64,000 bases of DNA. Source: Marivita geojedonensis (lineage in GTDB: Bacteria; Pseudomonadota; Alphaproteobacteria; Rhodobacterales; Rhodobacteraceae). Shown here piece after piece: positions 1 to 64,000 of this stretch. How positions within the stretch are numbered: the first letter of the stretch is position 1; each line of letters opens with the position of its first letter. A program made the position numbers and the translations under genes. The notes beneath the pieces are model-generated. The model was not told the origin of the DNA. It worked only from the letters and a program-made list of their open reading frames with translations, and ran no database searches. The stretch lies in assembly GCF_002115805.1 (NCBI RefSeq), contig NZ_JFKC01000020.1:1-64000 (forward strand), written 5' to 3'.

Positions 1-69
1 CCAACCTTAGTTATCCAATGGGATCAAGGCATAGGCTACGAGGCGTAACCATAGCGGGAGGTAGCACGA

Positions 70-210
70 ATGCTTGCGGAATATGGACTGCTGCTTTCTG
101 GTACGAGCGATTGGAGCTATGCTTTACACTCTTTCATGAACGGTCCGTGGTTTTGGGTGGCAATTGGTGCTTTTGTGGCAGTCACAGTAATCTTTTGGTT
201 CATGCGATGA
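70..210 (+). CDS. Small single-span membrane protein (46 aa)
   Basis: This is an unrecognised 46-residue protein. The ATG at 70 is preceded by a near-perfect Shine-Dalgarno GGGAGG at 56-61 with an 8-base spacer, and the frame runs to TGA at 208-210. The first half is polar with aromatic residues (MLAEYGLLLSGTSDWSYALH). The second half, about residues 27-45, is a continuous hydrophobic segment rich in Trp, Phe, Val and Ala that ends in Met-Arg, as expected for one membrane helix. A longer overlapping frame beginning at 18 uses another phase, lacks a ribosome site and shows no protein-like composition. No function can be assigned. It lies in the AT-richer island, so it may be a membrane peptide of mobile-element origin. 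Confidence 0.6.
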   Translation: MLAEYGLLLSGTSDWSYALHSFMNGPWFWVAIGAFVAVTVIFWFMR

Positions 211-254
211 TCAGTTTGTTCTGATTTTGATTTCAGGCTGCAGCTTTTGCGCGC

Positions 255-644
255 TCACATCTTCGCGCATGTTCCAATGGCTATACTAGGCCTTCCATCG
301 TTGTCTTCTTCGCGTGTGTACCCAGAAGATGCTGATGTAACAAATCTCAAAGCGACAGTGGAGAAATTGAATTGCTCAAATGCATTGACGCAAAGTACGT
401 CCACAGCACCGATGCAAGACACTCCTTCAAAGCGAGGGACATGTTCACCAAATCTAAGGACTTTCGTTCCGTCTTCGTTGTCCTCTTGAACAGTGACTAG
501 CCATTTGGACAATGGCAAATCTACCACGACCCATTCACTCTCTCTCAAAGCAAATCCCGCTTTCTTATCCTCAATGCAAAGGTACGTTTCTGCGCGTAGC
601 TGCGTAACAGACAAGAGCAACAAACCCAGTATCGCACGGATCAT
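255..644 (-). CDS. Hypothetical exported protein
   Basis: This is a 129-residue protein of unknown function. It starts MIRAILGLLLLSVTQLRA, a short basic N-terminus plus hydrophobic core ending in an Ala-X-Ala-like cleavage site, so export to the periplasm is likely. The mature part holds four to five cysteines, including a C near the new N-terminus and a Cys pair in the middle (SCIGAVDVLC), which may form disulfides. A GGGGAT stretch sits just upstream of the ATG at 644 as a possible ribosome site. It stands alone, is codon-poor in GC compared with genes after 2.9 kb, and resembles no family I can name. Confidence 0.6.
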   Translation of the reverse strand: MIRAILGLLLLSVTQLRAETYLCIEDKKAGFALRESEWVVVDLPLSKWLVTVQEDNEDGTKVLRFGEHVPRFEGVSCIGAVDVLCVNAFEQFNFSTVALRFVTSASSGYTREEDNDGRPSIAIGTCAKM

Positions 645-782
645 AGGGTATCCCCAACTTGTTGAATAAACTCGAGTAGTGGGCTTGATCGGAAGAAACG
701 GTATGGCCTAACTAAGCTAATCCACGTTGGCTGCTCTTAGTTCTACGTCGGTTTGATCAGCCAACAGTGGGTACGTGCGGGC

Positions 783-965
783 TCAGCTTTCGTGTGGGCC
801 GCGCATCTCGCTAATGGCTCTTTGTATCTTGCGCCAGGTTTCCGCTTCCTCAGTTTCTCCCGCGTCTTCGTGATGCTTGGCCTTTTGCGCGGCTTCTACC
901 TGAGCCTTATCTCCGTGGGCTTTGTACAGTGCGCGCGCGTATTCGTGGGTTTTCACTTGGTCCAT
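783..965 (-). CDS. Small charged helical protein (60 aa)
   Basis: This is a 60-residue cytosolic protein starting MDQVKTHEYARALY. It is dense in Ala, Glu, Lys and Arg with no hydrophobic segment, so it is probably two amphipathic helices. The ATG at 965 follows a strong GGGAGGGG Shine-Dalgarno at correct spacing, which supports translation. I have a general memory of very similar short proteins (ending in a Trp-Arg-X-Ile...Gly-Pro-His-X-Ser tail) being common in Rhodobacteraceae, but I cannot verify it here. Function is unknown. It is the best-supported gene of the left-hand island by ribosome site and composition. Confidence 0.7.
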   Translation of the reverse strand: MDQVKTHEYARALYKAHGDKAQVEAAQKAKHHEDAGETEEAETWRKIQRAISEMRGPHES

Positions 966-1248
966 AGTCCCCTCCCAAAGTCACATGCCGAAACCGGATT
1001 GTTGACGGCCTCTAACAACAACTTCGCACGAACTGCGCTGGCTGGGTTTGACACATATCAACTCTACAGCAGAGTAGACTAGCGTTTGTCCCACTTGCGA
1101 AATGCGTCCAGCGCGAAAAGATTACATCACATTCAACGGATTAGATATTTAGGTCAGCAGCTCTTACTTGATACGGCAACTACGGATGATCAATTGTACG
1201 GTCTGCGAGTACACTTGGTATTCAACATTAAGTTCCCAAAGACTTACA

Positions 1249-1283
1249 CCTGTGTTGCCTCCGGGCAGCACAGGCTTTTTGTT
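1249..1283 (+). terminator. Strong intrinsic terminator, possibly of a small RNA
   Basis: Arms 1249-1259 and 1264-1274 form an 11-bp stem with a single G-T wobble, closed by the tetraloop TCCG and followed by CTTTTTGTTT. No coding sequence on the plus strand ends upstream of it, so the transcript it ends is probably non-coding or comes from an unrecognised short gene. Confidence 0.75.
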
Positions 1284-1368
1284 TGTAGGTCAGAGTGTCT
1301 GTCTTGATTTTTGGCGAGCGTGTGAAAGCCTGAGAAGGCATTCAAAGCATAAATTTCCATCACCCAAG

Positions 1369-1420
1369 CGAAGAGGCCCGTTCTGCTCGTGGACCCTAGA
1401 CCTACCGTTGGGCCTCTTCG
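1369..1420. repeat. 11-bp perfect inverted repeat with 30-nt loop
   Basis: CGAAGAGGCCC at 1369-1379 is exactly complementary to GGGCCTCTTCG at 1410-1420. The 30-nt interval could be an RNA loop. A TCTTT run follows on the plus strand, so it could also be a weak terminator. It lies 90 bases beyond the terminator at 1249-1283 in gene-free DNA. Confidence 0.6.
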
Positions 1421-2007
1421 TCTTTCCGCGTCAGCTCAGCTCTACCCGTAGGCTCTGGAGGAGTTTTCCCCTGCTCGCCTCCAAGTAGCGCATCCAGAGA
1501 GCCACCAACAAAGACGATCCTGAACTCCACCTCTCCCAGAGCCTTACACCTCCGACAACGACATCTACGCGTCGCTGAGCCAAAAGAAATTGCTCATGTC
1601 ACAGGAACTGTGAATCAGGCAGTGCATTCGAAAAAAATGCATCCTGACCCTAAGGCTTAAGGTCCGAAGCCGGTTATCAGCTTATCAGCTTTCTAGGGAG
1701 CAATACAGCTGCAAGATTTGCCAGTTTGAACGCAAAGCCAGCCCTATCTTGCGCGAGACTACACTCAGTCTGTTCCAACTTATCAAGTTCACTTTGACTC
1801 TTCAAAGGAGGGAAAATGTCTGATTTTGAGCAATGCCCAACCGATTGCCGTGCACTCTTCCGTTTCATGATACACCAAATTTTTTTTGTTGTTTGGAAAG
1901 CGCTTTTCGCCATCCCTTGCCAGCCAAGGTGCAGACCAATCGTGTCAAAAATTGGGCAATTAAGGTTTCTTTTCGGCTGAGTTTGGAAACAGAGTGTTTA
2001 GTCGCTG

Positions 2008-2289
2008 CTATAGTTGTGTCCCGAGGCCGCTAAGTCTTGGCCAAAAACCGCTGTCGCCGAGCGTTGGCGTTATCATCAGCTCTCCGCTTTTTCGAACGAA
2101 ACTGCTTACGTGGAAGTTCCGGCCTTGCATCCCGTACGACCTGAGTGACCATCTTCCTGTGAATTCAAAGAACTCGCCCGGCTCCATGCCCGGTAGCCTT
2201 CCTGTAATGGTAATCCTCTCGCCATGGTCGAGCTGGAACAAAGGACACATTGCCCCTTGGCCCACATACGTGCCAGTAATTTTCTGCAT
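2008..2289 (-). CDS. Stand-alone OB-fold-like protein resembling the RecD2/YrrC N-terminus
   Basis: This 93-residue protein has the pattern Gly-Glu-Arg-Ile-Thr-Ile-Thr-Gly-Arg-Leu-Pro-Gly-Met-Glu-Pro-Gly-Glu, then a Gly-Arg-Trp, Tyr-Gly and Phe-X-Val series (residues about 23-58). The order resembles the OB-fold N-terminal region of RecD2/YrrC helicases, where a short beta-barrel precedes the helicase. No helicase motifs follow, because the frame ends about 35 residues later. The ATG at 2289 lacks a clear Shine-Dalgarno. The overlapping -1 frame (2165-2356) also looks protein-like at its start (METKDVVAISV), so a frameshifted longer gene is possible. Family assignment is by eye and tentative. 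Confidence 0.5.
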   Translation of the reverse strand: MQKITGTYVGQGAMCPLFQLDHGERITITGRLPGMEPGEFFEFTGRWSLRSYGMQGRNFHVSSFVRKSGELMITPTLGDSGFWPRLSGLGTQL

Positions 2290-2692
2290 GTGAATACTGT
2301 TCGATTGTTTCTTGTCTCGAGACAGAGATAGCCACTACGTCTTTTGTTTCCATCACAGGGACTGTTGCACGGCGGATTTTCGCTACTGGCTTGTGGACAA
2401 GACGTGGACAACTCGTGATTTCAAGTCACACCCACTGATTCATAAACCCGCCCATCAGCCTTTGGTTCTCCGACCGCCTTTGTGTCTGACGACGAGTTGC
2501 AACTTACATCGAGCATCAAGGTCATTCATGAGTGCTACCCTCTGTCAACGTGTCGATAGGTAGTCAGCAAAGACATACCCGGTAACAGAGGCGTGCCAAC
2601 AGTACGGAGACAGGGATCAGAGAGGAGTGACCGCAAACACCAAAGGTCAGGCTCAGGTGGTTGCTTGTGATGCTGGCGAGCTCGTCATGGGT
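2290..2692. other. No gene seen; island flank
   Basis: No reading frame here has both a ribosome site and protein-like composition on either strand. The segment links the OB-like gene to the tRNA-Leu remnant and is presumably part of the island's integration flank. No promoter or terminator could be named with confidence. Confidence 0.45.
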
Positions 2693-2763
2693 CGCAGGGG
2701 ATTGCACCTGAGGTACAGTGTTTGAAATCCTGCATGACGCCTACCAATTGCCTACCAATCCAC
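2693..2763. repeat. Degenerate tRNA-Leu-like repeats beside the island boundary
   Basis: CGCAGGGGATT at 2693-2703 is an exact inverted copy of the tRNA remnant's anticodon-arm sequence at 2826-2836. On the minus strand, 2717-2760 reads as a degraded copy of the D-arm and CAA anticodon region (GGTAGGCG...GGATTTCAAA). GCCTACCAAT is directly repeated at 2739-2748 and 2750-2759. Together these look like a recombinase attachment region with duplicated core or arm sites. Confidence 0.45.
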
Positions 2764-2814
2764 TGAGCTCTTCCCCTAAGTAATTGAATAGATTGTTATT
2801 TTGGCGATTCGTAA

Positions 2815-2858
2815 GGAGAGTTTTGAATCCCCTGCGTCTACCATTCCGCCACTTGGGC
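2815..2858 (-). pseudogene. 5' half of a tRNA-Leu(CAA) gene, 3' half missing
   Basis: Reading the minus strand from 2858, the acceptor 5' strand GCCCAAG, linker TG, a leucine-type D-arm (GCGG...GGTAGAC) and an anticodon arm with loop TTCAAAA are all recognisable; the anticodon would be CAA. After the loop the expected 3' stem is replaced by a poor complement (TCTCC). No variable arm, T-arm or CCA end follows, and no matching 3' half exists down to base 1. The remnant marks the boundary between the AT-rich left end and core chromosome. An integrated element that crossed over in the anticodon arm is the likely cause; the complete gene would then lie at the other end of the element, outside the window. 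Confidence 0.65.
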
Positions 2859-2979
2859 CACGGGCAATCCCTATCCAAGCTGCAACACCTCGTCCAGCGC
2901 AAAAACGCCAGAGGCAGTGCAGCCTTGACCGGACCAAGGCGGCGTGGTCTTAGCCCGGCAACCCTCATTGGAGCGTCAC

Positions 2980-3558
2980 ATGCTGCAGCGTTTGTACCAG
3001 TGGACCATGTCTCTTGCCGATCACCCACGCGCCCTGTGGGTGCTGGCCGTGGTCGCCTTTGTCGAAAGCTCGGTTTTTCCGATCCCGCCGGATGTTCTGA
3101 TGATCCCCATGATCCTCGCCCGTCCGTCCCGCGCGTGGCTGATTGCCCTGGTCGCGACCACGTCATCGGTAGTGGGCGGGATGTTGGGTTATGGCATCGG
3201 GTATTTCTTTTACGAGACCATCGGTGAACCCATCCTGAGCACGCTTGGCAAGGCCGACGCGATGGCTGAATTCAATGAGCGTTTCAACGGTGTGGGCTTC
3301 TGGGCTGTGCTGATCGCCGGGGTGACGCCCTTCCCCTACAAGGTCATCACGATCATGTCGGGCTGGACGGCGATGCCGCTGGGCACCTTTGTTGTCACAT
3401 CTGTGATCGCCCGAGCCTTGCGGTTTTTCGTTGTAGCGGGTCTTTTGCGCGCATTCGGGGCACCGGTCCGCAGCTTTATCGAAAAGCGCCTTGGGCTGAT
3501 GTTCACCCTGTTTGTTCTGCTGCTTCTCGGAGGCTTCTACGTGGTGAAATTCCTGTGA
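2980..3558 (+). CDS. DedA/YqaA-like (SNARE-associated) membrane protein
   Basis: This 192-residue inner-membrane protein belongs to the DedA/VTT superfamily, whose members are linked to lipid carrier scrambling and membrane homeostasis. The N-terminal re-entrant signature is visible as VESSVFPIPPDVL near residue 27, followed by several hydrophobic segments, a polar loop (EFNERF) and a second half containing the Arg-rich stretch near SVIARALRFF. I chose the ATG at 2980 because GGAG lies six bases upstream; a GTG at 2944 would add residues without family resemblance. The stop overlaps the start of the dsbB gene by four bases, so the two are translationally coupled. Confidence 0.85.
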   Translation: MLQRLYQWTMSLADHPRALWVLAVVAFVESSVFPIPPDVLMIPMILARPSRAWLIALVATTSSVVGGMLGYGIGYFFYETIGEPILSTLGKADAMAEFNERFNGVGFWAVLIAGVTPFPYKVITIMSGWTAMPLGTFVVTSVIARALRFFVVAGLLRAFGAPVRSFIEKRLGLMFTLFVLLLLGGFYVVKFL

Positions 3559-4022
3559 GTCTGGATCGTCGGATGCTCATGTTGCTCGCCGCAGGCGGGT
3601 CGCTGGCGTTGATGCTGGGCGCGTTGGCGTTTCAGCACATCGGTGGTCTGCCGCCCTGCAAGCTGTGCATCTGGCAGCGCTATCCGCATGTGGTGGCGAT
3701 CGCGCTTGGAGCGGTGGCATTGCGGTTTGGCAATGCCGCAGTCGCATGGCTTGGCGCTTTGGCAGCGTTGGCGACGGCTGCAGTCGGTGCTTATCACACC
3801 GGCGTAGAGCGCGGCTGGTGGGAAGGTCCAACCACCTGCACCTCCGGGCCGATTGGCGGGCTGTCCACGGACGAGCTTTTCGACCAGATCATGAACGCGC
3901 CGCTGGTGCGCTGTGACGAAGTGCCGTGGGAAATGTTCGGCCTGTCCATGGCCAGCTGGAACATGGTGATTTCACTGGTTTTGATGGGTCTGTGGATCGC
4001 GGCAGCGCGCAAGCCCGCCTAA
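3555..4022 (+). CDS. dsbB: Disulfide bond formation protein B family
   Basis: DsbB reoxidises the periplasmic thiol oxidase DsbA and passes electrons to quinone. The 155-residue sequence has four hydrophobic segments, the first periplasmic pair CKLC (about residues 36-39), and a second periplasmic loop with Cys before TSGPIGG and Cys in RCDEVPW, which are the two cysteine pairs needed for electron transfer. The GTG start at 3555 overlaps the previous stop (GTGA); an ATG six codons later is an alternative. No dsbA is present nearby. The 3' end overlaps the convergent Lrp gene by four bases. Confidence 0.9.
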   Translation: MSLDRRMLMLLAAGGSLALMLGALAFQHIGGLPPCKLCIWQRYPHVVAIALGAVALRFGNAAVAWLGALAALATAAVGAYHTGVERGWWEGPTTCTSGPIGGLSTDELFDQIMNAPLVRCDEVPWEMFGLSMASWNMVISLVLMGLWIAAARKPA

Positions 4023-4447
4023 GCGCCGCTTTTGCGCGTCGACAGCAGGAGCGACGTTTCGGACTGCGACACCCCATCGAAACGGCGTATCCGGAACAGC
4101 ACGTCGTCCAGCGCTTCGAGCGTGTCGGTCCCAAGTTCGGCGATCACGTCCCAGCGCCCATTTGTGGAATGGAGCGCCCGGACCTCGGGCAATGCGGTCA
4201 ACTGGCGGATCACCCTGTCGGTGCCACGTCCCTCGATGCCGATCATCATCAGAGCCCGCACCGGGTCCTGGGCCACGTCCTCTTTCAGAACGACGGTGAA
4301 GCCCACCACATCTCCCGACGCTTGCAAGCGGTCGAGCCGCGAACGTACCGTGGCACGGGACAGATTGAGCGTTGTCGCCAGATCCGAAACCGACGCGCGG
4401 CCATTGTGGCGGAGGATCGAGATCAGTTTCTTGTCTGTGCTGTCCAT
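4019..4447 (-). CDS. Lrp/AsnC family transcriptional regulator
   Basis: This 142-residue regulator has an N-terminal winged helix-turn-helix (MDSTDKKLISILRHNGRASV, then LATTLNLSRATVRSRLDRL) and a C-terminal RAM ligand-binding domain from about residue 65. Lrp-type proteins form octamers that sense amino acids. It is transcribed away from the arginase-ornithine cyclodeaminase pair, and paired palindromic sites lie in the shared promoter, so arginine- or ornithine-responsive control of that operon and of itself is the natural inference. I chose ATG 4447, the usual family start; a TTG at 4468 would add seven atypical residues. Confidence 0.9.
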   Translation of the reverse strand: MDSTDKKLISILRHNGRASVSDLATTLNLSRATVRSRLDRLQASGDVVGFTVVLKEDVAQDPVRALMMIGIEGRGTDRVIRQLTALPEVRALHSTNGRWDVIAELGTDTLEALDDVLFRIRRFDGVSQSETSLLLSTRKSGA

Positions 4448-4464
4448 TTTGATCCAGTTACTAA

Positions 4465-4502
4465 CCAATTTGGAAAATAGTATCCCGAATTGATCAATTT
4501 GG
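4465..4502. promoter_or_regulatory. Candidate Lrp operators in the divergent promoter
   Basis: CCAATTTGG at 4465-4473 recurs as TCAATTTGG at 4494-4502, about three helical turns apart. AATTGATCAATT at 4488-4499 is a perfect 12-bp palindrome. These AT-rich symmetric sites stand out in the high-GC surroundings between the lrp-type gene and arginase and fit the multi-site binding of Lrp octamers. Assignment is inferred from position and symmetry. Confidence 0.55.
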
Positions 4503-4574
4503 CCAGTTCTCTACCGCCCGGATTGCACCCTATATCCCGATCAAAGATTCCCTTCGATCACGAGGACAGGATTG

Positions 4575-5498
4575 ATGCAGTCTCAGAATATCGTACTCGT
4601 CGGCGCGCCGCTGGATTGCGGAAAGGCCCGCAAAGGATGCCTGATGGGCCCTGACGCCTATCGCACCGCCGGGATTGCCCGTGCTCTGACCGCTTTGGGG
4701 CACAGCGTGAGTGATCTGGGCAATGTCGCACCGGATGCCAATGACATTCCGGAGCGCGACGGCTTGGTAAACCTTTCGGAAACCATCGGCTGGACCACGG
4801 CGCTGATGCGCACCGCGCAGGAGGCGATCCAACAGGGTTTGCCGATCTTCATGGGCGGCGATCACGCACTGTCTCTGGGCACCGTGCCGGGTGTCGCCGC
4901 ACATGCGGCTGAGCAGAACCGACCGCAATTCGTGCTCTGGCTCGACGCACACAGCGATTTCAATACGTTGGAGACCACCGCATCCGGCAACCTGCACGGA
5001 ACTCCGCTGGCCTATGCAACCGGGCAAAGCGGCTTTGATGGTTTCCCTGCCCTGCCCGCAATCGTTCCGCCCAGCCAAACCTGCATCATCGGTCTGCGGT
5101 CCGTCGATCTGCCCGAGCGTGAGCTTATGGCAGGTACCGGCGTGCGCGGCTACGACATGCGCGCCATCGACGAATCCGGTGTCGCGGCGCTGCTGAAGCC
5201 GTTCCTGGCGGATGTCGCCAAGGTGGGTGGCGCGCTGCATGTGTCGCTGGACGTGGATTTCATTGACCCGGCCTATGCGCCAGCCGTGGGCACCACTGTG
5301 CCCGGTGGCGCGACGGTGCGTGAGGCGCATCTGGTGATGGAGATGCTCTGTGACAGCGGGCTGATGACCTCGCTTGATCTGGTGGAACTGAACCCCATGC
5401 TCGACGAGCGGGGGCGCACGGCGCAGCTGATGGTCGATCTTGCCGCTTCGGCGCTGGGTCGCCGTATCTTCGACCGCCCCACCCCGCGCATGATCTGA
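4575..5498 (+). CDS. rocF: Arginase
   Basis: Arginase hydrolyses L-arginine to ornithine and urea using a binuclear manganese centre. In this 307-residue protein the metal-binding motifs are GGDH at 94-97, DAHSDFN at 124-130 and SLDVDFIDP near residue 225, in the canonical order. I start at ATG 4575, behind GAGGACAGG; a TTG one codon earlier is less likely. The next gene, ornithine cyclodeaminase, begins 10 bases after the stop, so the pair forms an arginine-to-proline catabolic operon. Regulation by the divergent Lrp-type protein is likely. Confidence 0.93.
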   Translation: MQSQNIVLVGAPLDCGKARKGCLMGPDAYRTAGIARALTALGHSVSDLGNVAPDANDIPERDGLVNLSETIGWTTALMRTAQEAIQQGLPIFMGGDHALSLGTVPGVAAHAAEQNRPQFVLWLDAHSDFNTLETTASGNLHGTPLAYATGQSGFDGFPALPAIVPPSQTCIIGLRSVDLPERELMAGTGVRGYDMRAIDESGVAALLKPFLADVAKVGGALHVSLDVDFIDPAYAPAVGTTVPGGATVREAHLVMEMLCDSGLMTSLDLVELNPMLDERGRTAQLMVDLAASALGRRIFDRPTPRMI

Positions 5499-5508
5499 GG
5501 AGGCCGCC

Positions 5509-6552
5509 ATGCAACCGTCAGACAAGGCCTTGGTACCTTTCGTTTCGGTCGATCACATGATGCAGCTGGTGCATCGGGTCGGCCTGGCCGAAATGATCCG
5601 CCGTATTGCAGAGGCCATTGAAGAGGATTTCCGCCGCTGGGAAAGCTTCGACAAGACTCCCCGCGTGGCCGCGCACAGCCCGGTGGGTGTGATCGAACTC
5701 ATGCCCACGGCAAACGACACGCTTTACGCGTTCAAATACGTGAACGGGCATCCCAAGAACACGTCGGAAGGCTTGCAGACCGTCACGGCTTTTGGGCTGC
5801 TGGCGGATGTGGACACGGGCTATCCGGTTCTGCTGTCCGAGATGACCCTGCTCACCGCGCTGCGCACAGCGGCGATGTCGGCGGTCGCGGCGAAGTACCT
5901 CGCACCCAAGGGGACGACCACGATGGCGATGATCGGCAATGGCGCGCAGGCCGAATTCCAGAGCATCGCCATGCAGGCGATCTGCGGGATCGATACGGTG
6001 CGGCTCTACGACAAGGATCCGGCCGCGACGGTGAAATGCGCCGGGAACCTCGCGGGCACGGGCCTGACCATCGTCGCCTGCAGCAGCGCCGAAGAGGCCA
6101 TCGAAGGCGCGCAGATCCTGACCACCTGCACAGCGGACAAGCAATACGCGACGATCCTCACCGACAACATGGTTGGCAGCGGTGTGCATATCAACGCCAT
6201 TGGCGGCGACTGCCCGGGAAAGACGGAACTGGCCAGCGCGATTCTGCACCGGTCGTCGATTTTTGTGGAATATCCCCCTCAGACCCGGATCGAAGGCGAA
6301 ATCCAGCAGTTGGACCCGGATCATCCGGTAACAGAGCTGTGGCAGGTGATCACCGGCGCTGCGCCGGGCCGCCGCGACGCGCGGGAGATCACGCTGTTCG
6401 ACAGCGTGGGGTTTGCGATCGAGGATTTCTCGGCGCTGCGGGTGGTGCATGATCTGACCCGCGAAACCGGGTTGAACCTGCCGCTGGACCTGCTCGCCGA
6501 TCCGGACGACCCGCGCGACCTCTACGGGATGCTTATGCGCGCGGCGGGGTGA
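5509..6552 (+). CDS. Ornithine cyclodeaminase
   Basis: This enzyme converts ornithine to proline and ammonia with tightly bound NAD. The 347-residue protein has the mu-crystallin/OCD fold markers: a substrate lysine in AFKYVNG (about 76), the dinucleotide-binding turn GNGAQAEF at 143-150 and the GGDCPGKTEL segment near 238-247 that carries the catalytic aspartate. ATG 5509 is preceded by GAGGAGG. It is cotranscribed with arginase, giving the two-step route arginine to ornithine to proline. A double hairpin directly after the stop ends the operon. Confidence 0.92.
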   Translation: MQPSDKALVPFVSVDHMMQLVHRVGLAEMIRRIAEAIEEDFRRWESFDKTPRVAAHSPVGVIELMPTANDTLYAFKYVNGHPKNTSEGLQTVTAFGLLADVDTGYPVLLSEMTLLTALRTAAMSAVAAKYLAPKGTTTMAMIGNGAQAEFQSIAMQAICGIDTVRLYDKDPAATVKCAGNLAGTGLTIVACSSAEEAIEGAQILTTCTADKQYATILTDNMVGSGVHINAIGGDCPGKTELASAILHRSSIFVEYPPQTRIEGEIQQLDPDHPVTELWQVITGAAPGRRDAREITLFDSVGFAIEDFSALRVVHDLTRETGLNLPLDLLADPDDPRDLYGMLMRAAG

Positions 6553-6554
6553 GC

Positions 6555-6600
6555 GGGACGGATTTTTGAAAATCCGTCCCAAGCCCTTTCAAAAGGGCTT
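6555..6600. terminator. Double hairpin between convergent genes
   Basis: GGGACGGATTT (from 6555) pairs with AAATCCGTCCC (to 6580) around a short TTGA loop, and AAGCCCTTT (6581-6589) pairs with AAAGGGCTT (6592-6600). The tandem stems sit between the stops of ornithine cyclodeaminase (+) and dctD (-) and probably stop transcription from both sides. There is no long T-run. Confidence 0.65.
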
Positions 6601-6606
6601 GCCCGC

Positions 6607-7941
6607 CTAGAGATAGTCGGAGCGCTGCAACCCGTACTTGGCCATCTTTTCGTTCAGCGTCCGGCGCGGGAGGCAAAGCTCTTCCATCACCGACGCAATC
6701 GACCCGCGATGGCGGCGCATCGTGTTGTCGATCAGCATCCGCTCGAACGCCTCGACATATTCCTTGAGCGGCTTGCCCTCGGTCGTCATCACCGGCTGCA
6801 TCTCGTCATGGTCGGACATCAGCAGCGACGCGATGGTGCCCGTCCCCCGACGCGATTGCAGTACGGCGCGTTCGGCCAGATTGATAAGCTGGCGCACGTT
6901 CCCGGGCCACGGCGCCTGCAACAGTTGCGCGGCTTCCTGCGCGCTGACCTGCGGTGCGTCGCAGCCGTATTCGTCGGCAAACTGATCGGCCAAAGCCGTG
7001 AACAGTGTCAGGATGTCCTCGCCGCGGTTGCGCAGCGGTGGCGCGGTGATCTTGAGCGCGGCCAGTCGGTAGTAGAGGTCCGGACGCAGCGCATCCTCGC
7101 AGGTGCGACCCTCGTCCTGGAGGTTGCAGATGGCGACGATGCGTGTTTCCGGCGGTGTGCCCTGATCGTTGATCATGGTGAGAAGACGCGCCTGCGCGGC
7201 ATCCGACAGCGCCTCGATATCTTCCAGCACCAGAGTTCCGCCACGTGCTTCCTCAACCGCAGGCAGACGGGAGTCTTCGGGCTGCATCGGCCCGAACAAA
7301 CGCCGGATCAGCGTGTCCTCATCCATCGCGGCGCAGGAGATCAGGACGAATTTCTTACCCGCCCGACTGCCCACCGCGTGCAGCGCATGGGCGACCAGGG
7401 TCTTGCCGGTGCCGGTTTCCCCGTCGATCAGAACATGCCCGTCCGCTTGACCAAGATCGAGAATATCCTCGCGCAGGCGCTCCATTGCGGGGCTTGCGCC
7501 GATCAGCTTGCGCATCATCTGCGATCCATCGCCCAACTCGCGCCGCAGCGCCCGGTTGTCGAGCGTCAGGCGCCGCGCATTGGTGGCCTTCTTGGCAAGG
7601 TCCGACATGCGGTCGGGGTTGAAGGGCTTTTCAAGGAAATCGAACGCGCCGATGCGCATCGCCTCAACGGCCATCGGCACATCACCATGGCCGGTGATCA
7701 TGATGACCGGAAGCGCCGAGTCCGATCCCAGCAGTTTCCGTAGAAGCTGGATTCCATCCATCCCCGGCATTTTGATGTCGGAAATCACGATCCCCGGATA
7801 ATCCGCACCCACCGTGCCAAGCGCCTCTTCGGCGCTGGCAAAGGTTTCGGTGTCGTAGCCCGACAGCGCCAGCCACTGGCTGATCGATTGGCGCATGTCC
7901 TTTTCGTCGTCGACTATGGCAATCTTCATGGCTTTGCCCAT
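6607..7941 (-). CDS. dctD: C4-dicarboxylate response regulator DctD-like, without GAFTGA
   Basis: The 444-residue regulator has a receiver domain (phosphoacceptor Asp55 in ISDIKMPG, Lys near 105), an AAA+ domain with Walker A GETGTGKT at 174-181 and Walker B region GGTLVLEDI at 234-242, and a C-terminal Fis-type helix-turn-helix. It follows the kinase gene dctB by four bases and is probably cotranscribed with it. The striking feature is that the sigma-54-contacting GAFTGA loop, expected just after LFG (215-217), is absent: the sequence runs LFGPMQPEDSRLPAVEEA straight to Walker B, whose acidic pair is also ED instead of DE. Activation of sigma-54 promoters is therefore doubtful. No dctPQM transporter genes lie in the window. 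Confidence 0.85.
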   Translation of the reverse strand: MGKAMKIAIVDDEKDMRQSISQWLALSGYDTETFASAEEALGTVGADYPGIVISDIKMPGMDGIQLLRKLLGSDSALPVIMITGHGDVPMAVEAMRIGAFDFLEKPFNPDRMSDLAKKATNARRLTLDNRALRRELGDGSQMMRKLIGASPAMERLREDILDLGQADGHVLIDGETGTGKTLVAHALHAVGSRAGKKFVLISCAAMDEDTLIRRLFGPMQPEDSRLPAVEEARGGTLVLEDIEALSDAAQARLLTMINDQGTPPETRIVAICNLQDEGRTCEDALRPDLYYRLAALKITAPPLRNRGEDILTLFTALADQFADEYGCDAPQVSAQEAAQLLQAPWPGNVRQLINLAERAVLQSRRGTGTIASLLMSDHDEMQPVMTTEGKPLKEYVEAFERMLIDNTMRRHRGSIASVMEELCLPRRTLNEKMAKYGLQRSDYL

Positions 7942-7945
7942 GGCT

Positions 7946-9688
7946 TCACTCCGCCGCCTGCGTTTGGTCGTTCAAGATCGGTAACTGCATTTCAAACACC
8001 GCGCCGCCACCTTCGGCGTTGCGGGCCAGCAGCCGTCCCCCAAGGTCGTTCACGATCCCCGAGGAAATGGCAAGACCCAGCCCGACGCCATCGCCGGGCT
8101 GCTTTGTGGTGTAGAAGGGTTCAAACAGAGCATCGAGGTCTTCGATCCCGTGCCCGTTGTCCCGGATGGTCAGCGTCGCCGTTTCCCCGCTTGCGAGAAT
8201 GATCTCAAGCTGCGGATCGGAGACCGCCTTGGTTGCATCAAGCGCGTTGCGCAGCAGGTTCACCATGACCTGTTCAATGCGCATCCGGTCGCCCATAACG
8301 AGCACCTTGTCCTCGGGCAGGATCTTGGTGATCTTGACCTTCCGCGACTTCAGCTGCGGCTCCATCATCGACAGGGATGAGGCCAGCGCATCGCCCATAT
8401 TCACAGGCGAAAACGCCTCTTGTCCCTTGCGGGCATAGCTTTTGAGCTGACGCGTGATGCCGCCCATGCGTTCGATCAGATCGTCGATCCGGCTGAAGGC
8501 CGAAAGCGCTTCTTCCGGTCGGTTGCGCCGCATCAGGAGCTTGGCCCCGGCCAGATAGGTTTTCATCGCAGCGAGCGGCTGGTTCAGTTCGTGACTGACC
8601 GCTGCAGACATCTCACCCAGAGCCGCCAATTTGGAGCTCTGCGCCAGCGTCTGTTCCGCAACGGCAAGGGTTTCCTGCACCCGTTCCCGTTCGGCGATTT
8701 CCCGCTGCAGCCTCTGGTTCAATGCGCGAAGCTCTGCCGACTCGCGCTGGAAGAGCGCCATGCGCAGCGCCGTCTTGCGGCTGAGTGCGTAGAATGCCAG
8801 CGCCAGCAGAATCGCGAATCCCATGATTTCCAGCGCGAGTACGGCATTCACCCGTTCCCGAACGCTGGAATAGGTGGTGAAGGTGGTCATGTTCCAGCCG
8901 CGGAATGGGATGCGACCCTCGATCTGCATGACCGCCTCACCCTGAAAATAGGCATCCGCAGGCAAAGCCGTCCAATCCGCCGTGGCCCGGATCGCGCGCT
9001 CGATGGCACTGTCGGCCGGTTCGCGTTCAAGAGCGGTCTCGACCGTTTGCCCACGCCAGCGCGGTTCCGTCGCAAGAATGATCTCACCTTCGCTGTTCGT
9101 CACCAGAACAGCATCCGATATCCCCGCCCAGGCGCGCTCGAACTTGGCAAGATCCACTTCGACAACAATCACGCCGATGGACTGGCTCTGACTTTCGATG
9201 CGGCGCGAATAGCTGAAGGTGAAACTGCCCACCTCCTCGCGCTGCGCCGTGAAAACGGTGGCATTCGACCGGAGGGCCTCTACGAAATAGGCCGCGTTGC
9301 GATGCTGTTCGCCCAGCCGTTCGCGGCTTGTCGCGGCAACCGTGCGGCCATCGCGGTCGAGCAGCATGAGTGAGGCGGCACCGATCTCGTCCACGAACGA
9401 GATCAGGCGTTGGGAACTCTGCGAAAAATCACCCGAATTGAGCGCTCCGATCAACGCGGGGTCCCGCGCCAGAAGCTGAGGCACGATGGCGTTGCGGCGC
9501 AGCTCGGACACGAGGTTGCCGGAATACAGCGCCAGCCTCAGTTCCGCGCGATTGCGCGTGCTTTCCGTAAAACGGTCAGTGAGGTAGCGGTTGGTGACAA
9601 AGACCGTCCCCACCGCAACGGCGATCAGAATGAACAAAGCACCGCGCACCCGCCAGGACAGAGATCCTGACCGGGTGTTCTGACGCAT
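7946..9688 (-). CDS. dctB: C4-dicarboxylate sensor histidine kinase
   Basis: DctB senses C4-dicarboxylates in the periplasm and phosphorylates DctD. The protein (580 residues from the start chosen) has a membrane helix near the N-terminus (ALFILIAVAVGTVFV), a periplasmic PDC/dCache sensor of about 240 residues, a second helix (IMGFAILLALAFYAL), a coiled-coil (RALNQRLQREIAERERVQ), a HisKA motif with phospho-His in SHELNQPLAAMK and a HATPase with DNGHGIEDLD and GVGLGLAI. I prefer ATG 9688, which has AAAGGG upstream; an ATG at 9709 without a ribosome site would add seven residues. It is coupled to dctD, whose start lies four bases after its stop. Confidence 0.88.
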   Translation of the reverse strand: MRQNTRSGSLSWRVRGALFILIAVAVGTVFVTNRYLTDRFTESTRNRAELRLALYSGNLVSELRRNAIVPQLLARDPALIGALNSGDFSQSSQRLISFVDEIGAASLMLLDRDGRTVAATSRERLGEQHRNAAYFVEALRSNATVFTAQREEVGSFTFSYSRRIESQSQSIGVIVVEVDLAKFERAWAGISDAVLVTNSEGEIILATEPRWRGQTVETALEREPADSAIERAIRATADWTALPADAYFQGEAVMQIEGRIPFRGWNMTTFTTYSSVRERVNAVLALEIMGFAILLALAFYALSRKTALRMALFQRESAELRALNQRLQREIAERERVQETLAVAEQTLAQSSKLAALGEMSAAVSHELNQPLAAMKTYLAGAKLLMRRNRPEEALSAFSRIDDLIERMGGITRQLKSYARKGQEAFSPVNMGDALASSLSMMEPQLKSRKVKITKILPEDKVLVMGDRMRIEQVMVNLLRNALDATKAVSDPQLEIILASGETATLTIRDNGHGIEDLDALFEPFYTTKQPGDGVGLGLAISSGIVNDLGGRLLARNAEGGGAVFEMQLPILNDQTQAAE

Positions 9689-9776
9689 CACTGAGCTGCC
9701 CTTTGCCATTGCGTGAAGATAGGCAAAAGCCGTGATCCGCTCAAGCGGCGGCGCGTCACAGGGACGTCAACCGGCG

Positions 9777-10445
9777 CTAAGCCGCTGCCAGCGCGCTTGC
9801 GATGCTTGCGAACATCGCTTTGCCGTCCGTTCCACCGTGTTTTTCATCCGCTGCGCGTTCGGGATGCGGCATCATACCAAGCACGCGGCGGTTCTCGGAC
9901 AGGATGCCCGCGATATCCGCCGTCGATCCGTTTGGATTATCGGCATATCGGAAAGCGATGCGATCCTCAGCGGTCAATTGCGCCACAACCTCATCGGAAG
10001 CTGTGTAATTGCCATCATGGTGCGCAATCGGGATACCGATCTGCTGTCCTGCCTCGTAACCTGCCGTGTAGATGCTGTCGCTGGTGCCCACGATCAGCGG
10101 CACAGTGCGGCAGATGTATTTGAGACCTGCATTCCGCAGCAGTGCGCCGGGAAGCAGTTTGGTTTCGGTCAGCACCTGAAAGCCGTTGCAGATGCCCAGC
10201 ACGAACCCGCCGCGCTCGGCATGGGTCTTGATATCCCGGCAGATCGGGGAATTCGCAGCAATTGCACCACAGCGCAGGTAGTCGCCAAAGGAGAACCCGC
10301 CGGGAATGCCCACAATATCGATGCCCGCCGGCAGAGACGTATCTTTGTGCCAGACCATCTCGACCTGGCATCCCGCCTCGCGGAACGCCACGGCCAGATC
10401 CCGGTCGCAGTTCGATCCGGGGAAGACAACAACCGCCGCGCGCAT
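9777..10445 (-). CDS. purQ: Phosphoribosylformylglycinamidine synthase, glutaminase subunit
   Basis: PurQ releases ammonia from glutamine for PurL in step four of purine synthesis. The 222-residue class I glutamine amidotransferase shows the nucleophile in LGICNGFQ (about residue 87) and the His-Pro-Glu partner in MMPHPERA near 195. The start ATG at 10445 overlaps the purS stop by one base (ATGA), matching the PurS-PurQ-PurL complex, which needs both subunits in balance. The small-PurL gene is not in the window. Confidence 0.95.
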   Translation of the reverse strand: MRAAVVVFPGSNCDRDLAVAFREAGCQVEMVWHKDTSLPAGIDIVGIPGGFSFGDYLRCGAIAANSPICRDIKTHAERGGFVLGICNGFQVLTETKLLPGALLRNAGLKYICRTVPLIVGTSDSIYTAGYEAGQQIGIPIAHHDGNYTASDEVVAQLTAEDRIAFRYADNPNGSTADIAGILSENRRVLGMMPHPERAADEKHGGTDGKAMFASIASALAAA

Positions 10446-10675
10446 CAGCTCATCTCGATCTGGTAGCTTTCGATCACCGTGTTGGCGAGCAGCTTTTCGC
10501 ACATCTCGCGCACGGTGTCTTCGGACGTTCCGTCGGCCAGATCCAGTTCGATCACCTTGCCCTGACGCACCTTCTCGACACCGTCAAACCCCAGCCCGCC
10601 AAGAGCGTGACGCACCGCTTCGCCCTGCGGGTCGAGAACCCCGTCCTTCAGCATCACATGCACCCGTGCTTTCAT
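10445..10675 (-). CDS. purS: Phosphoribosylformylglycinamidine synthase subunit PurS
   Basis: PurS is the small structural subunit that bridges PurQ and small PurL. The 76-residue protein starts MKARVHVMLKDGVLDPQGEA and carries the typical GQGKxIEL-like strand (VRQGKVIELDL) in the middle and a final amphipathic strand. Its stop overlaps the purQ start, and purC lies upstream on the same strand, giving the order purC-purS-purQ. ATG 10675 gives exactly the family length. Confidence 0.95.
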   Translation of the reverse strand: MKARVHVMLKDGVLDPQGEAVRHALGGLGFDGVEKVRQGKVIELDLADGTSEDTVREMCEKLLANTVIESYQIEMS

Positions 10676-10710
10676 GATCGTCTCCGACTTGTCCGGGGGC
10701 GCAACAGTCC

Positions 10711-10737
10711 CCCTTCTTCTTTTTCCAAATATGCAAA
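10711..10737 (-). repeat. Dispersed intergenic motif, copy 1
   Basis: On the minus strand this reads GCATATTTGGAAAAAGAAG followed by AAGGGGG, lying between purC and purS downstream of the purC stop. It matches the consensus TATTT-GAAAA-GAAG seen in five further intergenic copies in this window (12853, 21513, 57501, 57654 and 62061). Confidence 0.5.
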
Positions 10738-10763
10738 CGCGAGGCCCACCACCGGGCACCGCA

Positions 10764-11525
10764 TCAGTTGATCAGCTTCGGCTTTTCCATCGGCGTTGCA
10801 TTGGCAGGCATCACCCCAAGACGACGGGCCACCTCGGTATAGGCGTCCGTCAGGTTGCCCAGATCGCGACGGAACACATCCTTATCGAGCTTGCGCCCGG
10901 TTTCGATGTCCCAGAGGCGGCAGCTGTCAGGGCTGATCTCGTCCGCAACCACAAGGCGCTGATAGTCGCCGTCATAGACGCGACCAATCTCGATCTTGAA
11001 ATCCACAAGCTTGATACCGACGCCGTACATCAGACCGGACATGAAATCGTTGACCCGAAGCGCGAGGCTGAGAATGTCGTCCATGTCCTGCTGGCTGGCC
11101 CAGCCAAAGGCGGCGATGTGTTCTTCGGTGACAAGCGGATCGCCCAGCTTGTCGTCCTTGTAGCAGTATTCGACAATCGGTCGCGGCAGCGGCGTGCCTT
11201 CTTCGATGCCCAGACGCTTGGCCATCGTGCCAGCGGCAAAATTGCGCACAATGACCTCGAGCGGGATGATTTCGCAGGATCGAACCAGCTGTTCCCGCAT
11301 GTTGAGCCGCTTGAGGAAATGGGTGGGCACTCCTATGGAATTCAGGCCCACCATAAAGAACTCGCTCAGGCGGTTGTTGAGCACCCCTTTGCCGTCAATC
11401 ACGTCCCGCTTTTCGGCGTTGAAAGCGGTCGCATCGTCCTTGAAATACTGGACAATCGTGCCCGGCTCTGGGCCTTCATAAAGGATCTTCGCTTTGCCTT
11501 CGTAAATCTTCTTGCGACGGGCCAT
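10764..11525 (-). CDS. purC: Phosphoribosylaminoimidazole-succinocarboxamide synthase
   Basis: PurC (SAICAR synthetase) joins aspartate to CAIR using ATP. The 253-residue sequence starts [20 protein letters not shown], the typical SAICAR N-terminus with the ATP-contacting YEGKAK, and includes [11 protein letters not shown] and VDFKIEIGR, the two family signatures. A start at 11702 would add a long Cys-rich tail with no family resemblance and is rejected. It leads the minus-strand purC-purS-purQ group, divergent from the ATPase zeta-subunit gene. Confidence 0.95.
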
Positions 11526-11722
11526 GTGAGGTCTTTCTGTCAATGCGCCTGATGGCACGAAATGGGGGCGCGCACCTCTGTCCACACCTGCGGAAACCGG
11601 CTGCGGTTGATTGCCTCTTAGTGCATGCAGGCACATGCCGCAAGCAACGCACGCACTTGAACCGCGCGGCGCGTCGGGCCATACCAGACACAACACATTC
11701 ACTTCCCCGGGAGAACGACCTG

Positions 11723-12037
11723 ATGTCGACGTTTGATGACCGCGAACACGCCTTTGAAAACAAGTATGCCCACGATGCGGAAATGCAGTTCAAGGCTGAA
11801 GCCCGCAGAAACAAGTTGCTGGGCCTCTGGGCGGCCGAACTGATGGGCAAATCCGCGGACGAGGCTGCCGAATACGCGAAAGAAGTCGTGAAAGCGGATT
11901 TCGAGGAGGCAGGCCACGAGGACGTTGTCCGCAAGGTCTCGGGCGATCTGGGCGGCAAGGTGACGGATGACGAGATTCGCGCCAAGATGGCCGAACTGCT
12001 GGTCGTCGCCAAAGGCCAGGTGATGGACGAAGTCTGA
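11723..12037 (+). CDS. F1-ATPase inhibitor zeta subunit (DUF1476)
   Basis: This 104-residue helical protein ([20 protein letters not shown]...) belongs to DUF1476. Family knowledge from Paracoccus identifies these proteins as the zeta subunit, which inserts its N-terminal helix into F1-ATPase and blocks ATP hydrolysis in alphaproteobacteria. The inhibitory N-terminal segment ([15 protein letters not shown]) and the four-helix body are intact. ATG 11723 has GGGAG ten bases upstream. It is a single-gene unit, not part of an atp operon, and ends at a strong terminator. Confidence 0.9.
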
Positions 12038-12057
12038 TTTTCTGTCCTTAGAATGAT

Positions 12058-12089
12058 GCGCGCCCGCCCAGCCGGGCGCGCTTTTGTTT
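12058..12089 (+). terminator. Intrinsic terminator after the zeta-subunit gene
   Basis: GCGCGCCCG (12058-12066) pairs perfectly with CGGGCGCGC (12073-12081) around a six-base loop and is followed by TTTTGTTTT. Confidence 0.9.
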
Positions 12090-12111
12090 TCAGAAGCCAC
12101 CCAGAGGTCGC

Positions 12112-12771
12112 ATGTCGCACATCGTTCTGGTCCGCCATGGCCAAGCCAACACCGGCGCGCGGGATGAGGTCGATTACGACCGGCTGAGCCCTCTGGGGCA
12201 TCAGCAATCGGGATGGCTCGGTGAACATTTCCGTCAGAAGGGCGATGTCTTTGCACATGTCTGGACCGGCACCTTGCGGCGGCATGTCGAAACGGCAGAC
12301 GCGATTGCGCCCGACACGCCCGACACCGTCACGCGCGATGAGCGCCTGAACGAGCTGGAGTATTTCACCCTGTCGCAGCTGTTGGCCGAACAGCATGGCA
12401 TCACGCTGCCGACCGACCGCGAAGGGTTCGTGCGCCATCTGCCCTGTCTGTTCAGGCACTGGCAGGACGGCAAGCTGGAAGGCGCACCAGAGAGCTTCGA
12501 TCACTTTGAGACCCGTGTCCGGGATGCGCTCGACGAAATCTCTGCCCGACCGGGCCGGTCGCTGGTGGTGACCTCCGGCGGATTGATCGGAATGGCCATG
12601 CGGCTGACACTCGGTCTGGATCTGCCCGCCTTTTGCAACGTGTGCCTGTCGATCCAGAACACCTCGGTCAGTTCGTGGCTGCCGCTCGAGGGTCAATTGG
12701 CCCTGACCCAATTCAACGCCCTGCCGCATCTGGACACGCCGGATCGGCTGTTTGCCCAAACGCATATCTAA
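12112..12771 (+). CDS. Histidine-phosphatase-family protein lacking the second His
   Basis: This 219-residue protein starts MSHIVLVRHGQAN, the RHG motif of the phosphoglycerate mutase-like superfamily with nucleophile His9. The downstream Arg (TLRRHVETA) and Glu (LNELEYF) positions are recognisable. The second catalytic histidine, normally in (S)HGG, is replaced: the sequence is VVTSGGLIG at 152-160, with Ser155 where His is expected. It may be a reduced-activity or non-catalytic member, or use a different acid; similar SGG variants occur in related families. It stands alone after the terminator at 12058. Confidence 0.8.
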   Translation: MSHIVLVRHGQANTGARDEVDYDRLSPLGHQQSGWLGEHFRQKGDVFAHVWTGTLRRHVETADAIAPDTPDTVTRDERLNELEYFTLSQLLAEQHGITLPTDREGFVRHLPCLFRHWQDGKLEGAPESFDHFETRVRDALDEISARPGRSLVVTSGGLIGMAMRLTLGLDLPAFCNVCLSIQNTSVSSWLPLEGQLALTQFNALPHLDTPDRLFAQTHI

Positions 12772-12852
12772 GGGGTTCTGCCGGACATGAGCGCGCTGGC
12801 GCGCGCGCTTCGCATCTCGGTCCTCGCGCTGCGCGCTGCGGCCTCGGGATTG

Positions 12853-12888
12853 CCTCCGGCGGAGGTATTTTTGAAACGAAGAAGCAAG
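12853..12888 (+). repeat. Dispersed intergenic motif, copy 2 (hairpin type)
   Basis: CCTCC-GGC-GGAGG forms a compact hairpin followed by TATTTTTGAAACGAAGAAG. It lies in the 180-base gap after the phosphatase-like gene, in the same orientation as that gene, so it may act as a terminator. Its TATTT...GAA...GAAG tail matches the other copies. Confidence 0.55.
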
Positions 12889-12952
12889 GGACGGGCTTTT
12901 GTCCCGGCGTGGTCATGGCTAGGGTGCGGCGAGTCGAAACAAGGGGGACGGG

Positions 12953-14005
12953 ATGACCCATCTTTGGGTGCGCGCGGAGAGCCGCGAGAACGAAGAACGT
13001 GTCGGCATACTGCCAGAGGGTGTTGCCGATTTGGTCGCGCAGGGTATCGAGGTGACCGTCGAAGACAGTGCAACGCGTGTTATTCCGATCTCCGATTACG
13101 CCAATACAGGCGCAACCATTGCGCCAGAAGGCAGTTGGACCGACGCGCCCGCCGATGCGATCATATTCGGGTTAAAAGAATTACCGGATAATGGCACGCC
13201 ACTGCGCCATCGGCACATCATGTTCGGACATGCCTATAAGGGTCAGCCTTCCGGGCAAAAGCTTCTGGCGCGGTTCAGATCGGGCGGTGGCGCGCTTTAT
13301 GATCTCGAATACCTTGAAAACGAAGACGGGCGGCGCGTGGCGGCGTTTGGCTATTGGGCCGGTTATGCGGGCGCGGCGGTGTCGCTCCTCGCTTATGCGG
13401 CACAGCAGAGCGGCACGCCCTGCCCCGCGGTCAGCACCTGGCCGTCCTCGAAAGCCATGCGCGACGATGTGAAAACGGCCCTCAACGGGGCAACACCCTC
13501 GGCATTGGTGATCGGCGCTTTGGGACGGGTCGGAACCGGGGCCAGCGACCTGTGTGAAGAGGTCGGCCTGACCGTGACCAAATGGGACATGGCGGAAACC
13601 GCGCATGGCGGCCCGTTCCCGGAAGTTCTTGAAAACACGATGTTTTTCAACTGCATCCTTGCGCGTCCGGGCACCCCGGTCTTTGTGCCCGCCGACACAT
13701 GCGGACAGACGCGCGACCTGCGGGTGATCGGGGATATTGCCTGCGATCCGGACAGCGATTTCTCTCCGATCAAGGTCTATGACCACGTGACAAGCTGGGA
13801 CGCGCCGGTGACACGGGTCTGTGACGCGCCGCCGCTCGACGTGATGGCAATCGACAATCTTCCCTCGCTGATGCCGCGTGAATCCTCAGAGGATTTCGCA
13901 GCGCAGCTCCTTCCGCACCTCAAAACGCTTGGCGCCATCGACCAAGGCGTCTGGGGGTGCGCAAAGACCTATTTCGACACGCATATCCAGAAGGTGACAA
14001 CATGA
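12953..14005 (+). CDS. Saccharopine dehydrogenase (NAD, L-lysine-forming type)
   Basis: This 350-residue protein resembles LYS1-type saccharopine dehydrogenase/lysine-2-oxoglutarate reductase, which interconverts lysine plus 2-oxoglutarate and saccharopine. It starts with the AlaDh/PNT-like N-terminal domain (WVRAESRENEERVGILPEG, with the conserved Arg-Glu-Arg lysine-binding set) and has FGHAYKGQ near residue 85 and a Rossmann region (VIGALGRVGTGASDL, about 181-195). Its stop overlaps the next gene's start (ATGA), so the two make the two-enzyme equivalent of the bifunctional plant and animal LKR/SDH. Catabolic direction is inferred. Confidence 0.85.
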   Translation: MTHLWVRAESRENEERVGILPEGVADLVAQGIEVTVEDSATRVIPISDYANTGATIAPEGSWTDAPADAIIFGLKELPDNGTPLRHRHIMFGHAYKGQPSGQKLLARFRSGGGALYDLEYLENEDGRRVAAFGYWAGYAGAAVSLLAYAAQQSGTPCPAVSTWPSSKAMRDDVKTALNGATPSALVIGALGRVGTGASDLCEEVGLTVTKWDMAETAHGGPFPEVLENTMFFNCILARPGTPVFVPADTCGQTRDLRVIGDIACDPDSDFSPIKVYDHVTSWDAPVTRVCDAPPLDVMAIDNLPSLMPRESSEDFAAQLLPHLKTLGAIDQGVWGCAKTYFDTHIQKVTT

Positions 14006-15135
14006 CGACGGTGCATTGGTGTGGTACGGGCCTGTCTTCGGTGCCCGGCCTTCGGCGGCTGATCCAGGACGGGCACTCCGTGACGGTGTGGAACCGCACG
14101 GTCGAAAAAGCCCGCAAGGCGGTGGGCGACCTGATCGACGACATCCGCGTGTTCGATCCGGCGGCATTGGCCGAAGCGGTTCAGCCCGGCGATGTGGTGG
14201 TGTCGATGCTGCCCGGCGACTGGCATGTGCAACTGGCGCGGATCGCCATCGACCACAAAGCGCATTTCGTATCATCCTCCTATATCGCACCCGAGATGCG
14301 CGCGCTGGATGCAGCGGCGAAACTGGCGGGCGTGGCGCTGGTCAACGAGGTCGGCCTCGATCCGGGGATCGACCATCTGATGGCGCATCATCTGGTTGCG
14401 GATTACCGTAAGAGCGCCGCGTATAGCGCTGAAAACGTTATCTCTTTCAAATCCTACTGCGGAGGCGTGCCGAAGGTCGCCAACGCGTTCCGCTATAAGT
14501 TCAGCTGGGCGCCGGTTGGTGTTCTGAAAGCGTTGCGATCCCCCTCGAAATCAATCCGGCATTTCACCGAGCTTGACGTTAAGCGGCCATGGGATGCGAT
14601 CACGCGCTACGACGCGCCTCTGCCGCAGCCCGAAGCGTTCGAGGTCTATCCCAACCGGGACAGCCTGCCCTTCATGGCGGATTATCGGTTTGAGCCGACC
14701 TGGAAAGTGAAGGAATTTGTCCGCGGCACGCTGCGTCTGAACGGATGGGCAGATGCGTGGGAGGACATCTTTGCCGAAGTCGGGACGGCCAGCGATGAAC
14801 GGCTGACCGAGATGGCCGCAGAGTTGCTTGAAAAGAACGCCTACGCCCCGGATGAGCCTGATCGTGTGGTGCTGTGCGTCGATCTGCTGGCAGAGAAAGA
14901 CGGCCGCGCGGTCTGGCACAAGACCTGTGTGATGGACGCCTGGGGTGATGCGCGCGGTACCGCCATGGCGCGTCTGGTGTCTGTGCCCGTTTCACTGGCG
15001 ATCGAAGCGGTGCTGAACCGCGAGATTCCGGCTGGGGTCAGCCCTGCCCCGCATGATCCGAAACTGGTGGAACGGTGGCTGGACGAGGTTCAGACACTGG
15101 CGCAGCACCTCATGGTGGTGGACCATCTGAATTAG
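14002..15135 (+). CDS. Saccharopine dehydrogenase family protein (L-glutamate-forming type)
   Basis: This 377-residue enzyme resembles LYS9-type saccharopine dehydrogenase, which splits saccharopine to 2-aminoadipate semialdehyde and glutamate. The N-terminal dinucleotide fold (HWCGTGLSSVPGL) is followed by SMLPGDWH and the signature NEVGLDPGIDHL near residue 116, then an extended substrate domain. ATG 14002 overlaps the preceding stop; a longer frame from 13957 lies wholly in the upstream gene and is rejected. The gene pair suggests lysine degradation through saccharopine. A terminator follows. Confidence 0.87.
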   Translation: MTTVHWCGTGLSSVPGLRRLIQDGHSVTVWNRTVEKARKAVGDLIDDIRVFDPAALAEAVQPGDVVVSMLPGDWHVQLARIAIDHKAHFVSSSYIAPEMRALDAAAKLAGVALVNEVGLDPGIDHLMAHHLVADYRKSAAYSAENVISFKSYCGGVPKVANAFRYKFSWAPVGVLKALRSPSKSIRHFTELDVKRPWDAITRYDAPLPQPEAFEVYPNRDSLPFMADYRFEPTWKVKEFVRGTLRLNGWADAWEDIFAEVGTASDERLTEMAAELLEKNAYAPDEPDRVVLCVDLLAEKDGRAVWHKTCVMDAWGDARGTAMARLVSVPVSLAIEAVLNREIPAGVSPAPHDPKLVERWLDEVQTLAQHLMVVDHLN

Positions 15136-15138
15136 GCG

Positions 15139-15170
15139 GCAAGGCGCTTCACAGCGCCTTGCTTTCCTTT
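15139..15170 (+). terminator. Terminator after the saccharopine operon
   Basis: GCAAGGCGC (15139-15147) and GCGCCTTGC (15154-15162) form a perfect 9-bp stem with a TTCACA loop, followed by TTTCCTTT. The convergent purB gene ends 21 bases later. Confidence 0.85.
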
Positions 15171-15191
15171 GGAAAGCTCATTCGACCGGGC

Positions 15192-16496
15192 TTATTCGCC
15201 GAACACCCGGGCAAAGATCGTGTCGACATGCTTGGTGTGATAGCCAAGGTCGAACTTCTCTTCGATCTGCGCAGGCGTCAGCGCCTTGGTCACGTCCGGA
15301 TCGTTCAGCAATTCCTGTTTGAAGTCGGTCCGGTGTTCCCAGACCTTCAGCGCGTTGCGCTGGACGTAGGTATAGGCGTCCTCGCGGCTGACACCGGCCT
15401 GGGTGAGCGCCAGCAGAACCCGCTGCGACATCACCAGACCGGGGAACTTGTTCATGTTCGCCAGCATGTTCTCCGGGAAGATCAGCATCTTGTCGATCAC
15501 GCCGGTCAGACGGGCCAGCGCGAAATCGAGGGTGATCGTGGCATCTGGGCCGATCATGCGTTCGACCGACGAGTGCGAAATGTCCCGTTCATGCCAAAGC
15601 GCCACGTTCTCCATCGCCGGGATCACGGCAGAGCGGACCATGCGCGCCAGACCCGTCAGGTTCTCGGTCAGGACCGGGTTCTTCTTGTGCGGCATGGCCG
15701 ACGAGCCCTTCTGGCCCATCGAGAAGAACTCCGCCCCTTCCAGCACCTCGGTGCGCTGCATGTGGCGGATTTCGATGGCGATGTTTTCGATCGACGACGC
15801 GATCACCCCGAGCGTGGCAAAGAACGCGGCATGCCGGTCGCGCGGGATCACCTGGGTGCTGATCGGTTCCGGCACGAGGCCCAGTTTCTCGCAGACATGT
15901 TCCTCAACCGCCGGATCGATATTGGCGAAGGTGCCGACGGCACCGGAAATGGCGCCCGTGGCAATCTCGGCCCGCGCATCGCGCATCCGGCTCAGGTTGC
16001 GGTCCATTTCGGCGTAGAAGCGCGCAAAGGTCAGGCCCATCGTCGTGGGTTCCGCGTGGATGCCGTGCGAGCGGCCGATGCGCACCGTGTCCTTGTGCTC
16101 ATAGGCGCGGCGCTTCAAGGCAGCCAGCAGGCCTTCGATATCCTTGATCAGGATGTCCGAGGCGCGGACAAGCTGCACGTTGAAGCAGGTGTCCAGAACG
16201 TCCGAGGAGGTCATCCCCTGATGCACAAAGCGCGCCTCTTCCGAGCCCACATGCTCGGCCAGATGCGTCAGGAACGCGATCACGTCATGCTTGGTCACTG
16301 CCTCGATCTCGTCGATCCGGGCGACGTCGAACTCGACATCCTTGGCCTTCCATACCGCTTCGGCATTTTCGCGCGGGATCACACCCAGATCGGCCATCGC
16401 GTCGCAGGCGTGCGCCTCGATCTCGTACCAAATGCGGAACTTTGTGGCGGGTTCCCAGATCGACACCATTTCGAGACGGGAATAACGGGGGATCAT
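15192..16496 (-). CDS. purB: Adenylosuccinate lyase
   Basis: PurB catalyses two fumarate-releasing steps of purine synthesis, on SAICAR and on adenylosuccinate. The 434-residue fumarase/aspartase-superfamily protein starts MIPRYSRLEMVSIWEP, with HQGMTSSDVLDT near residue 90, GRSHGIHAEPTT (catalytic His about 145) and the mobile signature loop GSSAMPHKKNPV near 262. ATG 16496 gives the usual family start; a longer frame to 16622 is an unconserved extension. It is separate from purCSQ, as is common. Confidence 0.95.
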   Translation of the reverse strand: MIPRYSRLEMVSIWEPATKFRIWYEIEAHACDAMADLGVIPRENAEAVWKAKDVEFDVARIDEIEAVTKHDVIAFLTHLAEHVGSEEARFVHQGMTSSDVLDTCFNVQLVRASDILIKDIEGLLAALKRRAYEHKDTVRIGRSHGIHAEPTTMGLTFARFYAEMDRNLSRMRDARAEIATGAISGAVGTFANIDPAVEEHVCEKLGLVPEPISTQVIPRDRHAAFFATLGVIASSIENIAIEIRHMQRTEVLEGAEFFSMGQKGSSAMPHKKNPVLTENLTGLARMVRSAVIPAMENVALWHERDISHSSVERMIGPDATITLDFALARLTGVIDKMLIFPENMLANMNKFPGLVMSQRVLLALTQAGVSREDAYTYVQRNALKVWEHRTDFKQELLNDPDVTKALTPAQIEEKFDLGYHTKHVDTIFARVFGE

Positions 16497-16624
16497 GTGC
16501 GCGATCCTTTCATCGGTTGGCTTGCGGATTTTTGTCGCTCTCCTAGACTGCCCGCCGATGCGCGACAAGAGAGGCCATCCCTTATGAGACGCTTTGCCCT
16601 GTGTCCCGAGCAGGATGTCCACCA

Positions 16625-17053
16625 GTGACAGCTGACGTGACGCTGTGCCTCGCGGATTTCGAGGGACACTGGACGGTCCAGCGCCGGATTACGGATCATC
16701 GCGCCGGATCGACCGGATGGTTTGAGGGCACCGCACGGTTCCAGCCTGATGGCGAAGCGCTGATCTACAGCGAAACCGGTCTCCTGCACCTTCCTGGCCA
16801 ACCGGCCTTCCGCGCGGAACGGCGGTATCTCTGGGCCAACAATGGATCGCTCCTGCAGGTCAGCTTCGACGATGGCCGCCCGTTCCACAGCTTTGACCCC
16901 GCCAATCCCGACGCCACACACTGGTGCGATCCCGATACCTACGCAGTGCGGTATGACTTCGCCGAATGGCCTGTCTGGCACAGCACATGGGACGTTTCTG
17001 GCCCACGCAAAGCCTATCAAATGGTCACGACCTACACGCGAACACCGTCCTGA
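16625..17053 (+). CDS. DUF6314-like protein
   Basis: This protein of about 142 residues has an N-terminal LADFEGHWTVQRRITDHRAG, then alternating strands with conserved Trp, Arg and Asp and a closing TWDVSGPRK...TTYTR. The pattern fits DUF6314, small soluble proteins with a lipocalin-like barrel and no known function. The start is uncertain: GTG 16625 lies behind a weak AGGA, and a GTG at 16601 is also possible. It is divergent from purB, whose start lies 128 bases to the left. Confidence 0.7.
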   Translation: MTADVTLCLADFEGHWTVQRRITDHRAGSTGWFEGTARFQPDGEALIYSETGLLHLPGQPAFRAERRYLWANNGSLLQVSFDDGRPFHSFDPANPDATHWCDPDTYAVRYDFAEWPVWHSTWDVSGPRKAYQMVTTYTRTPS

Positions 17054-17121
17054 TGCGGATAGGTTTTGCCAAATCGGAGAACCGTGCTACCGTTCTGGCA
17101 TTCAAAACAGGAGAAAGACTG

Positions 17122-17280
17122 ATGACCATCAAGACACTTCTGACCACCGCAGCATTGACGCTGGCAACCGCGACGTCGGGCTTCGCGGCCTGCTCTGGCC
17201 ATGAGGAAGCGAAGATGACATGCGCCGCAGGCACAGTCTACGACGCCGACTCCAACACCTGCAAAGTCGTCAGCGGCTGA
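17122..17280 (+). CDS. Small secreted Cys-motif protein (52 aa)
   Basis: This is a 52-residue pre-protein with a clear signal peptide (MTIKTLLTTAALTLATATSG, cleavage after FAA). The mature 30 residues hold three cysteines in the pattern Cys-X10-Cys-X13-Cys, and the segment TCAAGTVYDADSNTC. The same TC-X2-G-X-(W/Y)DADS-X2-C module occurs in the next gene. It resembles the minimal Cys-rich turns of chitin-binding-type domains, but three cysteines are too few for that fold. ATG 17122 has AGGAG nine bases upstream. A strong terminator follows. Confidence 0.75.
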   Translation: MTIKTLLTTAALTLATATSGFAACSGHEEAKMTCAAGTVYDADSNTCKVVSG

Positions 17281-17306
17281 AATCAATAAACCCAAGATTT
17301 CCTGAG

Positions 17307-17335
17307 GACGGCCGTTCTGGCCGTCTTTTTCTTTT
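17307..17335 (+). terminator. Intrinsic terminator between the two secreted-protein genes
   Basis: GACGGCC (17307-17313) pairs with GGCCGTC (17319-17325) around a five-base loop and is followed by TTTTTCTTTT. Confidence 0.92.
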
Positions 17336-17377
17336 GGACTATCTTTCATTCAATCGTGATTTCATGAGGAACTCTTT

Positions 17378-17914
17378 ATGCGCAGCCTGTTCATTGCCGG
17401 AATTCTGATTGCAGCACCCGTTGTCGCGATGGCCGTTGGCTCAGAGAGCGACACCCCTCCAACCCCGACAGACACCACCCAGACCTGTACCAATGGGATG
17501 ATCTGGGATGCTGACTCCAAGTCCTGCTTAGAGCCGACGGACAGCAGCCTGAATGACAGAGATCGCATGGATGCGGTGCGCGAACTCGCCTACGCGGGGC
17601 GTATTAATGATGCAGAGCGCGTGCTGGACGCCATGACCGATCAGACAGCCGACGGTGTGCTGACCTACCGCGGGTTCACTGCGCGGAAAGCGGGGCGTGT
17701 CGATGAAGCCCATGAGTGGTACGCCCGTGCACTCGAAGCCAATCCCGACAACCTTCTCGCACGGTCCTACCTTGGGCAGGCGCATGTCGCTGAGGGCAAT
17801 ATCCAACTGGCACAGGCACAGCTGAGCGAAATCCGACAGCGTGGAGGGCGGTCCAGCTGGGCCGAACTCTCCCTGCGCATGGCGATCCGGTCGGGTTCTG
17901 GCTACAGCTACTGA
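17378..17914 (+). CDS. Secreted TPR protein with the same Cys module
   Basis: This 178-residue exported protein has a signal peptide (MRSLFIAGILIAAPVVAMA), a Pro/Thr-rich linker (DTPPTPTDTTQ), the Cys module TCTNGMIWDADSKSC at about residues 34-48, and then three tetratricopeptide-like helical repeats (RMDAVRELAYAGRINDAERVL; YRGFTARKAGRVDEAHEWY; LARSYLGQAHVAEGNIQLA). TPR domains mediate protein contacts, so a periplasmic adaptor role is possible. It has its own transcription unit, because a terminator lies 40 bases upstream. The shared module with the upstream gene suggests local duplication or a common partner. Confidence 0.8.
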   Translation: MRSLFIAGILIAAPVVAMAVGSESDTPPTPTDTTQTCTNGMIWDADSKSCLEPTDSSLNDRDRMDAVRELAYAGRINDAERVLDAMTDQTADGVLTYRGFTARKAGRVDEAHEWYARALEANPDNLLARSYLGQAHVAEGNIQLAQAQLSEIRQRGGRSSWAELSLRMAIRSGSGYSY

Positions 17915-17968
17915 CGCTTTCTTAACCTTCCCGTCCTATCCCGGCAAAGGCAGGACGGAGCAAGGTTG

Positions 17969-19039
17969 ATGACACAGCTGACGACAGTATCTGGGGGGCC
18001 AGCAGGCGCGCCTGTCCCCGCGCAAACGCAGGTTTCACGCCTGTCCCGGCGGGCCAAAGCCGCAATCATCGTTCAGTTCATCCTCAAGGAAGGCGCAGAT
18101 GTCCCCTTGACGGCTCTGCCCGAGGATCTGCAGCTGCAACTGACGCAGTTGCTTGGCGAAATGCGCTACATCGACCGCCAGACAATGAATGCCGTGATCG
18201 CGGAGTTTACCGAAGAACTTGAGTCAATCGGTCTCTCGTTTCCCGGGGACATTGCGGGCGCGCTGTCAGCGCTGGATGGCAGAATCAGTGACAGGACGGC
18301 GTCGCGTCTGCGCAAAGAAGCCGGCGTCCGGCAAAGTGGCGATCCCTGGAAACGGATTGCCGATCTTCCCAACTCGAGGCTTCAGGCTTTCGTGGAGTCC
18401 GAATCCGTTCAGGTCGCCGCCGTCATGGTGTCCAAGCTTGAGGTCTCAAGAGCCGCCGATCTTCTGAGCAGCCTACCCGGGGACCAGGCCCGTCGCATTG
18501 CATATGCAATGTCGATGACGGATGCGGTGACGCCGGACGCTGTGGACCGGATCGGGCTGAGCCTCGCCGCACAGCTCGACGCCGAACCGCCAAGGGCGTT
18601 TCGTGCGCAACCGTCAGAACGGGTCGGGGCGATCCTCAATTTCTCGCGCGCGGCAACGCGGGACGAACTTCTGACCGCGCTCGATGAAGACGATAAGGGC
18701 TTTGCCGACGAGGTTCGCAAATCGATCTTCACCTTCGCGCACATACCCGACAGGATGAGCGCCATCGACGCTCCGAAGATCACCCGCGACGTCGATCAGG
18801 AAACCCTGGCGCGCGTGATTGCAGGTGCCATCACAGAGGCAGACAAGCGCAGCATCGATTTCATATTATCAAATATTTCCAAAAGAATGTCCGCCGCTCT
18901 TCAGGAAATGGCTGAAGAGTTTTCGGACATCAAACCAAAAGAGTCCGAAGCCGCGATGAGTGCGGTTGTCCGCGCCATTCGTAACCTTGCGGACAGTGGC
19001 GAAATCGCGCTGACCTCGCCCTCGGACGATGACGATTAG
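17969..19039 (+). CDS. fliG: Flagellar motor switch protein FliG
   Basis: FliG forms the cytoplasmic rotor ring that receives torque from MotAB. The 356-residue protein follows the family plan: an N-terminal domain with RRAKAAIIVQFILKEG, a middle domain and a C-terminal torque helix region with charged residues (KSIFTFAHIPDR...ISKRMSAALQEMAEEF) and the closing RAIRNLADSGEI. The middle-domain EHPQ motif is ESVQ here (about residue 148). I start at ATG 17969, one codon after an in-frame TTG. No other flagellar gene lies in the window, so fliG is separate from the main cluster. Its end overlaps the convergent ABC gene by four bases. Confidence 0.82.
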   Translation: MTQLTTVSGGPAGAPVPAQTQVSRLSRRAKAAIIVQFILKEGADVPLTALPEDLQLQLTQLLGEMRYIDRQTMNAVIAEFTEELESIGLSFPGDIAGALSALDGRISDRTASRLRKEAGVRQSGDPWKRIADLPNSRLQAFVESESVQVAAVMVSKLEVSRAADLLSSLPGDQARRIAYAMSMTDAVTPDAVDRIGLSLAAQLDAEPPRAFRAQPSERVGAILNFSRAATRDELLTALDEDDKGFADEVRKSIFTFAHIPDRMSAIDAPKITRDVDQETLARVIAGAITEADKRSIDFILSNISKRMSAALQEMAEEFSDIKPKESEAAMSAVVRAIRNLADSGEIALTSPSDDDD

Positions 19040-20139
19040 GGCTTGATCACGGATCCGCTGGCCTTTCGGAAAACGAAGCAGCGGTCACGGCGAACGGTCA
19101 ACCACATCACGGTTCCGGGTTTCGGCAGAAACACGTTTGGCACGGTTGCCCGGATCATGCTCTGGTCATGATCCATGCGGAACTCGACAAGGCTCTCGGA
19201 CCCCATGAAACGCGCCCGTTCGACCGTAGCCCGGGCCGGCGCCCCGGCCAGCGGTGTCGGATTGGGGCCTTTGCCCTGCCTGTCGAAATCAATTCCGACA
19301 TGCTGCGGACGGAAAACGATCTCGACTTCTTCCCCATCCGGAACACCCGGGGCAAGGAACTGGCCAAACGGCGTATCGGTCAATGCGCCGCGCACCGTAC
19401 CGGTGAGAAGATTGATGTCGGAAAAGAACGCAACCGCCGCTTTGTCCGCCGGTGCGTTGTAGATGTTGTAGGGTGCCCCGCGCTGGACGATCTTGCCATC
19501 GCGCATCAGCGCGATCTCGTCGGCCATGCGCATCGCCTCTTCCGGTTCGTGCGTCACCAGAAGAACCGATGTTCCTTCGTCCTTCAGCAGCGCCAGCGTT
19601 TCATCACGGATGCCGTCGCGGAGCCGGTTGTCGAGTCCCGAGAACGGTTCATCCATCAGCATGATCGACGGACGCGGCGCAATCGCACGCGCCAACGCCA
19701 CGCGCTGCTGTTCGCCACCTGACAACTGATGCGGGTATTCGTTGATGTAATGCGACAGCCCCACCCGCTCGAGCAATTCGCCCACGCGGGGCAGCTTGTC
19801 CTTTCGCGATCCGCTCAGGCCAAAGCCCACATTGTCCCCCACAGTGAGATGCGGAAACAGGGCAAAATCCTGAAAGATCAATCCGATAGAGCGCCGTTCC
19901 GGTGGCACGCGAAACACGGTGTCGCAAATCAGATGGCCGTCCACATGGATCGTGCCGCTGGTCTGCATATCGACACCCGCGATGATCCGTAGCGTGGTCG
20001 ACTTCCCGCAGCCCGATGGCCCCAAAAGACACGTCACATTCCCCGGCTGTATCGCCAGAGACACGTTATCCACCACGCGCTTGCCATCATAGTCGCGCAC
20101 GATATTTCGGATTTCGAGCCGGGGATGGGTTCCGGTCAC
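19036..20139 (-). CDS. Orphan ABC transporter ATP-binding protein (FbpC/PotA-like)
   Basis: This 367-residue ATPase has Walker A GPSGCGKST near residue 39, Q-loop IFQDFALFPH, signature LSGGEQQRVALARA, Walker B IMLMDEPFSGLD and the switch His in VTHEPEEA. A C-terminal TOBE-like domain (from about 240) contains FRPQHV. It resembles Fe(3+)/polyamine/sulfate-type importer ATPases. No permease or binding protein adjoins it, so the partner genes lie elsewhere or it serves several systems. Substrate cannot be told from the sequence. Confidence 0.85.
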   Translation of the reverse strand: MTGTHPRLEIRNIVRDYDGKRVVDNVSLAIQPGNVTCLLGPSGCGKSTTLRIIAGVDMQTSGTIHVDGHLICDTVFRVPPERRSIGLIFQDFALFPHLTVGDNVGFGLSGSRKDKLPRVGELLERVGLSHYINEYPHQLSGGEQQRVALARAIAPRPSIMLMDEPFSGLDNRLRDGIRDETLALLKDEGTSVLLVTHEPEEAMRMADEIALMRDGKIVQRGAPYNIYNAPADKAAVAFFSDINLLTGTVRGALTDTPFGQFLAPGVPDGEEVEIVFRPQHVGIDFDRQGKGPNPTPLAGAPARATVERARFMGSESLVEFRMDHDQSMIRATVPNVFLPKPGTVMWLTVRRDRCFVFRKASGSVIKP

Positions 20140-20219
20140 TGCTGCCTCACGAGTTTTCCGAGTAAAAGTATCGGATTAGCTTATGTCAGGTAGCAGTCAA
20201 CCGGCGCCATAACAAGCCC

Positions 20220-21485
20220 TCAGGCCCGCGTCGTGCCGTCGCCGACCACGATGTATTTGAAGCTGGTGAGCTGCTCGGCCCCCACCGGCCCGCGTGCATG
20301 CATCTTACCGGTGGCAATGCCGATCTCAGCACCCATTCCGAACTCGCCGCCATCGGCAAACTGGGTCGACGCGTTGCGCATCAGAATGGCACTGTCGATC
20401 CGTTCAAAGAACTTCTCTGCCGCGGCATCGTCCTCGGTCAGGATGCAATCGGTGTGGTTGGAGCTGTAGGTGTTGATATGATCGATTGCGGCATCCAGAT
20501 CGTCGACCACCTTGGCGGCGATGATGCTGTCGAGATATTCGCACCCCCAATCGGTATCATTCGCCGCGACCGTACCCTCGATGGCGCGCAGGGTTTCATC
20601 TGTCCGCACTTCGACACCCGCGCTCAGCAGCGCCTTGATCACGCCCTGCCCGATCGTGTCCACCACATCCTTGTGGATCAGCAGACACTCGGCGGCACCG
20701 CAGATGCCCGTGCGGCGCGTTTTGGCGTTCAGGATCACGTTGAGTGATTTGACCGGGTCCGCATCCTTATCGACATAGATGTGCACGATGCCTTCCAGAT
20801 GAGCAAAGACCGGAACCCGCGCCTCGCGCTGCACCAGCCCGACAAGCCCCTTGCCGCCGCGCGGCACGATTACGTCAATGTAATCGGTCATCGCCAGCAT
20901 CTCGCTCACGGCGGCACGGTCACGGGTCGGCACAAGCTGAATTGAATCGGCAGGCAGCCCGGCTTTCACCACACCGTCGACAAGGCATTGATGGATGGCA
21001 CCAGAGGAATGGAAACTCTCTGACCCACCCCGAAGGATCACCGCATTGCCCGCCTTGAGGCAGAGCGCACCGGCGTCTGCGGTCACATTGGGGCGGGATT
21101 CGTAAATCACTCCCACCACGCCCAGCGGCGTGCGCACCCGCTTGATGTGCAGGCCCGACGGACGGTCCCACTCGGTCATGACAGCCCCCACCGGATCGGT
21201 CTGCTCGGCCACTGCGCGCAGACCATCAACAATGCCGCGAATTCGATCTTCGTTCAAAAGCAGCCGGTCCAGCATCGCATCCGACAACCCTTTTTCGCGG
21301 CCATACTCCATGTCCTCGGCATTGGCCTCGATGATTGCGGCGCGGTTCTTCCAGACCGCTTCGGCTGCCCCGATCAGTGCGGCATGTTTGCGTTCCGCTG
21401 ATGCGAAAGCCAGTTCCCGTGACGCAGCCTTGGCGCGGGCGCCGATGTCGTGCATGAGTGCGGGGATGTCTGTCTGGTCTTTCAT
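20220..21485 (-). CDS. proA: Gamma-glutamyl phosphate reductase
   Basis: ProA reduces gamma-glutamyl phosphate to glutamate-5-semialdehyde with NADPH in proline synthesis. The 421-residue aldehyde-dehydrogenase-fold protein shows [13 protein letters not shown], the catalytic cysteine in [14 protein letters not shown] (about residue 255) and the family ending [16 protein letters not shown]. It is the last gene of the rplU-rpmA-GNAT-obgE-proB-proA run, separated from proB by 54 bases that hold an inverted copy of the dispersed motif. Confidence 0.95.
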
Positions 21486-21512
21486 CGGTATCGCCTTTGC
21501 AGAGGTCGGAAG

Positions 21513-21535
21513 TGCATATTTTTGAAAAGGAGAAG
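21513..21535 (+). repeat. Dispersed intergenic motif, copy 3
   Basis: This reads TGCATATTTTTGAAAAGGAG then AAG, in the 54-base gap between proB and proA and antisense to both. It matches the TATTT-GAAAA-GAAG core of the other copies. No hairpin precedes it here. Confidence 0.45.
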
Positions 21536-21539
21536 CGGC

Positions 21540-23671
<2,132 letters not shown>

Positions 23672-23721
23672 TCAGCCTTTGATCGAGCCTGTGCGCGGTC
23701 TATCGGGTTTGAAGCCGCGCG

Positions 23722-24267
23722 TCAGCCCATACGTTTGAGATAGGTCCAGGTATTGACCGTTGCGTTTCGCGCGACAGAGAAGGATTCCGCGTCGCCGATA
23801 TATTCAAAGCCACAATGCGTCAGAACGCGCGCCGAAGCGGGATTGTCCTGAAACACGCTGGCAAACATCGTCTTGTTGCCCAGAGGATTGGCCGCCACCA
23901 GCGCCTGCACCGCCTCCGAGGCAAGGCCGGTGTTCCAGAATGGGGGTGCCACCCAGTACCCGACCTCCGATTGATTGCGGTCCATGCGCTTCAGAGAGAT
24001 CAGCCCCATGACTTCGGGGCCACCCGCCGCCGTGCCGTCGATCGCCCAGACGTCTTCATCACGTTCGGGCAGCAGGCTGCGGTCAACAAAGGCACGTGCC
24101 GCTCCGGGGGGCAGCGGGTGTGGGATGGAGGTCGTCATCGTCGCCACGCGTTTGTCTCTTGCGTAGTGTTCGATCAGGCCGACATCGGATGTCACCAGTG
24201 GACGGAGGTGAAACCGCTCCGTCGCGACAACAGGCTGTTCCCCTGCGGTGATGGTCTCCACGTTCAT
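23722..24267 (-). CDS. GNAT family N-acetyltransferase (RimJ/RimL-like)
   Basis: This 181-residue acetyltransferase starts MNVETITAGEQPVVATERFH. It has the RimJ-type opening TERFHLRPL, the strand EVGYWVAPPFWNTGLASEAV containing the acetyl-CoA pyrophosphate loop, and the closing ASARVLTHCGFEYIG. I chose ATG 24267 because GGAGAG precedes it; an ATG at 24291 is less supported. It lies between rpmA and obgE, so it may modify a ribosomal protein, though this is inference from position only. Confidence 0.85.
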   Translation of the reverse strand: MNVETITAGEQPVVATERFHLRPLVTSDVGLIEHYARDKRVATMTTSIPHPLPPGAARAFVDRSLLPERDEDVWAIDGTAAGGPEVMGLISLKRMDRNQSEVGYWVAPPFWNTGLASEAVQALVAANPLGNKTMFASVFQDNPASARVLTHCGFEYIGDAESFSVARNATVNTWTYLKRMG

Positions 24268-24318
24268 CTGCTCTCTCCTCATCGCAGACATTGGGCAGGC
24301 CCCCCTCCCAAACAGAAT

Positions 24319-24350
24319 GGGGGGACCGGCTTCTTGCCGATCCCCCCAGA
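24319..24350 (-). terminator. Hairpin between rpmA and the acetyltransferase gene
   Basis: GGGGGGACCGGC (24319-24330) and GCCGATCCCCCC (24336-24347) form a 12-bp stem with one wobble and a five-base loop. On the minus strand only a weak T-rich tail (ATTCTGTTT) follows, so this is probably a partial terminator or processing site that lowers expression of the downstream genes relative to the ribosomal proteins. Confidence 0.65.
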
Positions 24351-24374
24351 TTTCCCAAAAACCTTAAGGTCGGC

Positions 24375-24644
24375 TTACTCCGCGGCCTCCGCCACTGGCA
24401 GGACCGAAATGAAGGTGCGGCCCTTGAGGCCCTTGTGGAAGGTCACGTTGCCATCGACGGTTGCAAAGATCGTGTGATCCTTGCCCATGCCCACGCCTTC
24501 GCCCGGCCAGAACTTGGTACCGCGCTGACGCACGATGATGTTGCCCGGGATTGCCGACTGGCCACCGTAAAGTTTCACGCCAAGACGGCGTCCGGCAGAG
24601 TCGCGACCGTTGCGGGATGAACCGCCTGCTTTTTTATGTGCCAT
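24375..24644 (-). CDS. rpmA: 50S ribosomal protein L27
   Basis: L27 reaches the peptidyl-transferase centre with its N-terminal tail. The 89-residue protein starts [20 protein letters not shown], the canonical sequence without the Firmicutes-type cleaved leader, and continues with GVKLYGGQ and [20 protein letters not shown]. It is 13 bases downstream of rplU, with the usual ribosomal-protein gene pairing. Confidence 0.97.
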
Positions 24645-24657
24645 TGGTCAGGTCTCC

Positions 24658-25305
24658 TTACTTCGATGCCAGTTCTTTGGCCTGTTCGATCCAGCCTTCA
24701 CGCTCGATCCGGCCTTTGAACGACAGCTTCTCGCCGAATTCCTCGACGTCTGCTTCGGTCCATGCAGCGATCTGGGCAAACGTGGTGATGCCCGCTTCGT
24801 GCAGTTTCTTCTCGAGCGCCGGGCCAACGCCGGACAGCTGCTTGAGATCGTCCGCGCCAGCAGCCGCTTTCGGTGCTTCGGGTTTCTTTTCCGCCTTCGG
24901 AGCAGCTGCTTTCTTCGGAGCAGCGGCAGCCACAGCAACACCTGCAACAGAACCTGCGCCAACAGCGGCTTTCACGCCGGACTTGTCCGCGCCGGAAGCA
25001 AGGATGTCGGTGACGCGCAGCAGAGTGAGCTGCTGACGGTGGCCGACAGTCCGCTTGGAGCTGTGCTTACGGCGACGCTTGACGAAGTTGATGACCTTAT
25101 CGCCTTTGATCTGGTCGACAACCTCGGCCTGAACGGCAGCACCGTCCACCAGAGGCGCGCCCACGACAACCTTGTCACCGCCAAGCATCAGAATTTCGTT
25201 GAACTGGACTTTTTCGCCTGCATCGGCAGCCAGTTTTTCGACGCGCAGAGTATCGCCCGACTGGACTTTGTACTGCTTGCCGCCGGTTTTCATAACCGCG
25301 AACAT
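24658..25305 (-). CDS. rplU: 50S ribosomal protein L21 with C-terminal helix-hairpin-helix domain
   Basis: Residues 1-103 are a normal L21 ([40 protein letters not shown]), which binds 23S rRNA. The usual protein stops there. This one is 215 residues long: an Ala/Lys/Pro-rich linker (about 104-148) leads to a C-terminal domain with [21 protein letters not shown], a helix-hairpin-helix nucleic-acid-binding motif, then [10 protein letters not shown] and a closing helix. The same type of domain occurs at the C-terminus of other alphaproteobacterial proteins. Its job on the ribosome is unknown. It is the first gene of the rplU-to-proA operon. Confidence 0.93.
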
Positions 25306-25409
25306 CGTGTTCTTCCTTTGTCACCCGCGTCCTGTGGCCCCGGCACTCCGGTGTTTGTGGGGAGCATCCCCGCCTCGAACAGCGCGCCTCCTCTCGAGGC
25401 GTCGTTATC

Positions 25410-25441
25410 ACAAAAACAAAAGGCGGGACCGAAGCCCCGTC
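25410..25441 (-). terminator. Intrinsic terminator/attenuator upstream of rplU
   Basis: On the minus strand GACGGGGC and GTCCCGCC form a stem with one mismatch and a TTCG tetraloop (25422-25441), followed by TTTTGTTTTTG. It lies 138 bases after the stop of the DUF2059 gene and 104 bases before the rplU start. It can be the former's terminator or a leader attenuator for the ribosomal-protein operon. Confidence 0.75.
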
Positions 25442-25578
25442 TTGTGCGTGCGCGGCTTATGCGTCCACTTCGTCCGTATGTCAATGCCCGTTTCGCCGGA
25501 ATACGGTCTGTTTCCTCGACTTTCGGCACTTCGGTGAGGATGCGAGGCACGGACCGCAGAACGCCCGCTTAAGCGCGA

Positions 25579-26400
25579 TCAAAGCTCCTGAACCTGCATC
25601 TCCCGTGCCACTGCCATGCCCAGCGCATAAGAGATATCGTCGTACATCTTGTTGAACCCGGCAAACAGCGCTCGGTTCAGCGCGCGGCCCGGATCGGTCT
25701 GCGACAGCTCGGTATAGCTCTCCACCACGCCGTCTTCGAGTGGACGGTACGCCATCAGCAGAAAGGCGAAAACCCATTCCCGCGTATCGGCCCGCGTCTC
25801 CTCTTCAGAGGACCAGACTTCGGTCAGAATGTCCGCCTCCGACATCTGCAGCGCGCCGCCATCGACGAGACCCAGATAGAACATGTAGTTGGCGTTCAGC
25901 GCGCCCACGAGGTTGGCTTCGATCAGATCATTGGTCTCTACGAAATCCGAAATCGCGGCGAGTTCCCGTGAGTCGCCGCCTTCCAAGTCACGAAACGCGG
26001 CGCGCGCGGCATCCTCGATTTCCTGTTCGCGCATTGCGTCGCGCGCGCTGAGTTCGAGGCTGACAATCTGTTGCCCGGTGGGCGACTCGAAAAACGCAAG
26101 CAGGGGATCGGTTTCGGCATCTCCGAACTCGGCTGCGAACACCTCGCGCACCGTCGCCAACATGCGCTCTTCGTCATAAATCCGGTCGATCGTCGACTGC
26201 CAGCCCGCCGTACCGCCGCCGGGCACCATGTCCTCGGCCAGCGTATCGCCGTATTCGAGGCCTTCCGCCCGCATCAATTCCACGATCCGGGGCACGCCAA
26301 GCGCATCAAGAAGATCATTGGCCGGCGTCGCATAGGCGGGCAAGGACCACGAGGTCACTGCAATCGCCGTCGCCGCTGCCGCCACCATTTTCCGGATCAT
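25579..26400 (-). CDS. Exported DUF2059 protein
   Basis: This 273-residue protein has a signal peptide (MIRKMVAAAATAIAVTSWSL, cleavage near PAYA) and two similar helical halves with the DUF2059 pattern: YDEERMLATVREVFAAEFGD, then LLAFFESPTGQQIVSLELSA, which carries the family's Phe-X-Ser-Pro-X-Gly motif. Function of the family is unknown; members are periplasmic and may bind partners through helical repeats. It is a single-gene unit between tRNA-Ser and rplU. Confidence 0.85.
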   Translation of the reverse strand: MIRKMVAAAATAIAVTSWSLPAYATPANDLLDALGVPRIVELMRAEGLEYGDTLAEDMVPGGGTAGWQSTIDRIYDEERMLATVREVFAAEFGDAETDPLLAFFESPTGQQIVSLELSARDAMREQEIEDAARAAFRDLEGGDSRELAAISDFVETNDLIEANLVGALNANYMFYLGLVDGGALQMSEADILTEVWSSEEETRADTREWVFAFLLMAYRPLEDGVVESYTELSQTDPGRALNRALFAGFNKMYDDISYALGMAVAREMQVQEL

Positions 26401-26548
26401 GTCGGATCTCCCCGTTTGCCTGATCCATACCTATGACGCGGCCGCAGCAATTCCAACCCGGACCGCTGTGACGGCTTCGTGACGGATTGCATGAAATAGA
26501 GGTTGCGCCCGTCTGAAGCAAAAGCTAAACGCCCCTCCAGACCCCCGC

Positions 26549-26638
26549 GGAGAGGTGCCGGAGTGGTCGAACGGGGCGGTCTCGAAAACCGTTGTGGGCG
26601 CAAGTCCACCCAGGGTTCGAATCCCTGTCTCTCCGCCA
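26549..26638 (+). tRNA. tRNA-Ser (CGA)
   Basis: The 90-base sequence folds as a class II tRNA: acceptor GGAGAGG paired with the CTCTCC end, a D-arm (GCCGGAGTGGTCGAACGGGGC), an anticodon loop CTCGAAA giving anticodon CGA, a long variable arm (TGTGGGCGCAAGTCCACCC), T-arm GGGTTCGAATCCC, discriminator G and an encoded CCA. The class II arm and the G discriminator fit serine. Confidence 0.97.
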
Positions 26639-26760
26639 CTATCCATCCCAATCGCCCCATCGTTGGACGGCTCTGAAACAGCGGCAATCCGGCTTTTCTG
26701 CTGCGACTGTCCGTGTATCCTCACTGACGGCAGTCCGAGATAAAGGAAGGAGCACCGGCG

Positions 26761-28413
26761 ATGGCGGATCACCCGAATGTTCTGTGGATCATGGCCGACC
26801 AGCTCCGGTTCGATTACCTGAGTTGCTATGGCCACCCCCATCTGCACACGCCGCATATCGACGCGCTTGCGGCACGAGGGGTCCGCTTCACCAATGCCTA
26901 TGTGCAGTCTCCCGTTTGCGGACCGTCGAGGATGTCGGCCTATACCGGGCGATACGTCCGTTCGCACGGATCAACATGGAACGGCATGCCCCTGCGGGTG
27001 GGCGAGCCGACACTCGGTGACCATCTGAGGGCTGCCGGAGCACGGGCGGTTCTGGTGGGCAAGACCCATATGGCCGCAGACGCCGAAGGCATGGCGTGGC
27101 TGGGCATCGATCCCAAGAGCGAAATCGGCGTGCGGGTCTCGGAATGTGGGTTTGAGCCGTTCGAGCGCGACGACGGTCTGCATCCCAACAGTCCCCGACA
27201 GGGCTGGTCCGCCTATGACGATTATCTGGTTGCGCAGGGGTTCTGCTCGGACAACCCGTGGGAGGATTTCGCCAATTCCGGTGTCAGTGACAGCGGAGAA
27301 CGCCTGTCGGCCTGGCTCCTGAAAAATTCGCGTCTGCCGGCGAACGTGCCGGAGGAACACTCGGAAACCGCCTACATGACAAACCGGGCGATGGATTTCA
27401 TGCGTGAGGCGCGCTCGGATGGTCGCCCGTGGATGTGTCACCTCTCCTACATCAAACCGCACTGGCCCTATATCGTGCCCGCCCCGTATCATGCGATGTA
27501 CGACGAGACCCATATCGTTCCGCCAGTCCGGTCCGGTTCGGAGCGCGAGACCGATCACCCGCTGATGCAGGCCTATCTGGCGGCGCGAGTTTCCCAAAGC
27601 TTTTCGCGCGACCACGTCCGGGAGACAGTCATCCCAGCCTATATGGGGCTGATCAAACAGTTGGATGACAACCTTGGCAGGCTTTTTGCCTGGATGGATG
27701 AGACGGGTCTGAGCAAGTCGACGATTGTCGCCTTTACGTCGGATCACGGTGATTACATGGGCGACCACTGGATGGGGGACAAGGATTTCTATCACGAGAT
27801 GGCGGTCAAGGTGCCGTTGATCATCCATGATCCCCGCCCGGACGCCGACAGCACGCGCGGGAACACTTCGGAGGCGCTGGTTGAGATGATCGACCTCGCC
27901 CCGACCTTCATGGCGGCGTTGGGCTGTCCCGCCAAACCGCACGTCATCGAGGGACGGGATCTCACGCCCCTGCTGCACCGTACCGATGGATTTTCGCGGC
28001 GCTACGCGATCAGCGAACACGATTATCACTGGTCCGAGATGGCCCGGCAATTGAAACAGCCGCAGGATCAGGCGCATACGACGATGATCTTTGACGGGCG
28101 CTGGAAATTCATCCGCTGCGAGGGTTTCCGGCCCGTTCTCTTCGACCTGGAAACCGATCCGCAGGAACTGAAGGATCTGGGAGCGTCCGAAGAGGATGCG
28201 CATATCGCCGTCCGCGCACGGATGGAACGGGCGCTTCTTGACTGGGCTACACGGCATCACACCCGGATCACGGCAACACCCGAGCTTCTTGAGCGGCAGA
28301 AACTGGCGACCGAAGAAGGCATCCTGATCGGGTTCTGGGACGAGGAAGAGTTCGAAAACGTCACCGGCTTTCCGTTTTCGAGCCTCACACCACAGGGCAA
28401 ACCCAAAGACTGA
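26761..28413 (+). CDS. Sulfatase/phosphonate monoester hydrolase-like enzyme
   Basis: This 550-residue alkaline-phosphatase-superfamily hydrolase starts with PNVLWIMADQLRFDYLSCYG (metal-binding Asp) and carries the formylglycine motif CGPSR near residue 53, then GKTHMAADAE and FTSDHGDYMGDH with the second metal set. The segment APYHAMYDETHIVPP...HPLMQAYL resembles the phosphonate monoester hydrolase/phosphodiesterase branch more than aryl- or choline sulfatases. Substrate is therefore open: sulfate, phosphodiester or phosphonate esters. It lacks a signal peptide and is cytosolic. It lies directly downstream of tRNA-Ser and 82 bases before a cytochrome c gene. Confidence 0.85.
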   Translation: MADHPNVLWIMADQLRFDYLSCYGHPHLHTPHIDALAARGVRFTNAYVQSPVCGPSRMSAYTGRYVRSHGSTWNGMPLRVGEPTLGDHLRAAGARAVLVGKTHMAADAEGMAWLGIDPKSEIGVRVSECGFEPFERDDGLHPNSPRQGWSAYDDYLVAQGFCSDNPWEDFANSGVSDSGERLSAWLLKNSRLPANVPEEHSETAYMTNRAMDFMREARSDGRPWMCHLSYIKPHWPYIVPAPYHAMYDETHIVPPVRSGSERETDHPLMQAYLAARVSQSFSRDHVRETVIPAYMGLIKQLDDNLGRLFAWMDETGLSKSTIVAFTSDHGDYMGDHWMGDKDFYHEMAVKVPLIIHDPRPDADSTRGNTSEALVEMIDLAPTFMAALGCPAKPHVIEGRDLTPLLHRTDGFSRRYAISEHDYHWSEMARQLKQPQDQAHTTMIFDGRWKFIRCEGFRPVLFDLETDPQELKDLGASEEDAHIAVRARMERALLDWATRHHTRITATPELLERQKLATEEGILIGFWDEEEFENVTGFPFSSLTPQGKPKD

Positions 28414-28495
28414 TCGATCGAGGCGGCGCGGTTAATTCCTTTGCCGCCTGCCACCGCCCCGCGTATCATGAAGACAGACCAAGTCGGAGGGAGCC

Positions 28496-28816
28496 ATGAC
28501 GCTGCGCGCAAAACCCGTGATCGCCACGCTTGCAGGCGCGATGATGGCCTGTCCTCTCTGGGCACAGGATGCCAGCGTCTCCATGGGCCGGGATATCGCG
28601 GAGGAATACTGCTCTGCCTGCCATGACGTCGGTCCGGGCGGGCCATTCAAACTGGACCCGCCAAGCTTTGCCGCGATCGCCAGGTTCCGCTCAGAGGATC
28701 AGATCCGCGACCGGATCATCCGCCCCATTCACGATGACATGCCGCGATACACCGATTACATGATCGGCAACAACATCGAGGACATGGTGGCCTACATCCT
28801 CTCTTTGGAAGAATGA
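28496..28816 (+). CDS. Small periplasmic c-type cytochrome
   Basis: This 106-residue monoheme cytochrome has a signal peptide (MTLRAKPVIATLAGAMMACP, then LWAQ), the heme-attachment motif CSACH near residue 40, and a likely axial methionine in DDMPRYTD. The fold is a class I cytochrome c. ATG 28496 follows GGAGGGAG. It is convergent with the TDT transporter gene, whose stop lies eight bases away. Its position next to the sulfur module suggests, but does not prove, a role in electron transfer from sulfur oxidation. Confidence 0.9.
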   Translation: MTLRAKPVIATLAGAMMACPLWAQDASVSMGRDIAEEYCSACHDVGPGGPFKLDPPSFAAIARFRSEDQIRDRIIRPIHDDMPRYTDYMIGNNIEDMVAYILSLEE

Positions 28817-28823
28817 TCCAGCC

Positions 28824-29798
28824 TCATTCCGGCTTGCAGATCTCGCCGCGCCCAATCGCCAGGACCGTCCGCCAGACCAACCCGGCGATGATCATGCACA
28901 GCAACGCCAGCAACGCCCATCCAATCTCCGCAAAGACACCCGCGCCGGACAGTGCGGCATAGCGGAACGACGCAATCGTCATGGCAGCCATCGGGAAGGA
29001 CAGCGCCCAGAAGGAAAGCGCGAACGGCAGTTTCAGCAGGCTCGGGGCCTGAAGAAGAACAAGCGCCGTGAAGAACAGACCCAGGTTATAAAGCACGCGG
29101 GCCGGCGCATCGAGAACGCCGCCGTTCAGCTGCAGCCATGCGACGAAAGCCACCGCGGGCGGCGCAATCAAGATGGTCAGGGTCGGGCGCAGTTTGCCCG
29201 GAAGCGGATCGTGAAACACCAGCCGGTTGAACACCAGCGTCAGCAAGACGATCCAGAAAAGCACGCCCAGCGAAAAGAAGTACCAGCTTGCATCGACAAA
29301 TCCGAGCGACACTCCTGCAATCGGCGCCACCACGTTGCCCACCGCCGGGATGAACCAAGCCGGTGACATCTGCCCGACACCGAAGCCGCGATGGCTGATC
29401 CAACTGCTGACGATGGCAAGTGTCAGGATGGCCTGGAACACGGCCCCCACAACCCACACCCCGGACGCCAGCCCCGGCGCGGCGCCGCGCAGCGCAACGG
29501 CTGCGAGGAGCAGCGAAATGCTGATTGCGGGAAAGAAGGCAAGCTTGATGGGGTGGTTCCATTCTGCGGCAACGGCTGCGGGATGGCGCACCGCTTTGGC
29601 ACCGTAGAAACCAGCCTGCACCACAAAGACCACGGCAGCGAGTCCAGCGATGATCTGTCCGACCGCCTCGAACCCGGCAATTTCGAGCGCCAGCGAAGTT
29701 CCCATGAGCCCCATGACGGCGCTGAAGAACGCAACAGGGAAATGCTCCAGCCGGTTGTGCGGCACGGGCGCGCTTTGGTCGTGGGCGGTCTCTGTCAT
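28824..29798 (-). CDS. SLAC1/TDT family anion exporter
   Basis: This 324-residue membrane protein has about ten hydrophobic segments and the family opening NRLEHFPVAFFSAVMGLMG, with the pore-lining Phe and Gly pattern of TehA/SLAC1. Family members include tellurite resistance TehA, plant anion channel SLAC1 and the fungal sulfite pump SSU1. It is the last gene of a minus-strand run after SulP, SQR and persulfide dioxygenase, so export of sulfite, the toxic product of persulfide oxidation, is a reasonable inference. Confidence 0.85.
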   Translation of the reverse strand: MTETAHDQSAPVPHNRLEHFPVAFFSAVMGLMGTSLALEIAGFEAVGQIIAGLAAVVFVVQAGFYGAKAVRHPAAVAAEWNHPIKLAFFPAISISLLLAAVALRGAAPGLASGVWVVGAVFQAILTLAIVSSWISHRGFGVGQMSPAWFIPAVGNVVAPIAGVSLGFVDASWYFFSLGVLFWIVLLTLVFNRLVFHDPLPGKLRPTLTILIAPPAVAFVAWLQLNGGVLDAPARVLYNLGLFFTALVLLQAPSLLKLPFALSFWALSFPMAAMTIASFRYAALSGAGVFAEIGWALLALLCMIIAGLVWRTVLAIGRGEICKPE

Positions 29799-29840
29799 CT
29801 CTTGGTCCCTCTCGCGGCCCGGATGGGCACAGGTCTCAGA

Positions 29841-31580
29841 TTATTCGGCGGCGTTTTTCATCTCAGCGGATTTGGCAAGCGCCTTCCACGCGTCATATTG
29901 CGACAGGAACACATCGCCATTCAAATCCCGAAGGAAATGGGTCTGGTACAGACGGTCCATCACCGGGCCTTTGACCTCGGACAGGTGCAGCCCGATCCCC
30001 AGATCCGTCAGGCGGTGGTTGATGGATTCAAGGCTTTCTAGGGCCGAGAAATCCACCTCGTTCACCGCCGAGAACATCAGGATCACGTGCTTGATGGCAC
30101 AGCCATCCGAAACGCGGGACTGAATTAGATCCTCCAGGAACCGCGCGTTCACGAAATACAGGCTCTCATCGACCCGCAGACTCAGAACAGTCGGGTCGGT
30201 TGCAACCTTGTGGCGGTTGATGTTCCGGAAATGCTGGGTTCCCGGCACCAGACCGATCTCGGCCACGTGTGGGCGCGAGGTTTTGTAGAGGTGCAGCAAC
30301 ACTGAAATCCCGACACCCGAGGCCACACCGACCTCGACACCAAGTCCGAGCGTCAGCAGGATCGTTGCCGCCACGGCAATGAAATCGGCCTTGGAGTAGC
30401 CCCATGTCTTTTTCAGGATCGAGAAATCGACAAGGCTCAGAACAGCAACAACGATGGTTGCGGCAAGAGTCGCGGTCGGAAGGTAGTAAACCAACGGTGT
30501 CAATGCGACAGCTGCGATGGCCAGCCCGATGGCTGTAAACGCACCCGCGGCAGGCGTCTCGGCACCTGCGTCATAGTTCACGACCGACCGTGCAAACCCA
30601 CCCGTCACGGGGTACCCGCCGGTAAAGGCGGCACCAAGGTTGGCGGCACCGAGGCCAATCAGTTCCTGATCGGGATCGATTTTCTGACGCTTCTTTGCGG
30701 CCAGCGTCTGCGCCACGGAAACGGATTCCACAAATCCGATGATCGAAATCAGGATCGCAGGCATCATCAATTGACCGATCAGGTCGGGCGACAGCCCCGG
30801 CAAGGTGAAGGGGGGCAGCCCCTGTGGCACGTCACCGACGATCTTTACCCCCCGGTCGTCCAACCCGAAAAGCCACACCGACAGCGTGGTGACGGCTACT
30901 GCGGCCACCGGCCCGGCTTTTGTCAGCACATCCGCAAGAGTCGGTGACGCGCCAAGGCGGCGCAACATCGGCTTGAGACCTTTGCGCACCCAGAACAGGA
31001 ACGCCGTTGCCAACCCGCCAATGATCACCGTGATGATGTTGATCTCGCCAAGGTGCTCGCCCAGCGATGTCAGAAGCTGCGGCAGGGTATGACCATGCGC
31101 AGAAACGCCAAGCAGATGTTTCAGCTGGCTGAACGCAATGAGGATACCGGACGCGGTGATGAACCCGGCAATCACCGGATGGCTGAGAAAATTAGCGAGG
31201 AATCCAAGCCTCAGAATCCCCAGCAGAAGAAGGAATCCACCCGAAAGGAACGCAAGTGTCAGCGCGGCCACGGCATAGCCTGCCGTGCCCTGCTCGGCCA
31301 CCTGCCCCACGGCTGAGGCCGTCAGAAGCGACACCACGGCCACCGGCCCCACGGCAAGCGCCCGGCTGGTGCCGAAAATCGCATAGAGAATGATCGGAGC
31401 AATAGAGGCGTAAATCCCCGCCTCTGGCGGCAGACCGGCCAGCAGAGCATAGGCCAGCGACTGCGGGATCAGCATGATCGTTACGATCACCGCTGCGATC
31501 ATGTCATTGGAAAATGCGTTCCGGTCATAGGTCCGTCCCCAGTTGAGGATCGGGAAGTAACCGCGGAGATGATGGATCAT
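29841..31580 (-). CDS. SulP family inorganic anion transporter with STAS domain
   Basis: This 579-residue transporter has the SulP opening (FSNDMIAAVIVTIMLIPQSLAYALLAGLPPEAG is the conserved region; first helix near residue 28), about 12 membrane segments, the conserved GLGAANLGAAFTGGYPVTGGF region (about 300-320) and a cytoplasmic STAS domain from about residue 440. SulP proteins carry sulfate or bicarbonate. The position between the SQR fusion and the TDT gene points to sulfate or a related sulfur oxyanion. Direction cannot be told from sequence. Confidence 0.9.
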   Translation of the reverse strand: MIHHLRGYFPILNWGRTYDRNAFSNDMIAAVIVTIMLIPQSLAYALLAGLPPEAGIYASIAPIILYAIFGTSRALAVGPVAVVSLLTASAVGQVAEQGTAGYAVAALTLAFLSGGFLLLLGILRLGFLANFLSHPVIAGFITASGILIAFSQLKHLLGVSAHGHTLPQLLTSLGEHLGEINIITVIIGGLATAFLFWVRKGLKPMLRRLGASPTLADVLTKAGPVAAVAVTTLSVWLFGLDDRGVKIVGDVPQGLPPFTLPGLSPDLIGQLMMPAILISIIGFVESVSVAQTLAAKKRQKIDPDQELIGLGAANLGAAFTGGYPVTGGFARSVVNYDAGAETPAAGAFTAIGLAIAAVALTPLVYYLPTATLAATIVVAVLSLVDFSILKKTWGYSKADFIAVAATILLTLGLGVEVGVASGVGISVLLHLYKTSRPHVAEIGLVPGTQHFRNINRHKVATDPTVLSLRVDESLYFVNARFLEDLIQSRVSDGCAIKHVILMFSAVNEVDFSALESLESINHRLTDLGIGLHLSEVKGPVMDRLYQTHFLRDLNGDVFLSQYDAWKALAKSAEMKNAAE

Positions 31581-31666
31581 GTGTCTTCTCGAAAAGGTCG
31601 TGGACAGGACGGGACCGCCCTGCCCACGAGTGTGATGCGCGCCGGAGGGAGGCGTCGCATGTCAGG

Positions 31667-33346
31667 TTATTCAGCGGCGACCTTGACCTTCTCAGGCTTG
31701 GCCATCCATTCCTTGCCCTTGAGCATCGCCTTCCAGTAAATCGGCGGCAGGAGCTTTTCCTTGAGGAACCACGCCGCGCGCGACGGTTTGGTGCCGTCCA
31801 GCAGGTAGCTCGGGAAACTGGGCTTCAGCGCACCGCCGTAACCGAACTCTGCCAGTACGATCTTGCCACGTTCCACCGTCAGCGGGCATGACCCATAACC
31901 GTCATACTGCGAAACGGCAGACCGGCCACTGAGATCGGCCACGATGTTGTCGGCCACAGTCGGCGCCTGCTTGCGGGCGGCCGCTGCGGTTTTCGCATTG
32001 GGCGCGTTCATCACGTCCCCCAGCGACCAGATGTTGTCGTAGCGCGTATGGCGCAGCGTTGCCTGATCCACATCGACCCATCCCGCCGCGTCAGCAAGGG
32101 GCGACACCCGGATGAAGTCAGGTGCGGTCTGCGGCGGGCAGACATGCATCATGTCAAATTCCACCTCAACCGTGGTCGGTTCCGTATCCGGCGCGTTCAC
32201 GGCAAAGGTCGCCTTCTTCGCCGGGCCGTCGACCGCGATCAGGTTGTGGAAGAAGTTCAACTTTGCGTCGTACCGTTTCACATACTCCATCAACGCGGGA
32301 ACATAGTCCTTCACACCGAACAGGACGCCACCGGCATTCATGAACTGAATGTCGATGTTCTTGAGCACGCCGTTGCGGAGCCACGCATCGCCCGAAAGAT
32401 ACATCGCTTTCTGCGGCGCACCGGCACATTTGATCGGCATTGGCGGCTGTGTGAACAGCGCCCGGCCTTTCTTCAGGTTGTTGACCAGTTCCCAGGTATA
32501 AGGCGCGAGGTCGTACCGGTAATTTGACGTGACGCCGTTGCGCCCGAGGGTTTCCTCCAGTCCTTCGATCTTGCTCCAGTCCAGTTTCAGACCGGGGCAT
32601 ACGACAAGACGGTCGTATTTCACGACGCGACAGCCATCGAGGATCACGGCATCGTTCTCGGGTTCGAACGCCGCCACAGCGGATTTGATCCAGTGCACGC
32701 CCTGCGGGATCAACGATCCCATCGTCTTCGCGGTGTCCTGAGGCTTGAAGATGCCGCCACCCACCATGGTCCAGCCCGGCTGGTAATAGTGGATGTCCGC
32801 CGGGTCGATGATTGCCACCGAAAGGCCCGGCTTGCGGGCCTTGAGGCTGGCAGCCACTGAAACACCCCCTGCCCCGCCGCCGACGATCACCACGTCGAAC
32901 CTGGCATCTCCCGTCTCGGTCGGGGTCTTGCCGCCGTTCGCAATCCGACGCGCAACACCATTCATGTCATATCCGGCGGCGCGGGTGGCCCCCAGGATAT
33001 CGGACATCGGCAGCGACTTGGACTGGCTCAGCGACCAAAGCGTTGCAGACCGCGTTCCGGACCGGCAATAGGCCAGAACCGGCCCCGGCAGATCGCGCAG
33101 CGCGGCTCCGAAGGACTGGGCATCTTCGTCCAGCACCATGCCCGAGCGCACCGGAAGGTAGCGCATTTCGAGACCTGCTGCCTTCGCAGCAGCTTCGATT
33201 TCTTCGTGGGTCGGTTGATCCGCGCCTTCTCCGTCCGGCCGGTTGCAGATGATCGACCGGAACCCGGCATCTTTCAGCGCGGGAATGTCATCGGTCGTGA
33301 TCTGCGGGCTCACGGTGAGCGCATCGTTGATCTTGTTCAGTTGCAT
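31667..33346 (-). CDS. Fused phosphatase-like sulfur transferase domain + sulfide:quinone oxidoreductase-like
   Basis: Residues 1-115 form a TIGR01244/beta-lactamase-hydrolase-like domain with a Cys-X5-Arg loop (YCRSGTRS, Cys94). From about 150 an FAD/NAD-linked oxidoreductase follows, with VVIVGGGAGG near 152-161 and the two redox cysteines of the sulfide:quinone oxidoreductase type, VVCPGL (Cys250) and IKCAGAP (Cys307). SQR oxidises sulfide to persulfide and reduces quinone; the N-terminal domain could pass on the sulfane sulfur. I start at ATG 33346 (559 aa), which matches the family N-terminus and has AGGTGAG upstream. It lies in the operon with persulfide dioxygenase. Confidence 0.87.
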   Translation of the reverse strand: MQLNKINDALTVSPQITTDDIPALKDAGFRSIICNRPDGEGADQPTHEEIEAAAKAAGLEMRYLPVRSGMVLDEDAQSFGAALRDLPGPVLAYCRSGTRSATLWSLSQSKSLPMSDILGATRAAGYDMNGVARRIANGGKTPTETGDARFDVVIVGGGAGGVSVAASLKARKPGLSVAIIDPADIHYYQPGWTMVGGGIFKPQDTAKTMGSLIPQGVHWIKSAVAAFEPENDAVILDGCRVVKYDRLVVCPGLKLDWSKIEGLEETLGRNGVTSNYRYDLAPYTWELVNNLKKGRALFTQPPMPIKCAGAPQKAMYLSGDAWLRNGVLKNIDIQFMNAGGVLFGVKDYVPALMEYVKRYDAKLNFFHNLIAVDGPAKKATFAVNAPDTEPTTVEVEFDMMHVCPPQTAPDFIRVSPLADAAGWVDVDQATLRHTRYDNIWSLGDVMNAPNAKTAAAARKQAPTVADNIVADLSGRSAVSQYDGYGSCPLTVERGKIVLAEFGYGGALKPSFPSYLLDGTKPSRAAWFLKEKLLPPIYWKAMLKGKEWMAKPEKVKVAAE

Positions 33347-33413
33347 CGCGAAGGTCTCACCTGCTTGCATGGAAATCTGTGGCGGCACTGAGCCGCCACA
33401 TGGGATCACTGGC

Positions 33414-34298
33414 TCAGAGAGCGTTGACGGGCACTTTGAGCATCGGATTGCCGTCTTTGTCTTTCGGCACCTCACCCGCGCGCATGTTCACCTGAAGCGA
33501 GGGGATGATCAGCTTCGGCATGTCCAGCGTCGCATCGCGCTCTGTGCGGAACTTGACGAACTCTTCCTTCGTCTTGCCGCCGCCCACATGGATGTTGTGC
33601 GCCTTCTCTTCGCCCACGGTGGTTTCCCACTGAATATCGCGACCATTCGGACCGTAGTCATGGCACATGAACAGACGCATGTCGTCCGGCAGAGTCAGCA
33701 CCTTCTGGATGCTGTCATAGAGCGTTCCTGCATCGCCGCCGGGGAAATCGGCACGGGCCGAGCCACCGTCGGGCATGAACAACGTGTCGCCGACAAAGGC
33801 GGCATTGCCCATCACATGCACCATACAGGCCGGTGTGTGGCCGGGGGTGTAGATGGCAAAGGCGTCCATGTTGCCGATCTTGTAGGTGTCGCCATCTTCG
33901 AAAAGTTTGTCGAACTGGCTTCCGTCGCGCTGGAACTCGGTGCCTTCGTTGAAGATTTTGCCAAAGGTGTCCTGCACGACCATGATCTTGGAGCCGACGC
34001 CGATCTTTCCGCCCAGCTTGTCCTGAATGTAGGGCGCGGCCGACAGATGGTCGGCGTGGACATGGGTCTCGATGATCCATTCCAGCTTGAGCCCGCGCTC
34101 CTGGATTTCAGCGATCAGGGCATCGGCATGGTCGTAGGTGATCCGACCGGCGGCGTAATCGATGTCCATAACGCTGTCGACAATGGCGCAGGCGTCAGAC
34201 GTCGGGTCTTTCACGATGTAACTGATCGTGTTGGTGGCCTCATCGAAATGGGCCGAAACGTCGGGTGTGACGGACATGTTCACGGGATACTGTGTCAT
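33414..34298 (-). CDS. Persulfide dioxygenase-like MBL-fold protein
   Basis: This 294-residue protein belongs to the ETHE1/Blh branch of the metallo-beta-lactamase superfamily, which oxidises glutathione persulfide to sulfite with non-heme iron. The metal motif THVHADH lies at 78-84, followed by GHTPACMV and FVGDTLF and CHDYG (remaining ligands). The C-terminal extension with QWETTVGEEKAHNIHV is typical. It lies 67 bases before the SQR-fusion start, the same strand. ATG 34298 follows GGAGACACTC. Confidence 0.9.
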   Translation of the reverse strand: MTQYPVNMSVTPDVSAHFDEATNTISYIVKDPTSDACAIVDSVMDIDYAAGRITYDHADALIAEIQERGLKLEWIIETHVHADHLSAAPYIQDKLGGKIGVGSKIMVVQDTFGKIFNEGTEFQRDGSQFDKLFEDGDTYKIGNMDAFAIYTPGHTPACMVHVMGNAAFVGDTLFMPDGGSARADFPGGDAGTLYDSIQKVLTLPDDMRLFMCHDYGPNGRDIQWETTVGEEKAHNIHVGGGKTKEEFVKFRTERDATLDMPKLIIPSLQVNMRAGEVPKDKDGNPMLKVPVNAL

Positions 34299-34379
34299 GA
34301 GTGTCTCCTTGAATTCAGATATGTGTCAGGCCGACCGCCCGACCTTGGGGCTGAGCGACCTCGTGTCAGCTAGGACCGA

Positions 34380-34592
34380 TCAGGTGCGGCAGGTCTTGAT
34401 GCCAATGATCGAATAGAGCGGGCAAACGCGTACCGCTGCAACCACCAGCATCACGATGCCGATCAATGCAGCGCCGTATTTGAACAGCGCACCGTCAAAC
34501 AGCGGCAGTCCGCTCGCAAAAGCCAGATAGAGCAGGACCACGCCCAGAACAGCGCGCAGCGCCCGGTCAAGTGTTCCGACATTGGTTGTCAT
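34380..34592 (-). CDS. DUF2892 membrane protein
   Basis: This 70-residue protein has two membrane helices (LRAVLGVVLLYLAFASGLPLF and YGAALIGIVMLVVAAVRVCP) and ends with CPLYSIIGIKTC, a Cys pair typical of DUF2892, the membrane part of YgaP-type rhodaneses. Such proteins often accompany sulfur-transfer enzymes; they may move or hold sulfane sulfur at the membrane. It leads the structural part of the operon; ATG 34592 was chosen because the upstream frame is unlike the family. Confidence 0.88.
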   Translation of the reverse strand: MTTNVGTLDRALRAVLGVVLLYLAFASGLPLFDGALFKYGAALIGIVMLVVAAVRVCPLYSIIGIKTCRT

Positions 34593-34651
34593 TTCGGTTC
34601 CCTCCAGAATCAAATTTGACTCTGTGGTACGCCTTTGGACGCAACCCTTCA

Positions 34652-34664
34652 GTGATATTGTCAC
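34652..34664. promoter_or_regulatory. Candidate Crp/Fnr-type operator
   Basis: GTGATATTGTCAC is a GTGA-N5-TCAC inverted repeat located 60 bases upstream of the DUF2892 start and directly after the Crp/Fnr regulator gene. It resembles Crp/Fnr-family boxes (usually N6 spacing). It is the best visible site for control of the sulfur operon. Confidence 0.5.
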
Positions 34665-34716
34665 CTAACGCGAAAACAGGGCTCGCAGCTACCATTCTGT
34701 CGCAGGCAGAGGATGC

Positions 34717-35382
34717 TCAGGCGCTTTCCGCAAGGCGCGACAGACTGGCCCGATCCAGCAGCGTGATCTTCCCCCGCGACTGCGCGATGAAGCCCCGCTT
34801 CTGGAAATCGTTCAACACGCGCGAGATCACTTCACGCGCCGTACCAAGCTCTGTTGCGAGTTGCTGATGCGTGGTGGCCAGATCGTCTTCCCTTGGCGCA
34901 AGGCTGATCAGACGTGAGGCAAGCCGCACATCGATGCGCCCGAAAGCCACGTCATCGATCACGCGGAACAGATCCGTGATGCGCCGCGCATACGCGGTCA
35001 GGACAAAATCCCGAAACTCCCGTGACGACGCCATAAGACGGTCAAATGCGCCACGCGGAATCGCAACCGCCGTGACCTCGGTCTCGGTGATCCCCTCGGC
35101 CGAATAGGGTTCATGCGCCAGCAGGCAGGCCGTTGTCAGAACACAGCTTTCACCGGCCTCGACCCGATAGAGCACGATGTCCCGACCGCTTTCCGAGGTT
35201 TGCTGCACACGCACCCGACCATTCAACAGAAACAACAGGTTGTCAGGAACAGCCCCCGGCCCGAAAACGGCGGTTCCGGGCGGCACACGCATGACCTTGC
35301 TCTCGTCCACCAGATAGCGCTTCACGTTCTCCGGCAAGGTGCTGAGCCCCTTGAACTGGTCGATCCATTCTGAATTGGACAT
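34717..35382 (-). CDS. Crp/Fnr family transcriptional regulator
   Basis: This 221-residue protein has an N-terminal cyclic-nucleotide-binding-like barrel (residues about 25-130) and a C-terminal winged helix (THQQLATELGTAREVISRVL). No N-terminal FNR-type cluster cysteines are present. It does carry two cysteines six apart inside the sensor barrel, ESCVLTTACLL (Cys80 and Cys86), near the beginning of the first long helix. In a gene next to persulfide-oxidising enzymes these could form a di- or polysulfide switch. ATG 35382 was chosen; the longer frame to 35439 is unlike the family. Confidence 0.88.
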   Translation of the reverse strand: MSNSEWIDQFKGLSTLPENVKRYLVDESKVMRVPPGTAVFGPGAVPDNLLFLLNGRVRVQQTSESGRDIVLYRVEAGESCVLTTACLLAHEPYSAEGITETEVTAVAIPRGAFDRLMASSREFRDFVLTAYARRITDLFRVIDDVAFGRIDVRLASRLISLAPREDDLATTHQQLATELGTAREVISRVLNDFQKRGFIAQSRGKITLLDRASLSRLAESA

Positions 35383-35517
35383 CCTGCCGAACTCCGGGTT
35401 TTGCCTGTGGTCATGCCCGGGCCAAAGGGCCGGGAACACATGCCACTTTCCAAATACCTTTATCGCCTGCGCGACAGGGTGTTCAAACGGATTTCCGAAG
35501 ACGTCGCCGGAAGGGTC

Positions 35518-37389
35518 CTAGACCACCGCCTCGAAAGGCGTTTCCAACACGCCGACAAGAGGCATCAGAAAGCTGCCTGTTTCCGGGTCAAGCGCCTCCG
35601 CATAGGTTTGATCAATGGCGCTCAGAGCCGCCGTGACACTCCCCTCTGATCCGTCGAACAGCGCCATGGCATCCGTCGCGGCGTTTACGTCGGACAGCCC
35701 CCTATGAACCGCATATAACGCGCCGATATCGGTCTTCGTGGCCAGATACGCGCGGTCGGCAAGCTGCTGATCGATGAACGCCTGCGAAGCTCCGGGTTCC
35801 GGGTCAGCCTTGGCACCGTCCAGAACGGCAAGAATGAACTGATCGCGGGCGATGCCCCCGGAGTTCAGCGCATTCACCCAGAATTCAAACCCGTCCTGAT
35901 CCGGGATGCGCCCGAGAACGTTGTCATAGACCGAAGTTGCAAAAGCCTCATTGCTCAAATTCTCGGGATAGGTCGCGCGGGTTTCTTCCTGATCGATGAA
36001 CAGCGTTGCGATCTGGCTCAACGAAAACCCGTTTGCAAACGCCGTTCCCCAGAAGTTCAGCCCGATGGCATCCGGGGCACGGTTGAAATAAGCGATGTAA
36101 AGCTCGACAAAGCTCTCCAGCTCGTCCGCCGACAGTCCGGCCGGCCCGCCAAACTGCTCAAGATCGAGGGTCTGACGCTGATCGCCTGAATAGAATTCGA
36201 CCACTTCGATATCACGCAGAATGTCCGTGCCCGTCCCGTCGGCCCTACGATCCTGCATAGTGAACTCGTCAGCGGAAATCGTCAGGGTAAACGACGCCTG
36301 GTCTCCCGAAAAATATGCGAAATCCCGTCCGCCATCGCCCTCAAGAATGTCGTCCCCGGCGAAGCCCTCCAAATGATCGTTCCCGCCGCCACCTTCCAGA
36401 TGGTTGTCGTGTCGGCTGCCGTTGATCACGTCGGCAAAACGCGATCCGGTTGCATTCTCGATGTCTCCCATCAGCCAGACCAACTCGGTGGGGGCAGAAT
36501 TCACCAACCTCCCGTCATACTCCCGTGACGGCAGAGCCACTCCGGACAGGGTATCGACAAATGTTGTCGCGCTCAGATCCGGCAGGAAGATGGTCCACCC
36601 TTCGGACTGGGTCGAGACATCAACGCTGTCTACCCCGCCCGCATCCCAGATCGTGTAGTAGAAATCCTCGCTCTCAAGCAGAAATGTCGTATCACCCGCA
36701 TTGGTCTGCATATTCGGGCCGTACAGGAATTGAAGCGCCAGAACGTCCAGAACCATTGGCGTCGCCGGGTCCCATCGTTCCAGTTCCTGCTCGTACTGGT
36801 CCGTGTAGGACATGATGGTGAACCAATCGAGGTCGCGCACCAGTGACTGATCCAACTGGTCAAGCGTCGGACGGCCAGGGCTGCTGTCGAACGGATGCTT
36901 CAATCCCAGCGCATGACCGATCTCGTGGATCACTGTCACGAACCCGTCCGATCCCGGCCGAAAACTCGACGAGGAAATGATCTCGGCCGAGAAGTTCAGG
37001 AAAACGTCGCCACCTTCGGTTTCGTACTGCTCGAAGTCCGAAAAAACACCGGGACCGGGATAATACGCGTAGGCCAGCGTGCCGTCGTCGACCTCGGCAT
37101 TGTCCAGCGTATAGACAATGTCCGCCCCCGCCTCACCTGCGGAAATCGGGCTGTCGAAGGCGTCGAGATAGACAAACTCGACATTGATGAACTGCTGGAT
37201 CGACGCAAGAGCCGCCGCAAAGATCTGGATCGCTTCCGCTTCGTCCGCCCAGACATACGCGTTCAGCCCATCCGCAACAGCCCAAGTGATCGTGCGGCTT
37301 TGAGCCAGGTCCCAGACAATGCCATCCGCAAGCACGTCGATGATGGGATCATTGGTCGGCTGATAGGTGGCCGCGGTGAGAAACGCCAT
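35518..37389 (-). CDS. Serralysin-like M10 metalloprotease with RTX and DUF4214
   Basis: This 623-residue secreted protease has the metzincin zinc motif HEIGHALGLKH at 155-165 and a Met-turn (TIMSYTDQYE) about 30 residues later. A Gly/Asp-rich calcium-binding RTX stretch (GGGGNDHLEGFAGDDILEGDGG) follows near residue 340, and a C-terminal DUF4214 domain (VELYIAYFNRAPDAIGLNFW; VYDNVLGRIPDQDGFEFWVN) completes it. There is no N-terminal signal peptide; RTX proteins leave through type I secretion with a C-terminal signal. No T1SS genes lie nearby. DUF4214 occurs in surface-layer and adhesive proteins. Confidence 0.9.
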   Translation of the reverse strand: MAFLTAATYQPTNDPIIDVLADGIVWDLAQSRTITWAVADGLNAYVWADEAEAIQIFAAALASIQQFINVEFVYLDAFDSPISAGEAGADIVYTLDNAEVDDGTLAYAYYPGPGVFSDFEQYETEGGDVFLNFSAEIISSSSFRPGSDGFVTVIHEIGHALGLKHPFDSSPGRPTLDQLDQSLVRDLDWFTIMSYTDQYEQELERWDPATPMVLDVLALQFLYGPNMQTNAGDTTFLLESEDFYYTIWDAGGVDSVDVSTQSEGWTIFLPDLSATTFVDTLSGVALPSREYDGRLVNSAPTELVWLMGDIENATGSRFADVINGSRHDNHLEGGGGNDHLEGFAGDDILEGDGGRDFAYFSGDQASFTLTISADEFTMQDRRADGTGTDILRDIEVVEFYSGDQRQTLDLEQFGGPAGLSADELESFVELYIAYFNRAPDAIGLNFWGTAFANGFSLSQIATLFIDQEETRATYPENLSNEAFATSVYDNVLGRIPDQDGFEFWVNALNSGGIARDQFILAVLDGAKADPEPGASQAFIDQQLADRAYLATKTDIGALYAVHRGLSDVNAATDAMALFDGSEGSVTAALSAIDQTYAEALDPETGSFLMPLVGVLETPFEAVV

Positions 37390-37508
37390 TGGCTGCTCCG
37401 GAAAACAGGTATGACCGACACCCGACAGGAAAACATCGTTCCTTTCCCAGAGGTTACGTCATCAAAATCACAAGTAAACGCTTTTGTGCCTTGAGTGATT
37501 GCACTTCG

Positions 37509-38513
37509 TCAGACCATCCAGAAGCCGTTCTTCTTGATCCGTTGACGGATCGGTTGCTCCTTCTGCGGAAGATGGTCCTGATCGAACAGCGCCCGCACCT
37601 TGTGGCCGCGGTTCTGGTAGATCATCCGCTTGAACGGCTCGTATTCCTTCATCAGTTTCTTGACCGGGTTCGGCGCGGAAATGTCTTCGAGCAGATCGAT
37701 CACCGCATCGCTTTCGCGCGCATAGAGCAACGGCATATTGCGGTAGTGAACGCTGGTTTTTCCGTCCAGATACCCCTCCGGCAGCGCATCACGCCCACCT
37801 CCCAGCTTGTGGATCACCAGAGGAAGCGCGATCTGATCCAACCACGGCTTGAGCGGCTGACAGACAAGCTCTTTGGGCGGGTCTTTCTGAATGGACAGCG
37901 CAAAGTCGAGATAGGTCTGCCCGAAGACATGCGGACAGGAATAGAAGAAATACCCCGCATTGAAATACAGATAGCGCCGCCAGTATTCATCCGGCTGCGA
38001 CAGATCCAGTGAGCTTTTGAAATCCAGATCGAACCGGTCATACAGAGATTTCCAGATCTCGGTATAACCCGGCCCGTACAGCTCGATCTGCGGCCACGTC
38101 CCTTCAACCCGCAATGATGCCCCCGGTCGATTGAAATCGAACGGCACCTCGCCAAGGTCTCCGGTGATCAGGGTGTCGGTGTCGAAGAACACGAACGGCT
38201 CACCCTTGGGCAACGCGAACAGCGCTTCGATCTTGTTGCCATAGGGATATTCGCTTCCGAAATGCCTGTTTTCAAATGGCAGGATTGTTGCGCCCTGCGC
38301 TTCGATCAGGGACCGAAGCGGATCCGGTCGGATCGTCGGATCGGTCTGCCAGTTCGGCCCGGGCTGCGGTTCGGCTACATAGAGCCGAAACCTCGGATCC
38401 GGCGTGTTGGCCCGCATCGACAGGGCAAACAACAAAGCCTCATAGGCCAACCGTCCCATCTGGCCAACAATCACAACATTTACATTCACTGGTTTTGCCG
38501 GGCGGCGTGCCAT
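37509..38513 (-). CDS. Putative GT-A-fold glycosyltransferase-like protein
   Basis: This 334-residue soluble protein has an N-terminal alpha/beta region (VNVVIVGQMGRLAYEALLFAL) and a DxD-like metal motif in VFFDTDTLITGDLGEV near residue 112, as in GT-A nucleotide-sugar enzymes. Later YLYFNAGYFFYSC and HYRNMPLL resemble acceptor-site strands of the same fold. No polysaccharide cluster surrounds it. It is a conserved-looking hypothetical; enzymatic function is inferred only from the DxD and strand pattern. Confidence 0.7.
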   Translation of the reverse strand: MARRPAKPVNVNVVIVGQMGRLAYEALLFALSMRANTPDPRFRLYVAEPQPGPNWQTDPTIRPDPLRSLIEAQGATILPFENRHFGSEYPYGNKIEALFALPKGEPFVFFDTDTLITGDLGEVPFDFNRPGASLRVEGTWPQIELYGPGYTEIWKSLYDRFDLDFKSSLDLSQPDEYWRRYLYFNAGYFFYSCPHVFGQTYLDFALSIQKDPPKELVCQPLKPWLDQIALPLVIHKLGGGRDALPEGYLDGKTSVHYRNMPLLYARESDAVIDLLEDISAPNPVKKLMKEYEPFKRMIYQNRGHKVRALFDQDHLPQKEQPIRQRIKKNGFWMV

Positions 38514-38588
38514 AACGATCCTTCGGCGGTCTGCTCTTGTGTTTTCAGGAAGTATAGAAAACCCCGTTGCCGCCGCCTAGCGCAGAGA

Positions 38589-39287
38589 TCACTCTGACAA
38601 AATCTCGTAGACAAGTGTTACTCCGGCGCGCAGTTCGGTCTCGCCCTCCGCAACCGGAACCGCCGCATCGGACGCGCGCGCCATGCCCATCATTTCTGGC
38701 CGTGGCATCGGCGTTCCGGTCTCACTCAGGCTGATCAGACCGCCAAGCTGCACGCCTGCCGCGTCTGCCAACAGTTCGGCTCTCGCCCGTGCATCGGCAA
38801 CCGCGCGCACCCGCGCCTCGTTCAGCAGGGGCTCAGGGTCTGACACCGTGAACTGCAACCCTCCCAACTGGTTCGCACCGTCGCGCAGCAGGGCATCCAG
38901 AACCCCGCCCAGGGCGTCCAGCTCGCGCACCCGCACCGTCACCCGGTTCGAGGCCTGGTAGCCCTCGATCCGCGGACGGTCATCCGTGGTCGCCCGGTGG
39001 TTCCAGATGGGATTGAGAGACAGGTCGGATGTCTGGATATCCCGACCCTCGATGCCCGCGTCCGCAAGCCGAGCAAGAATCGCCGATGTGATGTCCGAGG
39101 TCTGATCCATGGCCTCCTGCGCGGTCGATGCGTCAGCCATCGCACCAACCGACACCACAGCCAAATCCGGAACGGCAAACACGCTGCCTTCTCCGGAGAC
39201 GGTCAACTGCCCGGTTGTTTCGGCCCAAACAGGCGAAATCCCGACAAAGGCAACGACGGCAGCAACGAGGGCTGTGGACTTGAACAT
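38589..39287 (-). CDS. Periplasmic SIMPL-domain (DUF541) protein
   Basis: This 232-residue protein has a signal peptide (MFKSTALVAAVVAFVGISPV, cleavage after WAE) and a SIMPL domain: TVSGEGSVFAVPDLAVVSVG, then GIEGRDIQTSDLSLNP, YQASNRVTVRVREL and ARARAELLADAAGVQLG, the four family blocks in order. Family members such as BP26/OMP28 form ring-like oligomers in the periplasm, with unclear function. ATG 39287 has AGGAAG upstream. It is divergent from the large fusion gene. Confidence 0.9.
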   Translation of the reverse strand: MFKSTALVAAVVAFVGISPVWAETTGQLTVSGEGSVFAVPDLAVVSVGAMADASTAQEAMDQTSDITSAILARLADAGIEGRDIQTSDLSLNPIWNHRATTDDRPRIEGYQASNRVTVRVRELDALGGVLDALLRDGANQLGGLQFTVSDPEPLLNEARVRAVADARARAELLADAAGVQLGGLISLSETGTPMPRPEMMGMARASDAAVPVAEGETELRAGVTLVYEILSE

Positions 39288-39442
39288 GGGGCTTCCTATC
39301 TCGCGAGATGACGGTACAACAATTGCCGTGTGATGATGTGGTGACAAGCGCGGATTTTTCCCCGCGCGGAAGACCGCTTTGTCGCGCTCAACTGGAGTCT
39401 AAGTGACTCCCATCCTGTGCCAAGGGCTGTTAAAATAGTGAT

Positions 39443-41971
39443 ATGAAGCCAGACTTTGCCCTGACTCTCTCTTTTGAAGGTATCTCGCTGCTGCGCCGTG
39501 TTGCCAACGGGTGGGCGTTGGTCGGCGATGTTGCTCTTGATGCAACCGATCTGCGTGGCGCGCTTGCCGCTCTGCGTTCCGAGGCCGACGCACTGTCGGC
39601 GCATGGCGGGCAGGTCAAACTCGTCATACCGAACGAGCAGATCAAATACCTGTCGATCCCCGACACCAGTCTGACCGGCGATGCGCTTCAGGACACCATC
39701 CGCACCGCGCTCGATGGCGCAACGCCATATGCTGTGGACGATCTCAGCTTTGACTGGTCGCAGAGCGGCGGCGCCCTGCACATCGCAGCCGTAGCAAACG
39801 AAACGCTGGACGAGGCCGAGGCGTTCGCGAAAAGCCATCATTTCGATCCGGTCGGTTTTGTTGCAATCGCGCCCGAAGGCGAATTTTCCGGCGAAGTCTT
39901 TTTCGGCCCTGCAGCAAGCTGGACCGGGGACGCACCGTCAAAGGACGAGGCCGCGATCACAATCGTACCCGCAGATGCGGTCATCGAACCTGACACAGTC
40001 CCGACCGAAGCCGAGCCCGTAGCGGAACAGTCGGCAGCGCCTGAGCCGGTTCACGAGGATGTTCCGGCAGCAGATACACCCGTCGAAGAAGATGTCGGCT
40101 CCGATGATGACGACGCGCTCGCACCCGGTGCAGCGGATCCGGACACCATCACAGCCGAAGCCGAGGACCTGCCGCCCACGCCAGCCCCGCCGGAGCCGCA
40201 GCCCGCTGCACCCGCCATTTCCCCGGCGGGCCCTCCAGCGGCACCGTCATTCTCATCGATCCGCGCATCGCGCCCTTCCAACAGTCCGGAGCCGCCCGCA
40301 ACACCGGCACCAAAGATCGCTGCGCCCACCCCTGACGCCAGTCCAACCGCACGTTTCAAACTTGGTGGCGCGCGCAAGTCGGCGCGTGACACGGACATAA
40401 CCGCACCGGTCCTTCAGGATGAGGCCCTTGAGGATGTTCAGGAACGCAGAGGCTTTGGCTTTTTCAGCCGCCGCAAATCCGACAGGCCGGAACCTGCTGC
40501 AAAGACACCGCCCCCCATAAAGGCGACGCCGGAACCGGAGCTGCCCGCAGCGCCACCGAAGCCAAAACATGATCCCGAACCGGCCCGCGCGGCTGTCGCG
40601 CGGATTGCAGCGCTGCGTGCCGGTCGGTCAACCAAACCCACTCCGCCGGAACAGCCAAAGATAGACGACGAACGTGAACGCATGACGATCTTCGGTGCCC
40701 GCACCGAACCTCAGATCGGCGGCAAGCCGCGGTTCCTCGGCCTCATGCTCACCAGCGCTCTGCTGATCTTCCTGCTCGCGGTTGCGGCATGGGCCAGCGT
40801 CTTTCTGGACGAAGGATTGTCCCGTTTCTTTGACCGCGATGGTGGCACGCCATCCATCGCCCGCCTGCCGGACGTGGAACTGCAGCCGCTGGACGGCTCG
40901 GTTACAGCGCCCCCAGAGACAGGCTCGGACATCCAGCTTGCTGCGTTGGAAACCGGGGACGAGCTTGCGACAGACGATGGGCTGTCCTCTGTGCTCCCGC
41001 CTCCTGCCGCGCTGACCCCCGAGGAAGCGGATGCGCGTTACGCTGCAACCGGGATCTGGCAACGCTCGCCTGAGGCCCCTGCCCCGCCGACGCAAACCAC
41101 GCTCGATGATCTCTACGTCGCCTCCATCGACGGACGGGTCGAGCAGTTCGACGCGGTCGCCCTGCCCGGTGCCGATACGCTACGCAACGATCTGGCCTAC
41201 CTGTCCCAACCCGATCCTGCCCCTCCGGGAACGCGGTTCACCCTTGATGAGCGCGGATTGGTCATCGCGACACCTGAGGGGACGGTCAATCCCGAGGGCG
41301 TTCGCGTCTTCGCCGGGCTTCCCCCCGTGGTACCACCGGCGCGCCCGACCCCTCCGGCCATCGCTTCAACGCCGGATGCCGCTACCGACGAGGCGGCTGT
41401 TGCACCAGAGCTGCAGGCGTTCCGCCCTAGGGTCCGGCCCGAGGGCCTGATCGAAGGTAATGAACGCGCCCAACTCGGGGGTCGCACCCGAGCCGAACTG
41501 GCCGCTCTGCGACCGTCGGCACGCCCCGAGACCCTGAAGGCCGAGGAAGAAGAGGCACAGCCCGAGGCCACGAAATTCGCCGTCGCTCAGTCCTCTGCGC
41601 CGGTGACCCGCCCCCGCAACTTTGCGACCATTGTCGAGCGCGCGCGCGAAAGCCAGCAAAGCCGCGAACCCGAGGTCACTCAGGTCGCTGCGGTTGCACC
41701 ACGCACCGTCCAGCCAAGCATCCCATCGACCGCCAATGTGGCCCGTCAGGCCACCGTGACCAATGCCATCAACCTGCGCCGCATCAACCTGATCGGCGTC
41801 TATGGCAAACCCTCCAACCGCCGCGCGCTCGTACGTCTGTCGAACGGGCGTTACCAGAAGGTGCAGGTCGGTGACAGCCTGGATGGCGGGCGCGTCGCGG
41901 CCATCGGCAACAGCGAATTGCGCTACACCAAGAACGGACGGAATGTTGTTCTTGATATGCCGGACGGCTGA
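39443..41971 (+). CDS. Large PilM/GspL-like + TM + PilP/GspC-like fusion protein
   Basis: This 842-residue protein is not a named family to me. Residues about 1-165 follow the pattern of the PilM/GspL actin-like domain: IRTALDGATPYAVDDLSFDW, then IAAVANETLDEAEAFAKSHH and DPVGFVAI. Residues about 170-425 are a Pro/Ala/Glu-rich linker with basic patches. One hydrophobic helix lies near 432-456 (LMLTSALLIFLLAVAAWASV). A second Pro-rich stretch (about 460-770) leads to a compact C-terminal domain (777-842: INLIGVYGKPSNRRALVRLS, then VGDSLDGGRVAAIG, YTKNGRNVVL) that resembles the PilP/GspC homology domain. That would place a cytoplasmic platform-like domain and a periplasmic secretin-contact-like domain in one chain. 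No type II secretion or type IV pilus gene lies in the window. Confidence 0.75.
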   Translation: MKPDFALTLSFEGISLLRRVANGWALVGDVALDATDLRGALAALRSEADALSAHGGQVKLVIPNEQIKYLSIPDTSLTGDALQDTIRTALDGATPYAVDDLSFDWSQSGGALHIAAVANETLDEAEAFAKSHHFDPVGFVAIAPEGEFSGEVFFGPAASWTGDAPSKDEAAITIVPADAVIEPDTVPTEAEPVAEQSAAPEPVHEDVPAADTPVEEDVGSDDDDALAPGAADPDTITAEAEDLPPTPAPPEPQPAAPAISPAGPPAAPSFSSIRASRPSNSPEPPATPAPKIAAPTPDASPTARFKLGGARKSARDTDITAPVLQDEALEDVQERRGFGFFSRRKSDRPEPAAKTPPPIKATPEPELPAAPPKPKHDPEPARAAVARIAALRAGRSTKPTPPEQPKIDDERERMTIFGARTEPQIGGKPRFLGLMLTSALLIFLLAVAAWASVFLDEGLSRFFDRDGGTPSIARLPDVELQPLDGSVTAPPETGSDIQLAALETGDELATDDGLSSVLPPPAALTPEEADARYAATGIWQRSPEAPAPPTQTTLDDLYVASIDGRVEQFDAVALPGADTLRNDLAYLSQPDPAPPGTRFTLDERGLVIATPEGTVNPEGVRVFAGLPPVVPPARPTPPAIASTPDAATDEAAVAPELQAFRPRVRPEGLIEGNERAQLGGRTRAELAALRPSARPETLKAEEEEAQPEATKFAVAQSSAPVTRPRNFATIVERARESQQSREPEVTQVAAVAPRTVQPSIPSTANVARQATVTNAINLRRINLIGVYGKPSNRRALVRLSNGRYQKVQVGDSLDGGRVAAIGNSELRYTKNGRNVVLDMPDG

Positions 41972-42108
41972 CACAAGGCCGACGGCACGCACAGCCTTTA
42001 AGCGCAATCGGCCGCTATGCCAAAAAATTCGGCAAAGCGACCGCCAACCGGTTGCCTTCTCCGCCCGAAGCCCGTCATCCTGAGTTCAATTCGAAAGGCA
42101 CAAGCTCA

Positions 42109-43989
42109 ATGGGTGAATTTCTTTTCCTCGCGTCGGTGTTCCTGCTGGCAGCGGTGATTGCCGTGCCGATTGCCGCGCGTCTCGGGCTGGGCTCGGTGCT
42201 GGGCTACCTGCTGGCCGGGGTCGCCATCGGGCCGGGGCTGGGACTTGTCGCCGACACGACGGACCTCCAGCACTTCGCCGAATTCGGCGTGGTGATGATG
42301 CTTTTCCTGATCGGGCTTGAACTCGAACCACGCGCGCTCTGGGACATGCGCCATCGCCTGATCGGCCTTGGCGGGCTGCAGGTCGTTCTGACCATGCTCG
42401 CCGTCATGGCTGCCGCGATGGGACTTGGCTTCGCCTGGCAGACCGCGCTTGTGATCGGGATGATCTTTGCGCTGTCATCGACAGCCATCGTCCTGCAAAC
42501 CCTCAGCGAAAAGGGACTGATGCAGACCAGCGGCGGCAGATCGACGTTTTCGGTCCTGCTCACTCAGGACATCGCGGTGATCCCGATGCTGATCATTCTG
42601 CCGCTGCTCGCCGTGCCGATTGGCCCAACGCTTTCTGCGGACGGCTCCATCACCCGACAGCCGCTCGAACATGCGGAAGAGGCACACGGACACGCGATGT
42701 CGCTTGTCGAAGGCCTGCCCGGTTGGGGCGTCACGCTCGTAACGCTCGGCGCGGTTGCCCTGATCATCCTTGGCGGCATCTACGGGGCACGACCGCTCTT
42801 CCGCTTCATCCACGCCGCTCGCCTGCGCGAGATGTATACCGCGCTTGCCCTACTCATCGTGATCGGCATTGCCTTCCTGATGACCGCAGTCGGCCTGTCC
42901 CCCGCGCTTGGGACATTCCTCGCCGGTGTCGTGCTTGCGAACAGCGAATTCCGGCACGAACTGGAATCGGACATCGAGCCGTTCAAGGGGATGCTTCTGG
43001 GGCTGTTCTTCATCACCGTCGGGGCCGGAATCGACTTCGGTCTGTTTTTCTCTCAACCCGTCACGATCCTCGGACTCGCACTGGGGATCATGCTTCTCAA
43101 GGGCGTGATCCTCTACGGGCTGGGCGTTGCGTTCAAGTTGCGCGGACGGGATCAATGGCTCTTTACCCTCGGCCTCGCCCAGGCCGGGGAATTCGGCTTT
43201 GTGCTGATCTCCTTCTCGCTTCAGCAGGCCATCCTTCCTGAATACATTGCCAACCGCCTGTTGCTGATCGTGGCGCTGTCGATGCTGATCACACCATTGG
43301 CCTTTATTCTTTACGAGGTGCTGTCCAAACGGATGAAGGACGGCTCTGAAGAACATGAACATGACGAGATCGACGAACAGGGTGCTGTGATCATCGCCGG
43401 GATCGGACGCTTCGGGCAGATCGTAAACCGGCTGGTGCAATCCGTGGGCGCAAAGACGGTCGTGATCGACAACAATCTGCAAACCATCCAACTCATGCGC
43501 CGGTTCGGCTATCAGGGCTTCTTCGGTGATCCGCTCCGTCCTGATCTTCTGCACGCCGCAGGCATCGACACGGCCCGCGTGCTCATGGTTGCCTTGGACG
43601 ATCCGGTGGCGGCGGAACGGCTTGTCAAATACGCCCGCCGACTGCGCCCGGACATTCACATCGTCGCCCGGTCACGAGACCGGACCCACACCTACCGGCT
43701 CTATCAGGCCGGTGCGGATGACATCGTGCGCGAACTCTTCGACAGCTCGCTCCGTGCCGGACGCTATGTGCTCGAAAATATCGGCCTGTCAGAGTACGAA
43801 GCCTCGCAGGCCGAAAAACTGTTCTACCAGCACGACCGCTACACCGTTCGTGAACTCGCAAGCCTCTGGGACCCGAACGTGCCCTCTGCCCAGAACGAGG
43901 CCTACATCGCCCGTGCGAAAGAACTCGAGAAAGAGCTTGAAGCGTCATTGCTTGCCGCGCTCGAAGCCAGCAACGACGATGCCGCATAG
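42109..43989 (+). CDS. Kef-type monovalent cation:proton antiporter
   Basis: This 626-residue CPA2 antiporter has about 12 membrane helices, starting MGEFLFLASVFLLAAVIAVP, with the conserved FLIGLELEPRALWDMR and ALSSTAIVLQTL regions and the ion-site segment SPALGTFLAGVVLAN. A RCK/TrkA-N domain from about residue 425 (VIIAGIGRFGQIVNRLVQ; VVIDNN) binds NAD(H), followed by an acidic coiled tail. KefB/KefC members exchange K+ for H+ and are gated by glutathione adducts; no ancillary KefF/G gene is seen. ATG 42109 is preceded by AAAGG. Confidence 0.92.
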   Translation: MGEFLFLASVFLLAAVIAVPIAARLGLGSVLGYLLAGVAIGPGLGLVADTTDLQHFAEFGVVMMLFLIGLELEPRALWDMRHRLIGLGGLQVVLTMLAVMAAAMGLGFAWQTALVIGMIFALSSTAIVLQTLSEKGLMQTSGGRSTFSVLLTQDIAVIPMLIILPLLAVPIGPTLSADGSITRQPLEHAEEAHGHAMSLVEGLPGWGVTLVTLGAVALIILGGIYGARPLFRFIHAARLREMYTALALLIVIGIAFLMTAVGLSPALGTFLAGVVLANSEFRHELESDIEPFKGMLLGLFFITVGAGIDFGLFFSQPVTILGLALGIMLLKGVILYGLGVAFKLRGRDQWLFTLGLAQAGEFGFVLISFSLQQAILPEYIANRLLLIVALSMLITPLAFILYEVLSKRMKDGSEEHEHDEIDEQGAVIIAGIGRFGQIVNRLVQSVGAKTVVIDNNLQTIQLMRRFGYQGFFGDPLRPDLLHAAGIDTARVLMVALDDPVAAERLVKYARRLRPDIHIVARSRDRTHTYRLYQAGADDIVRELFDSSLRAGRYVLENIGLSEYEASQAEKLFYQHDRYTVRELASLWDPNVPSAQNEAYIARAKELEKELEASLLAALEASNDDAA

Positions 43990-43991
43990 AA

Positions 43992-44018
43992 AAAGCGGCC
44001 CCGAAACGGGACCGCTTT
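43992..44018. terminator. Bidirectional terminator between kef-type gene and carD
   Basis: AAAGCGG...CCCG and CGGG...CCGCTTT form a stem with one C-A mismatch and an AAA loop. The flanking A/T runs serve both convergent genes. Confidence 0.8.
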
Positions 44019-44039
44019 CTCACAAGGTAGAAGCCTGAC

Positions 44040-44558
44040 TCAGGCGGCTGCCGGCGCGCGCGATGTCAGAACATCGCCAACCTGCTTTGCGGCGGCAAGC
44101 TCATCACCACCCGAGGTCGCAGCCACTTCGCGTGTCAGACGCTCAAGCGCCGCTTCGTACAGCTGACGTTCCGAATAGCTCTGCTCACGCTGGTCATCGG
44201 CGCGATGCAGATCCCGCACGACTTCCGCAATCGCGATCAGATCGCCGGAATTGATCTTCTGTTCGTATTCCTGCGCGCGGCGCGACCACATCGCCCGCTT
44301 GACCTTGGCCTTCCCCTTCAGCGTCTTCATCGCCTGGCTCACCACATCCGGAGAACTCAGGGAACGCATACCGATTTCCGTCGCCTTGTGCGTCGGCACG
44401 CGGAGGGTCATCTTGTCCTTCTCAAAAGAGATCACGAACAGCTCAAGCGTGATGCCTGCGATTTCCTGTTCTTCGATGGACACGATCTGACCGACACCAT
44501 GGGCCGGGTAAACCACATAATCATTCGGGCGGAATTCGGATTTTTTCGACTTGCTCAT
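44040..44558 (-). CDS. carD: CarD family transcriptional regulator
   Basis: CarD binds RNA polymerase beta and stabilises the open complex, mainly at rRNA and other growth-related promoters. The 172-residue protein has the N-terminal RNAP-interaction Tudor-like domain (YVVYPAHGVGQIVSIEEQEI...LFVISFEKDKMTLRVPTHK) and a helical C-terminal domain (KAKVKRAMWSRRAQEYEQKI) that inserts a Trp into the promoter minor groove; this Trp is present. It leads a minus-strand order carD then, upstream, fdxA-S4-helicase, which I know as conserved in alphaproteobacteria. Confidence 0.93.
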   Translation of the reverse strand: MSKSKKSEFRPNDYVVYPAHGVGQIVSIEEQEIAGITLELFVISFEKDKMTLRVPTHKATEIGMRSLSSPDVVSQAMKTLKGKAKVKRAMWSRRAQEYEQKINSGDLIAIAEVVRDLHRADDQREQSYSERQLYEAALERLTREVAATSGGDELAAAKQVGDVLTSRAPAAA

Positions 44559-44831
44559 TCAGAACCTTCCTTGGCGTGCACCCGTGCGACACAGACAAAA
44601 ATAACGAACGGAAGCAGCGCTTCCGGTCGTTTGGCTTCAACATATCAAGACAAGCTTATGTCAGCTCTTATCCCTGCGCCTGATGGCGCGTATCCCACAG
44701 GTGTAGATTGTGACGGGACTATAACACAAAAAGGGGCACAGCGGTAGTGGCGCGCCAAGACGGCGATTCGGATGTGGAATCAAAGAGTTGCGCAACTCAC
44801 TTCAGCCGAGTCGCGCCGAACTTCCGAATCA

Positions 44832-45170
44832 TCAACCGCCTTCGCCAGGCGCTTCAGAGAAGTATTTCTCGAGCTTACCGCTCTCGCCGTCCCGCTCTTC
44901 CGCTTCGGGAAGCGGGTCTTTCTTCGTGATGATCACCGGCCAAAGCTCGGCATATTTCCGGTTGAACTCAACCCATTTGTCCATGTCCGGCTCGGTGTCG
45001 GGACGGATCGCATCCGCCGGACATTCGGGTTCGCACACACCACAATCGATACATTCATCGGGGTGAATGACCAGCATGTTTTCGCCTTCGTAGAAGCAAT
45101 CCACCGGGCATACCTCAACGCAGTCGGTGTATTTGCAGGCAATACAGGCATCATTCACAATGTAAGTCAT
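44832..45170 (-). CDS. fdxA: 7Fe-type ferredoxin FdxA
   Basis: This 112-residue ferredoxin carries one [3Fe-4S] and one [4Fe-4S] cluster. Visible cysteines: [21 protein letters not shown] at the N-terminus (the first motif has the longer CX7C form that gives a 3Fe cluster) and [16 protein letters not shown]. The C-terminal part ([19 protein letters not shown]) is the usual 7Fe extension. It is 273 bases upstream of carD and 49 bases after the S4 gene. Confidence 0.95.
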
Positions 45171-45219
45171 GCGCGTCTTCCATCACTCGTTCGACCGCTA
45201 GCTAAGCCACTCGCGAAAA

Positions 45220-45600
45220 TCATTCAAGAAGGTCTGTCCGGGTTTGTTGCAAAGCGCGACGATCTTTCTTCGTCGGTCGCCCTTTGCCTTCAAAACGAGG
45301 CACTTGCGGTGCAGCCTCACGCGGCTTGGGAGGATCGAGGTCCTCATACAGCATTTGTGCCTCAGGCGCAGGTCCGCGCCGCTCTCCCATCGCCACAACC
45401 CGGATCACCCGGACGTCATTGGCCTGCGGAAAGGTCAGCACATCCAATGCGCTGACCATATAGGCCGGCTTCGAAATCGGCTGTCCGTTCACCCGCAGCT
45501 TTCCCGCAGACACGACCTTGGCAGCAAGGCTGCGCGTCTTGAAGAAACGCGCATGCCACAGCCACTTGTCGATCCGCAGTTTCTGGGCCGGTTCGCTCAA
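45220..45600 (-). CDS. S4-domain RNA-binding protein (Hsp15-like)
   Basis: This 126-residue protein opens with LRIDKWLWHARFFKTRSLAA, the S4 domain that binds structured RNA, followed by a short domain with VNGQPISKPAYMV and a basic, proline-rich tail (RFEGKGRPTKKDRRALQQTR). Hsp15/HslR rescues stalled 50S-nascent-chain complexes. Its start is one base after the helicase stop, so it is probably translated by coupling to the helicase, linking both to RNA handling. Confidence 0.92.
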   Translation of the reverse strand: MSEPAQKLRIDKWLWHARFFKTRSLAAKVVSAGKLRVNGQPISKPAYMVSALDVLTFPQANDVRVIRVVAMGERRGPAPEAQMLYEDLDPPKPREAAPQVPRFEGKGRPTKKDRRALQQTRTDLLE

Positions 45601-45601
45601 C

Positions 45602-48469
45602 TCAGTCCTTGGACTTCAGCCCCATGAGGGCCGCTGCAAAAGGATTGTCCGGGTCGATCTGCTTTTCCTTCTTGGGCGGGCGCGCCTGGAAGGTCTTTGC
45701 TCCGGCATCCCGAGGCTGGCCCTTGCCTTTCGGCTTGCCTTTGCCCCGCGGACGGTCGCCCTGCGGTTTGCCACCCTCACGGCGCCCCTTGTTGCCATCA
45801 CGGCGGGGTTGCCGCTCCGGTCGGGTTCCCCGCCAGGTGAAGACATAGAACACCTCGGTCTCCGGGCCCGCAACAGCCGCATCGGGTGCCGCACCAGGGT
45901 CGATCTCGGTCTCGGAATTGGTCGGAACCGGCGTATCGCCACCCTCAGCGGGTGCTTCCTCTGCGCCCGACGCTCCATCTTGCGCCGCATCCATCACGGG
46001 CGTATCGTCGGCGGGAACAGCGCCGTCGGCGGTCGCATCCTGTTTTTCGGCAACAGCGGCATCGGCTTCCGGCACAACCGCATCAACGGCACGCACCTTC
46101 TCACGCTCACTTTTTTCGGCCTTATAGCCAAGGCCCCCCATCAGATCGGCGAACTGCTCCAGCGTCAGACCGGTGATCGACAGCATGTCGGGATTAGCCT
46201 CGAACCCACCCCGGCTGTCCTGCGCGCGCAGAAGGTCCGCTAGACGTTCCAGCATGTCGATACGGATCGCGCGCTCGCCCGCCGCGCGGTAGCCCGATAC
46301 GGTGTGATGTTCTGCCGGCGTACCGGGCGTGTTCGGCACGGTGACAAGCCCCGGAGGCGGCGCTTCCGGAAACACGTCGAGGTTCTTGGCAAGGCTCCAG
46401 AGCACCAGCCGCAGCCGCGTCGGCGCGGGTTTGAGCAACAGCGGCATGAAGATCGTGAACTGACCGAACCGGATGCCATGCTTGCGCAGCATTCCGCGCG
46501 CATCCTGATCCAGCGCTTTCACATCGTCTGCGACGTCGGCGCGCGGCAGGATGCCCATCGCCTCGACCATGCGGAAGGCAAAGCCCCGCGCCAGACCGTT
46601 CAGCGTTTCATCCTTCTGAAGGTTGATCAGAGGCTCGAACAGCGCCGCGATCTTGCGGTCAATGAAATGCTGCAACCGGCGCTGCACCTTCTGAGCCACA
46701 TCCGGCCCCGCCTCTTCATCGACAAAGGCAACCACACGCGGCTTCAGAGGATCATCCCCGGCGGTCAGCTTGCCCACCGCCTGATCACCCCACATGAGGC
46801 CACCCTGCTCGGTGAAATCCATCTCGGTATCGGGCGCATTGTAGAACCGGTCCGCACGCAGATGGAAATGAGGAGCAAGCGCCTGCATCGAAGCCGTCTT
46901 CAGCGTCTTGGCTTCCTGCCCGGTTGCATCCTTGTCCTGGCGGAACCGGAACCCTTCGAGCCTGCCGACGAATTCGCCTTCGACGGTGACTTCACCTTTG
47001 TCATTCACTTCGGCCAAAAGGGCCTCCTTCTGCTTCAACCGGCGCAAGAGCACGGATGTGCGCCGGTCAACAAATCTTTGGGTCAGGCGCTCGTGCAGCG
47101 CGTCCGACAGTCGGTCTTCTACAGCGCGTGTCAGGCCGCGCCAATGGCTTTCGTCATGTACCCAGCCTTTCCGCTGCGCGACATAGGTCCATGTGCGGAT
47201 ATACGCCAATCGTTTCGACAGCGTGTCAATGTCGCCATCTGTCCGGTCGATCCTGTTGACCTGCCGTCCAAGAAAGTCATCCGGGATGGCGCCGCGCTGG
47301 TGCAGATGCCCGTAGATAACCTCCAGAAGCCCGGCATGTTCCGCGTGACTGATGCCCCGGAAATCGGGAATTCGGCACACATCCCACAAAAGCTGAACCG
47401 ATTTAGGGTCCGACGCCCGCGCCTGCACCTCGGCCACCGTGCTCAGCGCCTTGAGCGCCTGCAGATCGTCCGCTTCGCGCGCCTTGACCAAAAGCTCATC
47501 CGCCGGGCTGGCCTCAAGGGATGCGATCAACGCGTCGATGGAACCAAAGCGCAGATCGGGATTACGCCAGTTCAGCTTGCGAAGTGGCGTGAACCTGTGA
47601 TTGCAGATCGCCTCCGCAACCTCTTCGCTCAACGGGCTGGCTTCGCCCGTCACGCCAAATGTCCCGTTCGACATGCCGCGCCCGGCACGGCCCGCGATCT
47701 GGGCGAGTTCGTTCGGCATCAGCGGACGCATGCGCCGCCCGTCGAATTTGCTCAGCGAGGAAAACGCGACATGGTTGATATCAAGGTTCAGCCCCATCCC
47801 GATGGCATCGGTCGCCACCAGAAAATCCACTTCGCCATTCTGATAGAGATCGACCTGCGCATTTCGCGTACGCGGCGACAACGCCCCCATCACCACCGCC
47901 GCACCGCCTTTCTGGCGGCGCAGCAGTTCCGCAATGGCGTAGACGTTTTCGACAGAGAACCCCACGATGGCCGTGCGTGGCTGCAGGCGGCTGATCTTTT
48001 TCGATCCGGTATAGACCAGCTGGCTCATCCGCTCCCGGCGCACGAATTCGCAGCCCGGGACCAGTTCGGCAATCGGCCCGCGCATGGTGTCGGAACCCAT
48101 GAACAGCGTTTCGTGAAGCCCGCGCATCCGCAGGAGACGGTCGGTGAACACATGCCCCCGCTCGGGATCGGCACAAAGCTGGATTTCATCGATCCCGACG
48201 AAATCGCAGCCCATTCCTTCGGGCATCGCCTCGACGGTACACACCCAATACTGCGCCCGCGGCGGGACGATCCGCTCCTCACCGGTGACCAGCGCCACGA
48301 CGGACGGCCCCCGCGCCGCGACGATCTTGTCATAGACCTCGCGCGCCAACAGCCGCAGCGGCAAGCCGATCATGCCGGTGCGATAGCCCAGCATCCGTTC
48401 TATCGCATAATGGGTTTTGCCCGTGTTGGTCGGGCCCAGAATGGCCGCAACCCGCGCATGTCCGGCCAT
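45602..48469 (-). CDS. SUV3-like ATP-dependent RNA helicase
   Basis: This 955-residue Ski2-like superfamily 2 helicase resembles mitochondrial SUV3, the helicase of the mitochondrial degradosome. Walker A GPTNTGKT lies at 12-19, the DEIQ box near 93, motif VI in NELAQIAGRAGRGM, and the SUV3-type C-terminal core follows. From about residue 780 a long low-complexity acidic then Arg/Gly/Lys-rich tail extends it (RREGGKPQGDRPRGKGKPK), suited to RNA binding. The gene is coupled with the S4 gene. Substrate RNA in bacteria is not known to me. Confidence 0.9.
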   Translation of the reverse strand: MAGHARVAAILGPTNTGKTHYAIERMLGYRTGMIGLPLRLLAREVYDKIVAARGPSVVALVTGEERIVPPRAQYWVCTVEAMPEGMGCDFVGIDEIQLCADPERGHVFTDRLLRMRGLHETLFMGSDTMRGPIAELVPGCEFVRRERMSQLVYTGSKKISRLQPRTAIVGFSVENVYAIAELLRRQKGGAAVVMGALSPRTRNAQVDLYQNGEVDFLVATDAIGMGLNLDINHVAFSSLSKFDGRRMRPLMPNELAQIAGRAGRGMSNGTFGVTGEASPLSEEVAEAICNHRFTPLRKLNWRNPDLRFGSIDALIASLEASPADELLVKAREADDLQALKALSTVAEVQARASDPKSVQLLWDVCRIPDFRGISHAEHAGLLEVIYGHLHQRGAIPDDFLGRQVNRIDRTDGDIDTLSKRLAYIRTWTYVAQRKGWVHDESHWRGLTRAVEDRLSDALHERLTQRFVDRRTSVLLRRLKQKEALLAEVNDKGEVTVEGEFVGRLEGFRFRQDKDATGQEAKTLKTASMQALAPHFHLRADRFYNAPDTEMDFTEQGGLMWGDQAVGKLTAGDDPLKPRVVAFVDEEAGPDVAQKVQRRLQHFIDRKIAALFEPLINLQKDETLNGLARGFAFRMVEAMGILPRADVADDVKALDQDARGMLRKHGIRFGQFTIFMPLLLKPAPTRLRLVLWSLAKNLDVFPEAPPPGLVTVPNTPGTPAEHHTVSGYRAAGERAIRIDMLERLADLLRAQDSRGGFEANPDMLSITGLTLEQFADLMGGLGYKAEKSEREKVRAVDAVVPEADAAVAEKQDATADGAVPADDTPVMDAAQDGASGAEEAPAEGGDTPVPTNSETEIDPGAAPDAAVAGPETEVFYVFTWRGTRPERQPRRDGNKGRREGGKPQGDRPRGKGKPKGKGQPRDAGAKTFQARPPKKEKQIDPDNPFAAALMGLKSKD

Positions 48470-48508
48470 GTTGACTGCCCTTTGCCGTCCTGCTCAGACG
48501 TCAGGTGG

Positions 48509-49063
48509 TCAAAGCGTCTGCCCGTTCACCTGCCGCTCCAGCCGCTCCAACGCTTCGATCACATCGGAATCGTGCGGCCTGAGGCTGAGTACCCGCGAAT
48601 AGGCGTCATACGCAAGGTGGGGTTTGTCGACCTGTTCAAAGATCGCGCCCAGACCGCGCAAGGCCCCGAAATGGTCCGGGTTCAGCGCCAGCGTCCGTTC
48701 CAGAGCATCGGCTGCCGGGCCAAACATATCAGCCCGATAGTAGACCAGCGCCAGCGCGTGCCAGCCTTCGGCAAAATCCGGCGCGTGGTCAGTAAGCGCG
48801 GTAAGATGCTCCATCGCAGCCTCGACATTGTCCACGTCAAGCGCGTCCTGCCCCCGTTTCAGCAGCAGATCCATCGCCGCAGAGCCGGATTTGGACCATT
48901 CCTGACGCAGCTGTCGCTCAAGCCGCTCAGCGGCGCGGGCGTCCTCAGCCTGTGCAAGTTGACTCAGCAGATCCTCTGCAGACCCGTCCTGCGCCAACGC
49001 CGGATGCGACACCACAGAGCCCGCAATCAGAAATGCCGCAACGGCAGATTTGAATTTGTTCAT
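48509..49063 (-). CDS. Exported tetratricopeptide-repeat protein
   Basis: This 184-residue protein has a signal peptide (MNKFKSAVAAFLIAGSVVSH, then PALAQ). A charged helix (LAQAEDARAAERLERQLRQE) precedes three TPR motifs (AAMEHLTALTDHAPDFAEGW; LALVYYRADMFGPAADALER; GLGAIFEQVDKPHLAYDAYS). It is probably a periplasmic interaction module. I start at ATG 49063 because GAGG lies six bases upstream; a frame to 49123 would prefix the signal peptide with unlike residues. Confidence 0.87.
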   Translation of the reverse strand: MNKFKSAVAAFLIAGSVVSHPALAQDGSAEDLLSQLAQAEDARAAERLERQLRQEWSKSGSAAMDLLLKRGQDALDVDNVEAAMEHLTALTDHAPDFAEGWHALALVYYRADMFGPAADALERTLALNPDHFGALRGLGAIFEQVDKPHLAYDAYSRVLSLRPHDSDVIEALERLERQVNGQTL

Positions 49064-49153
49064 TGTGAACCTCATAACCAATTTTGAGTTTAGCGCAGGG
49101 CACGGCAAATGCCAGCTTTGCACACAAGGACGCGATCACAAGGAGACGAGCGT

Positions 49154-49444
49154 ATGAGCGATGTTGTGGCACAGGCGGTCACCGCCATGAACGAAAAGCT
49201 GGGCGGCAGCGGCATCGACGGCACCGCACAGTTCAATATCGAAGGCGAAGGCAGCATGGTTGTCGATGGCGACGGCGCGCGCGAGGGCACGGGCGAGGCC
49301 GATGTCACCTTCAACGCCGATGCCGAAACCTATCGCGAAATCTTCGACGGCTCGCTCAATCCGACCTCGGCCTTCATGTCCGGCCGCCTGACCATCGACG
49401 GCGACATGGGCATGGCCATGAAACTGGCGTCCACACTGGCCTGA
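49154..49444 (+). CDS. SCP2 sterol-carrier-like protein
   Basis: This 96-residue single-domain protein has the SCP2 fold pattern: GGSGIDGTAQFNIEGEGSMV, then EADVTFNADAETYREIFDGSLNP and AFMSGRLTIDGDMGMAMKLAS, the last being the hydrophobic-tunnel helix signature. SCP2 domains bind lipids or acyl-CoA in bacteria. Its stop overlaps the start of the hydrolase gene (TGATG), so the pair is translationally coupled, consistent with a shared lipid substrate. Confidence 0.92.
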   Translation: MSDVVAQAVTAMNEKLGGSGIDGTAQFNIEGEGSMVVDGDGAREGTGEADVTFNADAETYREIFDGSLNPTSAFMSGRLTIDGDMGMAMKLASTLA

Positions 49445-50382
49445 TGGCAAATCCCGCGCCGTATCGCGACGATCTGGCCGAAGGGCCGGAGACCCGGGCG
49501 TTCTGGCTGCGCACCTCGGACGGGGTGCGCATCAGGGTGTCTCATGCTGCGGCGCAATCGGCCAAGGGGACGGTGTTCATCCTTCCCGGGCGCACGGAAT
49601 ACATCGAGAAATACGGCCGCAACGCCCGCGATTTCGTGGCGGCCGGGTTCGACACGGTCATCGTGGACTGGCGCGGTCAGGGCATGGCTGACCGGATCGG
49701 ACCGAATCCCATGGTCGGCCATGTCGGAACCTTCCTCGACTTCCAGAAGGACTGGTCGGCGATCCAGCGCTTTGCCCGCGACCGCGATCTGCCGCGACCC
49801 TGGCACATGGTCGCGCACTCCATGGGCGGCTGCATCGGCCTGCGTGCTCTGATGTCCGGCTCCGACATGGCCTCCGTCATGTTCAGCGGTCCCATGTGGG
49901 GGATCAAGATGTCGGGACACCTGCGACCCGTGGCATGGACGCTGACGCGTCTGGCCCACCTTCTTGGGCAGGGCCACCGCCTCGCGCCCGGAACCTCGAT
50001 CAAAAGCTACCCCGGCACCGAACCGTTCGAAGACAATCTCCTGACGTCGGACCCGGACATGTTCGACTACATGCGCCACCATGTCGAGGCAGAGCCGCAA
50101 TTCGGGCTGGGCGGTCCGTCATACACCTGGCTGATGACGGCGCTGCAGGAATGCAACGCGCTTGCGACGATGCCTTCTCCTGCGATCCCGGCTCTGTGTT
50201 TCGTCGGCTCGAACGAGCGCATTGTCGACACCACGCGCATCCGTGAACGCATGACCAACTGGAAAGGCGGGAAACTCCTCCTCGTTGATGGTGCCGAACA
50301 CGAAGTGCTGATGGAAAACGCCAACACCCGCCGTCAGGTGACGGGCGCAGCGGTCTCCCTGTTCTCGAGCTTCAAAGCCTAG
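49444..50382 (+). CDS. Alpha/beta hydrolase, lysophospholipase/monoacylglycerol-lipase-like
   Basis: This 312-residue alpha/beta-fold enzyme resembles PldB/monoacylglycerol lipases. The oxyanion-hole region is FILPGRTEYIEKY, the nucleophile elbow is AHSMGG near residue 124, and the distal His is in VDGAEHEVLME near 285; the acid probably lies in GSNERIVDT, where the usual Asp is shifted. It has no signal peptide. Coupling to the SCP2 gene suggests lipid delivery to the enzyme. It is convergent with the aldolase gene and overlaps it by four bases. Confidence 0.88.
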   Translation: MANPAPYRDDLAEGPETRAFWLRTSDGVRIRVSHAAAQSAKGTVFILPGRTEYIEKYGRNARDFVAAGFDTVIVDWRGQGMADRIGPNPMVGHVGTFLDFQKDWSAIQRFARDRDLPRPWHMVAHSMGGCIGLRALMSGSDMASVMFSGPMWGIKMSGHLRPVAWTLTRLAHLLGQGHRLAPGTSIKSYPGTEPFEDNLLTSDPDMFDYMRHHVEAEPQFGLGGPSYTWLMTALQECNALATMPSPAIPALCFVGSNERIVDTTRIRERMTNWKGGKLLLVDGAEHEVLMENANTRRQVTGAAVSLFSSFKA

Positions 50383-51149
50383 ACCTTGCCGATCTCATGC
50401 ACTCCGCGCGCCTCGGCCGTGGCGCCGGCGCGCATCCACGAATGCTCGGACGAGATGAAAAAGCAGCTCATCCCGTAGCTCGACCATTCCAGCGCCTTCT
50501 GCGCGTTGGCCACCCAGGACACATAGGCCTTTCCAGCGGCATCCGCCGCCTTGCCCACCCGTTCCATCGCTGAGAACAGCTCGTCTGACGCCTGGCTGTC
50601 ATGCCCGTAGCCAACCGAAAGGTCCGCCGGCCCTAGAAACAAAGCGTCGATCCCCTCGGTCGCGGCAATTGCCTCGCAGGCCTCCACGCCCTCCGGCTCT
50701 TCGATCTGCGCCATGACCACCGTTTCCTCGTGCGACCGGGCCAGCAGGTCAGGCATCGACTGCGTGGCATAGCCCGCCCATCGGGTCGACCCGGCAAAGC
50801 CGCGGCCGCCCCGCCCGAACCGCGCCGCCCGTGCCACATCCGCGGCCTTGGCGGCACTGTCCACATGCGGCACGACAATCCCGACAGCGCCACAGTCCAG
50901 CGCCTGCAACACCTCTCGGGCCGAACTGTCCCCGACCCGAACCAGCACCGGAAAATCCAGCGCACGCCCCATCGCGCAGCAGGCATCGATTGCGCTCCGG
51001 TCAAACGGCGCGTGTTCGGCATCCAGACAGACAAAATCCAGCTCGGACTGCGCCAGAACCTCGATCAGCTGATAGGCAGGCGTTTTCAGAAACGTGCCCG
51101 CCAAAGGCACGCGCGACACGAGGCGTTGACGAAATCCGGCAATCTGCAT
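50379..51149 (-). CDS. HpcH/HpaI-type aldolase
   Basis: This 256-residue TIM-barrel metal-dependent (class II) aldolase resembles 4-hydroxy-2-oxoheptanedioate aldolase. Visible: GTFLKTPAYQLIEVLAQSEL, FVCLDAEHAPFDRSAID with the metal-near residues, GIVVPHVDSAAKA, and MAQIEEPEGVEA followed by FLGPADLSVGYG, the pyruvate-binding set. Direction of use (cleavage or condensation) and substrate are open. I start at ATG 51149; the frame to 51515 runs antisense across the next gene and is not real. Confidence 0.9.
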   Translation of the reverse strand: MQIAGFRQRLVSRVPLAGTFLKTPAYQLIEVLAQSELDFVCLDAEHAPFDRSAIDACCAMGRALDFPVLVRVGDSSAREVLQALDCGAVGIVVPHVDSAAKAADVARAARFGRGGRGFAGSTRWAGYATQSMPDLLARSHEETVVMAQIEEPEGVEACEAIAATEGIDALFLGPADLSVGYGHDSQASDELFSAMERVGKAADAAGKAYVSWVANAQKALEWSSYGMSCFFISSEHSWMRAGATAEARGVHEIGKV

Positions 51150-51245
51150 GGATGGCTCCTGATGGTCTGGTCTGCCCACCCTACGCCGCAGGTGACGCTT
51201 GGCAAGCCTCTGGCGCCGGGGTGTTTCGCTCCTATACTCAACGGC

Positions 51246-52268
51246 ATGGCCAATCCCGTCCTCAGCTTCACCGACCGTGGTATCTACTGCGCCGCAGGCG
51301 ATTTCTACATCGACCCATGGCGCCCGGTGGACCGCGCGCTCATCACTCACGGCCATGCCGACCACGCCCGACCAGGTCATCGCCGCTATCTCTGTACCGA
51401 GGGCTGTGCACCGGTCATGCGCCATCGCCTCGGCACAATCACCGTCGACACGGTCAAATTCGGCGAAGCCCGCAGGATTGGCGATGCACAGGTTTCCTTC
51501 CACCCGGCGGGCCACTTACCCGGCTCCGCCCAGATCCGGGTTGAGGTCGGAGGGGAAGTCTGGGTCGCGTCCGGTGACTACAAAGTGGCGCAGGATGGCC
51601 TGTCCGAACCCTTCGAGCCCGTCAGATGTCACAGCTTCATAACCGAATGCACCTTCGGCCTGCCCGTGTTCAAATGGGAGGATCAGGCCCATGTGGCCAA
51701 AGACCTGAACGCGTGGTGGTCAGCAAATGCCGCAGAGGGCAAAACCTCGATCCTCGGCGCCTATTCGCTTGGCAAGGCGCAGCGGCTTCTTGCGATGATC
51801 GACCCGCAGATCGCCCCGATCCTGACCCATGCCGCCGTTGAAAACACCAACGCGGTGCTGCGCGGACAGGGCTACCGGCTGCCCGACACCATTCAGGTCA
51901 CTCCTGACACGAATCCCAAAGACCACAAAGGCGCCCTTGTCATCGCCCCGCCATCGGCGCTCGGGTCTCAATGGGCCCGCCGATTTGGCCTGTCTTCGAC
52001 CGCTTTCGCTTCGGGATGGATGCGCCTGAGAGGGGTCCGCCGCCGCCGCGCGGCCGACCGGGGGTTTGTGGTCTCGGATCATGCCGATTGGAACGGTCTG
52101 ATGCAAGCCATCTCGGAAACACAGGCAGAAAACATATTTGTTACTCATGGTTATACCGACATCTTCGCGCGATGGCTGAAGACGCAGGGATATAACGCTC
52201 AGGTGCTCAGGACAGAGTTCGGCACGGACGAAGATGACACCGACACCCCGACAGGAGATGCCGCATGA
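51246..52268 (+). CDS. Ligase-associated DNA exonuclease (MBL/beta-CASP-like)
   Basis: This 340-residue protein belongs to the group of MBL-fold exonucleases found next to ATP-dependent DNA ligases. The metal motif HGHADHAR lies near residue 34, with FHPAGHLPGSAQI and VASGDYKV near 85-110 and SDHADW near 280. Family proteins take part with the ligase and Lhr-type helicase in a DNA repair set; the helicase gene is not in this window. Its stop overlaps the start of an esterase gene, which is then coupled to the ligase. Confidence 0.9.
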   Translation: MANPVLSFTDRGIYCAAGDFYIDPWRPVDRALITHGHADHARPGHRRYLCTEGCAPVMRHRLGTITVDTVKFGEARRIGDAQVSFHPAGHLPGSAQIRVEVGGEVWVASGDYKVAQDGLSEPFEPVRCHSFITECTFGLPVFKWEDQAHVAKDLNAWWSANAAEGKTSILGAYSLGKAQRLLAMIDPQIAPILTHAAVENTNAVLRGQGYRLPDTIQVTPDTNPKDHKGALVIAPPSALGSQWARRFGLSSTAFASGWMRLRGVRRRRAADRGFVVSDHADWNGLMQAISETQAENIFVTHGYTDIFARWLKTQGYNAQVLRTEFGTDEDDTDTPTGDAA

Positions 52269-53149
52269 CCGATCTGACGCGCGCCGACCGTTTCTTTCGC
52301 TGGCAGGCCCGGAATATCGAGCGGCGTACCCTGCACCTCGTCGCGTCGCAGCCCCTCTTGCGCCGCATCTTCGCTCTGTCGGCCCCGCTTGGGGCATCGA
52401 TCCCGAAGGACATGCCGCCGAAAGAAGACGCCAACGGCGCGCTTTGGTTTACCCCGCCCGAAGCAGGGTCAGACGCGCCGCTGCTGATGTATGTGCATGG
52501 CGGTGGTTTCACCATCGGCGGCCCAAGGACCCATGCCGCACTGGTGGCCCATCTTGCGCGCGCCGCGGGGATGCGCGCCGTCGCCATACGATACCGGCTT
52601 GCCCCGGAACACCCGTTCCCTGCCGCCCGTGACGACGCGATTGCGGCATACGACAGGCTCGTCGCGGCTGGGACACCTCCGGCAGCGCTGTGCGGCGACA
52701 GCGCGGGCGGCTGTCTCGCGCTTCAGGTGGCGCAACACGCCCGCGACAGTGGCACCGTTCAGCCCAAGGCGCTTGGGCTGATCGCCCCCATTGCCGATCT
52801 TTCCGGCGACATTGCCTCGCGGTTCGACACGGCCGAGGACGAGATCCTGATCCCGCCCGCATGGCCCCGACGACTGCTGACCAGCTACCTTGCCGGCATC
52901 GACCCCACAGATCCTGCCGTGTCTCCCCTGCTGGGTGATCTGAGCAATCTGCCGCCAACGATGATACAGGCGGCCACGGGCGAAGCGCTGGCCCAGGACG
53001 CCAAACGGCTTGAGACGGCGATGAATGACGTAACACTCGACCTTTGGCCGGGGCTGGCCCATGTCTGGCATCTGCACGCCGGGTACTCGCGCGTGGCCAA
53101 CGATGCACTGCAGCGGTTGGGGGCGTTCCTGCGGAACACCATCGGATGA
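52265..53149 (+). CDS. Alpha/beta hydrolase of the hormone-sensitive-lipase type
   Basis: This 294-residue esterase has the HSL signature: oxyanion-hole HGGGFTIGGP near residue 78, nucleophile GDSAGGC near 143, acid in DEILIPPAW or nearby, and His in LAHVWHLHAG near 260. It opens with a basic helix (DRFFRWQARNIERRTLHLVA). It is translationally coupled on both sides (ATGA overlaps) between the DNA exonuclease and the DNA ligase, although its activity is unrelated to DNA repair as far as known. Confidence 0.88.
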   Translation: MTDLTRADRFFRWQARNIERRTLHLVASQPLLRRIFALSAPLGASIPKDMPPKEDANGALWFTPPEAGSDAPLLMYVHGGGFTIGGPRTHAALVAHLARAAGMRAVAIRYRLAPEHPFPAARDDAIAAYDRLVAAGTPPAALCGDSAGGCLALQVAQHARDSGTVQPKALGLIAPIADLSGDIASRFDTAEDEILIPPAWPRRLLTSYLAGIDPTDPAVSPLLGDLSNLPPTMIQAATGEALAQDAKRLETAMNDVTLDLWPGLAHVWHLHAGYSRVANDALQRLGAFLRNTIG

Positions 53150-54738
53150 AGGACTTTGCAGCTCTCTTCACCACCGTGGACCAGACCACGAAGACCAGCC
53201 TCAAGACCAAGGCGCTGGCTGACTTTTTCCGCACCGCCAGCGACGACGACAAGCTCTGGACCATTGCACTCTTTTCGGGCCGCCGCCCCAAACGCGCTGT
53301 CACCACGACCCAACTGCGCGAATGGGCCGCCGAGGTGGGGGGCATCCCGCTCTGGCTGCTCGAGGAAAGCTATCCGATTGTCGGCGATCTGGCCGAGACC
53401 ATCGCCCTCACCCTGCCGCCTCCCAGTCGGGTCAGCGATCTGTCCCTGACCCATTGGATCACCGAGCTGAAATCCCTCGCCGCGCTCGACATCGACGCGC
53501 GCAAGGCGCGTATCCTTGATGCGTGGGATCAACTCGACCCGACCGAACGGTTCCTCTTCAACAAGCTGATCACCGGCGGGTTCCGCATCGGTGTCAGCCA
53601 GAAACTCATGACACGCGCACTGGCGCAGGCCACGGATCAGGACGAAGCCAGCCTTGCCCACCGCCTGATGGGCGGCTGGACGCCCGAGACCACGACCTAC
53701 CACGCGCTGATCGAAGCCGAGGATGCAGAGGCCGACGAAAGCCGCCCCTACCCGTTCTACCTCGCCTACCAGTTGGAAGACGCCCCCGATGCGCTGGGAC
53801 AGCCCGACGCATGGCAGGCGGAGTGGAAATGGGACGGCATCCGGGGACAGGTGATCCTGCGCAACGGAACCCACCACGTCTGGTCACGTGGCGAAGAGCT
53901 GATGACCGACCGCTTTCCCGAATTCGCCCGCCTGACCGATTTTTTACCGGATGGTATAGTTCTGGACGGAGAGATCGTCGCGTGGGACGGCGCGCAGCCC
54001 TTTCCCTTCAACACCCTGCAAGCCCGGATCGGCCGCAAAACGGTGCCGAAAAAGCTACTGAAGGACGCACCGGTGATCCTTCTGGCCTATGACCTGCTGG
54101 AACACGAGGGCCAGGATCTGCGCGACCTGCCCTTGCAAGAGCGCCGCGCACGGATGGATGCACTGCTGCACAACCTGCCCGATGACGCCCCGATAAAAGC
54201 CGCGCCACCCTTACCGTTCGACACGTGGGAGACCCTCGCCCATACCCGCGCCACCGCGCGCGACAATCGGGCTGAGGGGCTGATGCTCAAACGCAACGAC
54301 AGCCCCTACCTCGCAGGCCGCAAAAAAGGCGATTGGTGGAAATGGAAACTCGATCCACTCACGGTCGACGCGGTGATGATCTATGCCCAGCAGGGCCACG
54401 GTCGCCGCGCCAACCTCTTTACTGACTTCACCTTCGCAGTCTGGGACGGCAACGATCTGGTGCCCTTCACCAAAGCTTATTCCGGCCTGACGGACGAGGA
54501 ATTCCGCAAGATTACCGCTTGGGTGCGCAAGAACACCCAGCAGCGCTTTGGCCCCGTCCGCCAGGTCACGCCGCACCACGTGTTCGAGATCGCGTTCGAA
54601 GGCATCCACGCCTCGCCGCGCCATAAATCCGGCATCTCCCTGCGCTTCCCGCGCATGTCCCGCTGGCGGCATGATAAGCCGTTGCAAGAGGCCAACACGC
54701 TAAACGATCTGAAAGACCTGCTGGAAACCTATGGATAA
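53146..54738 (+). CDS. ATP-dependent DNA ligase
   Basis: This 530-residue ligase has an N-terminal DNA-binding domain (TTKTSLKTKALADFF...) and the adenylation domain with nucleophile Lys in EWKWDGIRGQ near residue 229, then WSRGEEL, LDGEIVAW, EGLMLKRNDSPY and WWKWKLDP (motifs III to V), and an OB domain. It matches the ligase of the exonuclease-ligase repair cluster, not the NAD ligase LigA nor the three-domain LigD. Its start overlaps the esterase stop, and its end overlaps the next gene by eight bases. Confidence 0.93.
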   Translation: MKDFAALFTTVDQTTKTSLKTKALADFFRTASDDDKLWTIALFSGRRPKRAVTTTQLREWAAEVGGIPLWLLEESYPIVGDLAETIALTLPPPSRVSDLSLTHWITELKSLAALDIDARKARILDAWDQLDPTERFLFNKLITGGFRIGVSQKLMTRALAQATDQDEASLAHRLMGGWTPETTTYHALIEAEDAEADESRPYPFYLAYQLEDAPDALGQPDAWQAEWKWDGIRGQVILRNGTHHVWSRGEELMTDRFPEFARLTDFLPDGIVLDGEIVAWDGAQPFPFNTLQARIGRKTVPKKLLKDAPVILLAYDLLEHEGQDLRDLPLQERRARMDALLHNLPDDAPIKAAPPLPFDTWETLAHTRATARDNRAEGLMLKRNDSPYLAGRKKGDWWKWKLDPLTVDAVMIYAQQGHGRRANLFTDFTFAVWDGNDLVPFTKAYSGLTDEEFRKITAWVRKNTQQRFGPVRQVTPHHVFEIAFEGIHASPRHKSGISLRFPRMSRWRHDKPLQEANTLNDLKDLLETYG

Positions 54739-55591
54739 GTCCACCGCCGCTGCACCGCCCCTGACGATCACGCCGCCCAGCGCGCCGCTGCCAGACGGGG
54801 CTTGCGACGCACATGTGCACCTGATCGGCGACGATTTCGCTCTGTGGGAGGGTCGCGTGGAAAACCCGCCGCCCGGCACGCTGGACACATGGCTCGACCG
54901 ATACCGCACCCATCTCGGACATCTCGGCTGCACGCGCGGGGTCATCGTGCATTCGATCCTCTATGGTGGCGACAACAGCATCACGCTCGAGGCCACCCGC
55001 CGCATGGGCGACGGATTCCGCGCCGTCTGCCTGATCTCGGACACCGCAACCGAGGCCGACATTCGCGCGCTGGCTGACCGGAACTGCAAGGCCGTGCGCC
55101 TCAACTACGTGCATGGCGGATTGCTCAGTTGGGACGGCATGAAACGCCTCGCGCATATTCTGGCGGATCACGGCCTGCATGTGGAAATGCTGGCCCATTC
55201 CCATCTGCACCTTGAAGAACTGGCCCCACAAGTGCCAACCCTGCCCGTACAGATCGTCTTCGACCACTGCGCCTGGCCCGACCCGGCACTTGGAATCACC
55301 GACGGCCAGAAGGCACTTGAACGGCTGCTGGCCGAGGGCCACGCCTGGACCAAACTCAGCGCCACCTACCGCCACACGCCAGAGCCGCAGAACCTGATCC
55401 AGAGACTGTCCCGGGCAAATCCCGACCGCATCCTCTGGGGAAGCGACTGGCCGCACCTGATGCTGAACGGCGTGCCGATGCCGGACGCGGGTCAGCAATT
55501 GAACATCCTGCTCGACGCGATCCCCGATCAAAGCACCCGCCAGAAGCTCTTTACCGACAATCCCGCCACGCTCTACGGCTTTGCCCCTTGA
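54731..55591 (+). CDS. Amidohydrolase family protein (2-pyrone-4,6-dicarboxylate hydrolase-like)
   Basis: This 286-residue TIM-barrel hydrolase shows CDAHVHLIG near residue 27, RLNYVHGGLLSWDG, and the closing LWGSDWPHLM near 238, the signatures of the PDC-hydrolase/lactonase group of the amidohydrolase superfamily. Some members act on lactones without a metal. It overlaps the end of the ligase gene by eight bases, so it is probably cotranscribed, but its substrate is unknown. Confidence 0.87.
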   Translation: MDKSTAAAPPLTITPPSAPLPDGACDAHVHLIGDDFALWEGRVENPPPGTLDTWLDRYRTHLGHLGCTRGVIVHSILYGGDNSITLEATRRMGDGFRAVCLISDTATEADIRALADRNCKAVRLNYVHGGLLSWDGMKRLAHILADHGLHVEMLAHSHLHLEELAPQVPTLPVQIVFDHCAWPDPALGITDGQKALERLLAEGHAWTKLSATYRHTPEPQNLIQRLSRANPDRILWGSDWPHLMLNGVPMPDAGQQLNILLDAIPDQSTRQKLFTDNPATLYGFAP

Positions 55592-55645
55592 ACCTTCCGC
55601 CCGCGCGGCACAGGTTCCACAGCAACAAAGAACAGGAGACTCCCT

Positions 55646-57466
55646 ATGCTGCGCACCCCCACCCCGACCTATGACGCCAACGCCCAGAGCGGCAGCAAAG
55701 ATCTGGGGAACCTGCCGGAATGGGATCTGTCGGACCTCTATGCGTCCGATGACGCCGCCGAACTGAAGCGCGATCTCGACTGGCTTGAGGACGCCTGCAA
55801 AAGCTTTGCCGCCGATTACGAAGGCAAGCTGGCGAGCCTTTCCGCCGAAGAGTTCCTCAACGCGATCCACCGTCACGAGAAGATCGAGAACATCGCGGGC
55901 CGCATCATGTCCTATGCCGGTCTGCGTTACTACCAGCTGACAACCGACGCCCAGCGCGCGAAATTCCTGTCCGACCATCAGGAAAAAATCACCAACTACA
56001 CCACGCCGCTGGTCTTCTTCACGTTGGAATTGAACCGCATCGAAGATGCGACCATCGACACGCTGTTCGATGCCAATGCAGACCTCGCACGCTACAAACC
56101 CGCCATCCGCCGCATCCGCGCGATGAAGCCCTACCAGCTCTCGGATGAGATGGAGAAATTCCTCCACGACCTCGGCGTCGTTGGCGACGCATGGGAGCGC
56201 CTGTTCGACGAAACCATCGCGGGGCTCGAATTCGAAGTCGATGGTGAGCCGCTCAATATCGAAGGCACGCTGAACCTGCTCACCGAACAGGACCGCAGCA
56301 AACGCGAAGCCGCTGCCCGCGAACTGGCCGCCGTCTTTGCCGAAAACATCAAGATCTTCGCCCGTGTCCACAACACGCAGGCGAAAGAGAAAGAAATCAT
56401 GGACCGTTGGCGCGGTATGCCCACGGCCCAGACAGGACGCCACCTCAGCAATGACGTCGAACCCGAAGTGGTCGAAGCGCTGCGCAACGCCGTGGTCGCC
56501 GCCTACCCCAAGCTCAGCCACCGCTACTACGAACTCAAACGCAAATGGCTTGGCCTCGACACCATGCAGGTCTGGGACCGCAACGCGCCCCTGCCGATGG
56601 AAACCACCCGTACAGTGGGCTGGGACGAAGCGACCGAGACCGTGATGTCGGCCTATAACGCCTTCGACCCGCGCATGTCCGAGATCGCAAAGCCGTTCTT
56701 TACCGATGGCTGGATCGACGCCGCCGTGAAACCCGGCAAGGCCCCCGGCGCCTTTGCCCACCCCACGGTAACAACCGTACATCCCTACGTGATGCTCAAC
56801 TACCTCGGCAAACCGCGCGACGTGATGACCCTCGCGCACGAGCTGGGCCACGGCGTGCACCAGGTGCTGGCCGCCGAACAGGGTGAAATGCTGGCCTCCA
56901 CCCCGCTGACCCTAGCCGAAACCGCGTCGGTCTTCGGTGAAATGCTCACCTTCCGCCGCATGCTCGACAACGCCAAGGACGATGCCGAGAAGAAGGTGCT
57001 CCTCGCCGGCAAGGTCGAGGACATGATCAACACCGTGGTCCGCCAGATCGCGTTCTACGATTTCGAATGCAAACTGCACGCCGCACGACGCGGCGGAGAA
57101 CTGACGCCTGATGACATCAACGCACTCTGGATGTCGGTGCAGGCCGAATCCCTTGGACCGGCATTCGAGTTCATGGAGGGATACGAGACCTTCTGGGCCT
57201 ACATCCCCCACTTCGTGCATTCACCCTTCTATGTCTACGCCTATGCCTTCGGCGACGGCCTCGTGAACGCACTTTATGCCGTTTACGAAGAAAATCCCGA
57301 AGGCTTCCAGGACAAGTATTTTGACATGCTCAAGGCGGGCGGATCGAAGCACCACAAGGATCTGCTCGCGCCGTTCGGCCTCGATGCCAGCGATCCGAAA
57401 TTCTGGGACAAGGGGCTCGACATGATCTCCGGCTTCATTGACGAATTGGAGGCGATGGAGGGCTGA
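55646..57466 (+). CDS. pepF: Oligoendopeptidase F (M3B family)
   Basis: This 606-residue zinc metallopeptidase degrades short peptides in the cytosol. It opens with LGNLPEWDLSDLYASDDAAE, typical of PepF, and has the zinc motif LAHELGHGVHQVL near residue 400, the second Glu in TPLTLAETASVFGEML, and the M3-typical ending GLDMISGFIDELEAM. ATG 55646 follows AGGAG. It ends 35 bases before one copy of the dispersed motif. Confidence 0.95.
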   Translation: MLRTPTPTYDANAQSGSKDLGNLPEWDLSDLYASDDAAELKRDLDWLEDACKSFAADYEGKLASLSAEEFLNAIHRHEKIENIAGRIMSYAGLRYYQLTTDAQRAKFLSDHQEKITNYTTPLVFFTLELNRIEDATIDTLFDANADLARYKPAIRRIRAMKPYQLSDEMEKFLHDLGVVGDAWERLFDETIAGLEFEVDGEPLNIEGTLNLLTEQDRSKREAAARELAAVFAENIKIFARVHNTQAKEKEIMDRWRGMPTAQTGRHLSNDVEPEVVEALRNAVVAAYPKLSHRYYELKRKWLGLDTMQVWDRNAPLPMETTRTVGWDEATETVMSAYNAFDPRMSEIAKPFFTDGWIDAAVKPGKAPGAFAHPTVTTVHPYVMLNYLGKPRDVMTLAHELGHGVHQVLAAEQGEMLASTPLTLAETASVFGEMLTFRRMLDNAKDDAEKKVLLAGKVEDMINTVVRQIAFYDFECKLHAARRGGELTPDDINALWMSVQAESLGPAFEFMEGYETFWAYIPHFVHSPFYVYAYAFGDGLVNALYAVYEENPEGFQDKYFDMLKAGGSKHHKDLLAPFGLDASDPKFWDKGLDMISGFIDELEAMEG

Positions 57467-57500
57467 CCCCCCAACGTCTGCGCCCGTGGCGTCTGCGGGA

Positions 57501-57533
57501 GCCTCCGGCGGGGATATTTGAAGCAAGAAGAAA
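57501..57533 (+). repeat. Dispersed intergenic motif, copy 4 (hairpin type)
   Basis: CCTCC-GGC-GGGG gives a short hairpin followed by ATATTTGAAGCAAGAAGAAAG, in the same orientation as the preceding pepF. It closely matches copy 2 at 12853. Confidence 0.55.
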
Positions 57534-57555
57534 GCCGTTAGGGCATCCTTAACGA

Positions 57556-57663
57556 GTACCCGCCAGAATCAAGGTACGGTACAGGCGGGGACGCCGATGA
57601 CCGTGCAAGGAGAAGGCACTGCCTTCCAGGGGTTCTCTGACGCTGGAGGACCCCTTTCTTCTT
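57556..57663 (+). ncRNA. Candidate small RNA ending in an intrinsic terminator
   Basis: Three stems follow each other: CCCGCC (57559-57564) with GGCGGG (57584-57589); GAAGGC-ACT-GCCTTC (57612-57626); and a 9-bp terminator stem (57629-57637 with 57646-57654) followed by TTTCTTCTT. In the first region GTACC (57556-57560) can instead pair with either of two tandem GGTAC copies (57573-57582), so two folds compete. No protein frame occupies this strand. The exact 5' end is unknown. Confidence 0.55.
57629..57663 (+). terminator. Intrinsic terminator of the candidate small RNA
   Basis: GGGGTTCTC (57629-57637) pairs with GAGGACCCC (57646-57654) with one wobble around an eight-base loop, followed by TTTCTTCTT. 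Confidence 0.75.
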
Positions 57664-57708
57664 GCCGAAAATATCCTGGGGGTTTGGGGGCAAAGCCCCC
57701 AAGGCAAC
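57654..57708 (-). repeat. Dispersed intergenic motif, copy 5 (long form)
   Basis: On the minus strand a GGGGGC-TTTG-CCCCC hairpin is followed by AAACCCCCAGGATATTTTCG and GCAAGAAGAAAGGGG. It follows the stop of the DksA-like gene in that gene's orientation. Its A-rich end is the complement of the T-tail of the terminator at 57629. Confidence 0.55.
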
Positions 57709-57741
57709 CGCACTGACCCTGCGCGGGGCGTCTCAGTGATG

Positions 57742-58011
57742 TCACTTCAACTGGCTGTCTTTCGATCCGCGCCGATTGATGCCGCCGCGCACTTGGTACG
57801 CGCTGTCCCGTTCCTGCTGGCAGTCGATGCAGAGCTTCACGCCGGGAAGGGCGATCCGTCTTTTCTCGGGGATCGGCTCGTCACATTCCGCGCAATGGGT
57901 CAGGCTGTCGCCTTGCGGCACTTTCCGCGCCTTCATGCGCGCCAGTTCGTCTGCAATCGACGCATCGATCTGTTCCTGTACCGCGCCATCGCGCGCCCAT
58001 CCGCCAGCCAT
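57742..58011 (-). CDS. DksA/TraR-type C4 zinc-finger protein
   Basis: This 89-residue protein has a four-cysteine zinc finger (CAECDEPIPEKRRIALPG, then KLCIDC) after a short helix (QEQIDASIADELARMKARK). That is the C-terminal half of DksA/TraR proteins, which bind the RNA polymerase secondary channel. The long coiled coil of DksA is missing, so it is a TraR-like short form. ATG 58011 gives a compact protein. It may modulate stress transcription; phage and plasmid TraR are relatives. Confidence 0.88.
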   Translation of the reverse strand: MAGGWARDGAVQEQIDASIADELARMKARKVPQGDSLTHCAECDEPIPEKRRIALPGVKLCIDCQQERDSAYQVRGGINRRGSKDSQLK

Positions 58012-58127
58012 GATCCTCTCCTGCTCTATCGATCCGACGAGTATGGGCGCACGCAGATATCCCGGCAAGGGACTTGTCGCGCAGAGCTGAGGCCGCCATC
58101 CTGCCCTTGTCCAAGGGGGGGGCCATC

Positions 58128-58748
58128 ATGTCCGATCACAATCTGGAACGCGCCTACAGCATCAAGGGGGCCTCCGACGCCCGCGCGCTTTATGACGATT
58201 GGGCCAAGAGCTATGACAGCAGTTTCAGCGCAAGCCATGGCTACATCGCTCCGCGAGAGGTGGCGCGGGTCTTTCTGTCCGAAGCGGGTACCAATGGTCC
58301 GGTGCTCGACATCGGCGCCGGCACCGGGCTGCTTGCCGAACATCTGCCGGGGCTCGAGGTGGACGGGATCGACATCTCGCAGGCCATGCTGGATCAGGCG
58401 GCGGCCAAGGGGCTGTACCGCAACCGCATCTGCACCGATCTCACCAAGAAACTTCCGATGGCGGATGAAGCCTATGGCGGCTTTGTCTCCAGCGGCACCT
58501 TCACCCACGGCCATGTCGGGCCTGAGGTGTTTCCCGAACTCATGCGCGTCGCCCGCCCCGGCGCGCTCTTTGCCTGCGGGGTCATCCCGCCGGTTTTCGA
58601 TGGGGCCGGTTTCGGCTCGCGGCTGGCCCTGATGGTGGCGCACAGGCTGATTTCACCTGTCACGTTTCACGACATCCCGATCTATGAGAATGCCGATCAT
58701 GATCACGCGCAGGATCGCGGACTTGTCATGGTGTTCCGCAAGCTCTGA
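58128..58748 (+). CDS. Class I SAM-dependent methyltransferase
   Basis: This 206-residue enzyme has motif I VLDIGAGTGLLAEHL near residue 60, motif II GIDISQAMLDQA, and motif III FVSSGTFTHGHVGPEVF near 120. It is a small-molecule-type methyltransferase (Methyltransf_11/25 group). The start at ATG 58128 follows a G-rich stretch (AGGGGGGGG). It is divergent from the DksA-like gene. Substrate is unknown. Confidence 0.88.
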   Translation: MSDHNLERAYSIKGASDARALYDDWAKSYDSSFSASHGYIAPREVARVFLSEAGTNGPVLDIGAGTGLLAEHLPGLEVDGIDISQAMLDQAAAKGLYRNRICTDLTKKLPMADEAYGGFVSSGTFTHGHVGPEVFPELMRVARPGALFACGVIPPVFDGAGFGSRLALMVAHRLISPVTFHDIPIYENADHDHAQDRGLVMVFRKL

Positions 58749-58798
58749 GGCTTTCCTTTGCCGCTGCCGCGCCTAACTCCTCCGGCAAGGAGATCACC

Positions 58799-59317
58799 AT
58801 GCGTCTGATACTCACCGCCCTCTTTGTCCTCTGCGCGTCGCTGGCACAGGCGGCCATGCCCAGCTTCACCTTCCCGTCCATAGATGGTGGAGAGATCGAC
58901 CTTGCAGAATGGCGTGGTCAGCCGTTGCTGGTGGTCAACACGGCATCGAGCTGCGGGTACACACCGCAATATGACGGGTTGCAGGAGCTTTTCGACACCT
59001 ACCGGGATCGAGGGCTGGTTGTCCTCGCGGTGCCGTCCAACGATTTCCGGCAGGAACTGGCGAGCGACGAAGCGGTCAAGGATTTCTGCGAGGTGAATTT
59101 CGACCTCGACATCCCGATGACGACGATCACCCGGGTGATCGGTGCGGAGGCGCATCCGTTCTACAAATGGCTGGAAGTCGAGGCGGGGTTTACCCCGCGC
59201 TGGAACTTCAACAAAGTGCTGATTGCCCCGGATGGCAGCGTGGCCGCGACATTCGGATCGAACGCGCGGCCACTGTCGAGGCCGGTGACCGAGGCGATCA
59301 CCGCCCTTCTGGACTGA
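58799..59317 (+). CDS. Periplasmic glutathione peroxidase-like protein
   Basis: This 172-residue thioredoxin-fold peroxidase has a signal peptide (MRLILTALFVLCASLAQAA) and the family motifs NTASSCGYTPQYDGLQ with the peroxidatic Cys near residue 52, VLAVPSNDF and WNFNKVLI (Trp and Asn of the tetrad). The Gln of the tetrad and the Cys partner could be checked in a model. Periplasmic location implies reduction by a thioredoxin-like donor, not glutathione. Confidence 0.93.
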   Translation: MRLILTALFVLCASLAQAAMPSFTFPSIDGGEIDLAEWRGQPLLVVNTASSCGYTPQYDGLQELFDTYRDRGLVVLAVPSNDFRQELASDEAVKDFCEVNFDLDIPMTTITRVIGAEAHPFYKWLEVEAGFTPRWNFNKVLIAPDGSVAATFGSNARPLSRPVTEAITALLD

Positions 59318-59554
59318 TCACTTCTGCAGATAGCTCCAGATCTCGTCCTTCAGCGCACCGCGCTTTTTGCGCAGATCGGTTTCGGCCAGCGAATCCATCG
59401 GCTCCACATTGGTTTCTGCGCGGTGCACGGTCCGATTGATTTCGTGATAGCTGTCGAAAAGCTTGGCGAAATGCGCATCCGCCTGCTTCAGCGCGCTCAT
59501 CTTCTCGACGTATTCCGGAAATTCTTCAGCCAGCTCGTGCGGGGTATGTGACAT
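59318..59554 (-). CDS. YdcH/DUF465 family protein
   Basis: This 78-residue helical protein has the DUF465 pattern: ELAEEFPEYVEKMSALKQAD, HFAKLFDSYHEINRTVHRAE, then LRKKRGALKDEIWSYLQK. Members are small cytosolic helical hairpins with unknown function. Its stop abuts the stop of the glutathione peroxidase gene without any gap, in convergent orientation. Confidence 0.9.
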   Translation of the reverse strand: MSHTPHELAEEFPEYVEKMSALKQADAHFAKLFDSYHEINRTVHRAETNVEPMDSLAETDLRKKRGALKDEIWSYLQK

Positions 59555-59635
59555 GGGTTCACTCCTCTCCTGATGTCTTTGAAGAGAAATTGTCAGAGAT
59601 ATGCATCTTTCACTTTGACCCGGATCAAACCGCGC

Positions 59636-60376
59636 TCAATTCCGTGCTTTTCTCCACCCTGCAGCGCGCGCCTCGGCTTCGGAACAGAACCAGCGTTCGC
59701 CCTTGGTGGGTGAAATGCGGGTCTCTCCGTAATACTTCTGTCAGGGCACATGGTAGATGCGCTCGCCACTGTTGAGGCTGATATTGCCTTTGATCTTGCA
59801 CGCAGGGTTCAGAGCGTTCGGCAGCCAGGTCTTCCTCGCAGGAGTACCCCGGTTGACCGTCACCGTTTTTGCTCCGGTGTCGTTTTTCTGGTCGGCCGGT
59901 CTGGCCTGCGCCCGCTGGGCCGACCGGAACGCCGCCGGCGACATAACCCCCGTGGCATGAAGCCCGCGCCCGTTCACTGCGGCGGTTTTCTCCGTCAGAT
60001 CGTAGTCCATGCCGTATTGGCGATAGGCAAAGGCCAAGCCGTTGCCGACCAGGACCTCACCCACATCGCGCCCGTCCACCGTGCATTTGGCAACCGTGCG
60101 GCCATACCTGTCCGTATCGGTGGCGGCGCATTTGGCTGTACGCCCTTCGAAAAGCGCGCGCGTTTCGGTCTGCACCCACGCGCCACAGGCCCAGGCCGGG
60201 CTGTTGGCGTCACCGCACATCTGGTCGGTCTCGGGGGCGTCGATCGCGTGCAGGCGCACCGTGGTTCCGGCAACCTTGAACGTATCGCCGTCGACAACGT
60301 GGATCGGTCCGTTCGGACCCGCCTGAACCATGCCGCCCACCGCGATCAGGGTGGTGAAAAACGCAATCCTTAACAT
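59636..60376 (-). pseudogene. Thermonuclease with conserved C-terminus cut off by in-frame TGA
   Basis: From ATG 60376 the frame gives a 211-residue exported staphylococcal-nuclease-like protein: signal peptide (MLRIAFFTTLIAVGGMVQA), HVVDGDTFKV, RLHAIDAPETDQ, RYGRTVAKC and a C-terminal block ending CKIKGNISLNSGERIYHVP, where TGA occurs at 59741-59743. The same frame continues for 34 more residues to a second stop at 59636, and these read YYGETRI...[19 protein letters not shown], which is the well-known continuation of this domain (YHxPG...YY..T.I....[16 protein letters not shown]). A Gly codon GGA at the stop position would restore the protein. The nuclease core is complete, so the truncated form may still be active. 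No sign of UGA recoding is visible. Confidence 0.75.
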
Positions 60377-60434
60377 TCCATGAATATGCGCAGCCAAACA
60401 TGGCCAAACAATGGAATGCGTTAAGAAAGGTTAA

Positions 60435-61940
60435 TCATTCCCCACGCGGGAAGCGCTGGCTTTCCTCAAGCACGTTCAGATCCATGTGGTTGCGCATGAA
60501 CCGCTCTGACGCGTCCCGCAAAGGCTGGTAATCCCACGGGTAATATCCACCCTGGCGCAACGCCTCATAAACCACCCAGCGTTTTGCCTGGCTTGCCCGC
60601 ACATCGGCATCGAAGCGCGCCAGATCCCAGCGCGCTTCGGATTTCGCCCGCAGCGTCTGTACCGTGCCCTGATGGTCGGGATGGTCGGCCAGGTTGGTCA
60701 ACTCGTGCGGATCGGCCTCCAGATCGAAGAGCTGATCGGGGTCCAGCGCACAGCGGTTGTACTTCCACTTGCCATAGCGCAGGGACACCAGCGGCGCATA
60801 AGACGCCTCGGCCGCGTACTCCATCGCCACCGGGCTGGTGCGTTCTCCGCCCTGCCCCAGAGGCACAAGCGATTCCCCCGTCGTCCACGGCATCACCTCG
60901 TCCATGCTCACGCCAGCCAAAGCACAAAGCGTCGGGCAGACGTCGATGGTCGAAACCGGATCGGTGACAAGGCCGACCGCCATTTCTGGCGCCGAGATCA
61001 TCAGCGGCACCCGCGACGAGCCTTCGTAGAAGCACATCTTGAACCACAACCCGCGCTCGCCCAGCATGTCACCGTGATCGGACACGAAGAGGATGATCGC
61101 TTCCTGCCGCGTGTCTTCGAGCACCTGCAGGATCTCGCCAATCTTATCGTCGAGGTAAGAGATGTTGGCGAAATAGGCGCGGCGCGACCGGCGGATGTCG
61201 TCTTCCGTGATGTCGAAACTGCGCCAGTCATTGGCGTCGAAGATCCGCTTGGCGTGCGGGTCGTGATCTTCGTAATCCATCGCCGGGATTTCGGGCAGCA
61301 GGTGCTCGCAGTCTTCGTAGAGATCCCAGTATTTCCGTCGCGCCACATAAGGGTCGTGCGGATGGGTGAAGCTCGCCGTCAGGCACCACGGGCGGTCATC
61401 CTTGCGCCGCGCCAGATCGTACAGCGCCAGCTTGGCCTGGTAGGCCACCTCGTCATCGTATTCGAGCTGGTTGGTGATCTCGGCCACCCCCGCGCCCGTG
61501 ACCGAGCCCATGTTGTGATACCACCAGTCGATCCGCTCGCCCGGCTTGCGGTAGTCGGGCGTCCAGCCGAAATCGGCCGGGTAGATGTCGGTGGTCAGAC
61601 GCGCCTCGAACCCGTGCAGCTGGTCCGGGCCAACGAAATGCATCTTGCCGGACAGCGCGGTGTAGTAGCCGGCGCGGCGCAGGTGATGCGCATAGGTTGG
61701 AATCGACGATGTGAATTCGGCGGCGTTGTCATAGACGCCCGTGGCCGACGGCAACTGCCCGGACATGAAACTCGCCCGCCCCGGCGCGCAGAGCGGGCTG
61801 GCGGTATAGGCGTTCCGAAACCGGGTCGAGCGCGCCGCGAGCTTCTTCAGGTTGGGCGCGTGCAGCCAATCGGCGGGACCATCGGGAAACAGCGTTCCGT
61901 TCAACTGGTCCACCATCAGAATCAGGATGTTCGGCTGCAT
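60435..61940 (-). CDS. betC: Choline-sulfatase
   Basis: BetC hydrolyses choline-O-sulfate to choline and sulfate, feeding glycine betaine synthesis and supplying sulfur. The 501-residue sulfatase starts with MQPNILILMVDQLNGTLFPD (metal Asp), has the formylglycine motif in LCAPGRASFMSG near residue 52, GKMHFVGPDQLHGFE near 98 and FVSDHGDMLGERG near 295, and the BetC-typical tail with GGYYPWDYQP. I chose ATG 61940; the frame to 61973 adds unlike residues. No betAB genes adjoin it. Confidence 0.92.
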   Translation of the reverse strand: MQPNILILMVDQLNGTLFPDGPADWLHAPNLKKLAARSTRFRNAYTASPLCAPGRASFMSGQLPSATGVYDNAAEFTSSIPTYAHHLRRAGYYTALSGKMHFVGPDQLHGFEARLTTDIYPADFGWTPDYRKPGERIDWWYHNMGSVTGAGVAEITNQLEYDDEVAYQAKLALYDLARRKDDRPWCLTASFTHPHDPYVARRKYWDLYEDCEHLLPEIPAMDYEDHDPHAKRIFDANDWRSFDITEDDIRRSRRAYFANISYLDDKIGEILQVLEDTRQEAIILFVSDHGDMLGERGLWFKMCFYEGSSRVPLMISAPEMAVGLVTDPVSTIDVCPTLCALAGVSMDEVMPWTTGESLVPLGQGGERTSPVAMEYAAEASYAPLVSLRYGKWKYNRCALDPDQLFDLEADPHELTNLADHPDHQGTVQTLRAKSEARWDLARFDADVRASQAKRWVVYEALRQGGYYPWDYQPLRDASERFMRNHMDLNVLEESQRFPRGE

Positions 61941-62040
61941 GATCGGTCCCTCGTGCCGGTTATCGCGCGACACTGGTCGGATCGTCTGGTGGCGTCAATG
62001 CAATCGGTTTCGAATTGGGCTGCGCACGATCCGACGGATT

Positions 62041-62089
62041 GGGGGGCCAGCCCCCCAAACCCCCCGAGGTATTTGGAAAACAGAGAAGA
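62041..62089 (+). repeat. Dispersed intergenic motif, copy 6 (long form)
   Basis: A GGGGGG-CCAG-CCCCCC hairpin is followed by AAACCCCCCGAGGTATTTGG and AAAACAGAGAAG. The layout equals copy 5, in opposite orientation to the adjacent minus-strand gene end. Confidence 0.55.
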
Positions 62090-62101
62090 CCGGAGTGGGG
62101 G

Positions 62102-63049
62102 CTATTCCCACTCCATCTCTTCAAAAACGCGGCCTGCGTTCTTGGTCGCCAGTTCCTCGAACGTGTCCAGATGCGCCCAGTTCGACTGATCGACGTAATA
62201 GGCGCTGGCCAGATCACCGCCTTCGTCGATATGCGCGCCGATCTTCGCGCGCAGATCCTTGATGTAATCAGAGGTATAGCGGGTCACCTGCGCCATGTTG
62301 GTCGGGTGGCCGTGCCCCGGGATCACGTAAGTCGCGCTAAGAGCGGTGAACGGGCCGTCGAAGGTTTCGATCCACGCATCGGTGTCGGTTTCGGGAAAGA
62401 TCGGCGGCATCCGTTCGTGGAACGCAATATCGCCCGCGATCACAATACCCCATTGCGGGATCCACACCTGCGTGTCGCCCGGATCATGCGCCGGTCCGAG
62501 ATGCAGCACTTCCAGCGTGACATCCCCCATTTCGACCACGTGTTTGTCGGAAAAGCTCAGGTTCGGCACGACGACCGTGGTGCCTTCGGCCTTGTCGCGG
62601 TTGTAGCGCTGCATGCCCTGAAGAATGAAATCGCCGTTCTTTTCCACCTCGGCAATGGCATCCTCATGGGCAAGGATGTCGACGCCTTGCTCTGCCCAGT
62701 AGGAATTACCGAGCATCGCGTGGCCCTGACCGTTTTCATTGATCACCAGCTTCACCGGTTGGTCGGTGACCGCCTTGATCTCGTCATGCAGCGCCTTGGC
62801 CAGACGGGCCGACGCCCCTCCATTGATCACCACAACCCCGTCGCCAGTCAGGACAAAGCTCAGATTGTTGTTGTGACCGGAGTTCTCATAGGTCGGGGGC
62901 GCCGTGGCACCGATGGCCGAGAAGACATGCGGGATCACCTCGACCGGTTTGTCGTAGAGTTCCGACTGTGGGTATTTATCGGCGATGTCCTCGCTGGCGG
63001 CGGCCATCTGGGCCATACAGCCGATGGCGAGAATGGATGTGATACGCAT
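62102..63049 (-). CDS. Exported MBL-fold protein lacking the HxHxDH motif
   Basis: This 315-residue protein has a signal peptide (MRITSILAIGCMAQMAAASE) and a metallo-beta-lactamase fold resembling SoxH-type proteins. The usual zinc motif HxHxDH reads NGQGHA (106-111: Asn, Gln, His, Ala at the ligand positions), while later ligand segments HLGPAHDPGDTQVW, IAGDIAF and VIPGHGHPTN are retained. Thus one metal site is intact and the other is altered. Role unknown; neighbours are betC and an SDR gene. Confidence 0.85.
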   Translation of the reverse strand: MRITSILAIGCMAQMAAASEDIADKYPQSELYDKPVEVIPHVFSAIGATAPPTYENSGHNNNLSFVLTGDGVVVINGGASARLAKALHDEIKAVTDQPVKLVINENGQGHAMLGNSYWAEQGVDILAHEDAIAEVEKNGDFILQGMQRYNRDKAEGTTVVVPNLSFSDKHVVEMGDVTLEVLHLGPAHDPGDTQVWIPQWGIVIAGDIAFHERMPPIFPETDTDAWIETFDGPFTALSATYVIPGHGHPTNMAQVTRYTSDYIKDLRAKIGAHIDEGGDLASAYYVDQSNWAHLDTFEELATKNAGRVFEEMEWE

Positions 63050-63177
63050 GACGCTCCTCCTGTGGTCAGAAACACATTCACGAACGTGAATGAGAAAAGC
63101 AACCCCTTACGGGTGGGCCATCTTGCCACTGGCGACAGGACCTATACGGTCAGGTCAAATCGGGTTGGGGAGGCCAC

Positions 63178-63933
63178 ATGACACTCAAGGGAAAACATGC
63201 GCTGATCACCGGTGGCGGAACAGGGATCGGACTGGCCATCGCCAAAGCGCTGCACGCGGCGGGCGCTGTTGTGACAATCACGGGACGCCGCCCTGACGTT
63301 CTGGAAAACGCGGCTGCGGCCAACGGATTGCACGAACTGGTGATGGACGTACAGAACGAAGCCTCGGTTGTGGACGGAATCGCCCACGCCGTTGCCGCGC
63401 GGGGGCCGGTGCAGATCTGCGTCGCCAATGCGGGCCTCGCAGAGGGCCGCGCGCTGCATAAGATGGACATGGCTTTCTGGCGCAACATGATGGCCACAAA
63501 TATCGACGGCACCTTCCTGACCATCCGTGAGTGCATGAAATCCATGCACGAAACCGATTGGGGCCGGGTCATTGCCATCAGCTCCATCGCCGGGTTGCGC
63601 GGCCTCAAGGGCGCCCCCTGCTACACTGCATCGAAACATGCGATGATCGGGCTGATCCGGGGACTGGCGGCGGATTACGCCGGCAAACCCTATACGTTTA
63701 ACGCCCTTTGCCCGGCCTATGTGGACACCGACATCGTGTCGAACAATGCCGCCTCCATCGCCGCCCGCACCGGCATGGACGAGGCCAGCGCGCGCAAACT
63801 GATGGTCGATGTGAACCCACACGGCCGCCTGATCGCGCCCGAGGAAGTGGCCGAAGCGGCGCTATGGCTCTGCGCACCGCATTCCGGCAGCGTCAGCGGT
63901 CAGGCCATCCAGATCGCCGGAGGCGAGATTTGA
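63178..63933 (+). CDS. SDR family oxidoreductase
   Basis: This 251-residue NAD(P)-dependent short-chain dehydrogenase has TGGGTGIGLAIA near residue 11, NAG near 83, catalytic Ser in AISSIAGLRG and Tyr/Lys in YTASKHAMIG (about 155-159). It resembles 3-hydroxybutyrate/3-oxoacyl-type SDRs. Its stop overlaps the TTG start of the tryptophan 2,3-dioxygenase gene, so it may be part of a tryptophan/kynurenine degradation operon. Confidence 0.9.
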   Translation: MTLKGKHALITGGGTGIGLAIAKALHAAGAVVTITGRRPDVLENAAAANGLHELVMDVQNEASVVDGIAHAVAARGPVQICVANAGLAEGRALHKMDMAFWRNMMATNIDGTFLTIRECMKSMHETDWGRVIAISSIAGLRGLKGAPCYTASKHAMIGLIRGLAADYAGKPYTFNALCPAYVDTDIVSNNAASIAARTGMDEASARKLMVDVNPHGRLIAPEEVAEAALWLCAPHSGSVSGQAIQIAGGEI

Positions 63934-64000
63934 CCGACCCCTACGACCCGGCGCAGGATGGCGCCCAGATGTCATTCGACGGGCGCATGTCCTATGGCGA
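63930..64000 (+). CDS. kynA: Tryptophan 2,3-dioxygenase, 5' end only
   Basis: Only the first 23 codons are in the window. They begin at TTG 63930, which overlaps the SDR stop (TTGA), and encode MTDPYDPAQDGAQMSFDGRM followed by SYG. The segment Met-Ser-Tyr-Gly is the start of the conserved MSYGDYL motif of tryptophan 2,3-dioxygenase, the heme enzyme that makes N-formylkynurenine. The gene runs off the right edge. Confidence 0.7.
   Translation, partial: MTDPYDPAQDGAQMSFDGRMSYG

What the first reader, a model, noticed from the sequence alone, without database searches (positions are those of the whole stretch)
2693..2858. Half tRNA-Leu(CAA) at an island boundary, with duplicated anticodon-arm sequences
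The 5' half of a tRNA-Leu gene ends just past the anticodon loop and is replaced by AT-richer DNA. An exact inverted 11-bp copy of the anticodon-arm core (2693-2703), a degraded second D-arm/anticodon copy and a tandem GCCTACCAAT lie beside it. Most elements split tRNA genes near the 3' end and restore them. Here the promoter-bearing 5' half is left unrepaired, which suggests a crossover in the anticodon arm plus later rearrangement.
Basis: partly seen in the sequence, partly recalled or inferred. Interest (0 to 1): 0.55.

Follow-up and report, generated by a model that had tools for sequence, protein, structure and literature searches.

The report
Back-to-front integrated element in tRNA-Leu
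The half tRNA gene is the scar at one end of a small mobile DNA element that inserts into a leucine tRNA gene "backwards", supplying a new front half at its other end, so the gene is not broken; the arrangement is known but rare, and it recurs here in a family of related elements.

Summary
Window 2821-2858 (minus) is an exact 5' half of tRNA-Leu(CAA), ending after the anticodon loop. The other island end is on contig C7 of the same genome: an intact tRNA-Leu(CAA) with an identical 5' half, whose 5' end faces a divergent tyrosine-integrase gene. Joining the host flanks in silico gives one complete tRNA-Leu that aligns across the junction with relatives lacking the element. So the element crossed over in the 5' half, most likely at the anticodon loop, and brought its own 5' half and upstream DNA: the reverse of the usual 3'-restoring geometry. 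Ten elements with related integrases show this layout at tRNA-Leu CAA or UAA; in all eight whose second end was found, the half stops at the same nucleotide. The tandem GCCTACCAAT is an 11-bp-phased repeat on attL (8 of 8) and attR (10 of 10), probably integrase arm sites. The inverted 11-mer recurs before the integrase start codon; leaders resemble their own target tRNA, with a ribosome-binding-site confound. Reversed tRNA integration is known but rare; new here are a coherent family and the leader copy.

The parts
1..2820 (.). C13 part of the integrated element (the contig starts at window base 1; the rest is on C7 from 86416 to the contig end and possibly on other contigs)
   Evidence: GC 49.5% against 61.5% in the flank; no match to relatives' locus left of 2821
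255..644 (-). ORF of 129 aa in the element, no Pfam match
2008..2289 (-). ORF of 93 aa in the element with a weak OB_YrrC domain match (27.7 bits, cut-off 27)
2693..2703 (+). Inverted 11-bp copy of the tRNA anticodon-arm 5' strand (CGCAGGGGATT); the same 11-mer stands just before the integrase start codon on C7; not found in the seven other attL arms
2739..2755 (+). Pair of 11-bp-phased repeats (GCCTACCAATTGCCTAC), probable arm-type integrase sites of attL
   Evidence: 8 of 8 attL and 10 of 10 attR arms have such a pair
2821..2827 (-). Anticodon loop TTCAAAA, probable 7-bp overlap region of the crossover
   Evidence: all eight half-tRNAs stop directly after it; exact cut sites inferred
2821..2858 (-). 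5' half of tRNA-Leu(CAA) left at the attL end (host copy)
   Evidence: 38/38 identical to the 5' half of the intact copy on C7
2873..2902 (-). Probable native tRNA promoter (TTGCGC, 18 bp, TTGGAT), now pointing into the island; weak match, 6 of 12 consensus bases
   Evidence: the same stretch is present before the intact tRNA in relatives L002, L007, L008 with few changes
2860..6000 (.). Host flank (DedA-like, DsbB-like genes by my reading) syntenic with relatives in which the tRNA is whole

Best explanation
This is one end (attL) of an integrative element whose tyrosine integrase recombines within the 5' half of tRNA-Leu(CAA), most likely at the anticodon loop. The element's own attP carries a copy of the tRNA's 5' half plus upstream DNA beside the integrase gene. 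After integration the integrase-side end (contig C7) holds a whole tRNA-Leu: the element's 5' half joined to the host's 3' half, so transcribed from element DNA. The far end (this window) keeps the host's original 5' half and promoter region, now pointing into the island. Shown: both ends, the 39-bp identical repeat, the empty site in relatives, the integrase, in-silico excision giving one whole tRNA, and the same layout in nine related elements. Inferred: the exact crossover position, integrase binding to the 11-bp repeats, promoter activity, and that the element can still move.
For: Intact tRNA-Leu(CAA) on C7 with the integrase at its 5' end; C7 and C13 flanks match opposite sides of the same locus in relatives; the joined flanks give one tRNA-Leu and align across the junction as one piece with 6 of 9 relative loci, as two colinear pieces with 3; integrase not found in the 16 other genus members searched; five closest integrase relatives all beside the 5' end of tRNA-Leu with a second 5' half 4.0-15.5 kb away; further elements in named genomes; arm repeats 8 of 8 and 10 of 10.
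Against: The island is split over contigs, so C7 and C13 were not seen joined through the element. No convincing promoter was found before the restored tRNA. Of 11 named loci, L076 lies by a 3' tRNA half instead, and L084 and L085 (24% and 22% identity) have no adjacent tRNA-Leu. Of the 30 best loci, 21 showed no tRNA in the fetched flank.
Confidence: 0.93

Rival explanations
1. Crossover in the anticodon arm followed by rearrangement that left the tRNA unrepaired.
For: The window alone shows only the half.
Against: The whole tRNA is present at the other end with matching host flank; eight elements share the same break-point.
Confidence: 0.03
2. Usual 3'-restoring insertion, with the half being an old remnant of another event and the C7 integrase a neighbour by chance.
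For: The 3' side of the C7 tRNA is also variable between relatives, so other insertions at this locus are plausible.
Against: The element DNA begins at the 5' end of the C7 tRNA and at the 3' end of the window half, which is the reverse geometry; the same in nine other elements at the integrase end.
Confidence: 0.02
3. For the inverted 11-mer: it is only a ribosome-binding site (at the integrase) and a chance match (in the window), not a recombination or control site.
For: AGGGGA stands directly before the start codon, where a purine-rich site is expected; the attL copy is not conserved in seven other elements; L064 and L066 leaders score slightly higher with another element's UAA tRNA; relatedness of the integrases explains part of the likeness.
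Against: The match extends to 10-13 bases in G000, L065 and L075; the summed score 92.5 exceeds all 300 shuffles (maximum 63.5); 8 of 10 leaders score higher with tRNAs of their own target class; the UAA target is on two separate branches of the tree.
Confidence: 0.55

Closest known systems
[quoted passage not shown] title seen in the reference list of PMC6563490, text not held)
   Same: Reversed target orientation: 5' part of the tRNA gene shared, whole tRNA rebuilt from element 5' part and host 3' part
   Different: Details could not be compared because the paper was not held
Archaeal pTN3-like integrases (PMC8371274, passages)
   Same: attB is the 5' half of a tRNA gene; the rebuilt tRNA is said to be expressed from the integrase-side promoter
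   Different: Archaeal; [quoted passage not shown]
Usual 3'-restoring tRNA-integrating elements and prophages (PMC10865867, passages)
   Same: Tyrosine integrase, 30-45 bp common core, a tRNA rebuilt at one junction, crossover often at the anticodon loop
   Different: There the element supplies the 3' half and the native promoter is kept
tRNA-dependent lysogeny phages (PMC10865867, passages)
   Same: The element supplies tRNA function after splitting the host gene, tRNA-Leu(CAA) among the sites
   Different: Those phages carry a separate whole tRNA gene; here a half gene is fused at the junction

Membership tests
Element integrated by a tyrosine recombinase | Integrase with catalytic domain next to an att junction | tested here: met
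   PF00589 and PF13356 matches; R...HxxR...Y residues in the alignment by my reading
Element integrated by a tyrosine recombinase | Identical direct repeats at both ends and an empty site in relatives | tested here: met
   39/39 bases; joined flanks colinear with relatives
5'-restoring (reversed) tRNA-integrating element | Shared core is the 5' half; whole tRNA beside the integrase with its 5' side in element DNA | tested here: met
5'-restoring (reversed) tRNA-integrating element | Rebuilt tRNA transcribed from an element promoter | tested here: inconclusive
   follows from the geometry, but promoter scans gave only weak matches
3'-restoring tRNA-integrating element | Element supplies the 3' half; native promoter kept | tested here: not met
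Prophage | Phage structural genes | tested here: inconclusive
   only five ORFs of the two island ends were scanned with Pfam and none matched a structural family; the middle of the island is not assembled
Active mobile element | Excision as a circle and transfer | not testable with these tools
   needs PCR or reads

The most novel reading that the evidence does not exclude
The copy of the target tRNA's anticodon stem that overlaps the integrase's translation start is a working core-type site: integrase bound there would limit its own synthesis, and the copy changes together with the tRNA that is targeted, so retargeting between tRNA-Leu(CAA) and (UAA) would also rewrite the integrase's own switch. 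In the window's element a second copy on the far arm would make the site nearly symmetric (about 117-121 bp on either side of the core).
Probability: 0.25. Interest if true: 0.65.

Novelty: new member of a known kind. Interest (0 to 1): 0.42.

Why it matters
It turns a seldom-reported arrangement (an element that replaces the front half of a tRNA gene and what lies upstream of it) into a family with several separate insertions at two tRNA-Leu genes. One can then test how a host's tRNA-Leu supply comes to depend on a mobile element, and how integrases switch target tRNA and polarity. It also warns that a half tRNA at a contig end need not be a broken gene.

Tried and rejected
Rejected: unrepaired or rearranged tRNA (restored copy on C7). 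Rejected: a second degraded direct tRNA copy (p about 0.23 without the arm repeats). Tried without result: named relatives through the single integrase in genome contigs (7 pattern matches, 0 relatives) and through the alignment in viral contigs (34 pattern matches, 0 relatives); phage records gave only distant integrases, 22.8-26.7% identity in 13 records. A first tRNA pattern with a wrong spacer found only two other sequences and was replaced. Promoter search before the restored tRNA: weak matches only, in all islands. Idea that the captured tRNA promoter drives island genes: the nearest listed ORF reads away from the half in L064 and L067, and so does the nearest Pfam-matched ORF in the window, but not in L065, L066 or L075; L068 holds transposase-like ORFs; not pursued. 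A stricter repeat pattern missed 3 of 8 attL and 2 of 10 attR arms; the looser one found all and was written after seeing those misses. Literature: Zhao and Williams 2002, Williams 2002 and Castillo 2018 are not held. Searches for prior reports of this arrangement; from titles and abstract starts none reports a Rhodobacterales 5'-restoring tRNA-Leu element, and only PMC6563490, PMC11476347, PMC10865867 and PMC8371274 were opened (passages only).

Full report
What is there. On the minus strand, window 2858-2821 is the exact 5' half of tRNA-Leu(CAA); with the next base, 39/39 positions match an intact tRNA-Leu(CAA) elsewhere in the same genome. ARAGORN sees no tRNA at the site. Identity stops directly after the anticodon loop and GC falls from 61.5% to 49.5%. 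The window begins at base 1 of contig C13, so the rest of the island lies on other contigs.

The other end. The intact tRNA-Leu(CAA) is at G000:C7:86330-86415 (L009:6331-6416), 2.3 kb from the end of that contig. Its 5' end faces a divergent integrase gene (L009:6520-7788, 423 aa) with Phage_integrase and Arm-DNA-bind_3 matches. C7 sequence further left (within L009:2062-4679) matches the region on that side of the tRNA in four relatives (L011, L012, L014, L015), whereas window sequence right of 2821 matches the region on the other side. C7 and C13 are therefore the two sides of one native locus. With a 32-base pattern and up to 3 mismatches, these two are the only copies in the genome.

Empty site. 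Joining the host flanks gives one tRNA-Leu(CAA). The joined site aligns as a single piece across the junction with 6 of 9 relative loci and as two colinear pieces with the other 3; the joined element ends hold no whole tRNA. At E 1e-45 the integrase alignment was not found in the 16 other members of the genus. ARAGORN found an intact tRNA-Leu(CAA) in all 14 loci given to it, which cover G000:C7, 11 of the 16 other genus members (one of them twice) and one genome of another genus.

A family. Among 394 family genomes, 72 (G000 included) have a match to the integrase at E 1e-10. The five closest relatives (37-48% identity over the matched stretch) all lie beside the 5' end of an intact tRNA-Leu, CAA in three and UAA in two. 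Of the 30 best loci scanned, 21 had no tRNA within the fetched flank, and three more distant relatives had other neighbours: L033 at the 3' side of tRNA-Thr, L038 beside a half and a whole tRNA-Thr, L039 beside a predicted tRNA-Leu. Each of the five genomes has exactly two copies of the 5' half in one direction, 4.0, 4.1, 6.4, 13.9 and 15.5 kb apart. The alignment found 11 loci in named genomes; three have the contig lengths of genomes already seen (inferred to be Tateyamaria sp. Alg231-49, Aestuariivita boseongensis and strain HIMB11). New are Sulfitobacter sediminilitoris (both ends on one contig, 10.3 kb apart), Thalassovita litoralis (loci L080 and L082, one end on each of two contigs) and two MAG contigs (L077, L083) with the integrase end only. 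L076 does not fit (below), and L084 and L085 (24% and 22% identity) show no adjacent tRNA-Leu. In total ten elements have the reversed layout, eight with both ends, and in all eight the half stops at the same nucleotide. In six of the eight the two copies are identical; in two the half copy has one change.

Arm repeats. The tandem GCCTACCAAT is one example of a pair of [GA][TCA]CT[AT][CT] repeats with 11-bp period: 8 of 8 attL arms and 10 of 10 attR arms, against means of 0.04 and 0.11 in 500 shuffles, maximum 2. A stricter pattern had found 5 of 8 and 8 of 10; the looser one was written after seeing those. These are most likely arm-type binding sites; binding is inferred. The commonest 8-mers include GTCTACCA, which is also in the D-arm of these tRNA-Leu genes.

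The inverted 11-mer. CGCAGGGGATT at 2693-2703 also stands directly before the integrase start codon on C7. Across ten elements the integrase leader resembles the anticodon-arm 5' strand of its own target tRNA more than shuffled leaders do (summed score 92.5; 300 shuffles mean 49.0, maximum 63.5; singly 9 of 10 at p below 0.05, L082 at 0.07). Eight of ten leaders score higher with tRNAs of their own class; L064 and L066 score slightly higher with the UAA tRNA of another element. A purine-rich ribosome-binding site is expected at this place, so part of the likeness may come from that. The tree puts UAA-targeting L068 next to CAA-targeting L064 (100/99) and UAA-targeting L067 elsewhere, so the target probably changed more than once. 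The far-arm copy seen in the window was not found in the seven other attL arms.

How it works. Integrase most likely cuts around the 7-bp anticodon loop, which with its stem resembles the core site of known tyrosine recombinases (PMC8371274, passages). The element carries the 5' half and what lies upstream, so the tRNA is rebuilt beside the integrase and the native promoter region is left on the useless half. PMC8371274 says that bacterial recombinant tRNA genes keep their original promoter with very few exceptions, that archaeal pTN3-like integrases use the 5' half with expression from the integrase promoter, and that a similar situation has seldom been met in bacteria (passages). PMC6563490 says that recombination with the 5' region is considerably less frequent and cites Zhao and Williams 2002 (passages). 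That paper is not held, so I cannot say how close its element is.

Limits. The middle of the island is missing, promoters were not identified convincingly, and mobility was not tested. L076 (Cognatishimia MAG, 47% identity, inside the clade at 97/99) has its integrase after a 3' half that I read as tRNA-Phe from its letters (no program called it), with another integrase-like ORF on the other side. This may be an insertion of the usual polarity, so polarity may not be fixed in the family.

Cargo in a relative. The Aestuariivita element (L064) has matches to type IV Cas5/Csf3, Cas7/Csf2, DinG/Csf4 and to Cas6e beside eight 28-bp repeats spaced 64-67 bp: by these marks a type IV-A CRISPR-Cas locus on a chromosomal tRNA-integrated element.

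Noticed in passing
L064:6112-12471 (G317, inferred Aestuariivita boseongensis): The related tRNA-Leu element carries a type IV-A-like CRISPR-Cas set (Csf3, Cas6e, Csf2, Csf4/DinG matches) with an eight-repeat array.
   Followed up: partly
L076:4200-5693 (Cognatishimia MAG): A family member (47% identity) has its integrase after what reads as a tRNA-Phe 3' half, with the same arm repeats; polarity may have flipped within the clade.
   Followed up: partly
L038:2600-2911 (G306): A tRNA-Thr 5' half ending at the anticodon loop stands about 130 bp before a whole tRNA-Thr, with a phased AGTAGGG pair between them; a distant relative of the integrase lies on the other side.
   Followed up: no
L009:4577-6330: The 3' side of the tRNA on C7 is also variable between relatives and holds a gene with a Condensation domain match.
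   Followed up: no
L064:14449-16110 and L066:5394-6551: Two elements share DEAD-type helicase-like genes, possibly replication genes of satellite-like elements.
   Followed up: no
L009:6417-6439: A short hairpin followed by T's lies between the restored tRNA and the integrase; a close version is at the same place in L075, possibly a terminator.
   Followed up: no

Follow-up and report, generated by a model that had tools for sequence, protein, structure and literature searches.

We found that a gene in a 64,000-nucleotide stretch of Marivita geojedonensis DNA (the window) encodes what is, with near certainty, a chimera: a single-pass inner-membrane protein that joins a cytoplasmic domain of the GspL type to an HR domain of the GspC/PilP type (Table 1). 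Its reading frame is free of internal stops, and the chain is conserved from end to end in other Marivita, with identities of 64-76% in the best segment. An earlier note on this DNA had recognized in it the domains, their order and the topology of the assembly platform of type II secretion systems (T2SS) and type IV pili (T4P), and fold, profile and charge data agree with that reading; its suggestion that three or four normally separate proteins are combined in one chain is borne out for two of them, GspM, PilN and PilO parts being absent from the chimera. Because of this architecture and its analogy with GspB, we think it somewhat probable that a part of the T2SS assembly platform has been reused as a stand-alone trans-envelope scaffold that belongs to the core genome of Rhodobacteraceae, and the minimal scaffold imagined in that note is still a plausible description. 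The chimera is kept in species that lost the rest of the T2SS machine and was hence probably redeployed for another envelope-spanning job.

Table 1. The chimeric gene, the segments of its product and two flanking genes (positions in the window)
Feature	Position	Strand	Basis or remark
Chimeric protein	39443..41971	+	842 aa plus stop; translation, homologues over full length
GspL/PilM-type cytoplasmic domain, residues 1-163	39443..39931	+	AF2 model, PDB folds, profile match to true GspL, hhalign
Cytoplasmic Pro-rich linker, residues 164-430	39932..40732	+	Variable except for conserved juxtamembrane residues 411-430 (ERMTIFGAR...GGKPR)
Single membrane-spanning helix, residues 431-449, cytoplasmic N-terminus	40733..40789	+	Helix prediction, charge pattern, pN/pS
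Periplasmic Pro-rich spacer, residues 450-762	40790..41728	+	
Conserved part of spacer, residues 522-699	41006..41539	+	Carries YAATGIWQ and a pair of RPxxRP motifs (661-666, 690-695)
HR domain of GspC/PilP/GspB type, residues 763-842	41729..41968	+	Pfam/TIGR profiles, AF2 model, PDB folds
Divergent SIMPL (DUF541) gene	38589..39347	-	Pfam SIMPL E 2.5e-58; shares upstream region with the chimera
Cation:proton antiporter, KefB type	42052..43989	+	Pfam Na_H_Exchanger, TrkA_N; downstream neighbor

Foldseek searches of the PDB with the AF2 model of the N-terminal domain (residues 1-163; pLDDT 95.2, pTM 0.88) returned GspL cytoplasmic domains as the top folds (5tkw, E 3.7e-8; 1yf5; 4pht), with PilM (5eoy, 5eou, 2ych) ranking after GspL and FtsA (E from 2.4e-4) forming the next fold group below both; the identity to the GspL/PilM matches is 12-17%. 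Sequence-profile searches of the PDB with either domain gave chance matches or none, and the Pfam PilM_2 model is too weak on single N-terminal domains (best 0.028; 0.21 for the Marivita chimera); against the PDB, the domains of the chimera are recognizable only by fold and profile-profile comparison. When 193 genomes of the class were searched with a family profile of the N-terminal domain, no genome outside Rhodobacteraceae was matched barring one (E 1.7e-6), and that sole match is a true GspL encoded in a gspK-gspL-gspM operon. In a profile-profile comparison with hhalign, the domain aligned with alphaproteobacterial GspLs over 139 columns (probability 97.4; E 1.1e-11, which applies to this one pair). 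The cytoplasmic part of these GspLs is equally short, and relative to them the N-terminal domain is therefore complete. It is shorter than PilM, with about 160 residues preceding the disordered linker, and does not form the complete four-subdomain actin fold with a nucleotide site that characterizes PilM; since only the first half of the actin fold is present, nucleotide binding is unlikely.

The chimera thus shares with GspL (PulL/EpsL), and especially with the short alphaproteobacterial versions found in gspK-L-M-HR operons, an actin-like cytoplasmic domain, a short folded cytoplasmic part and a single helix with the N-terminus inside. True GspLs match the PilN-like (ferredoxin-like) periplasmic domain, whereas the chimera yields no match to it and displays instead a long Pro-rich arm with an HR domain, and its gene lies in a housekeeping context rather than in a T2SS operon with gspK and gspM. 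In a tree of the N-terminal domain, 20 alphaproteobacterial GspLs split from the chimeras with a support of 100/99, and the GspL of one member of Rhodobacteraceae (G089) falls among the short-linker chimeras with weak support. This tree is compatible with an origin from the GspL of the Rhodobacteraceae lineage, and fits either direction of change, fusion or fission, as well as one origin or several.

The C-terminal domain (approximately residues 763-842) is predicted by AF2 to contain six strands, with a pLDDT of 93-97 in the folded part. In the PDB, it is closest in fold to PilP (3jc8_Pa, E 9.4e-4) and the HR domain of GspC (3oss_C, TM-score of 0.78 on the target), with further matches to LspC, the PulC HR domain, Neisseria PilP and GspB (4wfw); unrelated folds did not occur at either end of the chain. 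Matches to the Pfam PilP profile were recovered in 42 of 42 aligned homologues at E <= 1 (best 1.4e-5) and to TIGR03021 (pilP_fam) in 40 of the 42, the Marivita chimera scoring below the curated cut-offs of both (18.2 vs 25.6 bits and 28.3 vs 34.65, respectively). As in GspC and PilP, the HR domain is located at or near the C-terminus. When the HR profile was run over the class, it found 20 places outside Rhodobacteraceae, 13 of which lie <=4.5 kb from an independently found gspL, mostly at a spacing of 1-2 kb; in two genomes (G332 and G089) the HR gene directly or nearly directly follows gspM. Taken with the match of the N-terminal domain to GspL, these HR matches near gspL indicate that both ends of the chimera are homologous to neighbors in one T2SS operon.

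GspC, which functions together with GspD, extends only a short tail into the cytoplasm, whereas the chimera combines the same HR fold with a 430-residue cytoplasmic part that includes the GspL-like domain, and does not need a secretin. Its N-terminal domain also resembles the first half of PilM and its C-terminal domain PilP; however, PilM is soluble and about twice the length of the N-terminal domain, PilP is a separate lipoprotein, and the chimera lacks the PilN and PilO that accompany them. PilP-type matches in roseobacters are no evidence of type IV pili. Genes labeled 'type IV pilus biogenesis' (Shim_13020, MALG_02262; tags not mapped to the chimera family) have been listed across roseobacters (PMC4818494). 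Elsewhere in the Marivita genome (contig C73, ~29743-30009; L115:5744-6010, minus strand), a near-pure HR protein of 88 residues with no predicted helix adjoins purF (GspC_delta E 7.7e-6; T2SSC E 3.8e-4), and similar frames of 85-125 residues occur in many relatives; this free HR protein is perhaps paralogous to the chimera or interacts with it.

Both domains are found on one ORF in 125 cases (a count that includes some loci held twice), 116 of which have exactly one predicted helix, a pairing that goes beyond chance. The charge pattern is positive-inside, with a cytoplasmic N-terminus, in 109 of 109 distinct homologues with a helix between the domains; one homologue (L127) has no helix predicted there. 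Proline accounts for 19.5% of the cytoplasmic linker and 12.8% of the periplasmic spacer, and the fold of the conserved part of the spacer is predicted in part only. The RPxxRP motifs repeat in the spacer, each homologue having about two on average, whereas adjacent genes seldom contain them. Purifying selection, gauged against eight Marivita sequences, is strongest on the juxtamembrane/helix segment (residues 411-460, pN/pS 0.04-0.11) and the HR domain (0.04-0.15), with 0.18-0.25 in the N-terminal domain and about 0.5 in the cytoplasmic linker, these being rough values because synonymous substitutions approach saturation in several of the pairs compared. The juxtamembrane motif and helix being constrained like the HR domain suggests that they engage a membrane partner or an oligomer.

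A single helix, a Pro-rich arm and a C-terminal HR domain (4wfw) are likewise displayed by GspB/OutB. With its one helix and its HR domain, this protein connects the secretin to both peptidoglycan and the inner membrane (PMC9239104, PMC12274547), and variable cytoplasmic add-ons and GspAB fusions have been described (PMC9239104). GspB is reported from gamma- and betaproteobacteria. Unlike GspB, which works with GspD plus GspA or a pilotin (GspS), the chimera bears a GspL-like add-on and needs no secretin. Literature searches on the chimera itself found nothing.

The proposal that the protein links an ATPase-like partner to a secretin fails as an obligate role. Fifteen of the 150 family genomes have no match to the PF00263 secretin profile, which would miss too divergent a secretin, and all 15 keep the chimera; 12 of these are also without a PF00437 (T2SSE/GspE-type) ATPase (G067, G080, G091, G118, G122, G139, G143, G153, G162, G174, G176 and G184). 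The layout with both domains was read directly in nine of the 12 (L122, L123, L128, L130, L131, L132, L142, L221 and L222). Hence, neither a secretin nor a GspE-type ATPase is an obligate partner. In keeping with this, the presence of the chimera is not associated with that of a secretin (Fisher p 0.18 by the N-domain profile alone; p 1.0 counting divergent members), many carriers have no GspD-type secretin, and no STN (N0-type) domain that could partner the HR domain scores in Marivita or the 12 genomes without secretin and ATPase (13 in all). The 4.3 Mb Marivita genome with the chimera encodes two secretins beside T2SSE-type ATPases (contigs C25 and C34), in loci that are Tad-like in gene order and sizes; the contig with the chimera (C13) has no secretin or T2SSE match, and no GspD-sized secretin was found in the genome. 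A PilM_2 match elsewhere in the genome proved to be MreB, followed by an MreC-like gene, and was rejected as a PilM; no other PilM or GspL was found there.

One alternative is that the protein serves the Tad pilus. Tad has no PilM/PilN/PilO/PilP alignment complex; the chimera would take its place and use the HR domain to tether the Tad secretin. In GspC and GspB, the HR domain binds secretins at their N0 domain (PMC3169554, PMC9239104). A secretin is present in 135 of the 150 family genomes, mostly of Tad-secretin size, and most carriers of the chimera have a Tad-type secretin. Nevertheless, we regard this explanation as unlikely, given the retention of the protein in the genomes without secretin or ATPase and the lack of linkage to Tad loci, which in Marivita lie on other contigs; neither the co-occurrence nor the linkage with Tad genes that would mark a Tad component was observed. 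Moreover, Caulobacter has a secretin match, yet within the class the N-domain profile finds the chimera only in Rhodobacteraceae. Occasional use of the chimera with Tad may still take place.

The earlier note saw no pilus or secretion gene in the locus, and secretion genes are likewise absent from the recurrent neighbors across 108 loci, in 19 of which the automatic gene order was not anchorable. These neighbors are housekeeping genes such as metZ, kefB, hppD, carD and a ferredoxin gene, together with the divergent SIMPL gene and a gene that matches nothing in Pfam (37509-38513 in the window), and there is no conserved operon partner of secretion type among these loci. The SIMPL gene is located upstream and opposite to the chimera in 69 of 72 places, with 95 bp between them in Marivita, and gene order makes its product a candidate partner; the kefB-type antiporter gene lies downstream on the same strand in 57 of 61. 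Farther away, the window codes for a serralysin-like metalloprotease with an RTX repeat and DUF4214 (35518-37389, minus strand) and two sulfatases (26761-28410, plus strand; 60438-61973, minus strand), of which the latter has a C-terminal domain of the choline-sulfatase type.

A single-pass protein whose two ends are folded domains and whose most constrained stretch is the juxtamembrane/helix segment could also be an envelope sensor or regulator, whose HR domain senses the state of the periplasm or cell wall and whose GspL-like domain relays it to a cytosolic protein. We hold this to be quite unlikely, as the chimera contains no signaling domain and no regulator gene is a constant neighbor; to our knowledge, neither end resembles any known sensor.

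Among 150 genera drawn from Rhodobacteraceae, the N-domain profile detects the chimera in 142, and six further genera hold the HR domain. Such near-universality, together with the rank of FtsA directly behind GspL and PilM in the fold search, might point to a scaffold of cell division or elongation with an FtsA-like fold. This is very unlikely: GspL and PilM fit far better than FtsA, the length leaves no room for the FtsA-type nucleotide-binding half, the HR domain is indicative of a secretion scaffold, and the gene lies outside division gene clusters. Although both domains derive from that platform, an assembly-platform role in a genuine T2SS or T4P can be dismissed with little hesitation, since the GspM/PilN/PilO parts are missing, Marivita has neither a GspD-sized secretin nor another PilM/GspL, and retention without secretin and ATPase contradicts it for at least 12 genera.

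Returning to the stand-alone scaffold, we tentatively go further and posit a core trans-envelope device of the whole family that is free of secretin and ATPase, a hitherto undescribed type of tether or signaling strut that has an outer partner of its own (e.g., a SIMPL protein or the cell wall). In such a device, the GspL-like domain would dock a cytosolic partner other than GspE, the conserved juxtamembrane/helix segment would hold the chimera in a membrane complex or oligomer, and the Pro-rich arm of ~310 residues would carry the HR domain across the periplasm, where its tip could bind something other than a secretin in the cell wall or at the outer membrane, one candidate being the SIMPL protein. 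No partner was found among the secretins, GspE-type ATPases, STN domains and operon genes examined. Because secretion-machine parts are retained here as a core protein where the machine is missing, the functions of GspL and HR domains can be studied in isolation, and since almost all sampled genera of this major marine family have the protein, it likely matters for their envelope biology.

The genomes missed by the N-domain profile are of several kinds. Two (G118, G174) encode full-length chains with a detectable N-terminal domain, a third (G148) a full-length chain with a very weak match to it (E 0.011), and in others the chimera is cut by a contig end (G123) or there is a short ORF only (G066); neither the chimera nor its parts were found in G172, an assembly of 320 contigs. 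G089 is the one well-assembled genome of the family without the chimera, and has instead a separate gspL-gspM-HR trio among housekeeping genes (L225:5774-7958, plus strand), which we rejected as a member of the chimera family, being a true gspL-M-HR module. In G031 (L157), the syntenic place is unchanged and is occupied by an HR protein that starts with a hydrophobic segment and lacks the GspL-like part, suggesting that the docking part is not always needed. The two domains are on adjacent ORFs in G094 (L134) and on overlapping ORFs in G030 (L158), the latter being a true two-ORF form or a frameshift. Together with G031, these variants indicate that the parts can separate and that the HR part can persist alone. 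The split ORFs of L149 seem to result from a frameshift in an otherwise ordinary chimera and were discarded as a variant. Finally, Marivita lacus has a second, divergent copy of the chimera (L101:8001-9968, a 662-aa frame on the 14.7 kb contig NZ_BMFC01000029.1), and G175 has a second GspL-like N-terminal domain at the end of a 289-aa frame with no helix or HR domain (L154:7574-8443, minus strand).
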